DNA of 64,000 nt from Deltaproteobacteria bacterium (GTDB lineage Bacteria > Desulfobacterota > GWC2-55-46 > UBA9637). The position numbers and the translations under genes were made by a program. The notes under the pieces are model-generated. The model worked only from the letters and a program-made list of their open reading frames with translations, did not search any database and was not told the DNA's origin. The DNA lies in contig JAUYHF010000041.1 of the NCBI GenBank assembly GCA_030690165.1, forward strand, positions 1 to 64,000, written 5' to 3'. This document shows, piece after piece, positions 1-64,000 of this stretch; the stretch's first letter is position 1, and each line of letters starts with the position of its first letter.

Positions 1-191
1 TGGCCCTTACCGACAAACGCTTTATCACCATCCTGGGCATACTTCCTTTTCCAGTTGTAAAACACATTGGCATGGATTCCCAAAGAGCGGGCTACCTCTG
101 AGGCTTTTTGGCCTTCTTCAGCCGCCATTTTAACCGCTTGCCCCTTAAACGCCTTGTCAAACCGCTTTAATCTGACCTTTTCCCCTTCCAT
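1..191 (-). CDS. IS3-family transposase OrfA, N-terminal part (partial)
   Basis: The minus-strand reading frame opens with ATG at 191, behind a good AGGAGGTG ribosome-binding site, and runs off the window after 63 codons. The product begins MEGEKVRLKRFDKAFK and continues with a helix-turn-helix region containing VARSLGIHANVFYNWKRKY. This is the usual pattern of the HTH_Tnp_1 DNA-binding subunit of IS3 elements. OrfA binds the element ends, and the active transposase is normally made as an OrfAB frameshift fusion. Nothing in the visible part is broken. Confidence 0.8.
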   Translation of the reverse strand, partial: MEGEKVRLKRFDKAFKGQAVKMAAEEGQKASEVARSLGIHANVFYNWKRKYAQDGDKAFVGKG

Positions 192-269
192 CGGACACCT
201 CCTTTTTAAGAGACGGCTTTTATGCTACTACCAACTCTTCATTGTGTCCACTTTTTCGGGGGAAGATCA
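1..269 (-). mobile_element. IS3-family insertion sequence, left part cut by window edge
   Basis: A transposase OrfA start lies on the minus strand, and about 78 bp upstream of it is a sequence that looks like an IS3-type terminal inverted repeat. Read on the minus strand the tip begins TGATCTTCCCCCG followed by AAAAAGTGGAC, with the terminal TG at 268-269. The other end and the catalytic OrfB lie outside the window, so target-site duplications cannot be checked. Membership of the IS3 family is inferred from OrfA and the end sequence; the subgroup is not assigned. Confidence 0.72.
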
Positions 270-334
270 GTTAGAACTCTCCCCAAATTTAGATGGGTGG
301 ATAAACACTAACAAGGCGACAACTATTTCGCGCT

Positions 335-527
335 ATGGACATAAAAAAATTTCTCTTAGAAAATATCTCAGCAAAGTTCAAAAAAGAAAGAGGGATGGAG
401 CTTTCCTTTGATGAGTACAAAGGGGAAAAGGCCTGATGCGAACTTGAAAAGCAGCAGACAGGTTATGGGTATAATCCTTGTTGTCATAATATCTGCTATT
501 CCAATAATCTATAAAAAGACCACGTGA
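335..527 (+). other. Two overlapping very short ORFs between IS end and groES
   Basis: A 33-codon frame (335-436) starts MDIKKFLLENISAKF. It overlaps a 38-codon frame (411-527) that starts MSTKGKRPDAN and contains one hydrophobic stretch, MGIILVVIISAIPIIY, which would form a single membrane helix. The second has a weak upstream GGATGGAG and the first has no clear ribosome-binding site. They may be the remains of one frameshifted gene damaged near the IS insertion, or a genuine membrane microprotein. I recognise neither. Confidence 0.25.
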
Positions 528-553
528 GGCGATTAGGCTGGTTTTTAATTGGA

Positions 554-580
554 TTAGCGCTCTCCATGCACGAGTGCTAA
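554..580. promoter_or_regulatory. CIRCE element (HrcA operator) of groESL
   Basis: The inverted repeat TTAGCGCTC-N9-GAGTGCTAA differs from the CIRCE consensus (TTAGCACTC-N9-GAGTGCTAA) at one position. It lies just upstream of the groES promoter, so groESL is expected to be repressed by HrcA and induced by heat or misfolded protein. hrcA is not in the window. Confidence 0.93.
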
Positions 581-588
581 AATTCTCC

Positions 589-617
589 TTGACAACTGAG
601 ACAGCGGCGCATATATT
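589..617 (+). promoter_or_regulatory. sigma-70-type promoter of groESL
   Basis: TTGACA at 589-594 is separated by 17 bp from TATATT at 612-617. The CIRCE operator ends 8 bp upstream of the -35 box, so HrcA bound there would touch the polymerase site. The ribosome-binding site AAGGAGGG follows at about 644-651. Confidence 0.75.
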
Positions 618-659
618 AGCGGCAGTAACAAAAACAATATTATAAGGAGGGAGTTTACG

Positions 660-950
660 ATGAAGATTAAACCGCTTCACGACAGGATTCTTGTAAAGGG
701 TCTTAAAGAAGAGGAAAAAACAAAGGGGGGCATCATAATCCCGGACAGCGCCAAGGAAAAGCCGATGGAAGGCGAGGTTGTTGCAGTTGGTCCAGGCAAG
801 ATGACCGACGACGGTAAAAGGATTGTTATGGATGTTAAGGCAGGCGACAGGGTGCTTTACAACAAGTACGGCGGCACCGAGGTAAAGATAGAAGGCGTGG
901 AGCATCTGATCATGAGGGAAGATGACGTACTTGGAATAATAGTAAAGTGA
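660..950 (+). CDS. groES: Co-chaperonin GroES (Hsp10)
   Basis: The 96-residue protein is the heptameric lid that caps GroEL and closes the folding chamber in the cytoplasm. It starts [15 protein letters not shown]. The mobile loop that contacts GroEL lies around residues 16-33 and carries the GGIII segment, and the roof-loop region follows. The length is normal for the family. A strong AAGGAGGG site precedes the start. It is the first gene of a two-gene operon with groEL under CIRCE control. Confidence 0.98.
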
Positions 951-954
951 AGAC

Positions 955-1005
955 CTCAAACCTAAAGGTTTGAGTTACAGGAAGTAACTCAAGGCTTTAG
1001 CCTTG
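955..1005. repeat. Double-hairpin repeat (family I) between groES and groEL
   Basis: Two palindromes, CTCAAACC-TAAA-GGTTTGAG (955-974) and CAAGGC-TTTA-GCCTTG (990-1005), are joined by a segment that itself pairs (GAGTTAC with GTAACTC). The same two hairpins recur at 7168, 11278, 18856 and 20312. Sitting inside an operon, it could tune the groES to groEL transcript ratio; that role is only an inference. Confidence 0.85.
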
Positions 1006-1029
1006 AAAACAATAACTAAGGAGGAATGA

Positions 1030-2676
<1,647 letters not shown>

Positions 2677-2705
2677 AAAGAAAGTAATGGGTTCAAAACT
2701 ATAAA

Positions 2706-2739
2706 AGGGTGTCCTGGCCATCAGGGCGCCCTTTTTATT
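2706..2739 (+). terminator. Rho-independent terminator after groEL
   Basis: The stem AGGGTGTCCTG / CAGGGCGCCCT, with G-T pairs, is followed by TTTTTATTT. It ends the groESL transcript 12 bp before the nth start codon. Confidence 0.75.
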
Positions 2740-2750
2740 TACATGCTGAC

Positions 2751-3407
2751 ATGAAAAATTCCGACATAGCCTTAGTCATCAAAATACTTAAAAATGAGAA
2801 CAAACTGTTTGCCACCCCTGCTGTTACTCAGGTATCCGATACATCCAGAAGTCCATTTATGGTGCTCATCTCGTGCATCCTGAGTCTGCGCACAAAAGAT
2901 AATACTACTCTTCAGGCCGCTGAAAGGCTGTTTGATATTGCAAAAACACCTGAAGCCATGATGTCTCTGCCGATTAAAACAATTGAAAAGGCAATCTATC
3001 CTGTAGGCTTTTACAGAAACAAAGCAAGAATTATAAAAAATATCTGCAAGGAATTGGTGGAAAAATACCATTCAAAAGCGCCTGATGAAATTGATGAGCT
3101 TTTAAAGTTCAAAGGGGTTGGAAGAAAGACGGCAAACCTTGTTGTAACAATCGGCTATGGAAAACCAGGTATATGCGTTGACACCCATGTTCACAGGATA
3201 ACCAACCGCTGGGGTTATGTAAAAACCAATACGCCGGAAGATACAGAGTTTGCCTTGAGGAAAAAGCTCCCAAAAAGATACTGGATTATTATAAATGACC
3301 TCCTCGTAACTTATGGCCAGAATATCTGCAAGCCTGTTTCGCCCCTATGCAGCCGGTGCAAGATTTATAAATATTGCAACAGGAATGGGGTTATAAAACA
3401 CAGATAA
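2751..3407 (+). CDS. nth: Endonuclease III (DNA glycosylase/AP lyase)
   Basis: This 218-residue base-excision repair enzyme removes oxidised pyrimidines and nicks abasic sites. The helix-hairpin-helix segment FKGVGRKTANLVV holds the catalytic Lys126, and the catalytic Asp144 is in VDTHVHR. The C-terminal [4Fe-4S] loop has cysteines 193, 200, 203 and 209 with the classic C-X6-C-X2-C-X5-C spacing. I chose ATG 2751 because a longer frame would begin inside the groEL terminator. No strong ribosome-binding site is visible. Confidence 0.93.
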   Translation: MKNSDIALVIKILKNENKLFATPAVTQVSDTSRSPFMVLISCILSLRTKDNTTLQAAERLFDIAKTPEAMMSLPIKTIEKAIYPVGFYRNKARIIKNICKELVEKYHSKAPDEIDELLKFKGVGRKTANLVVTIGYGKPGICVDTHVHRITNRWGYVKTNTPEDTEFALRKKLPKRYWIIINDLLVTYGQNICKPVSPLCSRCKIYKYCNRNGVIKHR

Positions 3408-3462
3408 TCTTCTTGCCCAAAAATACCTTGACGCAAGGGCATTGTTAGTATATTTTTGATAT

Positions 3463-4857
3463 GTGAAAAATAAAAACATTGCAGCTATTATCCTTGCGGC
3501 AGGCCTTGGAAAACGGATGAAATCGGATATGCCAAAGGCGCTTCATCCTATTGCAGGCAAACCGATGCTCTTTTATCCCATTGATGTTGTAAAAAGTCTT
3601 GGTATAGAAAAGGTTATTATTATAGTTGGCCACAAAGCCGGAGAAGTAATATATGCCTTAAACTCCGAACCAAACTCCAAACTTATTTATGTCAGGCAGG
3701 AGCCTCAACTCGGCACCGGCCATGCAGCTCTATCAGCCGCGGATTCTCTTAAATCATTCAAGGGGAATATTTTAATACTTTCCGGCGACGTTCCTCTCAT
3801 TACCAGAGAGACCATTCTTGGCCTTTTAATCCTCCATGCAAAGAAAAAGGCCGCCATATCATTTATATCAACCGTTCTTGAAGACCCTGTCGGTTACGGA
3901 AGGGTGCTGAGGGATGACAATAATAGTGTCATCAAGATAGTAGAAGACAAGGATGCCGACTCCGAAGAAAAGGCTGTCAATGAAATCAACACGGGAATTT
4001 ATTGCGCAGATGCGGCGTTTTTATTCTCCGGCTTGAAGAAGATAAAAAAGGGAAATGCGCAGGGTGAATATTATCTTCCTGACCTTATAGCAATAGCAGT
4101 TAAACAAAGACTAAATGTTTCGTGCCTTACGCACATAGACCCTGCCGAGGTAATGGGGATAAATAACCGCATTGAACTTGCACAAGCGAATAAGGTAATT
4201 AAACAGCGGATAAATAATGAACTTATGCTGTCAGGGGTTTCTCTTATTGACCCTGAAACAACATATATCCATTATGGTGTAAATATCGGCAAAGATACAA
4301 CTATATATCCTAATGTGTTTTTAGAAGGCGATACAAATGTCGGACAAGGGTGTTTGATAGAAGAAGGGTGCAAGATAATAAATTCCGCTATTGGCGACGG
4401 TTCTGTAATCAAGAGCCATTCAATTGTTGAATCATCTAAAACCGGCAGGCATGTCTCTATCGGTCCTTTTGCAAGACTCAGACCAAAATGCGTTATTGAA
4501 GACAAGGCAAAAATTGGAAATTTTGTAGAGGTGAAAAAATCTAAAATAGGCAAAGGCACAAAGGCAAATCATTTAAGTTACATTGGCGATGCAACAATCG
4601 GCAAGAATGTTAATATCGGCGCAGGAACCATAACCTGCAATTATGACGGCATAAAAAAACATCAGACAATTATAGAAGACGGCGCCTTCATCGGCAGCGA
4701 TACGCAACTGGTTGCGCCGGTGAAAGTCGGCAAGAATGCCTACATCGGCTCAGGTTCTACAATCACCAAAAACGTGCCGGCCGGTTCGCTTGCGTTGAGC
4801 AGGCCTGAGCAAAGGGTTATTGAGGGATGGGTGGAGAAGAAGGGGTTCAAGAAGTAA
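3463..4857 (+). CDS. glmU: Bifunctional GlcNAc-1-P uridyltransferase / GlcN-1-P acetyltransferase
   Basis: The 464-residue enzyme makes UDP-GlcNAc, the precursor of peptidoglycan and lipopolysaccharide. The N-terminal pyrophosphorylase domain opens with IILAAGLGKRM (about 9-19) and PKALHPI. The C-terminal half, from about 255, is a left-handed beta-helix of hexapeptide repeats with the acetyltransferase segment HLSYIGDATIG. The frame opens with GTG at 3463, and no better ATG lies near it. The glutamine-dependent glmS lies two genes downstream, so the window holds both ends of the pathway. Confidence 0.96.
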   Translation: MKNKNIAAIILAAGLGKRMKSDMPKALHPIAGKPMLFYPIDVVKSLGIEKVIIIVGHKAGEVIYALNSEPNSKLIYVRQEPQLGTGHAALSAADSLKSFKGNILILSGDVPLITRETILGLLILHAKKKAAISFISTVLEDPVGYGRVLRDDNNSVIKIVEDKDADSEEKAVNEINTGIYCADAAFLFSGLKKIKKGNAQGEYYLPDLIAIAVKQRLNVSCLTHIDPAEVMGINNRIELAQANKVIKQRINNELMLSGVSLIDPETTYIHYGVNIGKDTTIYPNVFLEGDTNVGQGCLIEEGCKIINSAIGDGSVIKSHSIVESSKTGRHVSIGPFARLRPKCVIEDKAKIGNFVEVKKSKIGKGTKANHLSYIGDATIGKNVNIGAGTITCNYDGIKKHQTIIEDGAFIGSDTQLVAPVKVGKNAYIGSGSTITKNVPAGSLALSRPEQRVIEGWVEKKGFKK

Positions 4858-4923
4858 GGTCAGTTGTAAGAAGAGCTAAACGGGATTTAAAAAGTCTCAA
4901 AACAATAAAAAAAGGGGGTTTTT

Positions 4924-5307
4924 ATGAATAAAATAGCAGCCCTTATTTTTTTCTTTGCGATATTCTCCTTTTCTGTCATGGCTGAGGATAAAAAAAGCTG
5001 CCGTGCCCTTGATACAAGGGAGTTTGGTCTTGTTTCTACAGGTGAAATAGATGAACCGTGGTCAGAGGTTCAACTGACTGAGAAATACGGAGAGCCCTGC
5101 CAGATAATTGATTTAGGTGTGGTTTTCTTAGAAAAGAGCCAGGAGCGCACAATTGAACTTGATCCAAAAACCTTTCAAAAGAATAAACAAAAAACCGGCA
5201 CGGCCGCTGTAAAGCAACAATTTATATACAAGGGCGACTATTCCTCAGGAACATCTATTTTTACTATAATAAATGGTGTTATAGTGAAAAAAGAGCGGAT
5301 ATATTGA
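4924..5307 (+). CDS. Small secreted protein of unknown function
   Basis: The 127-residue product begins with a signal peptide ([20 protein letters not shown], cleavage likely at about residue 21). The mature part has two cysteines, in the segments KKSCRAL and GEPCQII, which could form a disulphide. The [15 protein letters not shown] pattern resembles the small BamE/SmpA-like or DUF2845-like periplasmic folds, but I would not assign it. A good AAAGGGGG site precedes the ATG. It sits between glmU and glmS, with only 22 bp to glmS. Confidence 0.65.
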
Positions 5308-5329
5308 TATTTTTAATTGGGAGCATTTC

Positions 5330-7162
5330 ATGTGCGGAATAGTCGGCTACATAGGAAATAACGATGCAAGCGAAGTCCTTCTTGACGGTCTCAAACGGCT
5401 TGAATACCGGGGATATGACTCGGCTGGCATTGCTGTCATTGACGCCGGCAAAAAGATAGAGGTGCGCCGGAGCGTGGGCAAACTTGTAAATCTTGAGAAA
5501 AAGGTTTTTGCCCATCCCATAACAGGACACATCGGCATAAGCCACACCCGCTGGGCAACGCATGGAAGGCCTTCTGAGGAAAACGCCCATCCGCATGTAG
5601 AGGCCGGTATTGCTGTTGTGCATAATGGCATTATAGAAAACTACCTTTCTCTAAAAGAGGCGCTTAAAAAACAGGGCGCTGTGTTTAAATCCGAGACAGA
5701 TACAGAGATACTTGCCCATCTTATATCGCGGCAAATGAAAGCAGGCAGGGGATTTGAAGATTCTGTAACGGAAACTCTGAAGCAGGTCAAAGGCTCTTAT
5801 GCCATTGTTGTTATATCAAAGGATGAGCCGGATAAGATAATCGGCGCAAGAATGGAATGTCCGCTTGTTGTCGGCCTTGGAGAGGGCGAGGGGTTTATTG
5901 CATCTGACATACCTGCTATATTAAACCGCACAAGAAGGGTTATATTCCTGGATGACGGCGAGATTGTTACTGTTACAAGGCATGAAGTTCAAGTCAAAAC
6001 AATTGACGGCAGGGAAATAAAAAAGACCCCGCGTGAGATAGACTGGAATCCTGTAATGGCTGAAAAGGGGGGCTATCGCCACTTCATGCTGAAAGAAATA
6101 TTTGAACAGTCCAGGGCAGTAACAGATACATTCCGGGGCAGGATTTCAGAAGAGACAGGCAATGTTATATTGGATGATTTTAAAATGGAGGAAAAGGATT
6201 TAAAGGCAGTAGAAAGGATATACATTATTGCATGCGGCACATCATGGCACGCAGGGCTTGTGGGAAAATTTCTTCTTGAGGAATTTTGCAGAATACCAAC
6301 AGAGGTTGACCTCGGCTCTGAATTCAGATATAGAAATCCGCTGGCGGATAAAAAGACCCTTGTCATAGCCATATCCCAGTCAGGCGAGACATTAGACACA
6401 TTTGCGGCAATAAAAGAGGCAAAGAGGAAAGGGGCGCGGGTTATATCTATATGCAATGTGATAGAAAGCAGTATTGCAAGGGAATCCGGCAATGTTATTT
6501 ATACCCATGCAGGGCCCGAGATCGGCGTTGCGTCAACAAAGGCGTTTACAACCCAGCTCACTGCCCTTTATCTCTTGGCGCTCCATCTTGGCATAAAACT
6601 CGGCAATATAAAACTGGATATGGCAAAGGGGCTTATCCATGAATTAGTAAAGATTCCCAAAAAGATTGACGCCATTCTAATGGATGAGCCAAAGATAGAG
6701 GCAATTGCTAAAAGATATTTCACATTCAGGGATTTTTTATATCTCGGCAGAGGGATCAATTATCCTGTTGCCCTTGAAGGCGCATTGAAATTAAAAGAGA
6801 TTTCTTATATCCATGCGGAAGGCTATCCTGCTGGAGAGATGAAGCACGGGCCGATTGCGCTAATAGATGAGGACATGCCTGTGGTTGCGCTGGCCCCAAA
6901 GAACGTCCTATATCCAAAGATACTGGGAAACATAGAAGAGGTAAAGGCGCGGGGCGGCAGGATAATTGCCGTGGTTAATGAGAACGACAGCGAGGCGTCT
7001 AAAAAGGCCGATTGTGTAATAATAATACCTGCTACAAGCCATCATCTTACGCCAATCCTTTTAACCATACCGCTGCAAATGCTTGCCTATCATATCGCTG
7101 TCCTCAAAGGCACTGATGTTGACCAGCCGAGAAATCTGGCAAAGAGCGTGACCGTGGAATGA
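5330..7162 (+). CDS. glmS: Glutamine-fructose-6-phosphate aminotransferase
   Basis: The 610-residue enzyme makes glucosamine-6-phosphate, the entry step to UDP-GlcNAc. After Met removal the N-terminal Cys of CGIVGYIG is the glutaminase nucleophile. The glutaminase domain (1-220) includes HTRWATHG and HNGIIENY. Two SIS sugar-isomerase domains follow, with CGTSWHAG and SQSGETLDT in the first and the conserved C-terminal [13 protein letters not shown]. The length is typical. No glmS ribozyme was seen in the short upstream gap, so feedback by RNA cleavage is unlikely. Confidence 0.97.
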
Positions 7163-7167
7163 GTCAT

Positions 7168-7222
7168 CAAGGCTAAAGCCTTGAGTTACACGACATGTTG
7201 TAGCTCAAACCTTCAGGTTTGA
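7168..7222. repeat. Double-hairpin repeat (family I) between glmS and radC
   Basis: The order here is CAAGGC-TAAA-GCCTTG, a linker with GAGTTAC, GTAGCTC, then CTCAAACC-TTCA-GGTTTGA. Both hairpins match the groES-groEL copy but stand in the opposite order. The element begins 5 bp after the glmS stop and ends 9 bp before the radC ATG. Confidence 0.85.
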
Positions 7223-7231
7223 TTATTGATT

Positions 7232-7933
7232 ATGGAACCTAAATATCCACAAACCATAAAAGACTGGCCGGAGGATGACAGGCCCAGAGAGAAGCTGATT
7301 AAATTAGGCCCGGAAAATTTATCATCTGCCGAACTCCTTGCAATAATTTTAAGAACAGGCTCCAAGGGAAAAAGCGCCCTTGACCATGCTAAGACGCTTA
7401 TAAATACCTATGACGGATTCAAGGGGATTGAATTGGCAAGCGTAGATGAGCTTAAAAAAACAGAGGGCATCAAAGGGATAGGTCCTGCTAAAGCAACGCA
7501 GATAAAGGCAGTATTTGAGATAGCCAAAAGATACTCGGCGGAAAAAATAAAGACCGGAGAAGGGTTTCATAGTTCCATACAGGTCTTTAATCACTTTCAC
7601 GAATCCATCCGTTCAAAAAAGAAAGAGGTATTTATTGCCGTGCTCCTTGACGGAAAAAACAGGATGCTGAGGGATGTAAAGATTTCAGAAGGGAGCCTCA
7701 CATCATCCATCGTGCATCCGAGAGAGGTCTTTAACCCTGTTATACGGGACTCTGCGGCAGCCGTAATCCTTGTTCACAACCACCCGTCAGGCGACCCGGC
7801 GCCGAGCAGAGAGGATAAAGAGATAACAAAAAGACTGAAGGAGGTCGGGGAACTGATTGGAGTGAAGGTTCTTGACCATATAATAATCGGAGATGGAAGA
7901 TATATAAGTTTTGCGGATGAAGGAATTTTATAG
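7232..7933 (+). CDS. radC: RadC family JAB/MPN-domain protein
   Basis: The 233-residue protein has an N-terminal helix-hairpin-helix part (EGIKGIGPAKATQIKAV). Its C-terminal JAMM metalloprotease-like domain carries the zinc signature HNHPSGDPAPSREDKE. Despite the historic name, a DNA-repair role is not established for the family. A TTG six bases upstream could be used, but ATG 7232 is preferred. The start lies directly behind a palindromic repeat and no ribosome-binding site is clear. Confidence 0.9.
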   Translation: MEPKYPQTIKDWPEDDRPREKLIKLGPENLSSAELLAIILRTGSKGKSALDHAKTLINTYDGFKGIELASVDELKKTEGIKGIGPAKATQIKAVFEIAKRYSAEKIKTGEGFHSSIQVFNHFHESIRSKKKEVFIAVLLDGKNRMLRDVKISEGSLTSSIVHPREVFNPVIRDSAAAVILVHNHPSGDPAPSREDKEITKRLKEVGELIGVKVLDHIIIGDGRYISFADEGIL

Positions 7934-7983
7934 AAATATTGCAAAATGAAGATTGCAAATTACAAAATTTAACAAAGTTAGCT

Positions 7984-8577
7984 ATGACTCTTGAAGTAAT
8001 AATATTAGCAATCATCGCCTATCTCGTAGGCTCCATACCCACAGGCATAGTTGTTGCCAAAATACTGGGCGCCCCTGATCCGAGGACTATCGGCAGCGGC
8101 AATATTGGCGCTACAAATGTCGGAAGGGCAGCAGGCAAGGCTGCGGGCATTATAACCCTTATCGGGGATGTGCTTAAGGGGTTCTTAATAACCCTGTTTG
8201 CATTTTATATCTTCGGCAATAGCCCGGTAGAAGTGAGTCTTGCGGCCTTTTTAGTATTTTTAGGCCATATATTCCCTGTATTTTTGAAATTTAAAGGAGG
8301 CAAGGGGGTTGCAACAACCCTTGGGGTGTTTTTGGCTATCGGACCATTGCAGGCATTGTTAGCGCTTGCCCTGTTTGTAATCATAGTAGCAATTTTCAGA
8401 TATGTGTCAGCCGGTTCAATGATTGCCGTCGCATCTGTGCCTGTGCTGTTCTATCTGTTTACAGCTGCTAATTCCTATATCCCGCTCGCTGTGATAATTG
8501 CTATTTTCATTATATTCAAACACTCGGATAATATCAAAAGGCTTGGACAGGGGACTGAAAATAAGATTGGGAGATAG
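7984..8577 (+). CDS. plsY: Acyl-phosphate:glycerol-3-phosphate acyltransferase PlsY
   Basis: The 197-residue inner-membrane enzyme makes lysophosphatidic acid from acyl-phosphate. It is highly hydrophobic, with about five membrane segments. The family motifs GSGNIGATNVGR (about 37-48) and KFKGGKGVATTLG are present. A frame open from 7939 would add residues encoded by an AT-rich repeat (TTGCAAAATGAAG and relatives), so ATG 7984, which gives the canonical hydrophobic start, is preferred. plsC further along (23959) would do the next acylation. Confidence 0.93.
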   Translation: MTLEVIILAIIAYLVGSIPTGIVVAKILGAPDPRTIGSGNIGATNVGRAAGKAAGIITLIGDVLKGFLITLFAFYIFGNSPVEVSLAAFLVFLGHIFPVFLKFKGGKGVATTLGVFLAIGPLQALLALALFVIIVAIFRYVSAGSMIAVASVPVLFYLFTAANSYIPLAVIIAIFIIFKHSDNIKRLGQGTENKIGR

Positions 8578-8578
8578 C

Positions 8579-9088
8579 TTACAGCTTCTTTATCCTTTGA
8601 AGCCGTTTCCTTTCCTGTTTTGACAGCTTTCGCGGATTTCCTGCCTTTCTTGCCGGCATAGCTTCCTCATCATCCATAACGCCTTTCATATCACTGTAAA
8701 TGGACATAGATAGTATTGCGTCAAACTCTCCTGATGATATTGCAACCGCGCCGCAAGCCTCTGCAAAAGAGACAACCGCCCTGTCAGAGGTAACAAGGGT
8801 CATACCATGTCTTTCAATCTTTGCCATTTCTTTCAGAATCTGGTCTGCCTCTTCGCCGTCCTTAGAAAATATAACCTCAATCCCGCCCTGGTTCGTTCTT
8901 GCCCTGTAGAAATTGCCCGATCCTTTACCGTCAAACACAATGGTTATTCTGCGCCCCTTCAGCCGCTTGTAAGCCATCAGCCTTTTAATAAGCTCTTCTC
9001 TGGTATCTTCCAATCCCATTTTTGCATGGTCAGGGATTGTCATAGCTCCGATAAGATTGTAACCATCTATTACAAGATGAACTGCCAT
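8579..9088 (-). CDS. NYN-domain ribonuclease-like protein (YacP/Rae1 family)
   Basis: The 169-residue protein starts with the NYN/PIN-like motif VIDGYNLIG (Asp8 and Asn11). Further acidic positions lie in FDGKGSGN, SKDGEEADQILK and LVTSDRAV, the expected metal-binding set of a PIN-like nuclease. The C-terminus is Lys/Arg-rich (KLSKQERKRLQRIKKL) and could contact RNA. Bacillus Rae1/YacP is a ribosome-associated mRNA endonuclease; the same role here is inferred. It converges on plsY with 1 bp between the two stops. Confidence 0.82.
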   Translation of the reverse strand: MAVHLVIDGYNLIGAMTIPDHAKMGLEDTREELIKRLMAYKRLKGRRITIVFDGKGSGNFYRARTNQGGIEVIFSKDGEEADQILKEMAKIERHGMTLVTSDRAVVSFAEACGAVAISSGEFDAILSMSIYSDMKGVMDDEEAMPARKAGNPRKLSKQERKRLQRIKKL

Positions 9089-9235
9089 TGTTTTAAAATA
9101 GCAGATAAGCAGCGGATTTTCAACTATGCCGATTTTATAAGCAAAAAACTTTTAAATTGCATAAAATTTAATCTGGTTGATCGCGAATAGGCTTTGAATC
9201 TCCTTGATTTCACGGTAATTTTTTTCTTTCTACTG

Positions 9236-9252
9236 TTGGCACAAACCTTGCT
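9236..9252 (+). promoter_or_regulatory. sigma-54 (-24/-12) promoter of glnB-glnA
   Basis: TTGGCAC-AAACC-TTGCT matches the RpoN consensus, with the invariant GG (9238-9239) and GC (9250-9251) at correct spacing. It lies 127 bp before glnB. This predicts nitrogen-limitation control through an NtrC-type activator, which is not in the window. Confidence 0.85.
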
Positions 9253-9330
9253 TAATTTAATGAAAAGGCAATGAAAAGGCAATCACCTATAGTGACGTTC
9301 GTTAAGGCTAAAAAATCCTTTACAACTTAA

Positions 9331-9717
<387 letters not shown>

Positions 9718-9720
9718 AAT

Positions 9721-9800
9721 ACAGGGTCAAAGAATCAGAGGGTCAAAGGGTCAGAGCAAAAACAAAAACTTTGACTCTATGACTCTTTGACTCTATGACA
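9721..9800. repeat. GACTCT/AGAGTC-type inverted repeat between glnB and glnA
   Basis: Runs of GGTCAAAG and GTCAGAG on the left are mirrored by TTTGACTCT and ATGACTCTTTG on the right, giving a long imperfect hairpin about 80 bp long. Relatives lie at 29654 and 50044. It occupies almost the whole glnB-glnA gap and ends just before the glnA ribosome-binding site. Confidence 0.75.
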
Positions 9801-9825
9801 CTTAAAACCAAGGAGGAATAAAAGA

Positions 9826-11238
9826 ATGACGCCAAAAGAGGTATTACAGTTTGCAAAGGAGAAGGGCGCAAAGATGGTTGACTTCAAGTTTCTGGATTTT
9901 ATCGGCATCTGGCAGCATTTTTCAACACCCGTCTCTGAACTCAAGGAAGAGATATTTAAAGAAGGGTTAGGCTTTGACGGCTCATCTATCCGCGGCTGGC
10001 AGCCTATACACGCAAGCGATATGCTTGTTGTGCCTGACCCTGTAACAGCGGTTATGGACCCGTTCATGGAATCACCCACATTATCCCTTATCTGCAACAT
10101 TATTGACCCCATAACAAGAGAGGATTATTCAAGAGACCCCAGAAATATCGCAAAAAAGGCAGAGGCATTTCTAAAGTCAACAGGCATTGGAGATATGGCA
10201 TATTTCGGCCCAGAGCCGGAGTTCTTTATCCTTGACAATGTCCGGTATGACCAAACAGCGCAACACGGTTATTATTTCATTGATTCTATTGAAGGCATCT
10301 GGAATACAGGCAAAGACGAGTGCCCTAATCTCGGATACAAGCCGCGGCATAAAGAAGGTTATTTCCCTGTTGCGCCAACAGACAACCAGCAGGATATAAG
10401 GACAGAGATGTGCCTCATTATGGAACAAATAGGCATTCAGATAGAAAGACAGCATCACGAGGTTGCGACAGCAGGACAGGCTGAAATAGATATGAGGTTT
10501 GACAGCCTTTTAAAGATGGGCGACAAACTCATGTGGTATAAATACATTGTAAAAAATGTCGCATGGAGATGGAAGAAGACAGTAACATTCATGCCCAAAC
10601 CGATATTCGGCGATAATGGAAGCGGCATGCATGTTCATCAATCCCTATGGAAAGGCGGCAAGCCCCTTTTTGCAGGCGATAAATACGGCGGTATGAGCGA
10701 CCTTGCAATGTATTACATCGGCGGCATTTTAAAACATGCAAGGGCTTTAAATGCGTTCTGCAATCCCGGAACAAATTCCTACAGAAGGCTCGTGCCTGGT
10801 TTTGAGGCGCCCATAAATCTTGCCTATTCAAGCAGAAACAGGAGCGCATCCATAAGAATCCCAATGTATTCGCCGTCGCCAAAGGCAAAGAGGATTGAGG
10901 TTAGATTCCCAGACCCGTCCTGCAACGGCTATCTCGCTTTTGCGGCAATGCTAATGGCAGGGCTGGACGGCATCCAGAACAAGATTAACCCGGGCAGCCC
11001 GCTGGACAAGGATATATACGCGCTTTCGCCTGAGGAACTCTCAAAGGTTCCTTCCGCCTGCGGCTCTCTGGAAGATGCGTTAAACGCACTGAAGAAAGAC
11101 CATGAATTCTTGCTCAAGGGAGATGTCTTTACAAAGGATGTTATTGACACATGGATTGAATACAAGATGGATAAAGAGGTCAATCCTGTAAAATTAAGAC
11201 CTGTTCCGCATGAATTTGCGCTGTATTTTGACTGCTGA
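9826..11238 (+). CDS. glnA: Glutamine synthetase, type I
   Basis: The 470-residue enzyme assimilates ammonium into glutamine and forms dodecamers. The beta-grasp domain contains [14 protein letters not shown] and [11 protein letters not shown]. The catalytic domain contains [10 protein letters not shown], the loop PNPG-like [15 protein letters not shown] and [21 protein letters not shown] in part. Tyr in [12 protein letters not shown] is the likely adenylylation site, which suits the GSI-beta type under P-II control. An AAGGAGGAAT site precedes the ATG. Confidence 0.97.
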
Positions 11239-11277
11239 TTTTGACCTTAATTGTAGTTTGCTGATTTATCAGCATTT

Positions 11278-11354
11278 GTAACTCAAACCTTCAGATTTGA
11301 GGTTTTTCAAGGCTAAAGCCTTGAGTTACAAATCGCCCGATAAATCGGGCAGCT
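11278..11354. repeat. Double-hairpin repeat (family I) plus third hairpin after glnA
   Basis: GTAACTCAAACC-TTCA-GATTTGAG is followed by CAAGGC-TAAA-GCCTTG-AGTTAC. An extra hairpin, GCCCGA-TAAA-TCGGGC, ends in AGCTAC. The two ends, GTAACTC and GAGTTAC, form an outer stem around the two hairpins. Confidence 0.85.
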
Positions 11355-11367
11355 ACGAAATTCAAAC

Positions 11368-11404
11368 AAAAAAGCCCCCCGATTTCCATCGGGGGGCTTT
11401 TTTG
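11368..11404 (+). terminator. Strong intrinsic terminator after glnA
   Basis: AAAAAGCCCCCCGAT pairs with ATCGGGGGGCTTTTTT across a 4-base loop, with a T-tract on either strand. It can stop both glnA and the convergent gene at 11502-11768. Confidence 0.93.
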
Positions 11405-11501
11405 TCTTTACTGCATAGCTTTTTCGTTTATTGTGTTTATTGCGTTTAACGCTGTTCACTGTATTTACATCTCACCTCTCACGTCTCACTGTATTTATGT
11501 A

Positions 11502-11768
11502 TCACTTCCTGAAAAATATCTGCAATATGGCTATGAACGACGCCAATTGGCCTATCCAAAACAGAAACATCCATTTTATGATGTCCGAACGTGTCTTTTC
11601 TATCTTAATCTCTAAATTTGCAATATCCTGTTTAGTCGCCAGTGTGTCTTTTTTTTCTTCAAACTTCTTCTCAACTTTAGCCTCTATGTATTCAACCAAT
11701 GTTCTGGCTTCTTTTTCTCCAACCTTTGTTTTTAAAATCTCATAAAGTTCTATTTCGGCAACATACAT
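11502..11768 (-). CDS. DUF1640/CCDC90-like coiled-coil membrane protein
   Basis: The 88-residue protein has a helical N-terminal part (EIELYEILKTKVGEKEARTL) and a charged coiled coil with ATKQDIANLEIKIEKTRSD. It ends in one C-terminal membrane helix (IIKWMFLFWIGQLASFIAIL). This layout is typical of small bacterial DUF1640 proteins of unknown function, which often accompany mobile or toxin-antitoxin regions. It converges on glnA and leads into the accessory block. Confidence 0.72.
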   Translation of the reverse strand: MYVAEIELYEILKTKVGEKEARTLVEYIEAKVEKKFEEKKDTLATKQDIANLEIKIEKTRSDIIKWMFLFWIGQLASFIAILQIFFRK

Positions 11769-11899
11769 AAGAACACCCTCCGCTTGTTTCTTTTTACCGC
11801 CTCTCGCCTTATAATCACTTCAGAGTTTACTCCTCCACCCTTTATATGTCAAAGGAAAAGGACGGTTAGTCTTTTGGCTGCCGCCCTATTCTGACTGCC

Positions 11900-11931
11900 C
11901 TACCTCACCACCCCTGCCCCTGTGCCGGAGG
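11900..11931 (-). pseudogene. Remnant of the FecR-type protein 3' end (third copy)
   Basis: On the minus strand this reads SGTGAGVVR followed by TAG. The DNA matches the last ten codons of the large FecR-domain gene at 13386, sharing TCACCACCCCTGCCCCTGTG and neighbouring bases. Nothing more of the gene is preserved, and a toxin remnant follows directly upstream. Confidence 0.6.
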
Positions 11932-11940
11932 AGACGCTGT

Positions 11941-12054
11941 CTAATAACAAATGTCGTGGCTGCCTATTTCTATGAGGTATATAGTTTCGTCATCCAGGAT
12001 TTTAAAAACTATTCTGTTAGAATAGCTTATTGAAAAAGCGTAATAACTACTCAT
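11941..12054 (-). pseudogene. RelE/ParE-type toxin, truncated to its C-terminal part
   Basis: A 37-codon frame starting MSSYYAFSISYSN contains NRIVFKILDDETIYLIEIGSHDICY in two segments. The ending matches the C-terminal strands of RelE/YoeB-like toxins (NRI-VY-I-D, IGSHD-VY). Family members have about 85-95 residues, so the N-terminal half is missing. The start codon overlaps the end of the antitoxin gene by 8 bp. It is probably inactive. Confidence 0.6.
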
Positions 12055-12241
12055 GTCTCCCTTTAGCTTCAATGAACCTATCTATGGAGATTTTTTTAAC
12101 CTTGCCGGCCTTTAAGTTCTTTTCAGCCTCTTCAATCCGCAATAAAAAATTCTGGCGCTTTATTGTTTTGTATAGTTCCTTTAAAAGCCTATATTCCACT
12201 TTTGGAACTGTTATGGTTTCTTCTGTGATTGCCTGTTTCAT
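12047..12241 (-). CDS. Small antitoxin-like protein
   Basis: The 64-residue product is strongly charged and helical (EYRLLKELYKTIKRQNFLLRIEEAEKNLKAGKVKKI). It resembles the short antitoxins that accompany RelE/ParE toxins. It is preceded by AGGAGGTGTG. The toxin reading frame begins within its last codons but is only a stub, so this is an orphan antitoxin or a degraded toxin-antitoxin pair. The exact family is not recognised. Confidence 0.6.
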   Translation of the reverse strand: MKQAITEETITVPKVEYRLLKELYKTIKRQNFLLRIEEAEKNLKAGKVKKISIDRFIEAKGRHE

Positions 12242-12313
12242 TTTGACACACCTCCTACGCTTTGTTTAATATGTAATAAAATTTTAGCAGAGACATGTTT
12301 TAAAATCAAATTT

Positions 12314-12418
12314 AAAATCTCCCCTGACCCCTCTTTGCAAAAGAGGGGGGAAAACAAGTCCCCCTTTGACAAAGGGGGCGGGGTACCCATCCGAAGGATG
12401 GGTCGGGGGATTTATCTT
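12314..12418. repeat. C/G-rich hairpin repeat (AATCCCC...GGGGATTTA family)
   Basis: The element opens AAATCTCCCC and closes GGGGGATTTATCTT. Inside are nested palindromes CCTCTTT-GCA-AAAGAGG, CCCCCTTTG-CAAAGGGGG and ACCCATCC-GAA-GGATGGGT. The same outer ends frame an element inside the ATPase gene at 21730-21782. Confidence 0.8.
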
Positions 12419-12431
12419 CTGTTCTCCGGTT

Positions 12432-12632
12432 TTACTGTGCCACCCCTGCCCCTGTGCCTGAGAATGTGCCTGGCCCTATGCCTGTGTTTGTGCCTGCCGC
12501 AGCGCCTTCAAAGTTGACGGTAGAGCCGGTCATTGTGTCTGTGCCGGTGTATGTGCCGCTGCCGTTAACCGTTGCGAGCCACTTTTGACCGGCTGTATCA
12601 AAGGTCTGGACATTAAGATTTGCATCAAGCCA
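12432..12632 (-). pseudogene. Detached C-terminal fragment of the FecR-domain gene (second copy)
   Basis: The minus strand reads DANLNVQTFDTAGQKWLATV and continues NGSGTYTGTDTMTGS to FSGTGAGVAQ and TAA. It aligns throughout with the last 65 residues of the protein encoded at 13386-16139. The first 22 codons are nearly identical, the middle has diverged and the end is similar again. It has no start codon and abuts the vapC stop, so it cannot be expressed alone. Its open frame suggests a recent duplication or a silent cassette. Confidence 0.8.
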
Positions 12633-13023
12633 TCCAATTTTCTATTTTGAGCCCTTCAATTCTGGAAAAGTGAGATACATTATTGGTTACAAGGACAGCT
12701 GCGCGGCTTTTTACGATACTGGCTATCAGAATATCCGCATCGTTAATAAGTTGTCCTCTCTTTTTAAGAGAGGCATATATCTCGCCGCCTATTTTGGCAG
12801 ATTGATATGACGCTTCTAATATAACGGAGGAGTCAAACAGTTTCCGTAAGAATTTCTCTTCTTCTATCTTTCCGCTAACAAAGATGCCTTTAAAAAATTC
12901 ATAGAAAGACAACCAAGTAAGACCAATGCTGTCATTATCCGAAAGGGCCTCTATCCTGTCTCTTATTTTCTCATTTCCACGAAAATACTCAATGAGAATG
13001 TCCGTATCAAGGCAGAATATCAA
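12625..13023 (-). CDS. vapC: VapC-type PIN-domain toxin
   Basis: The 132-residue ribonuclease toxin has the PIN signature CLDTDILIEYFRGN (Asp6/Asp8 region). The conserved Glu is in SFYEFFKG, and the second acidic cluster is in INDADILIASI. It overlaps the antitoxin gene by 4 bp, the standard coupled arrangement. Its last codons, ending ENWMA, run to the junction with the FecR-gene fragment, so the cassette joins that fragment almost exactly at the toxin stop. Confidence 0.88.
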   Translation of the reverse strand: MIFCLDTDILIEYFRGNEKIRDRIEALSDNDSIGLTWLSFYEFFKGIFVSGKIEEEKFLRKLFDSSVILEASYQSAKIGGEIYASLKKRGQLINDADILIASIVKSRAAVLVTNNVSHFSRIEGLKIENWMA

Positions 13024-13274
13024 AGCTTAACCTCTACCCTCCCAAAACTCTCCCGCTCTCGCAAGATTTCCTTATAGATGTTAATCTCTGCCTGGGTTTT
13101 ACCCTTCCAAATGCCCAAAAGCCCCAAAAAATCTTTTTTGTTGAATTGTTCGGTTTCAATGATAGTTTTTACTCTTTTACCCTTTTCCAGAGATAAGGTT
13201 TTTACAATCTTTTCCGGTATGGAAAGATGTCCATCTTTTAGAAACTCGGCTATAAATACAGCGGTTTTCCCCAT
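13020..13274 (-). CDS. vapB: VapB-type antitoxin
   Basis: The 84-residue partner of the VapC toxin has an N-terminal AbrB-like segment (HLSIPEKIVKTLSLEKGKRVKTII) that should form the DNA-binding swapped-hairpin fold. Its C-terminal tail would mask the toxin. A GGAGG site precedes the ATG, and an AT-rich TATAAT-like box lies about 40 bp upstream. Identification rests on this fold and on the 4-bp overlap with vapC. Confidence 0.75.
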   Translation of the reverse strand: MGKTAVFIAEFLKDGHLSIPEKIVKTLSLEKGKRVKTIIETEQFNKKDFLGLLGIWKGKTQAEINIYKEILRERESFGRVEVKL

Positions 13275-13339
13275 GACAGGCCTCCGTTGCTGATTTGTTT
13301 TTATAATATAAAATTAAAGCATAAACTGCAAGAAATTTA

Positions 13340-13361
13340 AGGTTAAGGATTTCCTTAACCT
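13340..13361 (-). terminator. Palindrome downstream of the FecR-domain gene, possible terminator
   Basis: GGTTAAGGA and TCCTTAACC form a 9-bp stem 25-46 bp past the stop codon on the minus strand. The T-tract is weak (TTAAATTT), so it may act as a transcript end or be another repeat. A partial copy (CAACCTTAACC) lies next to it. Confidence 0.35.
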
Positions 13362-13385
13362 GTCTTTACTCAACCTTAACCTGTT

Positions 13386-16139
13386 TTACTTCACCACCCC
13401 TGCCCCTGTGCCGGAGAAGGTGCCTCCTACCGTGCCTGAGTTTGTGCCTGCGGCTGCGCCCTCCATAATGACATTTGTGCCGTCCATCGTGCCGCAACCA
13501 GAGCATGTCCCGCTGCCGTTAACTGTTGCGAGCCATTTTTGACCGGCTGTATCAAAGGTCTGGACATTAAGATTTGCGCTCAGGCCGTTGCCAGCTACAG
13601 GAATAGTCCCACCTCCGCAGGCCGAACATGTATAAGTGCCATTAATATCTCCTGTTGCCCAGATTTTTGGCGCAGCGCCTGTATTGTATGCAAAGAATAT
13701 AACATTATTCATAGCGGCAGTAGCAGTGCTGCCTCCTATAGTGCCTGTGCCTGAAAGATTTGCCCTTCCCACCTCTGCAAACGGGATATTAAGCGCTGCA
13801 AGCGTTGCTGTATCAGGAGTAGTGCCAATCTTTCCCGCCATTGTAAGGAATTTTATTGTATCTAACCATGCGCCCATCTGAACAGCCTGCCAGACAAGAT
13901 CCGCAGGATTAAATGCGCCGATGGTCTCGCCAACGCTAATCCACGTCATTGGTGTAGTTGCAATATCCGCGCCATAGCCGTATGTTATGCCAGCAAGTTG
14001 ATTGTTTGACCATAGGCCGCCGTCGGTCTGTGTGCCATAGATTGTGATTGGGGAGAAGGGGTTAACAACGGTAGAGAGCCTCCATACATCTGATGTCGGA
14101 CCTACATAATTGCCGCCTATGATTGACTTCCATATACCCCAGTCCTGACTGGCTATGGAGTATCTCCAATCAGTTGCAGGCAACACCGCATTCCCTGCCA
14201 CTGTTATAGCGCCAAGGCGGCCGTTAAAAGTGCCGGATCCAGGTGATGTCAGCCCATAATTGGTGGAAATAACATTAAAGGTTGCTGTGGTTGCATTAAG
14301 ACCGGTTGTCAGCGCTGTCGGCGTCCATGTCCCGTCTGCTGAAAACATATTAATGCTTGGATAATACGCGCCAGTCAGGTCTCCCTTGAGGATGCCTGCA
14401 TTCCCAGCAGGGTCTATGTAAAGGCTGTAGACATTTGCGTCAATCGCCGTGTCGGCCTTCCACACACCGCCGATGAATCCCCTATATGCGCCGTTGTCAA
14501 AAGTGGTGTTTGTGTTATTATTCACATTAAAGCTGCTTATCTCAGGTGTCCAGAGATATGGGGGGCCAACTCCAATGCCGTTTAAAACATCATAGGTTCC
14601 CATATATGTTGCAGAGGTTGTGCCGCTCCACGGAGAGCCAACGCCGCCCATAATCCCTGTGCTATTCCCCTCTATATCAAGCAAACCACAACCAAGACAT
14701 GTGTCAAGGCTGTAAAGACCTGCGCTATTCGAGTCGGCTGCTATATTCCCGCTCCATGCCAGCGGTGTTTCTGTGTATGTGCCAGTGCCTGAATCTGTTA
14801 TGTTCCATATCCCGCTGCCATAAGCGCCGCTCACTGTTCCCGTTCCCCTGCCGATCCTGTCGAAAGAGAGATACCTGAGATCTGATGAGCCGGACAGGCT
14901 GCCTGAAGAAGCTGTCATGGCAATTGTTTCAATCCAATAGCTGCTATTATTACTTGCGAGCGAGTCATTTCCCCTTCCTCCTGCAGAGAGCGCAATTGAA
15001 GGCCCCACAAATTGATACGAGCCGTCCATAGTAATGCTCCATCCCCCCCATGTTTCGTTCAAAATGCCGGCAACCTCGCCGCTTGTTACTGTGCCGGTAA
15101 AGGTGGCAGTATCACTGGCATTTCCCGCAAGGCTGTATCTGCTGAGATCAAATAACAATGAGGCAGGGGCAGAGGGATTTCCTGCTGTGTCAGTTGCAGT
15201 ATAATCAATCGTATGAATCCCTTCTACAACACCCGTAAGGCTTAAAGACGAGCCTGTGGAAGTCAATGTCCCTCCGTCTAATTGGTAGGAGTAGGTAGAG
15301 GTTTCATTGCTCCCAAAATTAATGTTTATATCAGCAGTGGCGGCAGCCAATGGAACGGCAGACCTGGATACTATTGATACCACAGGGGGGATTGTATCCT
15401 TCAATAATTCAGTATGCGTCTCTGAGATTGGGATTACTATGGTTCCCACTGTGTCTGTCGGCGGCGCTGGAGTTCCTCCCGGGGCTTCGTAGCCGAATGT
15501 GTCTGTATCTCTTGTAAGCAGTACCATTTCTACATTACTGGCCGGTCTTGGCGAAGAAGGCGGCTTATCCCCCGCAATAAATGTGCCATTGCCTTCTGTT
15601 ACGCGCACAATCTGACCCGGAATGGCAGGGTTAAAGACATCAACCATTCCATCTTTTACTAAAATGCCTGTAACACCCATGCTGTATGACACAAAGAAGT
15701 CCGTGCCTTTGACGCCTGCGACCGCTGTCGGAGTTCGCACCTCAAACCGAGCGCCTCCTCCAAAGGCTGCGCCGATAAAACCTCTTGATTTGGAGACAAC
15801 TGCCCGAATCTTTCCCCTGAAGAGGTTCATAACCCCGCTCTTTCTCTTTCCCCCATCCATAAGATACTCTGTTATCTGAAGCCTGCTGCCAGGGGCAAGC
15901 CTTATGATGCTTTCATCTATGAAGGTTATCTCTGCTTTTCCATTGCTCTTTGTCCTGAGTATGTCACCCTCGGACACAAGCTGCTGCAACGCGGCGGGCG
16001 CAGCCCTTTCCTGTCCGGGTTTCAGCACATCCACATTCCCCTCAATGGCTGTGATCTTGCCGATTACATCAGCAAAGGCCACAGCCGGCAAAAAAACGGC
16101 TATTAAAAGTAATATTGATATTAGTCTTGTGTTTTTCAT
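13386..16139 (-). CDS. Large secreted FecR-domain protein with Ig-like and repetitive Gly/Ser/Thr-rich regions
   Basis: The product has 917 residues, starting at ATG 16139 behind GGAGGTG. A signal peptide (MKNTRLISILLLIAVFLPAV, cut near AFA) comes first. A FecR domain follows (FIDESIIRLAPGSRLQI; RTPTAVAGVKGTDFFV). At about 245-330 is an Ig-like unit beginning DTIPPVVSIV. The remaining 580 residues are rich in Gly, Ser, Thr and Asn and contain beta-strand-like repeats such as GTGTVSGAYGSG and several LDTCLGCG or CSGCG-like cysteine pairs. It is probably a cell-surface or extracellular protein. The neighbour at 16320 is a plausible outer-membrane partner. Two fragments of its 3' end lie downstream. 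Confidence 0.75.
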   Translation of the reverse strand: MKNTRLISILLLIAVFLPAVAFADVIGKITAIEGNVDVLKPGQERAAPAALQQLVSEGDILRTKSNGKAEITFIDESIIRLAPGSRLQITEYLMDGGKRKSGVMNLFRGKIRAVVSKSRGFIGAAFGGGARFEVRTPTAVAGVKGTDFFVSYSMGVTGILVKDGMVDVFNPAIPGQIVRVTEGNGTFIAGDKPPSSPRPASNVEMVLLTRDTDTFGYEAPGGTPAPPTDTVGTIVIPISETHTELLKDTIPPVVSIVSRSAVPLAAATADININFGSNETSTYSYQLDGGTLTSTGSSLSLTGVVEGIHTIDYTATDTAGNPSAPASLLFDLSRYSLAGNASDTATFTGTVTSGEVAGILNETWGGWSITMDGSYQFVGPSIALSAGGRGNDSLASNNSSYWIETIAMTASSGSLSGSSDLRYLSFDRIGRGTGTVSGAYGSGIWNITDSGTGTYTETPLAWSGNIAADSNSAGLYSLDTCLGCGLLDIEGNSTGIMGGVGSPWSGTTSATYMGTYDVLNGIGVGPPYLWTPEISSFNVNNNTNTTFDNGAYRGFIGGVWKADTAIDANVYSLYIDPAGNAGILKGDLTGAYYPSINMFSADGTWTPTALTTGLNATTATFNVISTNYGLTSPGSGTFNGRLGAITVAGNAVLPATDWRYSIASQDWGIWKSIIGGNYVGPTSDVWRLSTVVNPFSPITIYGTQTDGGLWSNNQLAGITYGYGADIATTPMTWISVGETIGAFNPADLVWQAVQMGAWLDTIKFLTMAGKIGTTPDTATLAALNIPFAEVGRANLSGTGTIGGSTATAAMNNVIFFAYNTGAAPKIWATGDINGTYTCSACGGGTIPVAGNGLSANLNVQTFDTAGQKWLATVNGSGTCSGCGTMDGTNVIMEGAAAGTNSGTVGGTFSGTGAGVVK

Positions 16140-16162
16140 AAGACACCTCCGTGTTTTAAGAA

Positions 16163-16300
16163 ATGTCCCCCGCTGGCGGGGGATTAAGGGGGTGGAGAGG
16201 TGTTGGCTCGCTTTCCTCATGTGGGTTCAGGTTTGCAACCTGAACCTTCTGATTCGTAATTACCAACTATTCGGGTTCAATTTGCAAAATTGAACCCGCT
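16163..16300. repeat. Group of hairpin repeats upstream of the FecR-domain gene
   Basis: There are three palindromes: CCCCCGC-TG-GCGGGGG followed by ATTAAGGGGG; GGTTCAGGTT-TGC-AACCTGAACC; and GGGTTCAATTT-TGC-AAAATTGAACCC. The last two are similar in layout, giving a paired-hairpin unit like family I but with different stems. They fill the gap between the two accessory genes. Confidence 0.75.
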
Positions 16301-16319
16301 TAAGCCATGAGCTATAACG

Positions 16320-17828
16320 CTAATACCTTACCTCTATTCCCACACTGCTCACATTCTTACGATAGTCGTAGATTGCTATATTGGAGTCGTCTCTTATATA
16401 GACATATTGCAGATGCGCCTCCATGTTTTTATAGAATTCGTAAGAAAGCATGGCCGACCATGTCCATGTCGTATCCCTTCTCCTTTTAAGGAAGTTTGTG
16501 TTGGTATGCTCATATTGCTGATAATATGCCTCGCCTGACACATTGAACTTGAGCGCATCATTGAGCGGCATAATTATATTAAGACTGCCTTTGTTGCCGA
16601 TATAGTTCCAGTTTATGCCGTCTGTGTCTTCCTGGTTGAGCTCATACTTAAGATTCACAAACCCCTTATTCCCTGCAAAGAATGAGAACCATGCCATTGA
16701 CGCCGCATATTCCTGCGCATCCCTGTCCTCATTTTTTGTAAACGGCGGCTGCCGGAGTTCTTTTTTCTGATAGCGCAGGGCGAACTGCCCCATCTGTCCG
16801 GGCCACGGCATGAATGTGTATTGGGGAGAGGCTGTCCCTGCCCACATGTATTTATCATCATCCACCAAAGTATAATTGTAGCTTAAAAGCAAGTTTAACA
16901 TGCTGTCTGCCATTGTGTAGCCCGGCACCAATGCAAGGGTGTGGCTCATAACATCATAAGAACCAAGCTTCTGATAATCGCTGTAATAAACCGAATACTG
17001 CGCCTTTATGCCAAACTGCCCTGAAAATGCCGGCGCATATTCTGCCCTGAACAGGCTCACAAATCTTGTGTCATGTTCGCCTGATATGCCGGCCGCAACA
17101 GTCTGGTCCGATGGTTTTAATATTACATTATCGTCATATTCCCAGTTTACGCCAAGGGAGAGTTTTAATGCCTTTGCTTCTTCCGGCTTTCTTGAGAGCG
17201 CCTCAAGATACTGGTTTGCAAATTGCGCCATGTCAGAGTTAGGGTCTGCGACAACAAGTTCTTTGAATGCCCGGCCTGCATCTTCCCTCTTGCCTTCCTT
17301 TATCAGCAAAACGCCTATCTGAAAGTTTGCGGCCTGCGCCATTGATGAGTCTAATGCCTTTGCCTTATTAAATGAATCACCTGCCTCTTTATTCTTTTCA
17401 AGCTTCGCAAGAACGAGGCCTTTCAGGAATGCCGTCTGCGCCGGTTTCACCTGCTGTTCTTCCGCAAAATTAAGCTGCTTGAGGCTTTCCTCATTCAGGC
17501 CAAGCTGATAGTATGTCTCTGCAAGGTCAAGGAAGCCGTCCTTTACGCCCGGCCTCAGCTTTATGGCGTCTATTAAATGAAATGTCGCCTCTTTATAGTT
17601 TTGAAGTTGTTTATATGTAATACCAAGGTAATATGCGGCAACGGATGACTGCGGGTCTTGTTTTCTGGCATTCTGGAAGGAAGAGAGCGCCTCTTCATAA
17701 TTTTCCGACCTATAGTCAGCGATGCCCTGGGTGAGAGGGCTATCTTCTGAAAAAGCGCCCTGCGGCTTGATAAAGAGAAAAAACGCAGCCGCCAAAAACA
17801 TGCTCGCAAGAAAGAAACCTTTCCCCAT
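16320..17828 (-). CDS. TPR protein with C-terminal outer-membrane beta-barrel
   Basis: The 502-residue protein has a signal peptide (cut near GAFS, about 27) and TPR repeats over about 30-215 (AAYYLGITYKQLQNYKEA, GFLDLAETYYQLGLNEES). The second half alternates aromatic and polar strands and ends VRY, typical of a beta-barrel with a terminal aromatic residue. TPR plus barrel is the layout of Slam/DUF560-like surface-protein exporters and of polysaccharide exporters such as PgaA/AlgK-E. Which of these applies is unknown. It lies immediately upstream of the FecR-domain gene on the same strand, so co-expression and a role in its surface delivery are attractive inferences. Confidence 0.72.
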   Translation of the reverse strand: MGKGFFLASMFLAAAFFLFIKPQGAFSEDSPLTQGIADYRSENYEEALSSFQNARKQDPQSSVAAYYLGITYKQLQNYKEATFHLIDAIKLRPGVKDGFLDLAETYYQLGLNEESLKQLNFAEEQQVKPAQTAFLKGLVLAKLEKNKEAGDSFNKAKALDSSMAQAANFQIGVLLIKEGKREDAGRAFKELVVADPNSDMAQFANQYLEALSRKPEEAKALKLSLGVNWEYDDNVILKPSDQTVAAGISGEHDTRFVSLFRAEYAPAFSGQFGIKAQYSVYYSDYQKLGSYDVMSHTLALVPGYTMADSMLNLLLSYNYTLVDDDKYMWAGTASPQYTFMPWPGQMGQFALRYQKKELRQPPFTKNEDRDAQEYAASMAWFSFFAGNKGFVNLKYELNQEDTDGINWNYIGNKGSLNIIMPLNDALKFNVSGEAYYQQYEHTNTNFLKRRRDTTWTWSAMLSYEFYKNMEAHLQYVYIRDDSNIAIYDYRKNVSSVGIEVRY

Positions 17829-17964
17829 TCCCTAACCTCCTCATCTTTCTGTTTATCTGTCTTGACATTTTGCGCCAATTTTGATTTATTGTCAATTGCT
17901 GATATTTTAAATGGAGGTTTATGAAACATTCATGAACTTCGTTCACAAAGAAGGATGAAAATTA

Positions 17965-18055
17965 ACCCCACCCTCACCTTAATCCTCTCCCTGAGGGAGA
18001 GGAAACTTTTTTGTTCCCTCCCCTTCAAGGGGAGGGTTAGGGTGGGGATGGGGTA
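17965..18055. repeat. CCCTCACC...GGGTGGGG type hairpin repeat
   Basis: CCCCACCCTCACC and TCCTCTCCCTGAGGGAGAGGA on the left pair with CCCTCCCCTTCAAGGGGAGGG and TTAGGGTGGGG on the right. Two inner hairpins are enclosed by an outer CCCCACCCT/AGGGTGGGG stem, the same three-stem layout as the other repeats. It lies between divergent genes. Confidence 0.8.
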
Positions 18056-18071
18056 AAAGAGGTATTTTCAG

Positions 18072-18839
18072 GTGAAAAAGGTTATAATTATAATTGTTGC
18101 GGCTGTTATATTTATCGGCGCTGTTATAGGCGGCGGATATTACTGGTATAAGAAGCAAAATGAACCGCCTCGGACAGTAGAATATAAGGATATTGGAGAG
18201 GTTGACAGGGATATAGCAAGACTTGAACCGCTTGACAAGGCAGGCAGGCTTTCATGGCAGGATAAGTATCTGCTCGGCGTTGCATACATACAGAGGGGGA
18301 GGATGGCTGACGCCGTTAAAATCCTTGAGGATGTTACAAGGCTTCATCCCAACTTCTACAAGGTCCACGAATCCCTTGGTATGGCCTACTTCAGGATGGA
18401 TAATATGGAAAAGGCCGTCTCAATATGGGAAAAGGCAATTAAGATAAGCCCTCAGGCAGCCCATCTTGAGGATATGATAAACCGGGGGAAGCAGAAAATA
18501 GAGTTTAGAAAAAGGATTTCAACATTGGAGCAGGAGTTAAAGGACAACCAGGCTGGATGGCAGAAGAAATTTGAACTTGCAGCGCTCTATCTTGCCGTTA
18601 ACAGGGTAGATGACGGCAAGGCCCGGCTTGAAGAGATTATAAAGGTAAAGAAGGACATCCCAGAGGTGTATGATGCTATTGCCCATGCCTATGCCATGAG
18701 CGGCGATTTTGAAAAGGCGGTTGATGCAGAAAAGAGGGCTGTAAAATTAAGGCCGTCAGACGAGAAATTTAAAAAGAGGCTTGCTGAACTGGAAAGGGTA
18801 ATGGAAGGGATTAAAAAAGAGGGGTATCATAAAAAGTAA
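18072..18839 (+). CDS. Membrane-anchored TPR protein
   Basis: The 255-residue product starts at GTG 18072. One N-terminal membrane helix (VIIIIVAAVIFIGAVIGGGYYW) is followed by a periplasmic domain with several TPRs (KYLLGVAYIQRGRMADAV, VHESLGMAYFRMDNMEKA, VYDAIAHAYAMSGDFEKA). It probably acts as a scaffold. Its closeness to the divergent TPR-barrel gene suggests a shared envelope role, but the palindromic repeat between them leaves that open. No catalytic motif was seen. Confidence 0.72.
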   Translation: MKKVIIIIVAAVIFIGAVIGGGYYWYKKQNEPPRTVEYKDIGEVDRDIARLEPLDKAGRLSWQDKYLLGVAYIQRGRMADAVKILEDVTRLHPNFYKVHESLGMAYFRMDNMEKAVSIWEKAIKISPQAAHLEDMINRGKQKIEFRKRISTLEQELKDNQAGWQKKFELAALYLAVNRVDDGKARLEEIIKVKKDIPEVYDAIAHAYAMSGDFEKAVDAEKRAVKLRPSDEKFKKRLAELERVMEGIKKEGYHKK

Positions 18840-18855
18840 CAGACACCCTTTATTT

Positions 18856-18907
18856 GTAGCTCAAACCTTTAGGTTTGAGGTTTCTCAAGGCTGAAGCCTC
18901 GAGCTAC
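18856..18907. repeat. Double-hairpin repeat (family I), complete copy
   Basis: GTAG, then CTCAAACC-TTTA-GGTTTGAG, linker GTTT, CTCAAGGC-TGAA-GCCTCGAG, then CTAC. This copy shows the full layout with the outer GTAG/CTAC arms. Confidence 0.88.
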
Positions 18908-18942
18908 TGTATTTTCTGTATTTTCGGGACAAAGGAGGTAAT

Positions 18943-20169
18943 ATGTTTCAAAAAATCCTTACGGCATTAGATAACTCAACCTATTCAGACTACGGCATGG
19001 AAGATGCCATTGCCATTGCCGATACATTTAAGGCAACGGTTACAGGCTGTCATGCCTATGCTGCCCGCCTCCATGAGACAAGATTCATGGACATGGAAGC
19101 AGGACTGCCTGAGCGGTATCAATCAGAGGCAATCCTGAAAAGGCAACGTGATATACATGAATCGCTTATATCCAAGGGGCTCGGCATTATCTCAGATTCC
19201 TACATGGACAGATTTGAAAAAAGATGTGAGGAGGCAAAAGTTCCATGTATCCGTAAAAACAGAGAAGGCAAAAACTTTGTAGAGATACTAAAAGAAATAG
19301 AAGAAGGCAATTATGACCTCACAATCATGGGCAACCTCGGAATGGGGGTTGTGGAAAACAGCATTATAGGAAGTGTATGCGAAAAGGTAGCAAGAAAGAC
19401 AAAAAAAGATATCCTCATAGTAAAAGATAATGCGGCGCTCAAAGGCAACATCCTCGTTGCCATAGACGGAAGCGTTTATTCATACTGGGGTTTGATGATT
19501 GCCATTGCATTAAAAAAGGCATTTAACTGCGAAATAGAGGCAGTAGCGGCCTTTGACCCATACTTCCATCAGGTTGCATTTAAAAACATTGCAGACGCCC
19601 TGTCAGAAGAAGCGGCAAAGGTCTTCAGATTCAAAGAACAGGAAAAACTCCATGACGAAATCATAGACAAAGGCATGGCAAAACTCTACGAGGCCTACCT
19701 GGACACAGCAGCCAAAATAGCAAAGGTAAGGGGTGTAGACATTAAAACAACCCTCCTGGCAGGGAAGGCATACAACGAAATACTAAAACACATCCAGATA
19801 ACAAAACCAACCCTTCTTGTGATTGGCAAATTTGGCATCCACCATGTGGCTGAATCAGACATGGGCGGAAATGCAGAAAACCTCTTAAGACTTGCGCCGT
19901 GCAGCATATTCCTTGGCGCAAGGGGATTTAACCCTGAAGAGATAATCAAAACCGATACAAGCGCCTTGCCTCAGATAGAATGGACACAAGCGGCATTAAA
20001 GAGACTCGAGAAGGTCCCTCCATTTGCAATGGGTATGGCCAAAAAGGCAATAGAAGACTATGCGAGGGAAAATAACCGCGCAAAGATAACAGAAGAGGTT
20101 ATGGACGAGGCAACCAATAAACTCCTTCCGCCTTCCGCAAAAAAGGCGATGGGGATACCCCCCGATTAG
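18943..20169 (+). CDS. Tandem universal-stress protein fused to a PCP_red domain
   Basis: The 408-residue cytoplasmic protein has two UspA folds. The first (1 to about 165) starts KILTALDNSTYSDYGMEDAI. The second (about 166-325) has NILVAIDGSVYSYW and the nucleotide-loop-like LLVIGKFGIHH. Residues about 345-400 (WTQAALKRLEKVPPFAMGMA) match the PCP_red domain found at the end of light-independent protochlorophyllide reductase subunit B. No photosynthesis genes are near, so the domain probably has another use, perhaps redox or complex assembly. A GGAGGTAAT site precedes the ATG. Confidence 0.82.
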   Translation: MFQKILTALDNSTYSDYGMEDAIAIADTFKATVTGCHAYAARLHETRFMDMEAGLPERYQSEAILKRQRDIHESLISKGLGIISDSYMDRFEKRCEEAKVPCIRKNREGKNFVEILKEIEEGNYDLTIMGNLGMGVVENSIIGSVCEKVARKTKKDILIVKDNAALKGNILVAIDGSVYSYWGLMIAIALKKAFNCEIEAVAAFDPYFHQVAFKNIADALSEEAAKVFRFKEQEKLHDEIIDKGMAKLYEAYLDTAAKIAKVRGVDIKTTLLAGKAYNEILKHIQITKPTLLVIGKFGIHHVAESDMGGNAENLLRLAPCSIFLGARGFNPEEIIKTDTSALPQIEWTQAALKRLEKVPPFAMGMAKKAIEDYARENNRAKITEEVMDEATNKLLPPSAKKAMGIPPD

Positions 20170-20195
20170 TCCCCCCTTAAAATAATCCCTGTAAA

Positions 20196-20232
20196 CCCCA
20201 TAATCATATTAAGTGGTTATGGGGATTTTTTT
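20196..20232 (+). terminator. Intrinsic terminator after the universal-stress gene
   Basis: CCCCATAA pairs with TTATGGGG around a 13-base loop and is followed by ATTTTTTT. Confidence 0.8.
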
Positions 20233-20311
20233 ATATAAAACAGACGCAAGACTATAAGACTGTAGTTTTTGGTCTGTATAGTGAACGGCATAAATAAGTT
20301 GATATTCTTCT

Positions 20312-20372
20312 GTAGCTCAAACCTTCAGGTTTGAGGTTTCTCAAGACTTTCAAGGCTAAAGCCTTGAGCTAC
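20312..20372. repeat. Double-hairpin repeat (family I), complete copy with extended linker
   Basis: GTAG, CTCAAACC-TTCA-GGTTTGAG, a longer linker containing CTCAAGACTTT, CAAGGC-TAAA-GCCTTGAG, CTAC. The linker holds a partial duplication of the second hairpin arm. The element lies about 58 bp before the ATPase start. Confidence 0.88.
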
Positions 20373-20429
20373 GATGTCTATTTATTTTTAGCGCTTACTA
20401 TAGTCTATAAAAGGAAGGAAGGTAAAACT

Positions 20430-23087
20430 ATGCAATGGCATAATAAGGAAATAAAAGAAGTCCTTGAAGATTTAAAGAGTTCTCCTCATGGGCTTTCTTC
20501 AGAAGATGCGCAAAAACAGCTTGAAGAATATGGTCCAAATGAACTTTTAGAGAAAAAAAAGAAGACCCCTTTAGCAATGTTCCTTGACCAGTTCAAGGAC
20601 TTCATGATTATTGTCCTTATTGCTGCCGCCATTATTGCCGGCGCACTGGGTGAAGCGGCTGACACCATCGCCATAGCAGTAATTATTGTGCTTAATGCCA
20701 TAATAGGCTTTGTTCAGGAATACAGGGCAGAGAAGGCAATGGCTGCTTTAAAGAAGATGGCAGCGCAATTTGCAACTGTAATAAGAGACGGCAAACTTAT
20801 AAATATCCCCGCATCAGAGATAGCGCCCGGAGATATTATTGTCCTTGAGGCAGGCAAGATTGTTCCTGCTGATATGAGACTCATTGAGGCAGTCCAGTTA
20901 AGGATAGAGGAGGCAGCGCTCACAGGAGAATCAGTCCCTGTAGAGAAATCTACAAAGGCTTTGCATGATAAAGAGCTGCCTATTGGCGACAGAAAAAACA
21001 TGGCATACAAAGGGACTGTTGTTAGTTATGGCAGAGGCAAAGGTATTGTGGTTTTAACAGGCATGGACACTGAAATTGGGAAAATTGCCACCATGCTTCA
21101 GGAAGAGGAAGAGGTAAAAACTCCACTGCAAAAAAGGCTCGCAAATTTTGGTAAAAGACTTGCCATTGCTGTTTTAGCCATATGTGCAGTTGTTTTTGGT
21201 ATCGGAATAATGAGAGGAGAGTCTCCAATCCTTATGCTCCTTACAGCCATTTCACTGGCTGTTGCAGCCATACCTGAGGCGCTTCCTGCGGTTGTAACTA
21301 TATCCCTTGCGCTTGGCGCAAGAAAGATGGTCAGGCGGAATGCACTCATAAGAAAACTCACGGCAGTGGAGACACTTGGCTCTGTTACATACATCTGCTC
21401 TGATAAGACAGGCACGTTGACTTTGAATAAAATGACAGCAGAGGAGATATGGGTTGATGGGCAACTTGTAGGGGCAGACCTCCGTGTCTGCCCGAAAGAA
21501 GAGGGCGAACACAGGGGTTCGCCCCTACATCTGCTCATGACTGCCCTTGCATTAAGCAATGATGCACAAACAGGCGCAGAGGGGAAGGCGCTGGGTGACC
21601 CTACAGAGATTGCCTTATATAACATTGCAAAGGATAAAGGCTTTGATAAAAAGGACCTTGAAACAAAATTTCCCCGCATTGCAGAGATTCCATTTGATTC
21701 TGACAGGAAGATGATGACTACCGTTCATAAAATCCCACACTCTTCCCCCCTTTTATTAGAAAAGGGAGGTGCGGGGGGATTTATCTCCTTTACCAAAGGA
21801 GCAATAGAGGTCTTGATAGAAAAATCTTCAAATATTTTGACATCAAAGGGAATAGAGACCATTGATATAGCGGAGATTAACAGAATAAGTGCAAGGATGG
21901 CAGCGGACGGTCTGCGAGTCCTTGCTATTGGGATGCGGAGATGGGAGGCTGTGCCTGAGATGATGACATCCGGGGAGGTAGAAAACAATCTCACTATTCT
22001 TGGATTTGTGGGCATTATGGATCCGCCAAGAGAAGAGGCAAAAGAGGCAGTTGCATTATGCAAGGCTGCGGGCATAAAACCTGTAATGATAACAGGTGAC
22101 CATCCGATTACTGCAATGGCAATAGCAAGAAGGCTCGGTATTATTGAAGAAGATTTAAAAACTATAATTACCGGAAGGGAACTTGAAAGGCTTTCTCTTG
22201 AAGAATTTGAGGAAAGGGTTCTTCATATAAGGGTCTATGCAAGGGTTGCGCCTGAACAGAAACTAAAGATAGTAAAGGCGCTTCAGGATAAAGGACAGTT
22301 CGTTGCAATGACAGGGGACGGCGTCAATGATGCGCCTGCATTAAAGAGGGCTGATATAGGGGTTGCAATGGGCATTACAGGAACAGATGTTTCAAAAGAG
22401 GCGTCGCACATGATTCTTCTGGATGATAATTTCGCAACCATTGTGAAGGCAGTGAAAGAGGGCAGACGGATATTTGACAACATACGCAAATTCATAAAAT
22501 ATACCATGACAAGTAATTCAGGCGAGATATGGACAATATTTCTTGCGCCTTTCCTTGGTTTGCCAATTCCCCTTTTGCCGATACATATCCTCTGGATTAA
22601 TCTTGTTACAGACGGACTTCCAGGACTTGCCCTTGCTGCCGAACCGGTAGAAAAGGGGATAATGAATAGACCTCCGCGGCATCCGAAGGAAAGCATATTT
22701 GCGCATGGTCTTGGTACGCATATTATCTGGGTGGGACTTCTAATGGGTTTTGTTTCAATCTTTACTCAGGCATGGTCAATTGAGACAGGGCATAGCCACT
22801 GGCAGACAATGGTTTTTACTGTCCTCTGCCTCAGTCAGATGGGTCATGTGCTTGCAATAAGGTCGGAAAGGGAATCTCTTTTCAGTCAGGGGTTATTTTC
22901 CAACAAACCCCTTTTAGGCGCCTTTGCATTAACCTTTGCCCTTCAGATGGCAACTATATATATTCCATTTTTAAATCCTATCTTTAAAACAGAGCCATTG
23001 AGTTTAGATGAGTTATTTATTACACTTGTCCTATCTTCTGTAGTATTCTTTGCAGTAGAAATAGAAAAATACTTTAAAAGGAGGTAA
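20430..23087 (+). CDS. P2A-type cation-transporting ATPase (Ca2+ pump-like) with in-frame repeat insertions
   Basis: The 885-residue inner-membrane pump starts at ATG 20430 behind AAGGAAGGAAGG. It has the actuator motif TGES (165-168), phosphorylation Asp325 in CSDKTGTLT, and the hinge [17 protein letters not shown]. Membrane helices resemble [18 protein letters not shown] in M4, MTSNSGE in M5 and [16 protein letters not shown] in M6, which favours Ca2+ transport, although PEALP replaces PEGLP. The N-domain holds two short insertions that coincide with palindromic DNA repeats: residues 347-367 ([20 protein letters not shown]) and about 434-451 ([14 protein letters not shown]). Both keep the frame and the pump motifs are intact. 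Confidence 0.92.
21468..21528. repeat. Three-stem palindromic repeat inside the ATPase reading frame
   Basis: The 61-bp unit reads GTAG, GGGCAGAC-CTCCGT-GTCTGCCC, linker, GGGCGAAC-ACAGGG-GTTCGCCC, CTAC. The arms GTAGGGGC and GCCCCTAC pair around the two hairpins. The layout equals family I, but the stems are different. It is translated as ATPase residues 347-367 in the nucleotide-binding domain. Confidence 0.9.
21730..21782. repeat. AAATCCC...GGGATTT repeat inside the ATPase reading frame
   Basis: The outer arms AAATCCC and GGGATTT enclose CCCTTTT-ATTAG-AAAAGGG. The ends and the C-rich/G-rich body match the intergenic element at 12314-12418. It is translated as about residues 434-451. Confidence 0.85.
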
Positions 23088-23093
23088 CAAATT

Positions 23094-23945
23094 ATGTACA
23101 ACAAGCAGCCACAAAATGTGGAGGAGGTAATAGACATGGTAAAAGGTGTTGGAGGAAGGTTCGGGAAGGTTCCTATAATTGCAGCGGGTGTCATTCTATT
23201 ACTATTACTAATGGGCGGCGCACCGTGGACTATTGTAGGACCTGGTCAAAGAGGTGTGCTTATAAGACTCGGCGCTGTGCAAAAGGGTGTTCTATCCGAA
23301 GGGTTGAACTTCAAAATGCCTTTCATTGACAGTGTCGTGAAGGTAAACGTACAGGTGCAAAAGAACGAGGCAAGGGCCGAGGCAGCTTCGAGAGACCTTC
23401 AGATCATATCTACAATCATGGCCACAAATTATCACCTGGTCCCGGAGGCAGTGGACGAGGTATATCAAAAGATAGGGATGGCATTTGAAGACAAGGTTAT
23501 CCAGCCTGCGGTGCAGGAGGTTATCAAGGCCGTAACCGCTAAATACACAGCAGAGGAGTTGATAGCAAAGAGAGGAGAGGTCAAGTCTGCCATACGGACA
23601 GAACTGACCGACAGGCTTGCAGTTTTCAATATCAAGGTTGTCGAGGTATCTGTTGCGGATTTCAACTTCTCCAAGACATTCAATGAAGCCATAGAATCAA
23701 AACAGGTGGCGGAACAGAGGGTTGCCCAGGCAAAGAACGAATTAGAAAGGATAAAGGTAGAAAACGAACAAAAGATCACACAGGCAAGGGCCGAGGCCGA
23801 AGGGTTAAAGCTTCAGAGGCAGGAGATAACAGAATCCCTCCTGAAACTCAGAGAGATTGAGAACCAGCGGAAGGCTATAGAAAAATGGGATGGAAAACTG
23901 CCGAGTGTAACAGGCGGGACTGTTCCATTTATACAGGTAAAATAA
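23094..23945 (+). CDS. SPFH/prohibitin-family membrane protein
   Basis: The 283-residue protein has one membrane helix (VPIIAAGVILLLLLMGG) and a PHB/SPFH domain (VGPGQRGVLIRLGAVQKGVL; GLNFKMPFIDSVVKVNVQVQ). A long C-terminal coiled coil is rich in Ala, Glu and Lys (ESKQVAEQRVAQAKNELERI). Such proteins form ring-like scaffolds in the membrane and often hold FtsH-type proteases or pumps. It begins 6 bp after the ATPase stop behind AAAAGGAGG, so the two are almost certainly co-transcribed. Confidence 0.9.
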   Translation: MYNKQPQNVEEVIDMVKGVGGRFGKVPIIAAGVILLLLLMGGAPWTIVGPGQRGVLIRLGAVQKGVLSEGLNFKMPFIDSVVKVNVQVQKNEARAEAASRDLQIISTIMATNYHLVPEAVDEVYQKIGMAFEDKVIQPAVQEVIKAVTAKYTAEELIAKRGEVKSAIRTELTDRLAVFNIKVVEVSVADFNFSKTFNEAIESKQVAEQRVAQAKNELERIKVENEQKITQARAEAEGLKLQRQEITESLLKLREIENQRKAIEKWDGKLPSVTGGTVPFIQVK

Positions 23946-23958
23946 ATAATACTGTAAA

Positions 23959-24657
23959 ATGCTTATAAGAACCCTATCTGTATGGCTTGTTGGCCTGCCT
24001 GTTACAATATTCATTTTTATCATTGTAATCATTTCGCTTGCGTTTGACAGGAGCGGCAACAGCATCCACTCTATCGGCGCTCTATGGAGCCGAATCCTGC
24101 TTTTTTTAAGCGGCGTAACTGTTGAGATAAAAGGCGCGGAAAATCTATTTCAAGACAGCCCCCAGATTCTTGCGTCAAACCACAGGGGTGCATTTGATAT
24201 TTTAGCTTTGCAGGGATTTATTCCCATTCAATTCCGCTGGGTTGCAAAAAAGAGCCTTTTTAAGATACCCATCATCGGATGGTCTATGAGCCTTGCGGGA
24301 TATGTAAGCATTGACAGAGAAAAGGCAGGGAGCGCCTATAAGAGCATAGAAAGAGCGGCTGAGAAGGTAAAAAAAGGGGCGTCTGTTCTGATATTTCCGG
24401 AAGGCACGCGAAACGCTGCAGGCAGCCTCCTCCCATTTAAACGAGGCGGGTTTTTGCTTGCGATAAAAAGCGGCGTCCCGATTGTGCCGGTGTCAATAAG
24501 AGGCACTGAGAACCTAATGAAAAAGGAGAGTATTTTAATAAGGCCGGGGGCCGTAAAGGTTGTTATAGGAAAGCCAATACCTGTATCGGGTGCAGACGAG
24601 AAGCTTCTCATGGAAATGGTTAGGAAGGCAATTGAGGAGGGACTTACAGCCTGTTAG
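23959..24657 (+). CDS. plsC: 1-acyl-sn-glycerol-3-phosphate acyltransferase
   Basis: The 232-residue membrane-bound enzyme makes phosphatidic acid. The catalytic HX4D motif is in ASNHRGAFDIL. The glycerophosphate-binding FPEGTRN and the later VPVSIRGTENL segment are intact. The N-terminus holds one hydrophobic helix. It lies 13 bp after the SPFH gene and in the same direction as corA. With plsY it would complete phosphatidate synthesis. Confidence 0.92.
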   Translation: MLIRTLSVWLVGLPVTIFIFIIVIISLAFDRSGNSIHSIGALWSRILLFLSGVTVEIKGAENLFQDSPQILASNHRGAFDILALQGFIPIQFRWVAKKSLFKIPIIGWSMSLAGYVSIDREKAGSAYKSIERAAEKVKKGASVLIFPEGTRNAAGSLLPFKRGGFLLAIKSGVPIVPVSIRGTENLMKKESILIRPGAVKVVIGKPIPVSGADEKLLMEMVRKAIEEGLTAC

Positions 24658-24687
24658 GGATTATCGCATTAGATTGCAGAGGTATTC

Positions 24688-25752
24688 ATGCCGCGTTTAA
24701 TAAAGAATAGGTCCAAAAAGAGCGGCCTTCTCCCTGGAACACTTGTCCATATCGGTGAAAAGAGGGAAAAGGATGTAAACATCTTTGTCATTGATTATGA
24801 CGAGGCAAATGTCTATGAAATAGAATTAAAGGCTGTAGAGGAATGCCTGCCTTTAAAGGAGAAATCTACTGTAACATGGATAAATGTTGAGGGGCTCCAC
24901 CGCTCTGACATTATTCAGAAACTTGGCGATTGCTTCTCTTTGCATCCGCTTGTCCTTGAAGACATCCTGAATACAGACCAGCGTCCAAAGATAGAGGATC
25001 ATGGAGAATATATCTACATTGTCCTTAAGATGCTGCATAAAAAGAGCGGAACAGAATTTATCGCTGAACAGATTAGCATAATACTTGGCAAAAACTTCGT
25101 CCTCTCATTTCAGGAAGGGATAAAAGGTGATGCATTTAACCTGATTAGAGAAAGGATAAGGAGCGGGAAGGGACGGATACGGGGTCTTGGGACGGATTAT
25201 CTTGCATACTCACTTATAGATGCAATCGTAGACAACTACTTTGTCGTGCTTGAAGAGATGGGGGAAAGGATAGAAAATCTTGAAGAAGAACTTGTCAAAA
25301 ATCCTCAGGTGCAGACTTTGCACAAGATACATGTATTCAAAAGGGAGATGATATACTTAAGAAAAGCCGTATGGCCATTAAGAGAGGTGATAAGCACAAT
25401 GGAAAGGAAGGAATCTCCTCTCATCAGGGACACCACATCCATATATCTCCGGGATGTATATGACCATACAATACAGGTGATTGATACAATTGAGTCGTAT
25501 CGCGAGATGCTTTCAGGCATGCTTGATATATACCTTTCAAGCATAAGCAACAGGATGAATGAGATAATGAAGTTTCTAACCATCATCGGCACAATATTCA
25601 TCCCTCTCACCTTTATAGTCGGCATATACGGCATGAACTTTGAATTTATGCCTGAATTAAAATGGCGGTATAGCTATTTCGTGGTCATTGTTGGAATGTC
25701 TGCAATAGCAATCATGATGCTTTTCTATTTTAAAAAGAAGAAATGGCTGTGA
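24688..25752 (+). CDS. corA: CorA-family Mg2+/Co2+ transporter
   Basis: The 354-residue pentameric channel has a large cytoplasmic N-terminal domain (WINVEGLHRSDIIQKLGDCF; HPLVLEDILNTDQRPK). Two C-terminal membrane helices follow, with the signature YGMNF at the pore mouth (IYGMNFEFMPEL). The tail is basic (FYFKKKKWL). It is the last gene of the ATPase-SPFH-plsC-corA run and converges on hisG. Confidence 0.95.
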   Translation: MPRLIKNRSKKSGLLPGTLVHIGEKREKDVNIFVIDYDEANVYEIELKAVEECLPLKEKSTVTWINVEGLHRSDIIQKLGDCFSLHPLVLEDILNTDQRPKIEDHGEYIYIVLKMLHKKSGTEFIAEQISIILGKNFVLSFQEGIKGDAFNLIRERIRSGKGRIRGLGTDYLAYSLIDAIVDNYFVVLEEMGERIENLEEELVKNPQVQTLHKIHVFKREMIYLRKAVWPLREVISTMERKESPLIRDTTSIYLRDVYDHTIQVIDTIESYREMLSGMLDIYLSSISNRMNEIMKFLTIIGTIFIPLTFIVGIYGMNFEFMPELKWRYSYFVVIVGMSAIAIMMLFYFKKKKWL

Positions 25753-25829
25753 AACATGCGCTACGGTTTTGCCGCCGGCTTCCTCTTTTATTGTGCTTCG
25801 AGGTTGAATGTGGGGCAGGGCAGGATGCG

Positions 25830-26495
25830 TTATATTGCCTTTTTCAGGCTGTCAACTATTGCTTTTATCCTGTCAGGTTTTGTCTTTAACGACGCCCTGT
25901 TGCAGATAAGTTTTGATGTAACCTTCATTATCTCCTCTACTTCCACAAGGCCGTTTCTTTTTAATGTCTCGCCGGTTTGAACCAGATCAACGATCCTCTC
26001 CGAAAGACCAAGGAGCGGGGCCAGTTCAATAGAACCGTAGAGTTTTATTATCTCAACCTGTATCCCTTTGTTCATGAAGTGCTTCAACGTAATGTTCGGA
26101 TACTTTGTGGCAACCCTTATGTGTGTCCAGTGCTTCGGATTATCTTTTTTGCCCAGTTCCCTGGGCTCTGCAACAACCATCCTGCAAATGCCGATGCCTA
26201 AATCAAGCGGTTCATAGATATCCCTCTCCTGTTCCAAAAGCACATCCTTCCCTGCTATACCCGCATCTGCGGCGCCATATTCCACATAGGTCGGCACATC
26301 CTGAGACCTTATTACCATGAACCTGATACGGCTCTTCTTATTTTCAAAGATAAGTTTTCTGCTGTCCTCCATGACATCGGAACAGTCAATACCGATCTTT
26401 TTAAAAAGGGCAACAGCCTCTTTCAGAATCCGACCTTTCGGAAGGGCAATGGTTAAGTAGTTTTGAGTTTTGAGTTTTAAGTTTTGAGTTCTCAT
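25830..26495 (-). CDS. hisG: ATP phosphoribosyltransferase, short form
   Basis: The 221-residue catalytic subunit does the first step of histidine synthesis. It lacks the C-terminal regulatory domain, so it should need a HisZ partner, which is not in the window. The core begins [16 protein letters not shown], and the PRPP loop region is [14 protein letters not shown]. The first 12 residues ([12 protein letters not shown]) are encoded by a CTCAAAACT-type DNA repeat (26459-26494) and have no counterpart in usual HisG. ATG is the only available start. It overlaps murA by 4 bp, so translation is probably coupled. Confidence 0.93.
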
Positions 26496-27745
26496 TCTTT
26501 CACCCTCTTTATCTTTGCGCCCAGTTTTGAAAGTTTTTCCTCTATCTTTTCATAACCCCTGTCCAGATGATAAACTCTGGAAATCTCCGTTACCCCCTCT
26601 GCTGCAAGACCTGCTAATATTAATGACGCGCTTGCCCTTAAATCTGTTGCCATGACAGGGGCGCCGTTGAGAGAGGGTCTCCCTTTTATAATCGCATTTT
26701 TTCCTTCTATCTTTATATCCGCTCCCATTCTCCTTAATTCGCTTACATGCATAAACCTGTTTTCAAAAACAGTCTCTGTTATCACAGATATCCCGCTTGC
26801 AATGCTCATCATTGCCATTATCTGAGCCTGCATGTCAGTTGGAAAACCCGGATAGGGGAGGGTCTTTACATCAAAGCTTCCCAGGTGAGAATTTCCTGTA
26901 ACACGCACCCCGCCATTTTCCGTTTTTATCTCCACACCCGCCTCTCTTAGTTTTGCAGCCAACATCTCAAGGTTTTGTAAGGGGCAGTTTTTAACAAGCA
27001 CATCACCCTTTGTCATGCCTGCTGCAATCATAAATGTCCCTGCCTCTATCCTGTCAGGCATAACCGTGTGCCTTACTGGTTTCAGGCTCTCAACGCCTTC
27101 TATGGTTATGCAATCCGTGCCTCCGCCTTTTATGCAGGCGCCCATCTTGTTTAATACATTTGCCAGTTCCGCCACCTCCGGCTCACATGCGGCATTTTCC
27201 AATACAGTAACACCATCGGCAAGCGTTGCCGCCATCATGATATTCTCCGTGCCTGTTACTGTAGAGATATCAAAACATATTTTGGCGCCTTTAAGCTTTT
27301 CTGCCTTTGCATTGATGTAGCCGCCGTCTATCTTAATATCAGCCCCCATCTTTTCCAAAGCCGTCAAATGGAGATTCATGGGTCTCGCTCCTATTGCGCA
27401 TCCACCGGGCAAAGAAACCCTTGCCATTTTAAATCTTGATAGAAGCGGCCCCAACACGAGAGACGACGCCCTCATGGTCTTGACTAATTCATAAGGCGCT
27501 TCCGGATTTTTGAGGTTTCTGGTTCTAATCTTTAAGGCATTGCCATCTTCCTGAATTTCAGCCCCGATATAAAGAAGCAGGGTTTTTATAGTGTCAATGT
27601 CTTTTAGTTTCGGAACATTATAAAATGTATTCCAGTCATCGGTTAAAATAGCCGCGGAAAGGATTGCCAATGCTGCATTCTTAGCGCCGCTTATCTCTAC
27701 CTCTCCAATTAGACGATTGCCGCCTTGTATAATAATCTTGTCCAT
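26492..27745 (-). CDS. murA: UDP-N-acetylglucosamine 1-carboxyvinyltransferase
   Basis: The 417-residue enzyme does the first committed step of peptidoglycan synthesis by adding enolpyruvate to UDP-GlcNAc. The EPSP-synthase-like fold shows [12 protein letters not shown] (19-30). The catalytic loop [14 protein letters not shown] carries Cys116, the residue alkylated by fosfomycin. [15 protein letters not shown] follows. The length is standard. It sits 2 bp after prfA and overlaps hisG, forming a prfA-murA-hisG operon. Confidence 0.97.
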
Positions 27746-27747
27746 GC

Positions 27748-28827
27748 CTATACCTGCAAGGCCATATTATGGCCTTTTAACGCCTCTGTCTGATAATAAT
27801 GTGTGAGCGCTTCTATGAGTTCGTTTAAGTCTCCTTCCATTACAGCATCAAGTCTGTGAAGGGTAAGGCCGATCCTGTGGTCTGAAACACGGTTTTGAGA
27901 AAAATTGTATGTCCTTATTTTTTCGCTCCTGTCTCCTGTCCCGACCTGACTTTTTCTTTCCATCGCAATATTAGTATCCTGTTCCTTTTGCTTTATGTCC
28001 AAAAGTTTCGCCGCCAGCATTTTCATGGCCTGTTGCCTATTTTTATGCTGGCTCCTTTCAGCCTGACACTGGACAATAATATTTGTCGGGAGATGCGTTA
28101 TCCTTATAGCAGTTTCCACCTTATTTACATTCTGCCCGCCTGCGCCGCCGGCCCGAAAAGTATCAACCTTTAAATCTGCCTCTTTTATATCTACTTCAAC
28201 CTCTTCGGCCTCAGGCAGCACTGCCACAGTAATAGTGGATGTATGTATCCTGCCCGATGCCTCTGTTGCCGGAACCCGTTGAACGCGATGCACACCGCTC
28301 TCGTATTTGAGCTTGCTGTATACGCCCTTGCCGGCAATTATGGCTATAATCTCTTTTAATCCGCCCATTCCTGTCGGGCTGCTGCTTAATATCTCCACCT
28401 TCCATTTTTGAACTTCAGCGTATCTCGAATACATCCTGAAAAGGTCGGCAACAAATATTGCGGCCTCATCGCCGCCAACGCCTGCCCTTATTTCAAGTAG
28501 TATATTTTTTTCATCATTCGGATCCTTTGGAATAAGAAGGATTTTGAGTCTTTCTTCCAATTCAGTTTTTCTTTTTTGAAGAACAGGGATTTCTTCTTTG
28601 GCTAAACCCTTAAGCTCTTCATCTTTTCCTTCTATAATCGCCTTGTTTTCCTTTAATTCATTCTCTGCTTTTTTTAATTCATTGTATGCCTCCACCATCT
28701 CAATCAGAGACGAATGTTCCCTGCCATACTTTTGAAAGCTTTCCTGGTCAGAAATAACCTTTGGGTCGCTTAAAAGATTTCCGAGTTCAATATATCTTTT
28801 TTCTATTTCTTCAAGTCGCTTAAGCAT
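27748..28827 (-). CDS. prfA: Peptide chain release factor 1
   Basis: This 359-residue factor reads UAA and UAG stop codons. The codon-recognition loop has the PAT tripeptide in [13 protein letters not shown]. The catalytic GGQ is in [17 protein letters not shown] 28827 has GGAG nine bases upstream and gives the usual family start ([12 protein letters not shown]). A frame open further upstream would translate an AT-rich repeat. The usual neighbour prmC is absent, its place being taken by murA. Confidence 0.95.
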
Positions 28828-28842
28828 GTCGCTTTGCTCCAT

Positions 28843-28950
28843 TGTAAAATGCAAATTGCAAAATAAAAAATGCAAAACAAAATAGTGGTTAGTTTTCTAT
28901 CTTTACATTTTTTAATTTTAACTTTTGCAATCTTCAATCTTTAATTTGCA
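28843..28950. repeat. TGCAAAAT-type AT-rich repeat between prfA and thyX
   Basis: TTGTAAAATGCAAATTGC and AAAAAATGCAAAAC on one side are mirrored by TTTGCAATCTTC and TTAATTTGCAATG on the other, giving a long AT-rich inverted repeat. Close relatives lie at 54894 and, as a fragment, at 7940-7975 upstream of plsY. Confidence 0.7.
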
Positions 28951-28955
28951 ATGTT

Positions 28956-29648
28956 CTATATTTTTTTAAATTCTTCCCTTATTTCGTCTGGCCTGCCGCA
29001 GGTCATTTCACCTTCAGTGCATTTGCCTGTGCTTACACAGCCAGGACCTGCTTTTTTAAATATAAATGGCGCCTCTTTTTTTGCAAGGGAAAGCATCCTC
29101 TTTGCCATCTCCCTTATCTCCCATTGAGCCCTTTCACAGGTGCGAAGGCCAAAAAAATGCAGAAGTTCTCTGGCATTCATTGTAACTATAATCTTTGTCT
29201 CTGCAGCATTTGGAAGTATATATCTGGCGTCTTCTGCCGGTATGCCTGCCTCAATCATCTCATTATATAAACTGTAGAGCGAGGCTGTGATATCAGAAAA
29301 TTTTTCCCCTATTTTTGCATTTTTCTTTATAGAGGGCGGGGTTACAAACTCCAGCCCCTCTTTGAATTTAACATACCGCTGGCTTTGCTGAGAATATGAC
29401 GCAAGCCTGTGACGCACCAACTGGTGAGATGTGGCCCTTGATATGCCTTCTATGCCAAAGGTAAAACCGGCATGCTCCAGCACAGAGAGGTGTCCCATCT
29501 TGAGAATCTTCCCTAAAAACTTTTCAAAAGATGCGCCAAGAACCTTTTCCTCTAATTGGGATATATTACTGTCCGAATAGCAGAGTTTGGCAGCCAGAAC
29601 TACGGTCTTTTCAGGGGCCGGGGTAAAATTAAGGAGGGTTACCTTCAT
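28956..29648 (-). CDS. thyX: Flavin-dependent thymidylate synthase
   Basis: The 230-residue FAD enzyme makes dTMP using methylene-tetrahydrofolate and NAD(P)H. The ThyX signature RHRX7S is present in RHRLASYSQQSQRYV. ATG 29648 gives the natural MKVTLL start; a frame five codons longer reads into the adjacent repeat. The product ends with a Cys-bearing tail (CVSTGKCTEGEMTCG), which occurs in some family members. It lies in the prfA-rpmE run. Confidence 0.95.
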   Translation of the reverse strand: MKVTLLNFTPAPEKTVVLAAKLCYSDSNISQLEEKVLGASFEKFLGKILKMGHLSVLEHAGFTFGIEGISRATSHQLVRHRLASYSQQSQRYVKFKEGLEFVTPPSIKKNAKIGEKFSDITASLYSLYNEMIEAGIPAEDARYILPNAAETKIIVTMNARELLHFFGLRTCERAQWEIREMAKRMLSLAKKEAPFIFKKAGPGCVSTGKCTEGEMTCGRPDEIREEFKKI

Positions 29649-29653
29649 AGAAT

Positions 29654-29731
29654 ACAGTGTCAAAGTATCAGAGGGTCAAAGAGTCAAAGTTTTTGTTTTT
29701 ATCTCTGATACTCTGACTCTCTGACACTATA
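29654..29731. repeat. GACTCT/AGAGTC-type inverted repeat between thyX and rpmE
   Basis: AGTGTCAAAGTATCAGAG on the left pairs with CTGATACTCTGACT and CTGACACT on the right, around a TTTTTGTTTTT centre. It is the same family as 9721-9800 and 50044-50107. Confidence 0.78.
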
Positions 29732-29733
29732 TA

Positions 29734-29943
29734 TCAGCTTGCCTCTTTCTTCTTATATTTCTTCTTAAATTTCTCCACCCTGCCGGCAGGATCCACCAAC
29801 TTTTGCTTGCCTGTAAAAAACGGATGACAGTTAGAGCATACCTCTACCCTTAAATCCTTTTTGGTAGACCTGGTTTCTGCAATAAACCCGCAGGCGCACT
29901 CAATAGCAGTTGTTTCGTATTTTGGATGTATTCCTTCTCTCAT
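29734..29943 (-). CDS. rpmE: 50S ribosomal protein L31
   Basis: This 69-residue large-subunit protein starts [12 protein letters not shown] behind GGGAGG. It is the zinc-binding form: Cys pairs occur in ECACGF and EVCSNCHPF. The tail is basic ([12 protein letters not shown]). The ATG at 29943 is preferred to one four codons upstream. Confidence 0.95.
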
Positions 29944-30034
29944 ACAACCTCCCAAGAATATTTAAGCTTTAGATAATAACAATTGTGTCAATTAACTGCA
30001 AGAAAAATTTGCAGGTATTTTCACATGACAGCCT

Positions 30035-30370
30035 TTATCCCATCATTCCGGAAAGGGGCCTTCCTGCAAGGAGGTGCATATGCAGGTGAAATACTGTCTG
30101 CCCTCCATCCTCGTTTGTATTTATAACAACCCTGAAACCTTTTTTACTGACGCCGAGCTTTTCAGCTGCCTGATTAGCCATTGAAAGCATATCGCCCAGA
30201 AGGCCTTTATCCTTGCATTCAAGAATGGTTGAAAAATGCCTTTTGGGCATTATGAGTATATGCGCAGGCGCCTGCTGGTTTAGATCTTTTATTGCAATAA
30301 GGCTGTCATTCTCCAATACTATTGTTGAGGGTATCTCCTTTTTTGCTATTTTGCAAAAGATACAGTCCAT
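30035..30370 (-). CDS. HIT-family purine nucleoside phosphoramidase (HinT-like)
   Basis: The 111-residue protein has the histidine triad HLHMHLLAGR near the C-terminus and the N-terminal DCIFCKIAKKEIPS with a Cys pair. HinT enzymes hydrolyse AMP-lysine and related phosphoramidates as homodimers. The length and motif order are typical. It stands alone between rpmE and hisIE. Confidence 0.93.
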   Translation of the reverse strand: MDCIFCKIAKKEIPSTIVLENDSLIAIKDLNQQAPAHILIMPKRHFSTILECKDKGLLGDMLSMANQAAEKLGVSKKGFRVVINTNEDGGQTVFHLHMHLLAGRPLSGMMG

Positions 30371-30402
30371 GGTATCTCCTGATTACTCAGATTTTTGAAA
30401 AA

Positions 30403-30465
30403 CGATTACACAGATTAAAATCTTGTTTCCGAAATCAGTGTAATCTGTTTATGTAATCGGTGTAA
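30403..30465. repeat. GATTACAC-type inverted repeat between HIT gene and hisIE
   Basis: CGATTACACAGATTA pairs with CAGTGTAATCTG, and a further TGTAATCGGTGTAATC follows. The unit abuts the hisIE stop codon, so it may act in 3'-end formation of hisIE. Confidence 0.7.
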
Positions 30466-31140
30466 TCATGCTTTCTTTCGCGACGCCTTTTCTTTTAGAC
30501 CCGATATGCCGGCCCGTCTTTTCAGTTCATTTAATATCTCCTGCAAAGAAATATCCTTTTGCCCGAGCAAAATAAATGTATGAAACAAGAGATCCGCCGC
30601 TTCATGGATAATCTCTCCCTTCTCGCTGCCCCTTGCTGCATCAATCAGCTCAGCGGACTCCTCTTTTACCTTTTCCAGAATTTTGTCAATGCCCTTTGCA
30701 TACAGGGATGCAACATATGATTTTTCCGGCGCGGTCTTTTTTCTCTGTTCTATGGTTTTAAAGAGTTCTGCCAAAACCGCCAAGCCTGCGGCTTCTTCTG
30801 CGCCTTTATCAATCCTTCTGAAAAAACAGCTCCTCTCTCCTGTATGGCATGCAAACCCAATCTGATTAACCTTTAAAAGCACAGCATCTTCATCACAATC
30901 ATAGTAAATGGCCTTAACCTCCTGAAAATTTCCAGAGGTCTCGCCCTTAAGCCACAATTTATTTCTTGAACGGCTGAAGTAATGCGCCCTGCCTGTGAAC
31001 ACTGTCTTTTCCAACGCCTCTCTGTTCATATATGCCATCATCAGGACTTCACCGGTAGCATAATCCTGCGCAATTGCAGGGATAAGTCCCTTTTCATCAA
31101 ATTTTATGCTATTTATATCTATTGCCGCTATTAACATCAT
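30466..31140 (-). CDS. hisIE: Bifunctional phosphoribosyl-AMP cyclohydrolase / phosphoribosyl-ATP pyrophosphatase
   Basis: The 224-residue fusion does steps 2 and 3 of histidine synthesis. The HisI part has the zinc/Mg site ([11 protein letters not shown]) and [10 protein letters not shown]. The HisE part has [16 protein letters not shown] and [13 protein letters not shown]. The fusion order is the usual one. hisG lies 4 kb away on the same strand, so the his genes are scattered rather than in one operon. Confidence 0.95.
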
Positions 31141-31147
31141 TTACCGC

Positions 31148-31615
31148 TCACCGCTTAAACAGCTCTTTATGCTTTGCAAGATAGTATACAATCACGCAAT
31201 TTAATATCAGGATGCCGATGCGGATTAGTGTCTGCTCCTGAATAATCTCATATATCTCAAACGGAATAAGAAGCGCAGTTGCAATTACTGTCAGCCATTC
31301 TGCCCATCGCTTCCTCCTATGCAGGCCGTAGCCCATTGCGAGATTCAGCAAGGCATAAGAAACCATGCCGATTGAAACCCCGATAATCGTTCCGTTTTTA
31401 ATCATCCCTATCTTTGTTATCACGGCCTCTATATAGCGGTTATCCATATCAAGGCCAAAGTAGTCAACAATCTGATTGGCAAACACTTCCATGTTTTTAT
31501 TTATAAGGATTATAACGCCAAAGGATAAGAGGGTGGCAATTATCCCCAGGGTGAATTTTTCAATAATGATAATTTTTAGGAAGGCCTCATGCTTTTTCAT
31601 CGCCTGCTGTCCCAT
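31148..31615 (-). CDS. DUF2127-family membrane protein
   Basis: The 155-residue protein has about four membrane helices (TLGIIATLLSFGVIILI, GTIIGVSIGMVSYALLNLAM, WLTVIATALLIPFEIYEII, IGILILNCVIVYYLA). The segment GYGLHRRKRWAEWLTV, which links helices two and three, is characteristic of DUF2127. Its function is unknown. It lies 7 bp upstream of hisIE and may be co-transcribed with it. Confidence 0.75.
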   Translation of the reverse strand: MGQQAMKKHEAFLKIIIIEKFTLGIIATLLSFGVIILINKNMEVFANQIVDYFGLDMDNRYIEAVITKIGMIKNGTIIGVSIGMVSYALLNLAMGYGLHRRKRWAEWLTVIATALLIPFEIYEIIQEQTLIRIGILILNCVIVYYLAKHKELFKR

Positions 31616-31641
31616 ACTTACTATTTATAAGGTTTTAGTGT

Positions 31642-33018
31642 CTAAAAGTAAAGCGGAAACCATGAGTTGACTTGCCTCTTTACAAGCCTGCTCACCTCTC
31701 TTATACCTATAAACGGGTGTTTGAGGGCAAGATAAAAATACTTTCTTTTCTGAAGCCTTTTAAATTTTCTGTAGAGTTTAGACAGTTCCTTCCTTGAAAG
31801 TGTCTCGGACATTATGATGTGACGATTTTCGACCTCATTAAACTCCTCTCTCAGGATACTCCAGTCCATGAAATCGGTCACCAGCCCCCTTTTCTTTGCA
31901 ATTTCCCATACAGGAGTTCCGGGTAGAGGGGTAAGCATAAGAGGGGAAAAGCTGTCTATGCATGATTTTCGTATGAATCTGTATGTATCCATTATTTCCT
32001 CTTTTGTCTCATCCGGAGAACCGATAATAAAACCCCCGTGTGTAAGAATATCTTGTTTTTTGAGTATCCTTATGGCATTACTATTTTGCTCTACGCTGCA
32101 GGCCTGCTTTTTCAGGTATTTCAAAACTCTCTGATTGCCGGATTCTATGCCGAGAAACACGTGCGTTATGTTCATGCTCTTAAGAAGTTCCGCTACTTCC
32201 TCCGTTATCTCGTTTGGGCGAACGTTACAGTTGAAGGTTATCTTTTTGTGAAGGCCCGCCTCCCTTATAAGTTCAACTATCTTTTTGAACCTCGCCCTAG
32301 GCGCTATGAAAAGGTCATCATAGATGGAAAGCTGAGACACGTTAAACCTTTCAACGATATGGACTATTTCTTTTACCACGTATTCAGGGGAAAAGAACCG
32401 CGCCTTCGCGCCCCAGAAGGGTTTTGAAAAACAGAAGATGCAGTCGTACGGGCAGCCGCGAGAAGTAAAAATCCCGCGGCGCGGATGGTAATATAACTCT
32501 CTCGCTGGAATTGGCAAAGTGTCAAGGTTTTTTATGCGTTCGCGAAACGGAGTCATTGAGAGCCCACTTTTATCGTGATAGACGATACCCTTTACATCGG
32601 CGAGTTTTTGCTTCGCAAGAAAGCTGTCTTCCATGAAAATACGCATAAGTTCGACTATGGCGTCTTCGCCCTCGTTTATAATCCCCACGTTCATGTCCTC
32701 TGTAAGGGTATTGGGTAGCGTTGATATATGAACGCCTCCCACTACGACAGGGATGCTTCTTTCTTTGCAAAGTTTTGCATATCTCTGGGCGATATGGTAA
32801 TTCTGCGATACTGAAGAAAGACCCACGATATACGGCTTAATGTCATCAAGTGTTGAACTGAAAACCGGCCCGTAAGTAACTTTTATTTCGAGCTCCTTTT
32901 CTGTGAAATGCCTTCTCAGGGAAGATGCTATATAAAGGATTCCCAGATGTTCCGCTGAATCCTCCGTATAGCGGAGTCCCTCGTCAAGATTTATGCAGTT
33001 TACAAGAAGTATCTTCAC
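31642..33018 (-). CDS. B12-binding radical SAM protein, last gene of the glycan locus
   Basis: In this 458-residue protein the N-terminal cobalamin-binding-like domain covers 1 to about 150 (VVGGVHISTLPNTLTED). The radical SAM core has the [4Fe-4S] motif CPYDCIFC in FTSRGCPYDCIFCFSKPFWG. No reaction can be named; members of this class methylate or rearrange lipids, phosphonates and sugars. It overlaps the glycosyltransferase gene at 33015 by 4 bp, which ties it to glycan assembly. Confidence 0.85.
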   Translation of the reverse strand: MKILLVNCINLDEGLRYTEDSAEHLGILYIASSLRRHFTEKELEIKVTYGPVFSSTLDDIKPYIVGLSSVSQNYHIAQRYAKLCKERSIPVVVGGVHISTLPNTLTEDMNVGIINEGEDAIVELMRIFMEDSFLAKQKLADVKGIVYHDKSGLSMTPFRERIKNLDTLPIPARELYYHPRRGIFTSRGCPYDCIFCFSKPFWGAKARFFSPEYVVKEIVHIVERFNVSQLSIYDDLFIAPRARFKKIVELIREAGLHKKITFNCNVRPNEITEEVAELLKSMNITHVFLGIESGNQRVLKYLKKQACSVEQNSNAIRILKKQDILTHGGFIIGSPDETKEEIMDTYRFIRKSCIDSFSPLMLTPLPGTPVWEIAKKRGLVTDFMDWSILREEFNEVENRHIIMSETLSRKELSKLYRKFKRLQKRKYFYLALKHPFIGIREVSRLVKRQVNSWFPLYF

Positions 33019-33941
33019 GGTCTACCTTTTTCTCTTAAACTGTCAGTAGAACCCCATCCGGAAAATAGCTTTTTTATTATACCAAAATTCAGCAGTTTTA
33101 TATCCTCCATCCTGATGCCTCTATTCAATCTTGTATACTTTACGGTTGTAAAAACGAGAGCTGTCAAAACAATCAGTGGCTTCAGGTTTTTTATATAAGC
33201 AGGCATCAGGTTTCTAACTATTTGATAACAGTATCCGTAAACTCTGTTCAGAGGGGCCCAGTCCATATGTTTGACTACCGTATCCACGATCTCTTTATTG
33301 CCCGCAAGGGCATGCCTCTCGGATATAGTTTTTGATTCACGGTGCAGTCTAAAACAAGATAAAAAATCCTCGCAGTACATCACGCTAAATCTCTTTGCCA
33401 TTTTAAACCAAAGGTCATAATCCATAGTATAAGAAAGCTCCCTGTCTACACCGCCGGCGGCCGTGTAGGCATCCCTTCTGAAAAACACCGAAGACTGCGA
33501 TATGTAATTGCATGTCGCAAGGGTCTTTAAGTCAAAATTCTCGGTGGGATATTCCCCCAAAACCCTACTGTCTTCATCCGTACAATATGTTTTTCCATAA
33601 ATCATGGCAACATTAGGATTTAATTCGAAATATTCAACAACGGTTTTTATAGCGCCGGGAAGGTAGGTGTCATCAGAATTGAGCCATGCGAGTATTTCGC
33701 CCTTGCTTATCCCGAAGCCCTTAATTATGGCATCCGACTGGCCCCTGTCTTTTTCCGAAATCCACCTGAGCCGTGTCTCGTATTTTTTAAGTATCTCTAC
33801 GGTGTTGTCCGTTGAACCTCCGTCAATGACTATGTATTCGATGTTTGAGTAGTCCTGAGAGAGGACGCTTTTTATGGTTTCCTCGATGAACACCCCTTGG
33901 TTATAAGATGGGGTTATTATGGAGACGAGTGGTCTGCTCAT
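33015..33941 (-). CDS. Glycosyltransferase family 2
   Basis: The 308-residue GT-A enzyme opens VSIITPSYNQGVFIEETI. The nucleotide-sugar site is VIDGGSTDNTVEIL, and the DXD-like metal site is in LAWLNSDDTYLPGA. The last third is hydrophobic or basic and may attach to the membrane. It should add one sugar to a lipid-linked glycan in the cytoplasm. Donor and acceptor are unknown. Confidence 0.9.
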   Translation of the reverse strand: MSRPLVSIITPSYNQGVFIEETIKSVLSQDYSNIEYIVIDGGSTDNTVEILKKYETRLRWISEKDRGQSDAIIKGFGISKGEILAWLNSDDTYLPGAIKTVVEYFELNPNVAMIYGKTYCTDEDSRVLGEYPTENFDLKTLATCNYISQSSVFFRRDAYTAAGGVDRELSYTMDYDLWFKMAKRFSVMYCEDFLSCFRLHRESKTISERHALAGNKEIVDTVVKHMDWAPLNRVYGYCYQIVRNLMPAYIKNLKPLIVLTALVFTTVKYTRLNRGIRMEDIKLLNFGIIKKLFSGWGSTDSLREKGRP

Positions 33942-33944
33942 TTT

Positions 33945-35207
33945 TTAAGCCTTCTCTTTAGTGTTCTTTCCGGTAAATTCTTTGTAAACTTTTTCATAAA
34001 CCTTCAGAGTTTCTTCTGCCGTGCGCTCCCATGTGAACGACCGCGCTCTTTCAAACCCTTTCCCTATAAGGGTGTTTCTCAAGTCCTTGTCATAAAGCAT
34101 GCTGACTTTTTCGGCTATATCATAGGGATCTTCGGGGTTAAAGACAACTGCAGCATCACCCGCCACCTCAGGGAGGCTCGTGGTGTTCGAGCACGCAACT
34201 GGAAGTCCAGTTGCCATGGCTTCAACCACGGGGATGCCGAACCCCTCGAATAACGACGGAAAAACCAGAATGCCGGCGGCATTATACAGTAGCGGCAGGT
34301 CTTCGTAAGGCATGTAGCCCAGGTGTGTTATATATTCACTGAGCCCAAGTCTTTCTATCTCCATCTCGACGTTAGTGTGATTCTGCTTTTTAATTCCAGT
34401 AAGAATAAGTTTGTCTTTGATGGCGTACTTTTCCTTGAGTATCTTGTAGGCTCGCACAAGGTTTATATGGTTTTTATGCGGCCATGTGGCCGCCGGATAA
34501 AAGATGAAATTTTCCGGCAGGACGTGCCGTTTCCTGAACGCGCTGACCGCGCCAGTGTCTATTTTCTTGAAATTTTCGCAGTGACCGAGATATACAACGG
34601 AAATTTTATCGCCTGAGATAGCATACTTCTCGATAAGGCTTCTTTTGGTAAATTCGCTTATAACAATTATGTGGTCGGCTTTTTCCGCCGATGCTCTATA
34701 GGTAAGCCGTCGAAGTTCAAGAGATTCTTTGTTGAAAAACTGCGGAAAGTACTCCTGTTGAATGTCCACAATTGTAAGCACCACAGGCGCATCATAATGT
34801 TTTTCGTGCGGAAAGGCGTTGAACATGTAGTGCATGACGTCACACTGCTGCGAGGTAACGGCAGCAGATGGATTGTGAAAAAACTTTGCAGCTCTGACGG
34901 CCAGTTCGGCCGAACGTCTGACGATTTTCATAAACAGCGATTTACTGTCCGATTCAAAAATGATTCCTCCAACAATAGCCATTGCTTTCAGTTTCGCGAT
35001 TTCTATTGGCTTATATTTCCCCGAAATTATTTTTTTGAAGTTTTTAGCGATGACGGGAAAAGCCTTTTCGTTTGAGATGGAGCAATAAAGAAGGTACTCG
35101 TTCGAACGGTCGACCGTTTGAATAGTTTTCACAAGGTTCCGTGCGTAGGTCTCTACGCCACCAACCGTGCCGAGTGGAAGGTATCCGATGGGCAGACATA
35201 TACGCAT
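33945..35207 (-). CDS. Glycosyltransferase family 4 (GT-B fold)
   Basis: The 420-residue enzyme has the N-terminal glycine motif GGVETYARNLVKTIQ. Its C-terminal donor-binding signature is FPSLFEGFGIPVVEAMATG and TSLPEVAGDAAVVF. It is a retaining transferase of the mannosyltransferase type. The gene at 43534 encodes a similar protein, so the glycan may contain more than one similar linkage. It lies 3 bp after the methyltransferase gene at 35210. Confidence 0.9.
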   Translation of the reverse strand: MRICLPIGYLPLGTVGGVETYARNLVKTIQTVDRSNEYLLYCSISNEKAFPVIAKNFKKIISGKYKPIEIAKLKAMAIVGGIIFESDSKSLFMKIVRRSAELAVRAAKFFHNPSAAVTSQQCDVMHYMFNAFPHEKHYDAPVVLTIVDIQQEYFPQFFNKESLELRRLTYRASAEKADHIIVISEFTKRSLIEKYAISGDKISVVYLGHCENFKKIDTGAVSAFRKRHVLPENFIFYPAATWPHKNHINLVRAYKILKEKYAIKDKLILTGIKKQNHTNVEMEIERLGLSEYITHLGYMPYEDLPLLYNAAGILVFPSLFEGFGIPVVEAMATGLPVACSNTTSLPEVAGDAAVVFNPEDPYDIAEKVSMLYDKDLRNTLIGKGFERARSFTWERTAEETLKVYEKVYKEFTGKNTKEKA

Positions 35208-35209
35208 AG

Positions 35210-35911
35210 CTACTTTTTTACCACCGCAAAAAATACAGGGGTTAATATATCAGGATTCATATTTCCGTTAATCAACCTAACCTTCTTTACGTAAAACCAA
35301 TAGAATCTTCGCAATATTTTAAGAATCTTTTCTTTCCATATGCCAATCGCAAATTCCTCAAAGCCGCCGAACTTTATGTCTTTAAAGCCGGCGGCCATTA
35401 AAACCTGCTGAAGACTGTGTTCTATATAACCAACCTCATGAGTGAAATCGTTGTATCTATGGAGTTGTCCATCGGGGGCCTGCAGATTCGGGGTCTGAAT
35501 TATAAGTATGCCGCCGCTTTTAAGGGAAGCCCTCAATGCTTTTAGAAAGCCGATAGTTTCCTCTTTTCTTATATGTTCAAGCACGTCAATAAGTGTTATA
35601 ATTTCAAAAGTATCTTTATTTTTGTCCTCAAGCCATGCCGGTATGTTCTCGACCAGCGCGCAGTTTAAGCTGATGGATTTGCAAAAATCAACCGTATCCT
35701 GCGAAATATCGATGCCGAGATAATTTTTGTAACCCCAGTTTTTCATGCAGGTAAGCATCTCGCCCCTGCCGATACCAACGTCAAGAAGCCTCGAGTCCTT
35801 ATCGGAGGGAAAGAAATGCTTATAGTTGAGTTCAAACTGTTTAAACTTGGGCCCGGCCTGCTCATATGAGCCAAAAGCAACTTTTATGTACGAATCTAAT
35901 ATTTCCTTCAT
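35210..35911 (-). CDS. Class I SAM-dependent methyltransferase
   Basis: The 233-residue protein has motif I LLDVGIGRGEMLTCM, the acidic motif II NYLGIDIS and a motif IV region ITLIDVLEHIRKEETIGFL. The fold is that of UbiE/Coq5-like or sugar O-methyltransferases. In this locus, capping or decorating the glycan is a reasonable inference. A GGGGGAG site precedes the start. Confidence 0.85.
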   Translation of the reverse strand: MKEILDSYIKVAFGSYEQAGPKFKQFELNYKHFFPSDKDSRLLDVGIGRGEMLTCMKNWGYKNYLGIDISQDTVDFCKSISLNCALVENIPAWLEDKNKDTFEIITLIDVLEHIRKEETIGFLKALRASLKSGGILIIQTPNLQAPDGQLHRYNDFTHEVGYIEHSLQQVLMAAGFKDIKFGGFEEFAIGIWKEKILKILRRFYWFYVKKVRLINGNMNPDILTPVFFAVVKK

Positions 35912-35938
35912 TTAAATCTCCCCCATTAGATTATCTTG

Positions 35939-36781
35939 CTATTTGACCAATTCCAAACAAACGTTTGCCCCGGACGCCGCGGCGTAATCCTTGCCCGGTG
36001 TTTTCTCTGTTATCATGTCATAAGAGAGAGCTTCTTTACACTCTTCTCTAAAAGCCGCCATCCATCCATCAGGTTCATATTTGAAATAATTCTCAATTGT
36101 AAACGATGGAGAAAAGGCGCTGACAATCCGGTCCACCATTACCCCATCAAAAACCTGAAACCAGCCATGATTTTTATGCTTCCCGAACGGAACGCTGAGA
36201 TAAAGAACTCCTCCCGGCTTTAAAATTCTCCGAAATTCTTTTATTGCCTGCAGATACGCCAGCGGATCATTTTCTTTCTTAGCTAAGTTCTTTGTATAGA
36301 CTATTGTGTTGTCCATGCCGATGTGCTCAAGGGTGGAAAGGCATACTATCCAATCAAAATAATCGTCTTTGTAACACGTATCCCGCAAGTCTTGATAAAC
36401 ATAAGAAACCTCCATCCGATAGAAACAACTGTGCTCGGGGGCAAGAGTGGAAATGAATATTTTTTTCGATTCCAGCGCCTTGTGAGAAAGTATATAATCA
36501 AAGTTCAATACCGAACCGGCGTCAAGAAGATTTCCTTCCCCATCCGGCAGCCTTGAAAAAAGCCACGGGTATTCTACAATCCTGTCGTCAATCCTGAAGC
36601 CATGGCCCGGTGGAAGTTTTTTTGCGTCAAAACCGCCGCGCTCAAGAGTCTCACGGATTTTTTTATGCTTGTAGAAGTTGTAGCCAATCCTCCAAGGCTT
36701 CATGCCGTTAAGGACAAAAAGCGCACAATTTATGCTGTGATAGATTCTCTTTATAAAGTTCATCGGCTTCAAATTATTCAA
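35939..36781 (-). CDS. Divergent class I methyltransferase
   Basis: The 280-residue protein has a degenerate motif I (LLDAGSVLNFDYIL), the DWIVCLSTLEHIGMDNTIV segment and LKPGGVLYLSVPFGKH, all typical of the Methyltransf_11 fold. Motif I lacks the usual GXGXG, so SAM binding may be altered. It overlaps the flippase gene by 8 bp. Such proteins are common in O-antigen loci. Confidence 0.72.
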   Translation of the reverse strand: MNNLKPMNFIKRIYHSINCALFVLNGMKPWRIGYNFYKHKKIRETLERGGFDAKKLPPGHGFRIDDRIVEYPWLFSRLPDGEGNLLDAGSVLNFDYILSHKALESKKIFISTLAPEHSCFYRMEVSYVYQDLRDTCYKDDYFDWIVCLSTLEHIGMDNTIVYTKNLAKKENDPLAYLQAIKEFRRILKPGGVLYLSVPFGKHKNHGWFQVFDGVMVDRIVSAFSPSFTIENYFKYEPDGWMAAFREECKEALSYDMITEKTPGKDYAAASGANVCLELVK

Positions 36782-38087
36782 TCTTTAAGCGCAAAGGAAA
36801 TGGTAAAATATCAAACCTCTTCCGCATGTTGACAGCCATTGCGATATACCAGTATAGAGCCGTAAATGCAGTTGCCATAGATGCCCCCAGTGCTCCGTAA
36901 TTTGGAATAAACGCCATGTTCAATGCGGCATTCAAAAATAATCCGACTAATAAAAATCTGACAACCATATTATGACGACCTGTTATGCTAAATAATAGGC
37001 CGATTTGTCCGGACAGGGCAATAAGAATGTGGGCGCAAAGCAACACAGCAAGCGCCGAATACACGCTATAAAATTCCCCTCCATAAAAATCAAGTATCCG
37101 TTTTCCAAAAACTAAAAAGACGGCGAACAACAAAGAAGAAGCGAACAAAACGAGACGTGAAGCCTTCATGACGAGATGTTGAAGTTCCTTGTGATTTCCC
37201 TTTGCATAAATGTCGGCTATTGCAGGGCCAAATGAGGAATTTACCGCCGCACTGACTAAAGTCAATAAACCGGCAATGTTACTTGCTACAACGTAAAAAC
37301 CTGCTTCTTTGGGGCCTCTAATAACACCGACCATAATAATGCCGAGTCTATAAAGTATAAGCTGGTAAAGAACCGCGATTAGCAACATTGCTCTTGCAAC
37401 GTTAAACCACTCTCTGGAATTAAAACTCGCTTCGACAATGCTCACCTCGCCGGGCCGTATCTTGTAAAAAAGGAAAGAAGCAACAATTAACGCAATCACG
37501 GCGGCTATAATGCTTATAGACATAGCTGTTGCAGCCGTAAAATCAATTTTGAACCATAAGATGGCAATAACTATTCCTGCGCAAAAGACAGATGGTTGTA
37601 AAATAGTTCGCGGGATTTCGGCGCGAATTACCCTTTTAAAACCTATCAGCCATCCTTCCTTCATCTGCAATAAGGATAAAATGGGCAATCCCGCAATAGC
37701 TATCAATAATGTGTAAAAAAATTCGGCGCTTAATTTCTCCCTTATGACCCATACCCCAAAAGCACAAAGAAGAGCAATTAAAACTGCCGTCGCGAATACG
37801 ATTTTATTCGTGTATTGTAAAAATCCTTTTAGGAGCATCCACTCTTTCTCCCCATTGTAAACCGCGATAAATCGCATGGATGCCTGAGAAAAACCCATAT
37901 CAGATAAAATCATCAGTAAACTTACCAATGTAAAAGCATAAACGTATATACCGAAATTCTCGGCGCCAAGCATGCGGGCAAGCACTATTTGTATAAAAAA
38001 AGCCATGGTGACGGCGATTGCCTTGACCGCTAAATTCCCTATGGCGCCGCGCACGAGCATAGATTTTCTATATTCTTTAAAGATCAT
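36774..38087 (-). CDS. Wzx-type lipid-linked oligosaccharide flippase
   Basis: The 437-residue protein has about 12-14 membrane helices, starting GNLAVKAIAVTMAFFIQIVL and ARMLGAENFGIYVYAF. This is the standard opening of the MATE-like polysaccharide flippase family. It would move undecaprenyl-linked repeat units across the inner membrane. A Wzy polymerase and a ligase were not found in the window. It overlaps both neighbouring genes. Confidence 0.9.
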   Translation of the reverse strand: MIFKEYRKSMLVRGAIGNLAVKAIAVTMAFFIQIVLARMLGAENFGIYVYAFTLVSLLMILSDMGFSQASMRFIAVYNGEKEWMLLKGFLQYTNKIVFATAVLIALLCAFGVWVIREKLSAEFFYTLLIAIAGLPILSLLQMKEGWLIGFKRVIRAEIPRTILQPSVFCAGIVIAILWFKIDFTAATAMSISIIAAVIALIVASFLFYKIRPGEVSIVEASFNSREWFNVARAMLLIAVLYQLILYRLGIIMVGVIRGPKEAGFYVVASNIAGLLTLVSAAVNSSFGPAIADIYAKGNHKELQHLVMKASRLVLFASSLLFAVFLVFGKRILDFYGGEFYSVYSALAVLLCAHILIALSGQIGLLFSITGRHNMVVRFLLVGLFLNAALNMAFIPNYGALGASMATAFTALYWYIAMAVNMRKRFDILPFPLRLKIE

Positions 38088-39168
38088 TTAATCCTTTATC
38101 AACGAAAAAAGCGGCACGGCTTGTTATGTCAACAACCGAACCTAATTCATTACTTTTTACAAAATTTTCGTCTATCTCGAACAATTCTTTTGCAAGTTGG
38201 TCAAAAGCAATGGTTGTCCTTTTATTGATTAAATCCGTCCTGGCTGAAATGAGTTCTGATTTTATATCATGAGATGTCCTTTCTATAATCTTGGACCAAA
38301 ACATGTCCTTCGTATCGTTTATGTATCTTCGTGTATCCGCATCAGCTATTACAATCCTTTCCGGAGCTGCTTTTATAGCCCATTTCAGGAATAGATTAGT
38401 CTCGTGGAGATTTAAAGGGGTTGTAAGATATTTTAACCAGGTCTTTGTTTTATTTCTCTTGATCAACTCTTCCGCAAAGGCGATGGTTTTGTTTATATCA
38501 AGTCCCATAATTTTCTTGTAAGTCTCAGGCTCAAACCCAACTATGGAAATAGTTACTGCGCTGAATAAATTCTCAAGCATTTCAAGCATGTCAAGGCTTA
38601 CATTTCCATTGGTAACCAATATGATTTTCAGTTCAGGATATCTACTTTTAAGGCCATACAGCCATTTGATAGACTCTTTCTGAATTAAAACTTCACCGCC
38701 TTGCACCATCAAATTTTCGGGACGACAAAGGTCAATAAATTTTGCTAAGGATTCATAATTGTCATATTTCCCATGCCATGACGGGGAATCTACGCAACAC
38801 ATCGCGCATGATGCCTGACAAGCCAAGGAAAGTTCCGCGATTACAAGTTTGACTTTCATGCTATCGGATGGCAATAATTTTCGGAACCTGGCGCGTGAAC
38901 AACCGCAATAAGCGTTGAATCGTTCTAATTTCTTCTGTATATCAACATCATCAATGCGGCCTATCTTCATGGTATTGATACCCCAAACTTGGCAACACGG
39001 ATATACTTCCCCTTGAGTGTTGACAAACATCTCTTTGAAATGACATGCAGTTTTGGGGCCGGTTGATCTTAAATATGCAAATAGAAAACGCGCTCTCCAT
39101 GCCACAGCGCCAACGAGAGGGGTTCGCTTAATTAATTCTTTGAATGCATATAAGTTCTTCTTAAACAT
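38077..39168 (-). CDS. Radical SAM protein with N-terminal SPASM-like cysteines
   Basis: The 363-residue protein starts at ATG 39168. The radical SAM motif is CQASCAMC (about residue 115). Ahead of it lies a SPASM-like cluster (ACHFKEMFVNTQGEVYPCC, IGRIDD, then CGC), which in most relatives comes after the core. The order is therefore reversed. The C-terminal part has no further cysteine cluster. The function is unknown; it overlaps the flippase by 11 bp, so it belongs to the glycan operon. Local DNA is AT-rich, which hints at transfer. Confidence 0.78.
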   Translation of the reverse strand: MFKKNLYAFKELIKRTPLVGAVAWRARFLFAYLRSTGPKTACHFKEMFVNTQGEVYPCCQVWGINTMKIGRIDDVDIQKKLERFNAYCGCSRARFRKLLPSDSMKVKLVIAELSLACQASCAMCCVDSPSWHGKYDNYESLAKFIDLCRPENLMVQGGEVLIQKESIKWLYGLKSRYPELKIILVTNGNVSLDMLEMLENLFSAVTISIVGFEPETYKKIMGLDINKTIAFAEELIKRNKTKTWLKYLTTPLNLHETNLFLKWAIKAAPERIVIADADTRRYINDTKDMFWSKIIERTSHDIKSELISARTDLINKRTTIAFDQLAKELFEIDENFVKSNELGSVVDITSRAAFFVDKGLNDL

Positions 39169-39185
39169 GCAAAACTCCAAGAATG

Positions 39186-40313
39186 TTAATAACCAAAAGG
39201 GTAACGCCCTTCTTTGAAATTTAACACGTCCGGCGTAAGACTATATTTAACTCCGTCCATGTAATGAGTGCACTTCTTGCAAATTTCGGGCAAATTTTCC
39301 GTGCCAAAAGAGGATCTGATTTTTTTATACTTTTCGCTATTCCAGATCTCTTTCAAAGTTTCTTTCCTGCAATCACCTATTGTCAATTCAGGAGAAATTG
39401 CTTCGTTCATACAGGAACAGGCAACTGCCAGCCCGGAGGAAGTTATACCCAGTCCTATATAAAAAACGAAACAGGGGTTCAATTTAGCCTGCGAGGGAAT
39501 GTTTTCTCTAAAAATTGCGCCTGCCGGCAAATCTTCTTCGCCTACGGTTCCACCCCAATTGGAATAAACATTATCAATCGTAATGTCAATTCCCAACTTT
39601 TTAAATTCTTTGAAATCAGGGCTTTTAAACACTTCGGACTTTTTAGCCACTCTAAGAATCAATCCAAGAACGTATGCCGGTTTTATTGTATTCCTTAACT
39701 TTACGAAATTGACGATATTTGATTTAACTTTCTCGTATTTATCCACCCCGTACATTTTATGGTAGGATTCTCTTGTTAGCCCTCCGATACTGAAATGCAT
39801 GATATCCGTATTGTTAATAAAATAACCCCAATCATCCTTAATTCTATCTAGTGCAATGCCATTTGTCACGACGGTGATTGTGCCTATCTTGGGATATCTT
39901 CTCGCTATTTCTATCCTTTCCAGACATTTTGAGTCTAAAAAAAAGTCCCCGTTAATCGGAGAAAAATCAAGCGACCCTCCGCCCATTTCCGAATATTCCC
40001 TGATTATCTTTTCATATAACTCCAGCGACATTTCTTCTTTTTTTCTATTGTTTTTTTTTGGGTAAGAACAAAAACAACATCTTGCATTGCAAATGTTAAT
40101 GGTTTCTATATTTAAGCTGAAAGGCCTTTTATTTATAAGTTCCTCGAATCTCTTGTTTCTTTTCAAAAAAATATGCTTGATTCTGGCAATAATTCTGCCG
40201 ATCCTAAACTCCTTTACCAGTATTTTGGCGAAGATAAAGTTGTAATACTTGCATAATGCAGTAAGCTCCTCTAAGTATGCAAAATTTATAAAAGCCATAA
40301 ACCCTTTTGCCAT
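39186..40313 (-). CDS. Radical SAM/SPASM-domain protein
   Basis: The 375-residue protein has the core motif CNARCCFC in ETINICNARCCFCSYPKK. Later cysteines (LNPCFVF, VACSC, EICKKCTHY) form a C-terminal SPASM-type auxiliary cluster. It is preceded by about 55 residues with a hydrophobic start that may contact the membrane. It is similar in kind to peptide- or sugar-modifying SPASM enzymes, but the substrate is unknown. It has the usual domain order, in contrast to its neighbour at 38077. Confidence 0.82.
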   Translation of the reverse strand: MAKGFMAFINFAYLEELTALCKYYNFIFAKILVKEFRIGRIIARIKHIFLKRNKRFEELINKRPFSLNIETINICNARCCFCSYPKKNNRKKEEMSLELYEKIIREYSEMGGGSLDFSPINGDFFLDSKCLERIEIARRYPKIGTITVVTNGIALDRIKDDWGYFINNTDIMHFSIGGLTRESYHKMYGVDKYEKVKSNIVNFVKLRNTIKPAYVLGLILRVAKKSEVFKSPDFKEFKKLGIDITIDNVYSNWGGTVGEEDLPAGAIFRENIPSQAKLNPCFVFYIGLGITSSGLAVACSCMNEAISPELTIGDCRKETLKEIWNSEKYKKIRSSFGTENLPEICKKCTHYMDGVKYSLTPDVLNFKEGRYPFGY

Positions 40314-40327
40314 TTTTGCTTTCCCAC

Positions 40328-41764
40328 CTATCTCTTTATTTTTCTTAACACTTTCGTTAAGACAAAATAAAATCCGAACTGTTTAAAGTTTCTGTATAGC
40401 AGGAATATCCGCATCTTTGCAAGGTGAAATACCTTCCCAAAGACAAAAATGATAAGCGAACGGTAGAGTTTGTATTTGACGGCCTCGCTCGCGATTTTTT
40501 TCAGACTGCCGAACTCAAACCAGTATGTCGCCATGTTCGACATAAGCCATGCCTTGACCCTGTCTTCCACCGGAAACTGCGCGGTAAAAGCCGGCGGAAT
40601 TTGGTAATTGCCCTGCGGGTCGATGAGGGTGGAAAAATTGCGTAGTTCGCCCACGCTTCCGTTTTTTCCATACCACGCGCGCACATCGGTTCCGGGCCAC
40701 GGCACGCACATGTTCCAAAAGGCATAATCGGCTTTATGAGTTTTCGCGAATTGCAGCGATGCCATGTGACGCTCAAGGTTGTCTTCGGGAAGCCCTATGA
40801 CAAAGCACATGCCGAGCGTAAGCCCGTGTTTTTTGATTAACCTCGCGGCCCCGGCTATTTTTTCAAGCGTCTCCCCCTTGTGTGTCAGTTCAAATACCTC
40901 TGGGTGTCCGCTTTCCACGCCAAGGCAGATGTTCTGTCCGCCCGCTGACACGTAAAGTTCAATCATCTCCTCGTCAATCAGGTCCGCGCGCACATTGTCC
41001 ACCGTGAGTTGGCAATGAAGGTCAGCATCTTTAAACATCTTCAAAAATTCTTTAAAACGATTCTTGTTTATGGTCGGGACATCATCGGTAATGCTTATTG
41101 TCCTTATGTTCGGGTATCTTTTTTTTGCCTCGACAATCTGCCTCACGCAAAGCGAGAGGTCTCTTAATCTTACCTTTCTTCCAGCCACCATTTTTACGTT
41201 GCAGAACGAGCAGTCAAAGGGACAACCCCTGCTTAACTGTATCTGGTAGTCGGATAGAAATTCGTTTCCATAGGCTATGTCCAGATTAACCGCCGGGATT
41301 TCCTGTGGGGAAGGCAGCGTGCAATCTATTGAAACCGGTGTTTCCCCCTTTTTTGCCGTTGCCACGAGGTCTTTTATAATCCCCTCGGCCTCGCCGCGCA
41401 CCGTGTAGCTGACCCGGCGATCGGAGCCAAAATCGTCGGGAAACATGATAAAATGGGGACCTCCAAGTATTATGGGCGCAGCAGTGGAGTCAGATACCCT
41501 TTCTATTATAGATAGGCATTCGTCATAAACATACGTAAATACGGTTATTCCGATTACATCGGGCTTGAAACTTTCGATCACCTCTTCTATTTCGGGGACT
41601 CTGATTTTTCCTCTGAGCCCCCTTAAAAAAGCGTAATCCATTACCACCACTTCATGACCGTGATGCTTCAGCATACCGCCAAGAAGGGTTTGCCCCATGT
41701 GCATGCGACCCACGGTGAAGTAATCATTTTTGCAGGGGTTTATAAAAAGCACGCGTTTTCTCAT
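40328..41764 (-). CDS. B12-binding radical SAM protein
   Basis: The 478-residue protein starts at ATG 41764; a TTG seven codons upstream is less likely. The N-terminal cobalamin-binding-like domain includes LGGMLKHHGHEVVVMDYAF and IILGGPHFIMFP. The radical SAM motif is CPFDCSFC in LSRGCPFDCSFCNVK. It is a second member of this class in the locus, and the two are only distantly alike. Radical C-methylation of a sugar or lipid carrier is possible but not shown. Confidence 0.85.
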   Translation of the reverse strand: MRKRVLFINPCKNDYFTVGRMHMGQTLLGGMLKHHGHEVVVMDYAFLRGLRGKIRVPEIEEVIESFKPDVIGITVFTYVYDECLSIIERVSDSTAAPIILGGPHFIMFPDDFGSDRRVSYTVRGEAEGIIKDLVATAKKGETPVSIDCTLPSPQEIPAVNLDIAYGNEFLSDYQIQLSRGCPFDCSFCNVKMVAGRKVRLRDLSLCVRQIVEAKKRYPNIRTISITDDVPTINKNRFKEFLKMFKDADLHCQLTVDNVRADLIDEEMIELYVSAGGQNICLGVESGHPEVFELTHKGETLEKIAGAARLIKKHGLTLGMCFVIGLPEDNLERHMASLQFAKTHKADYAFWNMCVPWPGTDVRAWYGKNGSVGELRNFSTLIDPQGNYQIPPAFTAQFPVEDRVKAWLMSNMATYWFEFGSLKKIASEAVKYKLYRSLIIFVFGKVFHLAKMRIFLLYRNFKQFGFYFVLTKVLRKIKR

Positions 41765-41867
41765 CGCCTGTAACTTCCGTACCAAATCTATCGTCTTCCT
41801 TAATCCAACATTAAAAACAAAAAAATCTTATAACCTTCTGTGCTTTAGCAGTAGTCATATATTGTTT

Positions 41868-42557
41868 TTATATCCATCCTTTAATCCAGTAGATACCTAA
41901 CCCCATAAACTCCCATATAGTCTCATCAAATAAGCGCAACCTATCCATAGCTCCCACCCTGTAGATAGTGTAATTTGGGGCATGCGCGGGCATAAAATTT
42001 AAGCCCATCTTTTTTGCAATTCTTGCAACCCTGTACATGTGAGTACCGGATGACACAAGAAGGCTCGTCTTTAAATTATTCTCTTTCATTAAAAACATTG
42101 CCTTTTTTATATTCTCATATGTATGAGTTGATGTTTTTTCTATTATTATATCATTTTCATCAGTACCCAGTCTAACAGCGAGATCCTTCATTACCATAGA
42201 ATCTATTGTGCTAATTCTGGAATCATCAGAAGATTCTGCAAATGCATCTGTGAACTTCCTTGTGGTAGAATTAATTGAGCTCCCAACTATCATCAATTTT
42301 GGCGCATAGCCCATCTTAAAGAGGTTTATACCTTGTAATATTCTCTCATTAGATGATGTTGTAAGCGTTCCACCCTGATATGCACCTCCTGCCAAAACAA
42401 TAATTACATCCGCCTTTTTATAAGTTGGCTCAATCTCAAGCAAATTGGCTAACTGGTTAGACACGGGTGTAAACATTATTATCAATGCACCTGTAGTAAA
42501 TGCTGCACAGAAATACTTAACCGCCCTAAAAATATATTTTATAAAACTGTCGAACAT
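41868..42557 (-). CDS. YdcF/SanA-like DUF218 membrane protein
   Basis: The 229-residue protein has one N-terminal membrane helix (YFCAAFTTGALIIMFTPVS). Its DUF218 domain contains ADVIIVLAGGAYQGG, SNERILQGINLFKMGYAPKL, the acidic EKTSTHTYENIKKA and LLVSSGTHMYRVA. The family includes ElyC and SanA, linked to envelope carrier-lipid recycling and vancomycin resistance. It directly abuts the dehydratase gene (no gap), so it is probably translated with it. Confidence 0.85.
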   Translation of the reverse strand: MFDSFIKYIFRAVKYFCAAFTTGALIIMFTPVSNQLANLLEIEPTYKKADVIIVLAGGAYQGGTLTTSSNERILQGINLFKMGYAPKLMIVGSSINSTTRKFTDAFAESSDDSRISTIDSMVMKDLAVRLGTDENDIIIEKTSTHTYENIKKAMFLMKENNLKTSLLVSSGTHMYRVARIAKKMGLNFMPAHAPNYTIYRVGAMDRLRLFDETIWEFMGLGIYWIKGWI

Positions 42558-43532
42558 CTATGCCTGCCTGTTTTTTAGACTTTCAATATCTGCTTTTACC
42601 ATTATCTCCACCATATCTTTAAATGACACATTGGGTTTCCAGCCAAGTTTTTCCATAGCCTTTTTAGGATTTCCAACAAGTATCGTTTCTTCTGGTAATC
42701 TTACCAGTGCTGGGTCTATTACAACATAATCCTTCCAGTTTAACCCTGCATATTCAAATGCCGTTTCAACAAAATATTTAACTGTATGTGTCCTTCCTGT
42801 TGCAATTACATAATCATCAGGGATGTCCTGCTGTAACATTAGCCACATTGCTTTTACATAATCTTCTGCAAAACCCCAATCCCTCTTTGCATCTAGACTG
42901 CCAAGCCTAATTTCTTTCTGGAGCCCAAGTTTTATTGCAGCAGCGCCATTTGCAATCTTTCTCGTAACATATTCCATATCCCTCCGTGGAGATTCATGGT
43001 TAAATAGTATTCCCGAACATGCAAACATATTATATTTTTCTCTGTAATTTTTTGTTAACCAGTATGCGTAAACCTTTGCTGCACCGTAAGGATTTCTCGG
43101 ATTGAACGGTGTTTTTTCATCCTGAGGTGATTTTTTTGCATTGCCAAACATCTCGGAAGATGACGCCTGATAAAATCTTGCATCGGATTTAAACTTTCTG
43201 ATGGATTCAAGCAATCTTGCCACACCTGTGGCATTTATATCTGCAGTCAGCACAGGATGTTCCCATGAAAGCGGTATGAATGACTGCGATGCAAGGTTGT
43301 AAATCTCATCAGGTCTTGCCTTCTTTATTGCCTCATCAATTGATGACTGGTCTGTCAAGTCCCCCTGCACAAAAGAAATCCTATCTTTGACATGCTTTAT
43401 TCTCTCAAAGTTTTCAAAACCAGAACGTCTTACAAACCCATATACTTCATAGCCTTTTCCCAACAATAGCTCAACAAGATATGAGCCGTCCTGTCCTGCT
43501 ATGCCTGTTATTAAAGCCCTTTTTTTATTCAT
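42558..43532 (-). CDS. GDP-mannose 4,6-dehydratase homologue (second copy)
   Basis: The 324-residue short-chain dehydrogenase has the NAD(P) motif TGIAGQDGSYLVELLLGKG. Catalytic SSSEMFG and YGAAK are present, with NHESPRR and RDWGFAEDYV typical of Gmd. It differs clearly from the 348-residue copy at 45619, for example NLASQSFIPLSW against the other protein's [11 protein letters not shown]. It may have a related activity, such as making GDP-4-keto-6-deoxymannose for another sugar or acting as a 4-reductase (Rmd-like). Confidence 0.85.
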   Translation of the reverse strand: MNKKRALITGIAGQDGSYLVELLLGKGYEVYGFVRRSGFENFERIKHVKDRISFVQGDLTDQSSIDEAIKKARPDEIYNLASQSFIPLSWEHPVLTADINATGVARLLESIRKFKSDARFYQASSSEMFGNAKKSPQDEKTPFNPRNPYGAAKVYAYWLTKNYREKYNMFACSGILFNHESPRRDMEYVTRKIANGAAAIKLGLQKEIRLGSLDAKRDWGFAEDYVKAMWLMLQQDIPDDYVIATGRTHTVKYFVETAFEYAGLNWKDYVVIDPALVRLPEETILVGNPKKAMEKLGWKPNVSFKDMVEIMVKADIESLKNRQA

Positions 43533-43533
43533 A

Positions 43534-46657
<3,124 letters not shown>

Positions 46658-46665
<8 letters not shown>

Positions 46666-47878
46666 GGGCTTCTCCTTTATATATATTATTTATGACTTCA
46701 TAATATTTATTCACAGCAATGTTTCTGTCATAAAACCTCATAAATGCGTCCCTCCCGTTTTTCCCCATTCTTATCCGCATCTCTGGATTTTCGTATAATT
46801 CAAATATCTTGTTATGTAAATTATTTGCGTCCTCAACAATGCCGCAGTTATTTTGTTTTATTATAGAGGCGATTTCACTATCCTGTGCGCATACGGCTAT
46901 AACAGGCTTCCCAACCGCAAGGCAGCTATAAAATTTACTTGGGACAACCTTGCCTTCCGCAGATTTTTTAATGGATACAAGAGAGACATCGCAGGCATTC
47001 AGGCTGTACAACAATTCCTTTCTTGGCTGGTATGGTAAAAATACGACATTAGGCAAACCCTTTTCTGCAACAAAATCTTCCATCCCCTTTTTTTCAGTGC
47101 CGCCTCCTATAAAAAGGAAGGCAATATTTTTTTTATCTCTTAATTTATCCATTGCAGACTTTATCGGCTCAAATTCATGGACAACCGTCATATTCCCTGA
47201 ATATAAAACAATAAATTTCCCTTCCAGATTATATTTTTTTATAAATGGATTTTTGTCTTTATCCAGAGGATATATCTCTTTGCCATCTGACCAGTTGTGT
47301 ATAACCTCTATCTTTTTTTCATCAACACCATTTTTGATAAGTCCCTTTTTCATGGCATCGCCCAAAACAATAATCTTATCCGCTTTTTTGTAAATCCATT
47401 TTGATATGGCCTCCAATGTCTTTAATATTAAATTATTTTTTACAAGCCCAATATCCCTTACAACATCAGGATATAAATCCTGAACGCAAAATATAAATTT
47501 CGAACCCTTTACACTTTTTAGCAAAACCCCTATAAATGCAATGTAAGGCGGGGTTGACAGCGCCATAACCACATCGTGTCGCTGCAAAAAGACAGTCTTC
47601 AGCATCGCGGATATATAAAATGTAAGCCAATTTGGTATGCGGTAGATTAAATATTTTGTAGAGAATCTCGTATTGAAGACCCTGATAATATCTATGCCAT
47701 TATATCTTTCTCTCTTTGGGGCATCATAATCAAAACCCTCAAGATTGTAGCTCGGCCTTCCTGTCAGGACAGTTACATCAATACCCTTTTTTACCAAATC
47801 CTCTGCCAGGTCTGTCATAAGCTGGCCTGTTGGCGCTATCTCAGGATAAAAGTGCTGGTTTATTATAAGAATCTTCAT
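46658..47878 (-). CDS. Glycosyltransferase family 4, WcaI/WbuB-like
   Basis: The 406-residue GT-B enzyme opens [19 protein letters not shown], a signature of the WcaI/WbuB group that adds fucose or FucNAc in colanic acid and O26 antigens. The C-terminal half has [20 protein letters not shown] and [15 protein letters not shown]. With gmd and fcl directly downstream, a fucosyltransferase is the best guess. It is the first gene of the glycan operon. Confidence 0.88.
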
Positions 47879-47907
47879 CCGGGAAACTGTCTGTTTTTCC
47901 GCTAACC

Positions 47908-48423
47908 TTATGGTCTTGTTTTTAAAGGCTCCAAAACTGTAATCAAATCCTTTATCTCCTCAAATTTTTCCTTGCCTATACCGGCCAATTTAATCTCCCC
48001 TATTTTCTTAAAGCCTTTATTTTTCTTTCTATATTCAATAACAGCGTTGGCATCCTTTTCAGATATTCCAGGAAGGGAAAGTAGCGCCGGGGTTGTAGCC
48101 GTATTGATGTCCATAAAAACCCTGAGGTCGCTTTTCCCTGTTGTGGTCAGGTGTTCCCTTGTTTTATTAAAGACTGCATCCCCTATCCCCTTGACCCTCT
48201 TCATCTGTTCAATAGCCTTAAACCCTCCCAACTCTTCCCGATACTTTACTATTCTGTGGCTTGTCTTTTCTCCAATACCCGGCAAAAGTGAAAAATCCTG
48301 CTTGGATGCCTCATTGATATTGAGTTTTCCTGTTATAACCTTACGTGTCTCTTCAGCAACGGCGGCCCCTGCAACCATCATAAAAAAGGTTATAAATATA
48401 ACTATTAATATCTTTTTAACCAT
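47908..48423 (-). CDS. Secreted ComEA-like protein with two HhH units
   Basis: The 171-residue protein has a signal peptide (MVKKILIVIFITFFMMVAGA). Two ComEA-type helix-hairpin-helix modules follow: LNINEASKQDFSLLPGIGEK with VKGIGDAVF, and DINTATTPALLSLPGISEKD with LAGIGKEKF. ComEA binds incoming DNA in the periplasm during natural transformation. Two modules in one protein is longer than the minimal ComEA. No other competence genes are in view. Confidence 0.85.
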   Translation of the reverse strand: MVKKILIVIFITFFMMVAGAAVAEETRKVITGKLNINEASKQDFSLLPGIGEKTSHRIVKYREELGGFKAIEQMKRVKGIGDAVFNKTREHLTTTGKSDLRVFMDINTATTPALLSLPGISEKDANAVIEYRKKNKGFKKIGEIKLAGIGKEKFEEIKDLITVLEPLKTRP

Positions 48424-48552
48424 GCTTAATCCCTCCTTATTTGCAGGTTCAGTGTCTATTATTAAAATAACACTGAAACGAAAACCTTGTCAAGAAATTC
48501 AGTCAGGTTTTGCCCTTGATGTATTTTCCCAAATATGTTAACAAGCTTTACC

Positions 48553-48612
48553 ATCACACCTTCCCCCTGTCCCCCTCCGTGAGGGGGATAAAGGGGGAGG
48601 GTGCGGGGGTTG
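48553..48612. repeat. CCCCCTCC...GGAGGGGG hairpin repeat upstream of tldD
   Basis: CCCCCTCC-GTGA-GGGGGA forms the inner hairpin. CCTTCCCCCTG and AAGGGGGAGGG form outer arms. It belongs to the C/G-rich repeat group and lies 19 bp before the tldD start, on the other side of a divergent gene pair. Confidence 0.78.
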
Positions 48613-48631
48613 CATTATTTTTGGAGGGACT

Positions 48632-50038
48632 ATGGATTTTATCATGGATTTTGACCCGTTTAAGATTCTAAAAAAGGCATTGAAAATGGGCGGCGATTTT
48701 GCAGACATCTATATAGAGGAGACGGTCAATACATCCATAATCTGCGAAGAGAATAAAATTGAGAAGGTCATATCAGGAAGGGATAGGGGATTGGGGCTTC
48801 GGGTTATCTTTGATTTTAAGACAGCCTATGCATATACGAATGATTTAACAGAAAAAGGGCTTCTGGAACTGGCAGATGTGGTAAGCAAGGCTGTAAAAGA
48901 TGGAAAGGCAATCCCCCCTAACCCCACCTTTAACAAAGGGGGGGGTAAGAAGGATATAGCACAAGGTTTTTCCATAAAAACTCCGTCTTCCGGTGTTGAC
49001 CTTTCAAAAAAGGTTCTTCTGGTTAAAAAGGCAGATTCGTTTGCAAGGGGTTTTGATAAAAAGATCGGCCAGGTAAAGGCGGTATATGGCGACGGTTTCA
49101 GGCAGATGGCTGTTGTAAACTCTTTGGGCCAATGGCTTGAGGAAAACAGGACATGGATTTTGTTTTTGGTTCAGGTTGTTGCAAGGGAAGGGAATGTTGT
49201 GCAGACAGGTTATGAATCTGTCGGCGGTGTTATGGGCTTGGAGATATTTGAGGAAAATCCTCCGGAAAAGGTTGCTGAAACAGCCGCAAAGAGGGCCATT
49301 CTCATGCTCAGGGCAAGGAAGGCGTCGGGGGGGAAGATGCCTGTTGTTTTATCCAGCGAGGCAGGCGGCACTATGATTCACGAGGCTGTTGGCCACGGCC
49401 TTGAGGCAGACCTGGCACAGCAGGGCCTTTCAGTATATTCAGGAAAGGTTGGGGCAAAGATTGCCTCTCCTTTAATAACCGTAATAGACGATGCAACTAT
49501 TCCATATAAAAGAGGTTCATTTTTCTTTGACGATGAGGGAAGTCTGGGTCAGAAGACTATCCTTGTAGAAAACGGGGTCTTGAAAAACTATATGTATGAC
49601 CGTCTCTCTGCAATGAAGGACGGCTGTAAATCCACAGGCAACGGCAGGCGGGGGTCTTATCACCACAGGCCAATACCGAGGATGACAAACACAATGATTG
49701 CGCCGGGCAAATCAAGTCCGGATGAAATCATAAAGTCCCTTGAAAAAGGGCTTTTTGTAAAAAAGATGGGCGGCGGCCAGGTGAATACAGTCAACGGCGA
49801 TTTTGTGTTTGAGGTTACAGAAGGCTACTTAATAGAAAAAGGAAAGATTGGAGAGCCTGTAAGAGGCGCAACCCTTACAGGGAGCGGCCCTGAGATATTA
49901 AAAAACATAGACATGGTCGGCTTTGACCTCGGCTTCGGGATAGGCACATGCGGAAAGGATGCGCAGGGTGTGCCGGTTTCAGATGCCCAGCCCACACTGC
50001 GCATACCGGAGATTGTTGTAGGCGGAGAGGTAAAATAA
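48632..50038 (+). CDS. tldD: TldD metalloprotease (TldD/TldE system)
   Basis: The 468-residue catalytic subunit of the TldD/E protease processes modified peptides and antitoxins. The zinc motif HEAVGHGLEAD is in GTMIHEAVGHGLEAD. GSFFFDDEG, DRLSAMKDGCKSTGNGRR and RMTNTMIAPGKSSPDEI are the usual TldD blocks. A tldE/pmbA partner is not adjacent. Residues about 93-106 (AIPPNPTFNKGGGK) come from a palindromic DNA repeat and stand in a variable region between helices. A GGAGGG site precedes the ATG. Confidence 0.94.
   Translation: MDFIMDFDPFKILKKALKMGGDFADIYIEETVNTSIICEENKIEKVISGRDRGLGLRVIFDFKTAYAYTNDLTEKGLLELADVVSKAVKDGKAIPPNPTFNKGGGKKDIAQGFSIKTPSSGVDLSKKVLLVKKADSFARGFDKKIGQVKAVYGDGFRQMAVVNSLGQWLEENRTWILFLVQVVAREGNVVQTGYESVGGVMGLEIFEENPPEKVAETAAKRAILMLRARKASGGKMPVVLSSEAGGTMIHEAVGHGLEADLAQQGLSVYSGKVGAKIASPLITVIDDATIPYKRGSFFFDDEGSLGQKTILVENGVLKNYMYDRLSAMKDGCKSTGNGRRGSYHHRPIPRMTNTMIAPGKSSPDEIIKSLEKGLFVKKMGGGQVNTVNGDFVFEVTEGYLIEKGKIGEPVRGATLTGSGPEILKNIDMVGFDLGFGIGTCGKDAQGVPVSDAQPTLRIPEIVVGGEVK
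48910..48946. repeat. AATCCCC-type repeat inside the tldD reading frame
   Basis: AATCCCCCCTAACCCC is followed by CCTTT-AAC-AAAGG and GGGGGG. The C-rich and G-rich arms pair, and the left end AATCCCC matches the family at 12314 and 21730. It stays in frame and adds a Pro/Gly-rich loop. Confidence 0.8.
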
Positions 50039-50043
50039 TAAAG

Positions 50044-50107
50044 AACCACAGTGTCAGAGTATCAGGGTAAAAACTTTGACACTGTGGTTCTTTGACACTT
50101 TGACTCT
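50044..50107. repeat. GACTCT/AGAGTC-family inverted repeat after tldD
   Basis: AACCACAGTGTC (50044-50055) pairs perfectly with GACACTGTGGTT (50078-50089), and TTTGACACTTTGACTCTT follows. It can also serve as a transcript end between the convergent tldD and the gene at 50115. Same family as 9721 and 29654. Confidence 0.78.
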
Positions 50108-50114
50108 TACTAAC

Positions 50115-50519
50115 TCACTCAATGGTAAGAGCGCCTTCTTCCAGAATTACCTCGTACCTGTATCCGCCTCCAAAATCCCTATCTGCGGCCAGCACACCGG
50201 TTGCAAGAATGATATCACCAACCTTTGCATTCTGTTGTGTAGTGACTGTAATATCATTAGTTCCTTGTTTGCCGCTGCCATCCTGCAGGTGAACCCAGTT
50301 CTTTCCACTGATGCCTGTATTAATTTTTACTGCCTTGCCGCGGACAGCGACCTTCTTGCCATTTAGCTCAGCCTTTTTGGCATACAGCTCTTCAACCGTA
50401 TATCCGCCTTTTGCCTTTGTAATCGCGCCTTTTTCAGCAGCCAGGGAATCTTTATTCAAACCAGCTGCAATGAAAATAGCCAATAGTAAGGCCGTGATGC
50501 TTAATAAATAGACTCTCAT
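50115..50519 (-). CDS. Small secreted OB-fold-like protein
   Basis: The 134-residue protein starts at ATG 50519 behind AAGGAGGAT. After a signal peptide (VYLLSITALLLAIFIAAGL) comes a beta-rich domain: YTVEELYAKKAELNGKKVAV, RGKAVKINTGISGKNWVHL, DITVTTQQNAKVGDIILATG. The pattern matches secreted nucleic-acid-binding-like OB domains of the NrfJ type seen near cytochrome and nitrite genes. Its function is unknown. Confidence 0.72.
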   Translation of the reverse strand: MRVYLLSITALLLAIFIAAGLNKDSLAAEKGAITKAKGGYTVEELYAKKAELNGKKVAVRGKAVKINTGISGKNWVHLQDGSGKQGTNDITVTTQQNAKVGDIILATGVLAADRDFGGGYRYEVILEEGALTIE

Positions 50520-50790
50520 TTGTATCCTCCTTATGTTTTTTACCGGGTTAGAGAGACATTTTATAAAGGAGAAAAATCCCATTTGCAGGCACGATGCAGA
50601 AAAGATGGGTTTGACCCTTTTTCCCATGACATTCTAACGAGGCTTATATGTTTTTTAAAATAACACGCTTCAACCAACTAATCAATCTATTTCTCTCCAT
50701 ATATGGAGGATTTAAAATCTATACTTTTTAACGGGGTTTACAGATGAGGCCTTCTATGGTAAGAATTATATACTTATAAAATATATTTTT

Positions 50791-51669
50791 ATGCTTTCCA
50801 TAAAAGTCCTCTCCATAGTATTTCCTGTATTCAGCATCATAGGCCTCGGGTTTATATTTGCGCGCTTTAAAAAGATAAGCCTTGAGCCGGTGATTGAAAT
50901 CCTTCTCTATCTCACCATCCCAGCTCTTGTAATATCATCCCTCACAAAAAGGCATCTGGTTCCGGGCGAATTAGTTATAGTATCCCTTGCGGCATCCGGC
51001 GTTGTTGTCGGCACAGGTTTAGTAAGTCTCATATATCTAAGGATTATAAACAGAAAGGAATTAAAGGGCTTCTATCTGCCGACGATGTTTATGAACTCAG
51101 GCAACATGGCATTTCCCATCGCCCTCCTTGCATTCGGCGAAGAAGGCCTTGCAATAGCAATAATATACTATGTGGCAATAAGCCTTCTTGTATATTCCCT
51201 CGGGATATATATAGCAAAGGGCCAGGGCGGATTTTCAGAGATATTCAAGCTGCCCTTGATATACGCATCTATGGCCGGCATAACCATAAATCTCACTGAT
51301 ACATCTCTGCCAAAATCTATTCTGTCTACAGTTGAGATACTCGGCAGCGCGACAATCCCTCTGATGCTAATAAGCCTCGGCTATCGGCTCCATTCAACAC
51401 GTCTGACATCGCTTAACATATCCATAGCAGGGGCGCTCATAAGGATTGCAGGCGGATGTCTGATTGCGTATCTTATAACAACACTGTCCGGGATAGACGG
51501 TTTGAATCAGAAGATAATTATTCTGTCATCATCAATGCCCTCGGCAGTAATAAATTTTATCGTAAGTTATAGATATAAATTGCATTCAGAACTTGTCGCC
51601 TCTATTATATCCATAAGCACAGTTTTAAGTCTTATAACAACACCGGTTATTCTGGCTATGATACTATAG
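50791..51669 (+). CDS. AEC-family (auxin efflux carrier-type) transporter
   Basis: The 292-residue inner-membrane carrier has about nine to ten helices. Signatures include PVFSIIGLGFIFARFKKI, LTIPALVISSLTKR, MFMNSGNMAFPIALLAFGEEG and LSSSMPSAVINFIVS. Bacterial members export small organic acids such as malate; the substrate here is unknown. Its 3' end overlaps the convergent peroxiredoxin gene by 14 bp. Confidence 0.88.
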   Translation: MLSIKVLSIVFPVFSIIGLGFIFARFKKISLEPVIEILLYLTIPALVISSLTKRHLVPGELVIVSLAASGVVVGTGLVSLIYLRIINRKELKGFYLPTMFMNSGNMAFPIALLAFGEEGLAIAIIYYVAISLLVYSLGIYIAKGQGGFSEIFKLPLIYASMAGITINLTDTSLPKSILSTVEILGSATIPLMLISLGYRLHSTRLTSLNISIAGALIRIAGGCLIAYLITTLSGIDGLNQKIIILSSSMPSAVINFIVSYRYKLHSELVASIISISTVLSLITTPVILAMIL

Positions 51670-52258
51670 CTTCATATACCTTGCCGACCAGATTGGCAGA
51701 GGGTTTGAGGGTCTTTTCCCCCTCTGTCCAGTTTGCCGGACATACCTCATCAGTATGGATTGCGGCATAGACATTTGCCTTGACCTTTCTCAAAAGCTCA
51801 GATGCGTTTCTGCCGACATTGTAGAAATTCACCTCTGATGCAACAAGTTTCCCATCAGGATTTATAAGAAAAGACCCTCTCAGCGCAAGGCCTGTTGCCT
51901 CATCATAAACCCCGAACATCCTTGATACCTTCCCTGTAGGGTCTGCGGCCATAAGATATTTTACACCCTTCAGAAGCCTTTCAGACTGCTGCCATGCGAG
52001 GTGAGAAAACTTTGTGTCAGTGCTTACAGAAACAACCTCGCAGCCCGCTGCCTTCAGTTCTTTGTGTTTTTCAGCAAGATCATTAAGCTCAGTTGGACAT
52101 ATAAAGGTAAAATCTGCGGGATAGAAAACGAGAGCCATCCACCGTCTTTTTGTCTTTACCTCTTCAAGGCTTATTTTCCCAAAGTCTCTCTTTACAGGGT
52201 CATACACCTCCATTTCGAAGTTTTCTACCATTTGTCCTGTCCTTATATAGTTTTCCAT
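51656..52258 (-). CDS. 2-Cys peroxiredoxin (AhpC/Prx1-type)
   Basis: This 200-residue peroxidase starts at ATG 52258 behind AGGGAG. The peroxidatic Cys lies in DFTFICPTEL, and the resolving Cys in HTDEVCPANWTEG. It detoxifies H2O2, organic peroxides and peroxynitrite in the cytoplasm, which fits a place next to NirK/Fe-S genes where NO-derived oxidants form. An AhpF-like reductase is not adjacent. Confidence 0.93.
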   Translation of the reverse strand: MENYIRTGQMVENFEMEVYDPVKRDFGKISLEEVKTKRRWMALVFYPADFTFICPTELNDLAEKHKELKAAGCEVVSVSTDTKFSHLAWQQSERLLKGVKYLMAADPTGKVSRMFGVYDEATGLALRGSFLINPDGKLVASEVNFYNVGRNASELLRKVKANVYAAIHTDEVCPANWTEGEKTLKPSANLVGKVYEAIVS

Positions 52259-52339
52259 GTTTACTCCCTCCTTTTTTCTTTTTTTGGCATTCCCTGCAGA
52301 TACCATAGCATAGAAATCTATAATGAACTACTTAGAAAT

Positions 52340-52960
52340 TTACAACCTTGAAGCCTCTCTCATATACTCTTCCACAACCTGCTTTAGGATTGCATAAACA
52401 TCATCTTCATTAGCAAGCTCTTTAAGGACATCCGCAAGTTTCGGATGTCTGCCGAGTTTTCCACTTGCCATGATCCGGGCTCCTTTTTTCTCAATAACAA
52501 TAGATCCTGTCGGACAGGCTTCAGCACAATCATCACATAAGACACAAAGGTTATAATCAAATACAGGTCTTGCGCCAATTATCCTTACAGCGCCTTCCTC
52601 CTTGCATATCTCGGTGCATTTCATACATTCTATACAAGGGGCGTCAGTTACTATGGGCTTTGCCTGGCCGCTTATGCCAAAGGCCTTTATCTGAGGCTGG
52701 GAGCAGGCATTAGGGCAGCCTGCAAGCGCAACTTTAAACTTCATGTGATAGAGGAGTTTTCCCCTGGCCTTTGCCTTTATATGCTCGCCAAGACCCAATT
52801 CATCCAGCAGGGTCTCTATCTTATCAGCAATCGGTTTTGGGTTTATTATGGCATGGGGACAGCCTGTTGTCCCTGCCCTGCAGATGGCTATATCATAAGG
52901 AGAAACAGCCTTTTCCTCAGGGTTTGGCGGAGGGACAATTTTGAGAGGCTCTTTTTTCAT
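52340..52960 (-). CDS. Sirohaem-type nitrite/sulfite reductase-like Fe-S protein with ferredoxin domain
   Basis: The 206-residue protein has the sirohaem/[4Fe-4S] coupling motifs CRAGTTGCPHAI and LAGCPNACSQPQIK, spaced as in sulfite and nitrite reductases. A two-cluster ferredoxin follows (CIECMKCTEICKEEG; CVLCDDCAEACPTGS). It is far smaller than Dsr or Nir subunits and resembles AsrC-like or DsrAB-derived small proteins. It may reduce sulfite or nitrite, or pass electrons. It lies 19 bp from the mrp gene, in the Fe-S module. Confidence 0.85.
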   Translation of the reverse strand: MKKEPLKIVPPPNPEEKAVSPYDIAICRAGTTGCPHAIINPKPIADKIETLLDELGLGEHIKAKARGKLLYHMKFKVALAGCPNACSQPQIKAFGISGQAKPIVTDAPCIECMKCTEICKEEGAVRIIGARPVFDYNLCVLCDDCAEACPTGSIVIEKKGARIMASGKLGRHPKLADVLKELANEDDVYAILKQVVEEYMREASRL

Positions 52961-52978
52961 CTGATTTGAGGCGGAAGT

Positions 52979-54043
52979 TTATTCACATATATCCAGCATG
53001 CTTATCTTTGAGGCCACTGCCTCAGAGATTTTTATGAATGTCTCTGTCTGCGGTGAAGACGGGTTGAAGATAACTATAGGCTTACCGCTGTCCCCGCCCT
53101 CTCTGATGCCTGTGTCAATGGGGATTTTGCCGAGGAGCGGCACATTATAGCACTGGCTTGTCTTTTCTCCGCCGCCGTGACTGAATATCTCGGTCTTTTC
53201 TCCGCAGTGCGGACACTGGAAATAGCTCATGTTTTCTATAATGCCAAGTATGGGAACCTTTACCTCATGGAACATCTTTATGGCACGTCTTGCATCTATC
53301 AAGGCAACATCCTGAGGTGTTGTAACAACAACTGCGCCTGTTAGAGGGATTGTCTGGACAAGTGTAAGCTGTGCATCGCCTGTGCCTGGCGGAAGGTCTA
53401 TAACAAGATAATCCAAATCGCCCCATGCCACACCTGTTAAAAACTGTTTTACAATCTGCATGACCATAGGCCCGCGCCATACGAGCGGCATCTCCTCATC
53501 CAGCATAAAACCCACTGACATGAGCTTTATGCCATAATTGCTTATGGGTAATATCTTTTTATCTGGCGTGGTTTGAAGCTGCTTATGAATTCCCATCATC
53601 ATTGGTATGCTGGGGCCATAAATATCAGTATCCAGAAGGCCCACCTTCGCGCCGCTTTTACTGAGCGCAAGGGCAAGGTTTACAGCAACAGTGGATTTAC
53701 CCACACCGCCTTTACCGCTTGCAACTGCTATGGTATTTTTCACCTTTGGTATGGGTTCTTTATCCGGAAGTTTCCTGGCTGATGGAACCTCTGCCGTTCT
53801 TTCAACAACAACCTCTTTTACTCCCGGGACAGCCAAAACTGCATTTTTAGAGTTTTCTGTGAGCTCTTTTCTTAGAGGACAAGCAGGTGTGGTTAGAACA
53901 AGCCGGAACGTTATCTTTGCCCCGTCGATCCGTATATCTTTTATCATATTGAGGGTAACAAGGTCTTTGCCCAGTTCCGGGTCCATTACCTTGCTTAATG
54001 CCTCCAATACTGAAGCCTGAGTTATTTCTTTAACGGGATTCAT
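52979..54043 (-). CDS. mrp: Mrp/NBP35-type Fe-S cluster carrier ATPase with N-terminal MIP18 domain
   Basis: The 354-residue protein has an N-terminal DUF59/MIP18 domain (VLEALSKVMDPELGKDLVTL) and the deviant Walker A VASGKGGVGKSTVAVNLALA. CPHCGEKTEIF is the C-terminal cluster-binding Cys pair. It delivers [4Fe-4S] clusters to apo-proteins, probably including the neighbouring sirohaem and ferredoxin proteins. ATG 54043 overlaps the DUF542 gene by 14 bp. Confidence 0.94.
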   Translation of the reverse strand: MNPVKEITQASVLEALSKVMDPELGKDLVTLNMIKDIRIDGAKITFRLVLTTPACPLRKELTENSKNAVLAVPGVKEVVVERTAEVPSARKLPDKEPIPKVKNTIAVASGKGGVGKSTVAVNLALALSKSGAKVGLLDTDIYGPSIPMMMGIHKQLQTTPDKKILPISNYGIKLMSVGFMLDEEMPLVWRGPMVMQIVKQFLTGVAWGDLDYLVIDLPPGTGDAQLTLVQTIPLTGAVVVTTPQDVALIDARRAIKMFHEVKVPILGIIENMSYFQCPHCGEKTEIFSHGGGEKTSQCYNVPLLGKIPIDTGIREGGDSGKPIVIFNPSSPQTETFIKISEAVASKISMLDICE

Positions 54044-54239
54044 TGGCCGCCTCATTCAATTTTTTTAAAAGCGCATTTAAATCCGCCTTATCCCTTTTTG
54101 CAGCATCTTCAATGCTTACAGCGCCTCCGCAACATGAGTCTATATGAAATTTGCTGAAGACCCCGATTGTATCCGGATACAGTTTGATTGCATCATTGAC
54201 AACCATAGTTTGTGTAATTTTTTCTTTGATTGTAACCAT
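54030..54239 (-). CDS. DUF542/ScdA N-terminal-domain protein
   Basis: The 69-residue stand-alone domain opens with the MVVNDAIKLYPDTIGVFSKF pattern and then DSCCGGAVSIEDAA. The CCGG motif is the mark of the N-terminal domain of ScdA/YtfE/RIC, the di-iron proteins that repair Fe-S clusters damaged by NO. The hemerythrin half is missing and no fused copy is nearby. Small versions occur beside haem-copper and NO genes. Confidence 0.85.
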   Translation of the reverse strand: MVTIKEKITQTMVVNDAIKLYPDTIGVFSKFHIDSCCGGAVSIEDAAKRDKADLNALLKKLNEAANESR

Positions 54240-54255
54240 AGTTTTTGCCTCTTCT

Positions 54256-54666
54256 TTATTTTGCGGCAGGCGGCGCAGGCGCAGCCTTTATTGTTTTAAA
54301 CATATTTATAACAAACATTACTGCTGCTGTGGCTGCCACAATTGAAAATATAATGAGCGTATTGGAGTCTCCCTGCCAGCTTTTTACCATCCAACCAATG
54401 ACCATGCCTGCAAGTCCGATATTTGCCAGCCAGAACTGCCACTCTGCAATCCTTTCGCTGTAGAGAGGCTTTCCGCTGAATCTTGGCAGAATATGATAGC
54501 CAACACCGTATATCATCATTGATATCCAACCAAGAAGATTAAAGTGTGCATGTATCGGCATATACGGATATTGCGTGCCTGAAACCGCCATATAAATGCC
54601 CAGCACAATTGCCAGTAAAAAATACACCATTGCGCATTTGATAAACCAGACTGTGATCTTACTCAT
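54256..54666 (-). CDS. Small four-helix haem-copper-oxidase-like membrane protein
   Basis: The 136-residue protein has four membrane helices. The segments PIHAHFNLLGWISMMIYGVG and YHILPRFSG look like the low-spin haem site of cytochrome cbb3 and NO reductase subunit I, but the CuB and high-spin haem helices are missing. It may be a haem-binding electron-transfer or NO-sensing protein. Its position between ferredoxin and DUF542 genes, near nirK, supports a link to nitrogen-oxide metabolism. Confidence 0.72.
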   Translation of the reverse strand: MSKITVWFIKCAMVYFLLAIVLGIYMAVSGTQYPYMPIHAHFNLLGWISMMIYGVGYHILPRFSGKPLYSERIAEWQFWLANIGLAGMVIGWMVKSWQGDSNTLIIFSIVAATAAVMFVINMFKTIKAAPAPPAAK

Positions 54667-54688
54667 TTAAAACCTCCATTCTGCCTTT

Positions 54689-54889
<201 letters not shown>

Positions 54890-54893
54890 TCAT

Positions 54894-54960
54894 TGTAAAA
54901 TGCAAAGTGTAAATTTAAAATTGAAAGTCACAAATATCTTTAAATTTTGCATTTTGCAGT
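54894..54960. repeat. TGCAAAAT-type AT-rich inverted repeat upstream of ferredoxin
   Basis: TAAAATGCAAAGTG and AAATTTAAAAT face TTTAAATTTTGCATTTTGC. It is the same family as 28843-28950. It occupies the whole gap between the nfu stop and the ferredoxin start. Confidence 0.72.
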
Positions 54961-54968
54961 TTGCTATT

Positions 54969-55196
54969 TTATACTGATATAACTTCTTTTACTTCAGGCA
55001 CCTCTTCCTTTATTGCCCGCTCAACACCCATTGCAAGGGTTATCTGTGCGCTTGGGCAGCCTGCGCATGCCCCCTGAAGCTGAACCTTCACGATGCCCTT
55101 CTCCTCGTCAACATCCACAAGCTTGATGTCGCCTCCGTCTGCCTGAAGCGCCGGTCTTATATTGTCCAGGGCCTTTTCTATTCTTTCCTTCATCAT
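54969..55196 (-). CDS. NifU C-terminal-domain (Nfu) Fe-S carrier
   Basis: The 75-residue protein starts [10 protein letters not shown] behind [27 protein letters not shown] and [13 protein letters not shown] give the Nfu CXXC cluster site. Nfu proteins hold and pass [4Fe-4S] clusters. It is the first gene of the minus-strand run and divergent from nirK. Confidence 0.94.
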
Positions 55197-55269
55197 GGAA
55201 TACACCTCCGAATAAATTTATTGTTACGATAAACTTTACAATAATAATGCAATATCTGCAAGAATTTAA

Positions 55270-55287
55270 ATATGATTTTTGTCATAT
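55270..55287. promoter_or_regulatory. Possible Crp/Fnr-family operator between nfu and nirK
   Basis: ATATGA-TTTTTG-TCATAT is a perfect 6-bp inverted repeat with a 6-bp spacer, resembling the TGTGA-N6-TCACA layout of Crp/HcpR-type sites with A/T changes. It lies 74 bp before nfu and 240 bp before nirK, so it could serve both. The regulator is not in the window. Confidence 0.35.
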
Positions 55288-55357
55288 CAAAGGGCAATCT
55301 GTTCAAATATAATCTATCTCAACTTAATTGCGGATTTAAAAGCGGATTAAAAAAGAC

Positions 55358-55385
55358 TTGATATGTGGATGCAGAGGAGTAAAAT
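55358..55385 (+). promoter_or_regulatory. Candidate promoter of nirK
   Basis: TTGATA (55358-55363) is followed after 16 bp by TAAAAT (55380-55385). It would give a leader of about 135 bp. nirK has its own ribosome-binding site, AAAAGGAGG. Confidence 0.42.
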
Positions 55386-55526
55386 AAAGCCAATTTCTAA
55401 GTTGGTCTGTAAAAAAGGAGGTGAACTGGAAAAATAAGACCTATAGGAATATACCTTTGGGTCCTTTAAGTGGTAAATATTTGGAAAGATTAAGAGTAAA
55501 AAAACTCGTTTTAAAAGGAGGTTTGT

Positions 55527-56558
55527 ATGTTAGTACAATTTAGGAGTCTAATAAACTCAATATTTGGGAAAATGGCCTTAACGGTCACCCTGTCTATACT
55601 TACGATGATAGGGTTTGCTTACTCCGTTCATGCTGCAGAAGTTTTGAATGTAGCGCGGGATCCTTCAATAGTGCCTCCGCCAATAACCCGTAAGGAGCCA
55701 ACCACTGTCAAGATAAAGCTTACTGTTAAGGAAGTTACAGCCGATATCACTGATGGATCAACTTATGCTTTCTGGACATTTGATGGAACAGTTCCTGGCC
55801 CTATGCTTAGGGTAATGGAAGGTGACACAGTAGAATTTACACTTGTTAACCCAAAGGAAAGCGTATCTGGCCACAATATAGATTTACACGCTGTTAATGG
55901 CCCTGGTGGCGGCGCAGCCGTATCAAATGTTAATCCTGGCGAAACCAAGACATTTACTTTCAAGGCGCTGAACCAGGGCGCTTATGTCTACCACTGCGCA
56001 TTCAGTCCGCCCTGGCTTCACATCTCAAATGGAATGTATGGCGGTATTATAGTCGAGCCTAAGGGAGGTCTTCCAAAAGTTGACCGTGAGTTCTATGTAA
56101 TGCAGGGAGACTGGTATACCTCTCCTTCCAGCGCTAAGGGACATCTGGATTTCAATGCAGAAAAGGCAGCTGCCGAGCATCCGGATTATATCACCTTTAA
56201 TGGTCATACAGACGCTTTAACCAAAATCTATCCTTTGAAGGCAAAGGCAGGAGAAAAGATACGTTTATTCTTTGGAGTCGGTGGACCTAATGTAGGATCC
56301 AACTTCCATATCATCGGCGAGATATTTGATAAGGTAATTATTGGTTCTAACAAAACCCCTATAGCAAACGAGGAGACATGGTACGTTCCGCCAGCATCAA
56401 TATCAGCATTTGAATTTAAGCTGGATGTACCAGGGACATACCTGCTTGTAGATCATGCTATTTGGAGATTGACTAAAGGCGCTGCTGGCGCATTAGTGGT
56501 AGATGGTAAACACGATGATAGCATCTACTCTCCATCTCCCGGCGGGAAAAGTCATTAA
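55527..56558 (+). CDS. nirK: Copper-containing nitrite reductase
   Basis: The 343-residue periplasmic enzyme reduces nitrite to NO. It has a signal peptide (1-36, cut near HAA) and two cupredoxin domains. Type 1 copper ligands are His116, Cys157, His165 and Met170. Type 2 copper ligands are His121, His156 and His310. The catalytic pair Asp119 (GHNIDLHAV) and His261 (NFHIIGEIFD) is present. All key residues are intact, so it should be active. It is followed by a terminator. NO produced here would damage Fe-S proteins, which fits the Fe-S maintenance genes next door. No NO reductase was found in the window. Confidence 0.95.
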   Translation: MLVQFRSLINSIFGKMALTVTLSILTMIGFAYSVHAAEVLNVARDPSIVPPPITRKEPTTVKIKLTVKEVTADITDGSTYAFWTFDGTVPGPMLRVMEGDTVEFTLVNPKESVSGHNIDLHAVNGPGGGAAVSNVNPGETKTFTFKALNQGAYVYHCAFSPPWLHISNGMYGGIIVEPKGGLPKVDREFYVMQGDWYTSPSSAKGHLDFNAEKAAAEHPDYITFNGHTDALTKIYPLKAKAGEKIRLFFGVGGPNVGSNFHIIGEIFDKVIIGSNKTPIANEETWYVPPASISAFEFKLDVPGTYLLVDHAIWRLTKGAAGALVVDGKHDDSIYSPSPGGKSH

Positions 56559-56593
56559 ATGAGTCTGATGTTTTTGCGGAAAGGGTTAAATAC

Positions 56594-56630
56594 AAAAGAG
56601 AGGGGCATTTATATCGGCCCCTCTCTTTTT
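56594..56630. terminator. Bidirectional terminator between nirK and the UvrD-type gene
   Basis: AAAAGAGAGGGGC pairs with GCCCCTCTCTTTTT around a 10-base loop, with A- and T-tracts on the two sides. Confidence 0.93.
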
Positions 56631-56647
56631 ATTTCGCCGTGGCGCGC

Positions 56648-59600
56648 TTAATACGCTGTTGCCGGGCAGATATTATTAAAGGCGCAGTATTCGCAGTTTA
56701 AATAATCAGGTTTTGCAGTGTAATCCCTCTGTCTTATGCCTTTGGCCGCCCTGTCTATAATATCAAGGATCTTTTGAATGTGTTTTTCCTCAAAGACTGC
56801 TTTTCCCACCAGACCTGACTCAAGGAAATGCAGCTCGCAGCCTGACGGCAGTTTTTTGAAGTTCTCCCTGTATGCCAGTGCATAGAGCATGAGTTGGAGA
56901 CTATCCTTTGTTTTCTTGTCAGCGTTTTTCTGTTCCCTTACATCCGATGTCTTGAAGTCTATGATATAAGGGCCGTCTCCCCTCTCCTCTATCAAGTCCC
57001 ATCTCCCTTTTAGCCTGTTCATCCCAAGATCAACAACAAAATCCCTTTCTATTGCAGCAGGGTTTATGCCGTTCTGTTCCTGCTCATTGTAAAATTTTTT
57101 TATGGCCTCTTTGCCTGTCTCGTACCTCTGAAGTTCATGCTTCTTTGTCACAAAACCCTCGCTCCGCCAGTTTGCGTCAAAAACTGTAATAAGTTCATCA
57201 AGGCTTGCCCCCGAAGGGGTCAATCGGGGGCTGGCAGGCCTTCCATCTAATTTTTTCCTGAAATATGTGGATACCACCTCGTGCATTGCCTTGCCGTACA
57301 TGATGGAATGATGCGGCAACAAAGGGACTTTGAGTATATGAACGTATTTATACTTTAACGGGCATGTGCGATAGTCATCTATCTGGTAATGGCTCAGGGA
57401 AAGGACTGCGTCATCCGGCATGGCCGGAAATTCATTCGTCATCTCCTTAACAGGCGCATATCTCTTTATAGCCTCCATCGGTTTGGTCTTTACCGCCGCA
57501 ACTTCAGCCTTTGGCATATCCAGCGCCTCTAACACAAATGGGCTTATCTTTTTTACGCGCACGCCGCCGTAATCCGATGCGCTTGTGAGATAGAGTTCAT
57601 TCATAGCCCTTGTCATGCCCACATAAAAAAGCCGCCTCTCTTCCTGAAGGTGGAAATCTCCGGATGGGAGAATATCCTTTATAAGCGCATCAGGCAGTTC
57701 TATCTGCTCGCTTCGCTCCTTTCTGGGGAATCTATCTGCAACAAGGCTTACCATAAAAACCACAGGGAACTCCAGCCCCTTTGCCTTATGCACAGTAAGG
57801 ACCTGCACCCAGTCTGCCTCTATGTCAGGCTCGGCAGCGCCGGGATTATCTCCGGCCTCAAGGAGGAGGTCAAGGTAGTCCGCAAATACAGCCACCTTTT
57901 TTACCGAAAGGGTATTTTCTATATGCTGCGTAAGCTCAAAGAATTTTGCGATGTTCTGCACCTTTTCCACTGCATTGGCGGAATTTTCCTGCGATAGCCC
58001 TGTGATATATCCGGTATCCATAAGGAATGAATACAGGACTCTGCCTGCTGTCTCTTCCATCGCCATCTGACTATATTTTTCAATATCTTGAATAAGCTTT
58101 GTTATGGTTGCCAATCCTTCTTCACTTATGAGGGTCTGCTGTCCTGTTTTCTGGTTTACAGGGTTTTTCATTCCGAACTCACTTATCTCCTTCATCACAT
58201 AATACAGCGGCTTATGGCTTCCCCTGGATATGCTGTGGCACGGGATAAGGTCTTTTGCATTAAGCTGATAGATCTCCGAACATGCCAGATGATACAGGCT
58301 CATGCTGTCATTAAAATCTGTTATTGTATTAAGGAAGGCGATTAAAATCCTTATCTCCTCCCTTGAGTAAAGCCCCTGATTTCCGGAAAACCTGTGCGGT
58401 ATGCCCTTTGATTTAAGCGCCTTTAAAAACGGCTCTGCATCATTGTTTGCCCTAACAAGGATTGCAAAGTCTTTGTAAGAAAGTGGCCGGGGATCGGGGA
58501 CCGGGGACCGGGGGATCGGGGGCATCTTGCAACTGTCTTTTTGCATCTTGCATCTTGAAACTTTCTCTTCTATCATCTCAGCAACAGCCTCTGCCTCTTT
58601 TGTCAATGTATCAAAATGAAGGTGTTTAATTTGGCCACCGACCCCTGATCCCCGACCCCCGACCCCTGAAGTTAATCTCTTATCTATCCCGCTCTTTTTC
58701 TCAAGCCTATCCGGATTGTTGTGGGATATAAGCCTATAGGCTGAATCAAGCACAGACTGGACAGAGCGGTAATTCTTTGTAAGCGTGACAAGCTTTGCAT
58801 CAGGATACAACTCCTGAAAGGTAAGTATATTGCTTACGGCAGCGCCCCTGAACTTGTAGATTGACTGGTCATCATCTCCGACAACGGTGATATTCCCGTG
58901 TCCTTCTGATAGAAGCCTCACAAGCTGGAACTGGGCATAATTTGTATCCTGAAATTCATCTACAAGGATGTATCGGAACTTTTCCTGATACCGTTTTAAG
59001 ATATGCTGCCTTGTTCTGAAAAGTTTTAACGGCAGAACAACCTGGTCTCCAAAATCAAGATACCCGTGCCTTGCCATAAGCCCCTGATATTTTGCGTATG
59101 TCTTTGATAGCTCATCCTGCTGGATTGTTTCAATCTCCCCACCTAACCCCTCTGTTGCCTTTTTCAGTTTCTCTGCATAATCAGCATATTCTTCCGTCCC
59201 TACATCCTCATCCTTTAGCCTGCCTATAAGCTTTATGATGGCATAGATATATTTGGTGGGATTGCCAAGCGGCCGATAGTAATTAAGTGGAAGCTCAAAG
59301 AGCTGCTCCTTCAGAAAAATAATCCTCTCTGCATCATTTAATACCTTGAAGTCAGGGACAAGGCCGATCTCAATGGCATTATCCCTCAGTATCCTGTCGC
59401 CGAATGAATGAAATGTGGATATCCAGACATTGGAATACCCATAAGGCACAAGCCTGTCCACCCTTTCCTCCATCTCGCCTGCTGCCTTCTCCGTAAAGGT
59501 GAGGGCAAGTATCTGGCTGGGATTTACACCGCTTTTAATAAGATGTGCAATCCTGTGCGTAATGACCTTTGTCTTGCCTGTGCCGGCGCCTGCGATTATA

Positions 59601-59671
59601 AGGAGAGGCCCATCGCCGTGTGTTACAGCAGCGAGTTGTTCGGGATTAAGATTAGCTTCATCTTCACGCAT
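56648..59671 (-). CDS. UvrD/PcrA-type helicase fused to a PD-(D/E)XK nuclease with Fe-S cysteines
   Basis: The 1007-residue protein has the helicase part with Walker A AGAGTGKTKVI (28-38), LVDEFQDTN and VVGDDDQSIYKFRGA, and LTVHKAKGLEFPVVF near the end of the motor. The C-terminal nuclease has DFVVDLGMNRLKGRWDLI, IIDFKTSD and LQLMLYALAY (RecB-like). Cysteines in YRTCPLKYKY and CEYCAFNNIC frame it as in AddB or Cas4 Fe-S nucleases. It probably acts in double-strand-break end processing. Three segments (about 335-346, 372-396 and 813-823) coincide with DNA repeats and lack conservation marks, but the frame stays open. No partner subunit is adjacent. Confidence 0.88.
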   Translation of the reverse strand: MREDEANLNPEQLAAVTHGDGPLLIIAGAGTGKTKVITHRIAHLIKSGVNPSQILALTFTEKAAGEMEERVDRLVPYGYSNVWISTFHSFGDRILRDNAIEIGLVPDFKVLNDAERIIFLKEQLFELPLNYYRPLGNPTKYIYAIIKLIGRLKDEDVGTEEYADYAEKLKKATEGLGGEIETIQQDELSKTYAKYQGLMARHGYLDFGDQVVLPLKLFRTRQHILKRYQEKFRYILVDEFQDTNYAQFQLVRLLSEGHGNITVVGDDDQSIYKFRGAAVSNILTFQELYPDAKLVTLTKNYRSVQSVLDSAYRLISHNNPDRLEKKSGIDKRLTSGVGGRGSGVGGQIKHLHFDTLTKEAEAVAEMIEEKVSRCKMQKDSCKMPPIPRSPVPDPRPLSYKDFAILVRANNDAEPFLKALKSKGIPHRFSGNQGLYSREEIRILIAFLNTITDFNDSMSLYHLACSEIYQLNAKDLIPCHSISRGSHKPLYYVMKEISEFGMKNPVNQKTGQQTLISEEGLATITKLIQDIEKYSQMAMEETAGRVLYSFLMDTGYITGLSQENSANAVEKVQNIAKFFELTQHIENTLSVKKVAVFADYLDLLLEAGDNPGAAEPDIEADWVQVLTVHKAKGLEFPVVFMVSLVADRFPRKERSEQIELPDALIKDILPSGDFHLQEERRLFYVGMTRAMNELYLTSASDYGGVRVKKISPFVLEALDMPKAEVAAVKTKPMEAIKRYAPVKEMTNEFPAMPDDAVLSLSHYQIDDYRTCPLKYKYVHILKVPLLPHHSIMYGKAMHEVVSTYFRKKLDGRPASPRLTPSGASLDELITVFDANWRSEGFVTKKHELQRYETGKEAIKKFYNEQEQNGINPAAIERDFVVDLGMNRLKGRWDLIEERGDGPYIIDFKTSDVREQKNADKKTKDSLQLMLYALAYRENFKKLPSGCELHFLESGLVGKAVFEEKHIQKILDIIDRAAKGIRQRDYTAKPDYLNCEYCAFNNICPATAY
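57203..57235. repeat. CCCCCGA hairpin repeat inside the UvrD-type reading frame
   Basis: CCCCCGA and TCGGGGG (57208-57230) form a 7-bp stem around AGGGGTCAA. Flanks AGGCTTG and CTGGC are shared in part with the intergenic copy at 61531. It is translated as about residues 813-823 (SPRLTPSGAS). Confidence 0.8.
58484..58557. repeat. GGGGATC/GGGGACC run with TGCATCTT repeats inside the UvrD-type frame
   Basis: There are five G4-5 blocks (GGGGATC, GGGGACC, GGGGACC, GGGGGATC, GGGGGC). They are followed by CATCTTGCAACTG and TTGCATCTTGCATCTTG. It is translated as about residues 372-396 (KMQKDSCKMPPIPRSPVPDP). The inverted C-rich copy lies 77 bp further on. Confidence 0.78.
58635..58668. repeat. CCCCTGATCCCCGACCCC repeat inside the UvrD-type frame
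   Basis: The C-rich run is the inverse of the G-rich run at 58484-58522. It is translated as SGVGGRGSGVGG, residues about 335-346. Together the two could pair across the gene segment between them. Confidence 0.78.
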
Positions 59672-59860
59672 AGTGTTATTATAGAGCCTGTGGCGGAACT
59701 ATGTCAAATAATGATGTTATTCTTGCTTGACAGTAACTCTGTTTCTTGGTTAAGTAGAGAAAATTTGTTAATAATATAGTTGGGCAGTGAGTAATATCCT
59801 AATTCCGATGTTAGTGGAACGGTTTCCGTTCAGATAATAACTGGTTAGCCATCAATCTAA

Positions 59861-59889
59861 TTGACAGACCATATCGATAGTGATATCGT
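59861..59889 (+). promoter_or_regulatory. vapBC promoter with overlapping operator
   Basis: TTGACA (59861-59866) is followed after 17 bp by TATCGT (59884-59889). A perfect inverted repeat, CGATA-GTGA-TATCG (59875-59888), overlaps the -10 box. This position fits autorepression by the VapB-VapC complex. Confidence 0.6.
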
Positions 59890-59919
59890 AGTACAAAATA
59901 CATCGATGGAGGTATTATT

Positions 59920-60126
59920 ATGCAATCAGTAACAGTATCACCAAAATATCAAGTCGTTATACCAAAAACAGTTAGGGAGTCATTGAATCTTCATCCAGGC
60001 CAAAAAATGCAGGTTGTTGAATATGCCGGACGTATTGAACTCATACCGGAACGCGATATCAAAGAACTCCGTGGATTTCTTAAAGGCATCAATACAGAAT
60101 TTAAACGAGAGGAAGATCGGGTATGA
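59920..60126 (+). CDS. vapB: AbrB-fold VapB antitoxin
   Basis: The 68-residue protein is an AbrB/SpoVT-type DNA-binding antitoxin: VSPKYQVVIPKTVRESLNLH and PGQKMQVVEYAGRIELIPE. Its C-terminal tail (KGINTEFKREEDRV) would bind VapC. GGAGG precedes the ATG. The last four bases overlap vapC. It is unrelated in sequence to the antitoxin at 13020. Confidence 0.92.
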   Translation: MQSVTVSPKYQVVIPKTVRESLNLHPGQKMQVVEYAGRIELIPERDIKELRGFLKGINTEFKREEDRV

Positions 60127-60497
60127 ATATCGTTGATTCTTCCGGATGGCTTGCATACTTCGCAGATGAGCCTAATGCCAAGCATTTCCTGGCCCCGCTA
60201 AGTGATTCAGCGTTACTTGTTGTCCCTACGGTATTGATATACGAGGTCTGCAAGGTCATTCTCCGGGAGTCCGGTGAAAATGAAGCACTGCAGGCAATTG
60301 TTGCAATGCAAAAAGGAACAGTTGTAGAGCTGAACGCACAGTTGGCAATTGTTGCTTCAAAGCTAAGTTTGGAGCATAATCTTCCAATGGCGGACAGTAT
60401 CATTCTCGCAACTGCTCAGCAATTCAAAGCAATTCTCTGGACTCAGGATTCAGATTTTAAAAATATAAGTAATGTGAAGTATTTTCCAAAGAAATAA
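60123..60497 (+). CDS. vapC: VapC-type PIN-domain ribonuclease toxin
   Basis: The 124-residue PIN toxin has its first acidic residue in NIVDSSGWLAYF, the conserved Glu in LIYEVCKVIL, and the others in LPMADSIILA and LWTQDSDF. The four-acid active site appears complete, so it should cleave RNA when freed from VapB. It overlaps the antitoxin gene by 4 bp. It differs from the vapC at 12625 and belongs to another subfamily. Confidence 0.92.
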   Translation: MNIVDSSGWLAYFADEPNAKHFLAPLSDSALLVVPTVLIYEVCKVILRESGENEALQAIVAMQKGTVVELNAQLAIVASKLSLEHNLPMADSIILATAQQFKAILWTQDSDFKNISNVKYFPKK

Positions 60498-60683
60498 GAA
60501 ACTACCAACCAATCAATCAACCGGACGCATGAGAAGCTGCACCAGTTATTTCTGACGTTAGCCATAACAACATAGTAGGTAATTCAAGTACGAATTAAAA
60601 GAAGCAGGGAACATAAAAAGGACAGCAGATTTATTTCCAGCAAGATTCAAATTCATCAATGCAGAGAGGCATCGCAACACGGT

Positions 60684-61505
60684 TTACCTAAAAACTGCGT
60701 GTACTCCCCATGCAAACAGTTTTATTGTTATAAAAGAACCTATAAGAATTAAAAAAGCGATTATAGAATAAATAGCCGCCTTTCTCCCCCGCCAGCCAAC
60801 AGTCAATCTCCCGTGAAGCAGGGCAGCATATAAAAACCATGTGATAAGCGACCATGTCTGCCTCGGCTCCCATGTCCAGTAACTGCCCCATACATATTCA
60901 GCCCATATTGCCCCGGTGATTATGGCCAATGTCAGGAGAGGAAAACCATAGGTAAGACATTTGTAGCTGAGATCATCCAAAATATCCAGAGACGGGAGCA
61001 GAAAATATAATCCGCCCACCTTTTTGCTTTTTAGATAGTGCTCCTGAATCAGATACATTATACCAAATAAAAAGGCCATGGCAAAAAAGGCATTTCCGAA
61101 AAATGCAAGACCTACGTGGATTGGAAGCCAGTAGCTCTCAAGGGACGGCGCCAGCGGAATTATCTCTTTGGGAAGAAACGATGCAGTAATAAGAAGAAGC
61201 ATTGCAAACGGCGCAACAAATGAACCCAGTACAGCCAGCCTGTATCTGAAGCGGAGTAAAAGATATATAATTACCACCATCCATGAAAATAGAGAGAAGA
61301 CTTCGTGGAGGTTTGCAAATGGCGGTCTGCCTGCCTCAATCCACCTGCTGACAATGGTAAGGGTGTGAAAGACAAAGCCTGCAAGTATGGTCTTATTTGC
61401 AATCCTTAATATCTTATCATTGTGCAATATAAGATAGGCCGTGGTTATGAATGTGGCCAAGAGATAAAGAACTACTGTTATATAGAAGAATGTAATGTTC
61501 ATCAA
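60684..61505 (-). CDS. CcsA/ResC/HemX-type cytochrome c assembly protein
   Basis: The 273-residue membrane protein has about eight helices. The WWD-like motif is WGSYWTWEPRQTWSLI, and histidines in FANLHEVF, IHVGLAFF and YAALLHGR could bind haem. In system II c-type cytochrome maturation such proteins move haem across the membrane. Its neighbour makes sirohaem, and HemX-like members often sit beside hemA; hemA is not visible here. Confidence 0.88.
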   Translation of the reverse strand: MMNITFFYITVVLYLLATFITTAYLILHNDKILRIANKTILAGFVFHTLTIVSRWIEAGRPPFANLHEVFSLFSWMVVIIYLLLRFRYRLAVLGSFVAPFAMLLLITASFLPKEIIPLAPSLESYWLPIHVGLAFFGNAFFAMAFLFGIMYLIQEHYLKSKKVGGLYFLLPSLDILDDLSYKCLTYGFPLLTLAIITGAIWAEYVWGSYWTWEPRQTWSLITWFLYAALLHGRLTVGWRGRKAAIYSIIAFLILIGSFITIKLFAWGVHAVFR

Positions 61506-61530
61506 TCACCATCTGCGATTTAAGATTTTA

Positions 61531-61562
61531 CCCCCGACAGAGTCAATCGGGGGCAAGCCTAC
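61531..61562. repeat. CCCCCGA hairpin repeat, intergenic copy at the end of the sirohaem gene
   Basis: CCCCCGA-CAGAGTCAA-TCGGGGG is followed by CAAGCCTAC. Read on the minus strand it begins GTAGGCTTGCCCCCGATTG. The GTAG provides the TAG stop of the preceding gene. It is the same family as the in-frame copy at 57203. Confidence 0.82.
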
Positions 61563-62203
61563 AACAGATTAAACCCGTTTCCCAAAACCTTCTGAAGAAG
61601 TTTATTTATCTCCTGCTTCTTTCCTTTGCGAATCCACTCCAGCATGGGAGAATTCACAAGTTTTTCAAACATCTCTTTATTTTTATCAGATTCCTTGCTT
61701 CCGGTCAACACCTTCTCCCTTACCTTGCCCATAATATCAAGGAACACAGCATATTCCCTGCCGAATTCTTTTTCCAGTTTTTCCCTTATCTTTTTTGCCA
61801 TTGCAGGGCTTTTGCCTGAGGTGGAGATGGCTATCAAGAGGTAGCCGCGCTCCACAACCGAAGGCACAATAAAATTACATAACTCAGGCACATCCACAAC
61901 ATTTAAGAGTATGCCCTGTTTTTTTGCATCTTTAAATACTGCTTTATTTACCAGAGGGTCATTTGTGGCGCTGTAGGCAAGAAAAAAACCCTTTAAATCC
62001 CCTGTTTTGTAAGGATTGGGGCAATAGCTGATTTGCTTTTTACCGGCAAGCCTTTTTAAGGCAGGGGTAAGTTTCGGGCTTATGACCAAAACCTTTGCGC
62101 CTGCATTGAGGAGAGAGGCAACCTTTCTTTCTGCAACACTGCCTCCTCCTACGACAATGCAAGGTTTATCGTTTATATCAAGAAAGATAGGATAATACCG
62201 CAC
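61559..62203 (-). CDS. Precorrin-2 dehydrogenase / sirohydrochlorin ferrochelatase (Met8/CysG-N type)
   Basis: The 214-residue enzyme ends the sirohaem pathway. The NAD motif CIVVGGGSVAERKVASLLNAG is near the start (residues about 15-35). FFLAYSATNDPLVNKAV and LLIAISTSGKSPAMAKKI are typical. It supplies sirohaem, presumably for the sirohaem-type Fe-S protein at 52340. Its stop codon lies inside a palindromic repeat, so the natural C-terminus may have been changed. Confidence 0.92.
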   Translation of the reverse strand: MRYYPIFLDINDKPCIVVGGGSVAERKVASLLNAGAKVLVISPKLTPALKRLAGKKQISYCPNPYKTGDLKGFFLAYSATNDPLVNKAVFKDAKKQGILLNVVDVPELCNFIVPSVVERGYLLIAISTSGKSPAMAKKIREKLEKEFGREYAVFLDIMGKVREKVLTGSKESDKNKEMFEKLVNSPMLEWIRKGKKQEINKLLQKVLGNGFNLL

Positions 62204-62209
62204 AGTATA

Positions 62210-63082
62210 TTATTGTGGTTTTTCTTCAAGTAATTTTAATAATGCATTGGCATCCATATATCCCGGAACCAGCCTGCCGTCGGGAAAGATAATGGTCGGC
62301 GTGCCTGTAATACCGAGGGTTTGTCCCAGCTTGAGGTTTGCATCTACCTCTTTTGTGCCGCAATCCTTTTTTTCACTTAATCCTGACAAAAGACCTTCCC
62401 ACGGCTTAGGAAGTTTTTTTCCTTCAAAGGCATCCTCCAGAAGGCTTGCCGATTTTTCACAGACGATTGCCCTGCTTTTACCGTATGCCTCAGGATGGAT
62501 CTGAACTAATGGAAAAAGTTTTATATAGAATACAATATCTTTTCTCTGTTCCAGAACCTTTTTTACTTCCGCGTGAAGCCTTTTACAATAAGGACAGTCA
62601 GGGTCGTCAAAGATGATAATCTTTTTAGTGGCATGAGGGTCGCCCATAATCACAGCTTCATCAAGGGGGATCTGAGCGGTGTTTACTTTGCGCAGTTGTT
62701 GAGGCTCGGCAGATTGTTTGCCCAGAGCAGAAAGAGGTGTAATCTGACCCTCCACCATATATTTTTTCGTAAAATCCACATAGACCATAAAGCCCTGCTG
62801 CCCTTCTCCTGTCCCAATGGTACCCTTTATTTCCCAGAGTCCCTTTATCGGCGACATCTTGATCTCGGTTATTTCCGCCTTATAGACATCGGCCTTGATC
62901 AATTTTTTTGCCTCATCCTTTGTCAGGGTATGACAGCTTAAGCATTCTTTGCCCTTCTTTATGTTCTGAAAGGCATAACCTCTGCCGGCATACAACAGGC
63001 AAAAAGCAGCAGTAAGCAGTAAGCAAAAAATAGCGGATGCCAGCCGTTTCACACTTTGGACTTGCAATGAATCTCTTTCCAT
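62210..63082 (-). CDS. DsbC/DsbG-like thiol-disulphide protein with N-terminal CXXCH
   Basis: The 290-residue periplasmic protein has a signal peptide followed by a segment with CLSCH (47-51), a haem-c-type motif. A thioredoxin-fold domain with CPYC in FDDPDCPYCKRLH and the cis-Pro loop in TGTPTIIFPDGR comes next. The extra CXXCH is not part of classical DsbC. The hydrophobic signal core (FCLLLTAAFCLLYAG) is encoded by GCAGTAAGCAGTAAGC-type DNA repeats (62998-63032). It may help cytochrome c or disulphide maturation; the neighbouring CcsA-like gene supports that. Confidence 0.83.
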   Translation of the reverse strand: MERDSLQVQSVKRLASAIFCLLLTAAFCLLYAGRGYAFQNIKKGKECLSCHTLTKDEAKKLIKADVYKAEITEIKMSPIKGLWEIKGTIGTGEGQQGFMVYVDFTKKYMVEGQITPLSALGKQSAEPQQLRKVNTAQIPLDEAVIMGDPHATKKIIIFDDPDCPYCKRLHAEVKKVLEQRKDIVFYIKLFPLVQIHPEAYGKSRAIVCEKSASLLEDAFEGKKLPKPWEGLLSGLSEKKDCGTKEVDANLKLGQTLGITGTPTIIFPDGRLVPGYMDANALLKLLEEKPQ

Positions 63083-63172
63083 GTATCCTCCTTTATAATG
63101 TCAAATTGTTTTACAAAACATCTCGCTCATTTATGACATTTCGCCGAATCAATAGCGATGGCATTCATCATA

Positions 63173-64000
63173 CTATTGTTTAGTTTGCTCTAATACCTTC
63201 AAAAAACGATTTTGATAAAAATCCTTTGCTGCTGATTGTTTTTCCCTGGCATATATATTTACAATATCATAATTGTCAAACAACAAATCAACTATTTTTG
63301 AATCTAATAATTTCTTATTAGACATATCTTTTATCGTTTTATAAACTTCTTCTTTGTTCATAGCTGCTCTATACGGTCTATCTTCAGAAATTGCAGTAAA
63401 TATGTCAGCAACTGTCATTATCCTGGCCCCTGTATCAATTTCCTCCTCTTTACAATGAAAGGGATAACCATTGCCGTCCAATTTTTCATGATGATAAGCT
63501 GCCCATTCCGCAATTTGTTGAAGACCGCCGATTGTATTGATCACATAATATGAATAATATGTATGGCATCGTATGACAGCTAATTCTTCCTTGGTTAATT
63601 TGTCAGGTTTTTCGAGGATATTATTAGGAATGATTAACTTACCAATGTCATGCATATTTCCAGCTATTTTTATTAGATTTATTTCATGTTCGGTCAAACC
63701 AAATAATTTAGACAATATTTCGGCGCTTGCGGAAACACCTGTCGTATGAGTAGCTGTAAAAGTAGACTTAAAATCAATAATGTCTTTATAAACTTCCGCT
63801 ATTAATGCGATCCCTTTTAAATCAATCTCAACATTCCTATAAGGACCATTGTGAAGAAGCACCGGGTATAATCTTGGAGATACAAGATCCAACCAAAATT
63901 CTTCCCGTTTTGATGCTTCTATAAAGAAATCTATAATTCGTTCATGAACAATCGTATTCTTAAGACCGGTCACTTTCTCAATAATATCTTTGTTTTGATG
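63173..64000 (-). CDS. HD-GYP domain protein, start outside the window
   Basis: The frame stays open to the window edge, giving at least 275 residues. The HD-GYP domain has ATHTTGVSASAEIL, MHDIGKLIIPNNI, AAYHHEKLDGNGYPF and DIFTAISEDRPYRAAM. Such proteins hydrolyse cyclic di-GMP. The domain starts about 90 residues into the visible part, and an unseen N-terminal part could hold a sensor or receiver domain. A GTG at 63973 is possible, but the frame upstream reads protein-like (DIIEKV). Confidence 0.88.
   Translation of the reverse strand, partial: HQNKDIIEKVTGLKNTIVHERIIDFFIEASKREEFWLDLVSPRLYPVLLHNGPYRNVEIDLKGIALIAEVYKDIIDFKSTFTATHTTGVSASAEILSKLFGLTEHEINLIKIAGNMHDIGKLIIPNNILEKPDKLTKEELAVIRCHTYYSYYVINTIGGLQQIAEWAAYHHEKLDGNGYPFHCKEEEIDTGARIMTVADIFTAISEDRPYRAAMNKEEVYKTIKDMSNKKLLDSKIVDLLFDNYDIVNIYAREKQSAAKDFYQNRFLKVLEQTKQ

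Follow-up and report, generated by a model that had tools for sequence, protein, structure and literature searches.

The locus studied here raises the question of how a palindromic DNA repeat came to be read as protein within a cation pump that otherwise appears complete. We analyzed a window of 64,000 nucleotides from a deltaproteobacterial contig, for which a preliminary description had placed a complete 61-bp element of two hairpins, in frame, inside an intact P-type ATPase. Its coordinates proved exact (21468–21528), the ORF runs uninterrupted through the element, and the protein carries five Pfam domains.

The host gene (20430–23087, plus strand) encodes 885 amino acids when the Pfam-consistent ATG at 20430 is taken as the start codon. 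Its signature motif and full domain set (Cation_ATPase_N, E1-E2_ATPase, Cation_ATPase, Hydrolase and Cation_ATPase_C) mark the product as a P2-type, Ca2+-ATPase-like pump, the cation class being read from sequence, and the closest solved structure is the Listeria Ca2+-ATPase lmo0841 (6zhf, E 5.6e-194). The GTA at 21468 forms codon 347. No stop interrupts the pump frame within the element, which encodes the 20 residues V347 to L366 and ends with the C that opens the codon of His367. It lies in a linker of the N-domain (residues 342–371), referred to below as site A. A further palindromic pair, GTAGCTCAAACC...GGCTAAAGCCTTGAGCTAC, is found in the intergenic DNA upstream of the ATPase (window 20312–20372).

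The element consists of two 26-nt GTAG-tagged hairpins in head-to-head orientation, separated by a spacer of 9 nt, i.e., a multiple of three. On the plus strand it reads GTAGGGGCAGACCTCCGTGTCTGCCC, GAAAGAAGA, GGGCGAACACAGGGGTTCGCCCCTAC. The left hairpin (21468–21493, plus strand, GTAGGGGCAGACCTCCGTGTCTGCCC) matches the REP pattern exactly and encodes VGADLRVCP. It is followed by the spacer (21494–21502, GAAAGAAGA) and by the inverted right hairpin (21503–21528, minus strand, GTAGGGGCGAACCCCTGTGTTCGCCC on that strand), whose plus strand codes for GEHRGSPL. Each 26-nt unit is built of GTAG, an 8-bp stem, a 6-nt loop and the returning stem. The 8-bp stem is perfect within each arm (GGGCAGAC/GTCTGCCC and GGGCGAAC/GTTCGCCC), the arms are 78% complementary to each other (21467–21493 versus 21503–21529), and the region folds as a single strand with −49 kcal/mol. 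Most copies share a flanking T...A, which extends the length class from 61 to 63 nt. An Rfam scan of the window gave no match. As in the GTAG REP superfamily, the unit is a palindrome of 20–40 bp with an unpaired terminal GTAG, and the element, like many copies in relatives, is a dimer of the head-to-head type that prevails there. The stretch 21468–21528 is hence a classic REP "HH dimer".

Two variable linkers and five carriers of the dimer

We compared 93 homologues, the window gene among them, which had been selected for their resemblance to the window protein, many of the records being MAGs. The ATPase gene is strongly length-variable at only two places, i.e., site A, where the REP dimer resides, and site B, about 90 residues further on (21739–21786, plus strand, about residues 436–452). 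The weaker repeat at site B, CCCCCCTTTT...AAAAGGGAGG, belongs to the sequence class of the in-frame C5T3/A3G5 repeats found there in homologues. In the AlphaFold model, of moderate quality with a mean pLDDT of 68, both sites are predicted loops, and pLDDT falls below 50 at residues 354–358 and 445–448. Residues 349–364 are modelled with low confidence as a loop joining a strand to a helix in the better-modelled N-domain, in agreement with the earlier proposal that the repeat stays open and yields a loop.

Alignment did not bear out the expectation of a clean insertion absent from relatives. Their site A linkers span 10–48 residues, compared with 30 in the window protein, and often contain other repeats. 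The flanking protein does read as continuous ATPase, as had been described, but the segment is no addition to a protein of fixed length. Homologues without detected repeats have nearly equally long site A linkers (median 31 residues versus 33 with repeats), so the net length gain is small. An empty site was not found in closely related genomes; every within-genus homologue found has some filler.

The fillers are diverse. Site A is occupied by a GTCAGGA-type inverted 7-nt array in G002 and by a GGGGTCA-type array in L117, and hairpins of the CCCCCTTT/AAAGGGGG and CCCTCTCCC/GGGAGAGGG types are found at site B of homologues. Arrays with a 7-nt period were present at site A in 12 of the 93 genes and at site B in 11, versus none in 2511 other windows of the same genes. 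Counting 7-nt arrays, REP hairpins and C5T3/A3G5 repeats together, we found 30 in 197 kb of ATPase genes, five in 328 kb of neighbouring coding DNA and eight in 126 kb of remaining DNA; the resulting density in the ATPase genes, about tenfold that of neighbouring coding DNA, is valid for this panel only because the panel was chosen by similarity to the window protein.

Repeats of the 7-nt type were also seen in other genes. Two inverted 7-nt-period arrays (window 58483–58516 and 58638–58670) lie in the reading frame of an ORF of 1016 aa on the minus strand, which by eye resembles a UvrD-type helicase. Another 7-nt-period array (window 26456–26494) codes for the N-terminal 13 residues of a HisG-like protein and may represent an extension or a mis-set start. 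In the same genome, KSGVRGQGSEKQTQDLSLITQ near the start of an ORF that is LarE-like by eye (L029:7-888) resembles a translated 7-nt array.

The REP dimer itself occupies the same site A codon in five of the 93 homologues, scattered over the ATPase tree: the window gene, one gene from the same genus (G001) and three annotated as Nitrospirota (L044, L045, L079). The distance from the end of the dimer to the same two codons (ACN-GCN) is exactly 10 nt in every carrier, and in four of them the dimer starts six bases past the DG codons. The fewest changes that explain the dimer on the tree are five, the number of carriers. When the other carriers are compared with the window, only 29–39% of four-fold sites are identical, yet 50–57 of about 62 element positions are; the dimers of the carriers are 81–97% identical. 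Synonymous sites are saturated and yet the dimers are this similar, and we therefore prefer repeated arrival; the insertions are probably independent in the five carriers, and shared descent of the dimer among them is unlikely. Since the tree was built rapidly (SH-aLRT, LG+G4) and has open forks, the case for independence rests mainly on the synonymous sites. The same residues in unrelated phyla had been named as the observation that would speak for a conserved N-domain segment. Formally, the Nitrospirota-annotated carriers provide it. Their place in the tree, the saturation of synonymous sites and the near identity of the element DNA nevertheless argue for repeated insertion instead.

REP copies, RAYT-like genes and the tag in unrelated proteins

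REP hairpins are dispersed over the genome in multiple copies, at low copy number. Allowing up to two mismatches, we found nine, versus none for the reversed control pattern; with up to three mismatches the numbers were 13 and two. Genomes across the class hold 0–9 copies at up to two mismatches, and about 35 are found in G349. For these counts the DNA pattern outperformed a peptide search (class; 297 genomes of the phylum), which lacks sensitivity with a tag of this length.

One REP (C7:221057-221082) stops a few bases short of the ATG of a RAYT-like gene (L029:4590-5177; 195 aa). The gene has an own-frame GTAG palindrome and the family REP on one side only. Against Pfam Y1_Tnp the protein scored a borderline 21.9 bits (cut-off 23); its alignment with another RAYT-like protein covered almost the entire length (E 5.5e-51). 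The family search, which detected other Y1_Tnp genes in the same genome, missed it, and it was recognised by reading the locus. A second, related GTAG REP type, GTAGTTGCGGACATTTATGTCCGCCG, lies on both sides of a Y1_Tnp gene at C7:118144 (G000:C7:117919-118573; L020, L021, L030), a typical REPtron layout.

RAYT-like genes were also seen to carry in-frame GTAG palindromes in the loop just past the HUH motif (MPNHFHG...). A TAGGG...CCCTAC pair was present in 16 of 25 loops examined (L005, L148, L170, L178, L180, L201, L202, L205, L206, L210-L212, L219, L222, L223, L228), and several more were degenerate. We know of no report of such palindromes at this position.

A search for the tag in unrelated proteins, as the preliminary description had suggested, was successful. 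In relatives, in-frame dimers are found in RAYTs (L148, L170, L178, L180), in Eco57I-type methylases (L153, L176), in the HATPase_c domain of a histidine kinase (L184) and in a tRNA-guanine transglycosylase (Tgt, L191); Tgt, like NagZ (L190), was identified by eye from its sequence. In the same genome as the pump, a single REP, i.e., half of the dimer, codes for IDEHIGSPLQ within a RACo-like protein. The first base of an in-gene dimer is also the first base of a codon, and the spacers of head-to-head pairs are nearly all divisible by three, the exception being the Tgt gene with a spacer of 1, whereas intergenic dimers have spacers of all length classes. Such a bias would be expected from a frame filter. 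We considered but did not retain a strict single-frame rule for REPs inside genes, since other open frames are used by the RAYT's own single palindrome as well as by the second arm in both Tgt and NagZ.

Origin of the translated loop

We propose, with a probability of roughly 80%, that a REP dimer, of a type whose mobility is attributed to RAYTs, inserted into the flexible N-domain linker and survives there as a tolerated, translated loop. The dimer would be non-autonomous and moved as single-stranded DNA; by analogy with known systems, we infer that the RAYT-like protein encoded at L029:4590-5177 moves the REPs. Once inserted in the flexible linker with which the N-domain begins, it would leave the reading frame intact by virtue of its length class and absence of stops, so that the pump carries a translated loop of 20 residues, presumably neutral for its function. 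Insertions elsewhere in the gene would presumably be harmful and lost. REPs would survive in loops because there the frame is kept and the fold is undisturbed. The two linkers, as the only clearly tolerant places, would then have been colonised repeatedly, by REPs as well as by unrelated repeat families.

A stronger version, which we regard as possible but doubtful, is that the linkers are true insertion hot spots: unrelated repeat families would reach the same nucleotides by target preference in addition to tolerance, and the loop would be a fast-turnover structure built of repeats. The RAYT loop after the HUH motif displays the same pattern as the pump linkers, and the identical end point of the dimer in five carriers favours some target preference; the same picture would result if later deletions had pared a linker down to the element.

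It is rather unlikely that no transposition took place and that short repeats are exchanged within the linker through recombination or template switching among dispersed copies, for which the hairpin already present would be the substrate. The linkers of homologues are indeed similar in length and filled with unrelated repeats at the same position, and the 10-nt distance to the ACN-GCN codons is constant in all five carriers. In L044, moreover, a GGGATTA-like array at site A directly precedes the dimer. Genomic REP copies, however, have intact GTAG ends and are accompanied by a RAYT-like gene, and the dimer also resides in unrelated genes with no known earlier repeat.

It appears improbable that the hairpin is kept for a role in the mRNA, e.g., a translational pause at a domain boundary, or that the loop tunes the pump. 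The very stable fold and the recurrence at one site would suit such a role, as would the clustering of strong hairpins at site A (z < −3 in 13% versus 0–6% in other background windows). Most homologues, however, have no strong hairpin there (z above −2 in 79%), the site is taken by repeats that differ greatly in sequence and in encoded peptide, and the same tag is found in many unrelated proteins.

Transfer of a Rickettsia-type palindromic element (RPE) into this lineage is very improbable. The likeness that had been pointed out holds for behaviour, i.e., an in-frame palindromic repeat translated within an apparently functional protein of known function. It does not extend to membership, because the tags differ: REP-like RPEs of R. 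conorii (RPE-4 and RPE-6, the only families compared) are assigned to the CGTC superfamily (PMC3733652), whereas the present element has a GTAG tag, a different stem and another host lineage. A RAYT-like gene is present, and a plasmid search with the peptide tag gave no match. Finally, an ordinary conserved N-domain stretch that is palindromic by chance can be dismissed almost entirely, for despite nearly the same residues in the three Nitrospirota homologues, the residues differ completely in the closest homologues (L116, L117, L118), further copies of the DNA are found in the same genome and the linker of the Listeria pump is unrelated.

In this pump, the conversion of mobile palindromes into protein can be followed as a natural experiment with replicates. 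A single loop has received the REP dimer on five apparently independent occasions and other repeats on about a dozen, so that target choice becomes separable from tolerance. The results also call for caution with database entries: peptide tags like VGADLRVCP...GEHxGSPL are translated DNA repeats.

Relation to known REP systems

The pairing of inverted GTAG REPs is as in REPIN/RAYT/TnpA-REP systems (PMC3116915, PMC2817692, PMC8266576), and a RAYT-like gene adjoins a REP in the same genome, on one side only, where the RAYT gene of such systems is flanked by the REPs. In other bacteria TnpA-REP recognises GTAG and cleaves at a nearby CT or CA (PMC8266576). Unlike in those systems, where copies usually number more than 100, about nine are present here, for which reason we do not class them as a typical REPIN population, and REP pairs or palindromes are also found within the RAYT genes.

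Translated REPs as such are known, since GTAG REPs in ORFs of known proteins, contributing 20–30 aa, were described in other phyla in 2013 (Di Nocera, De Gregorio and Rocco; PMC3733652). The same authors suggested flexible linkers or loops as possible locations of in-gene GTAG REPs, and two Xanthomonas recB genes have a REP at about the same site. The claim that no report exists for this lineage stands as far as our incomplete coverage of the literature goes, in which we found neither such a report nor one of a single loop colonised by several repeat families; the text of PMC3733652 gave no word match for Nitrospira or Geobacter. The phenomenon is hence not new, and our analysis extends it to uncultured Nitrospirota and deltaproteobacterial lineages. 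Like the intragenic REPs of PMC3733652, the element has a GTAG tag, forms head-to-head dimers and resides inside ORFs of known proteins. In contrast to them, its copy number is low, one ATPase codon is occupied in five divergent genomes, and the linker takes other repeat families as well.
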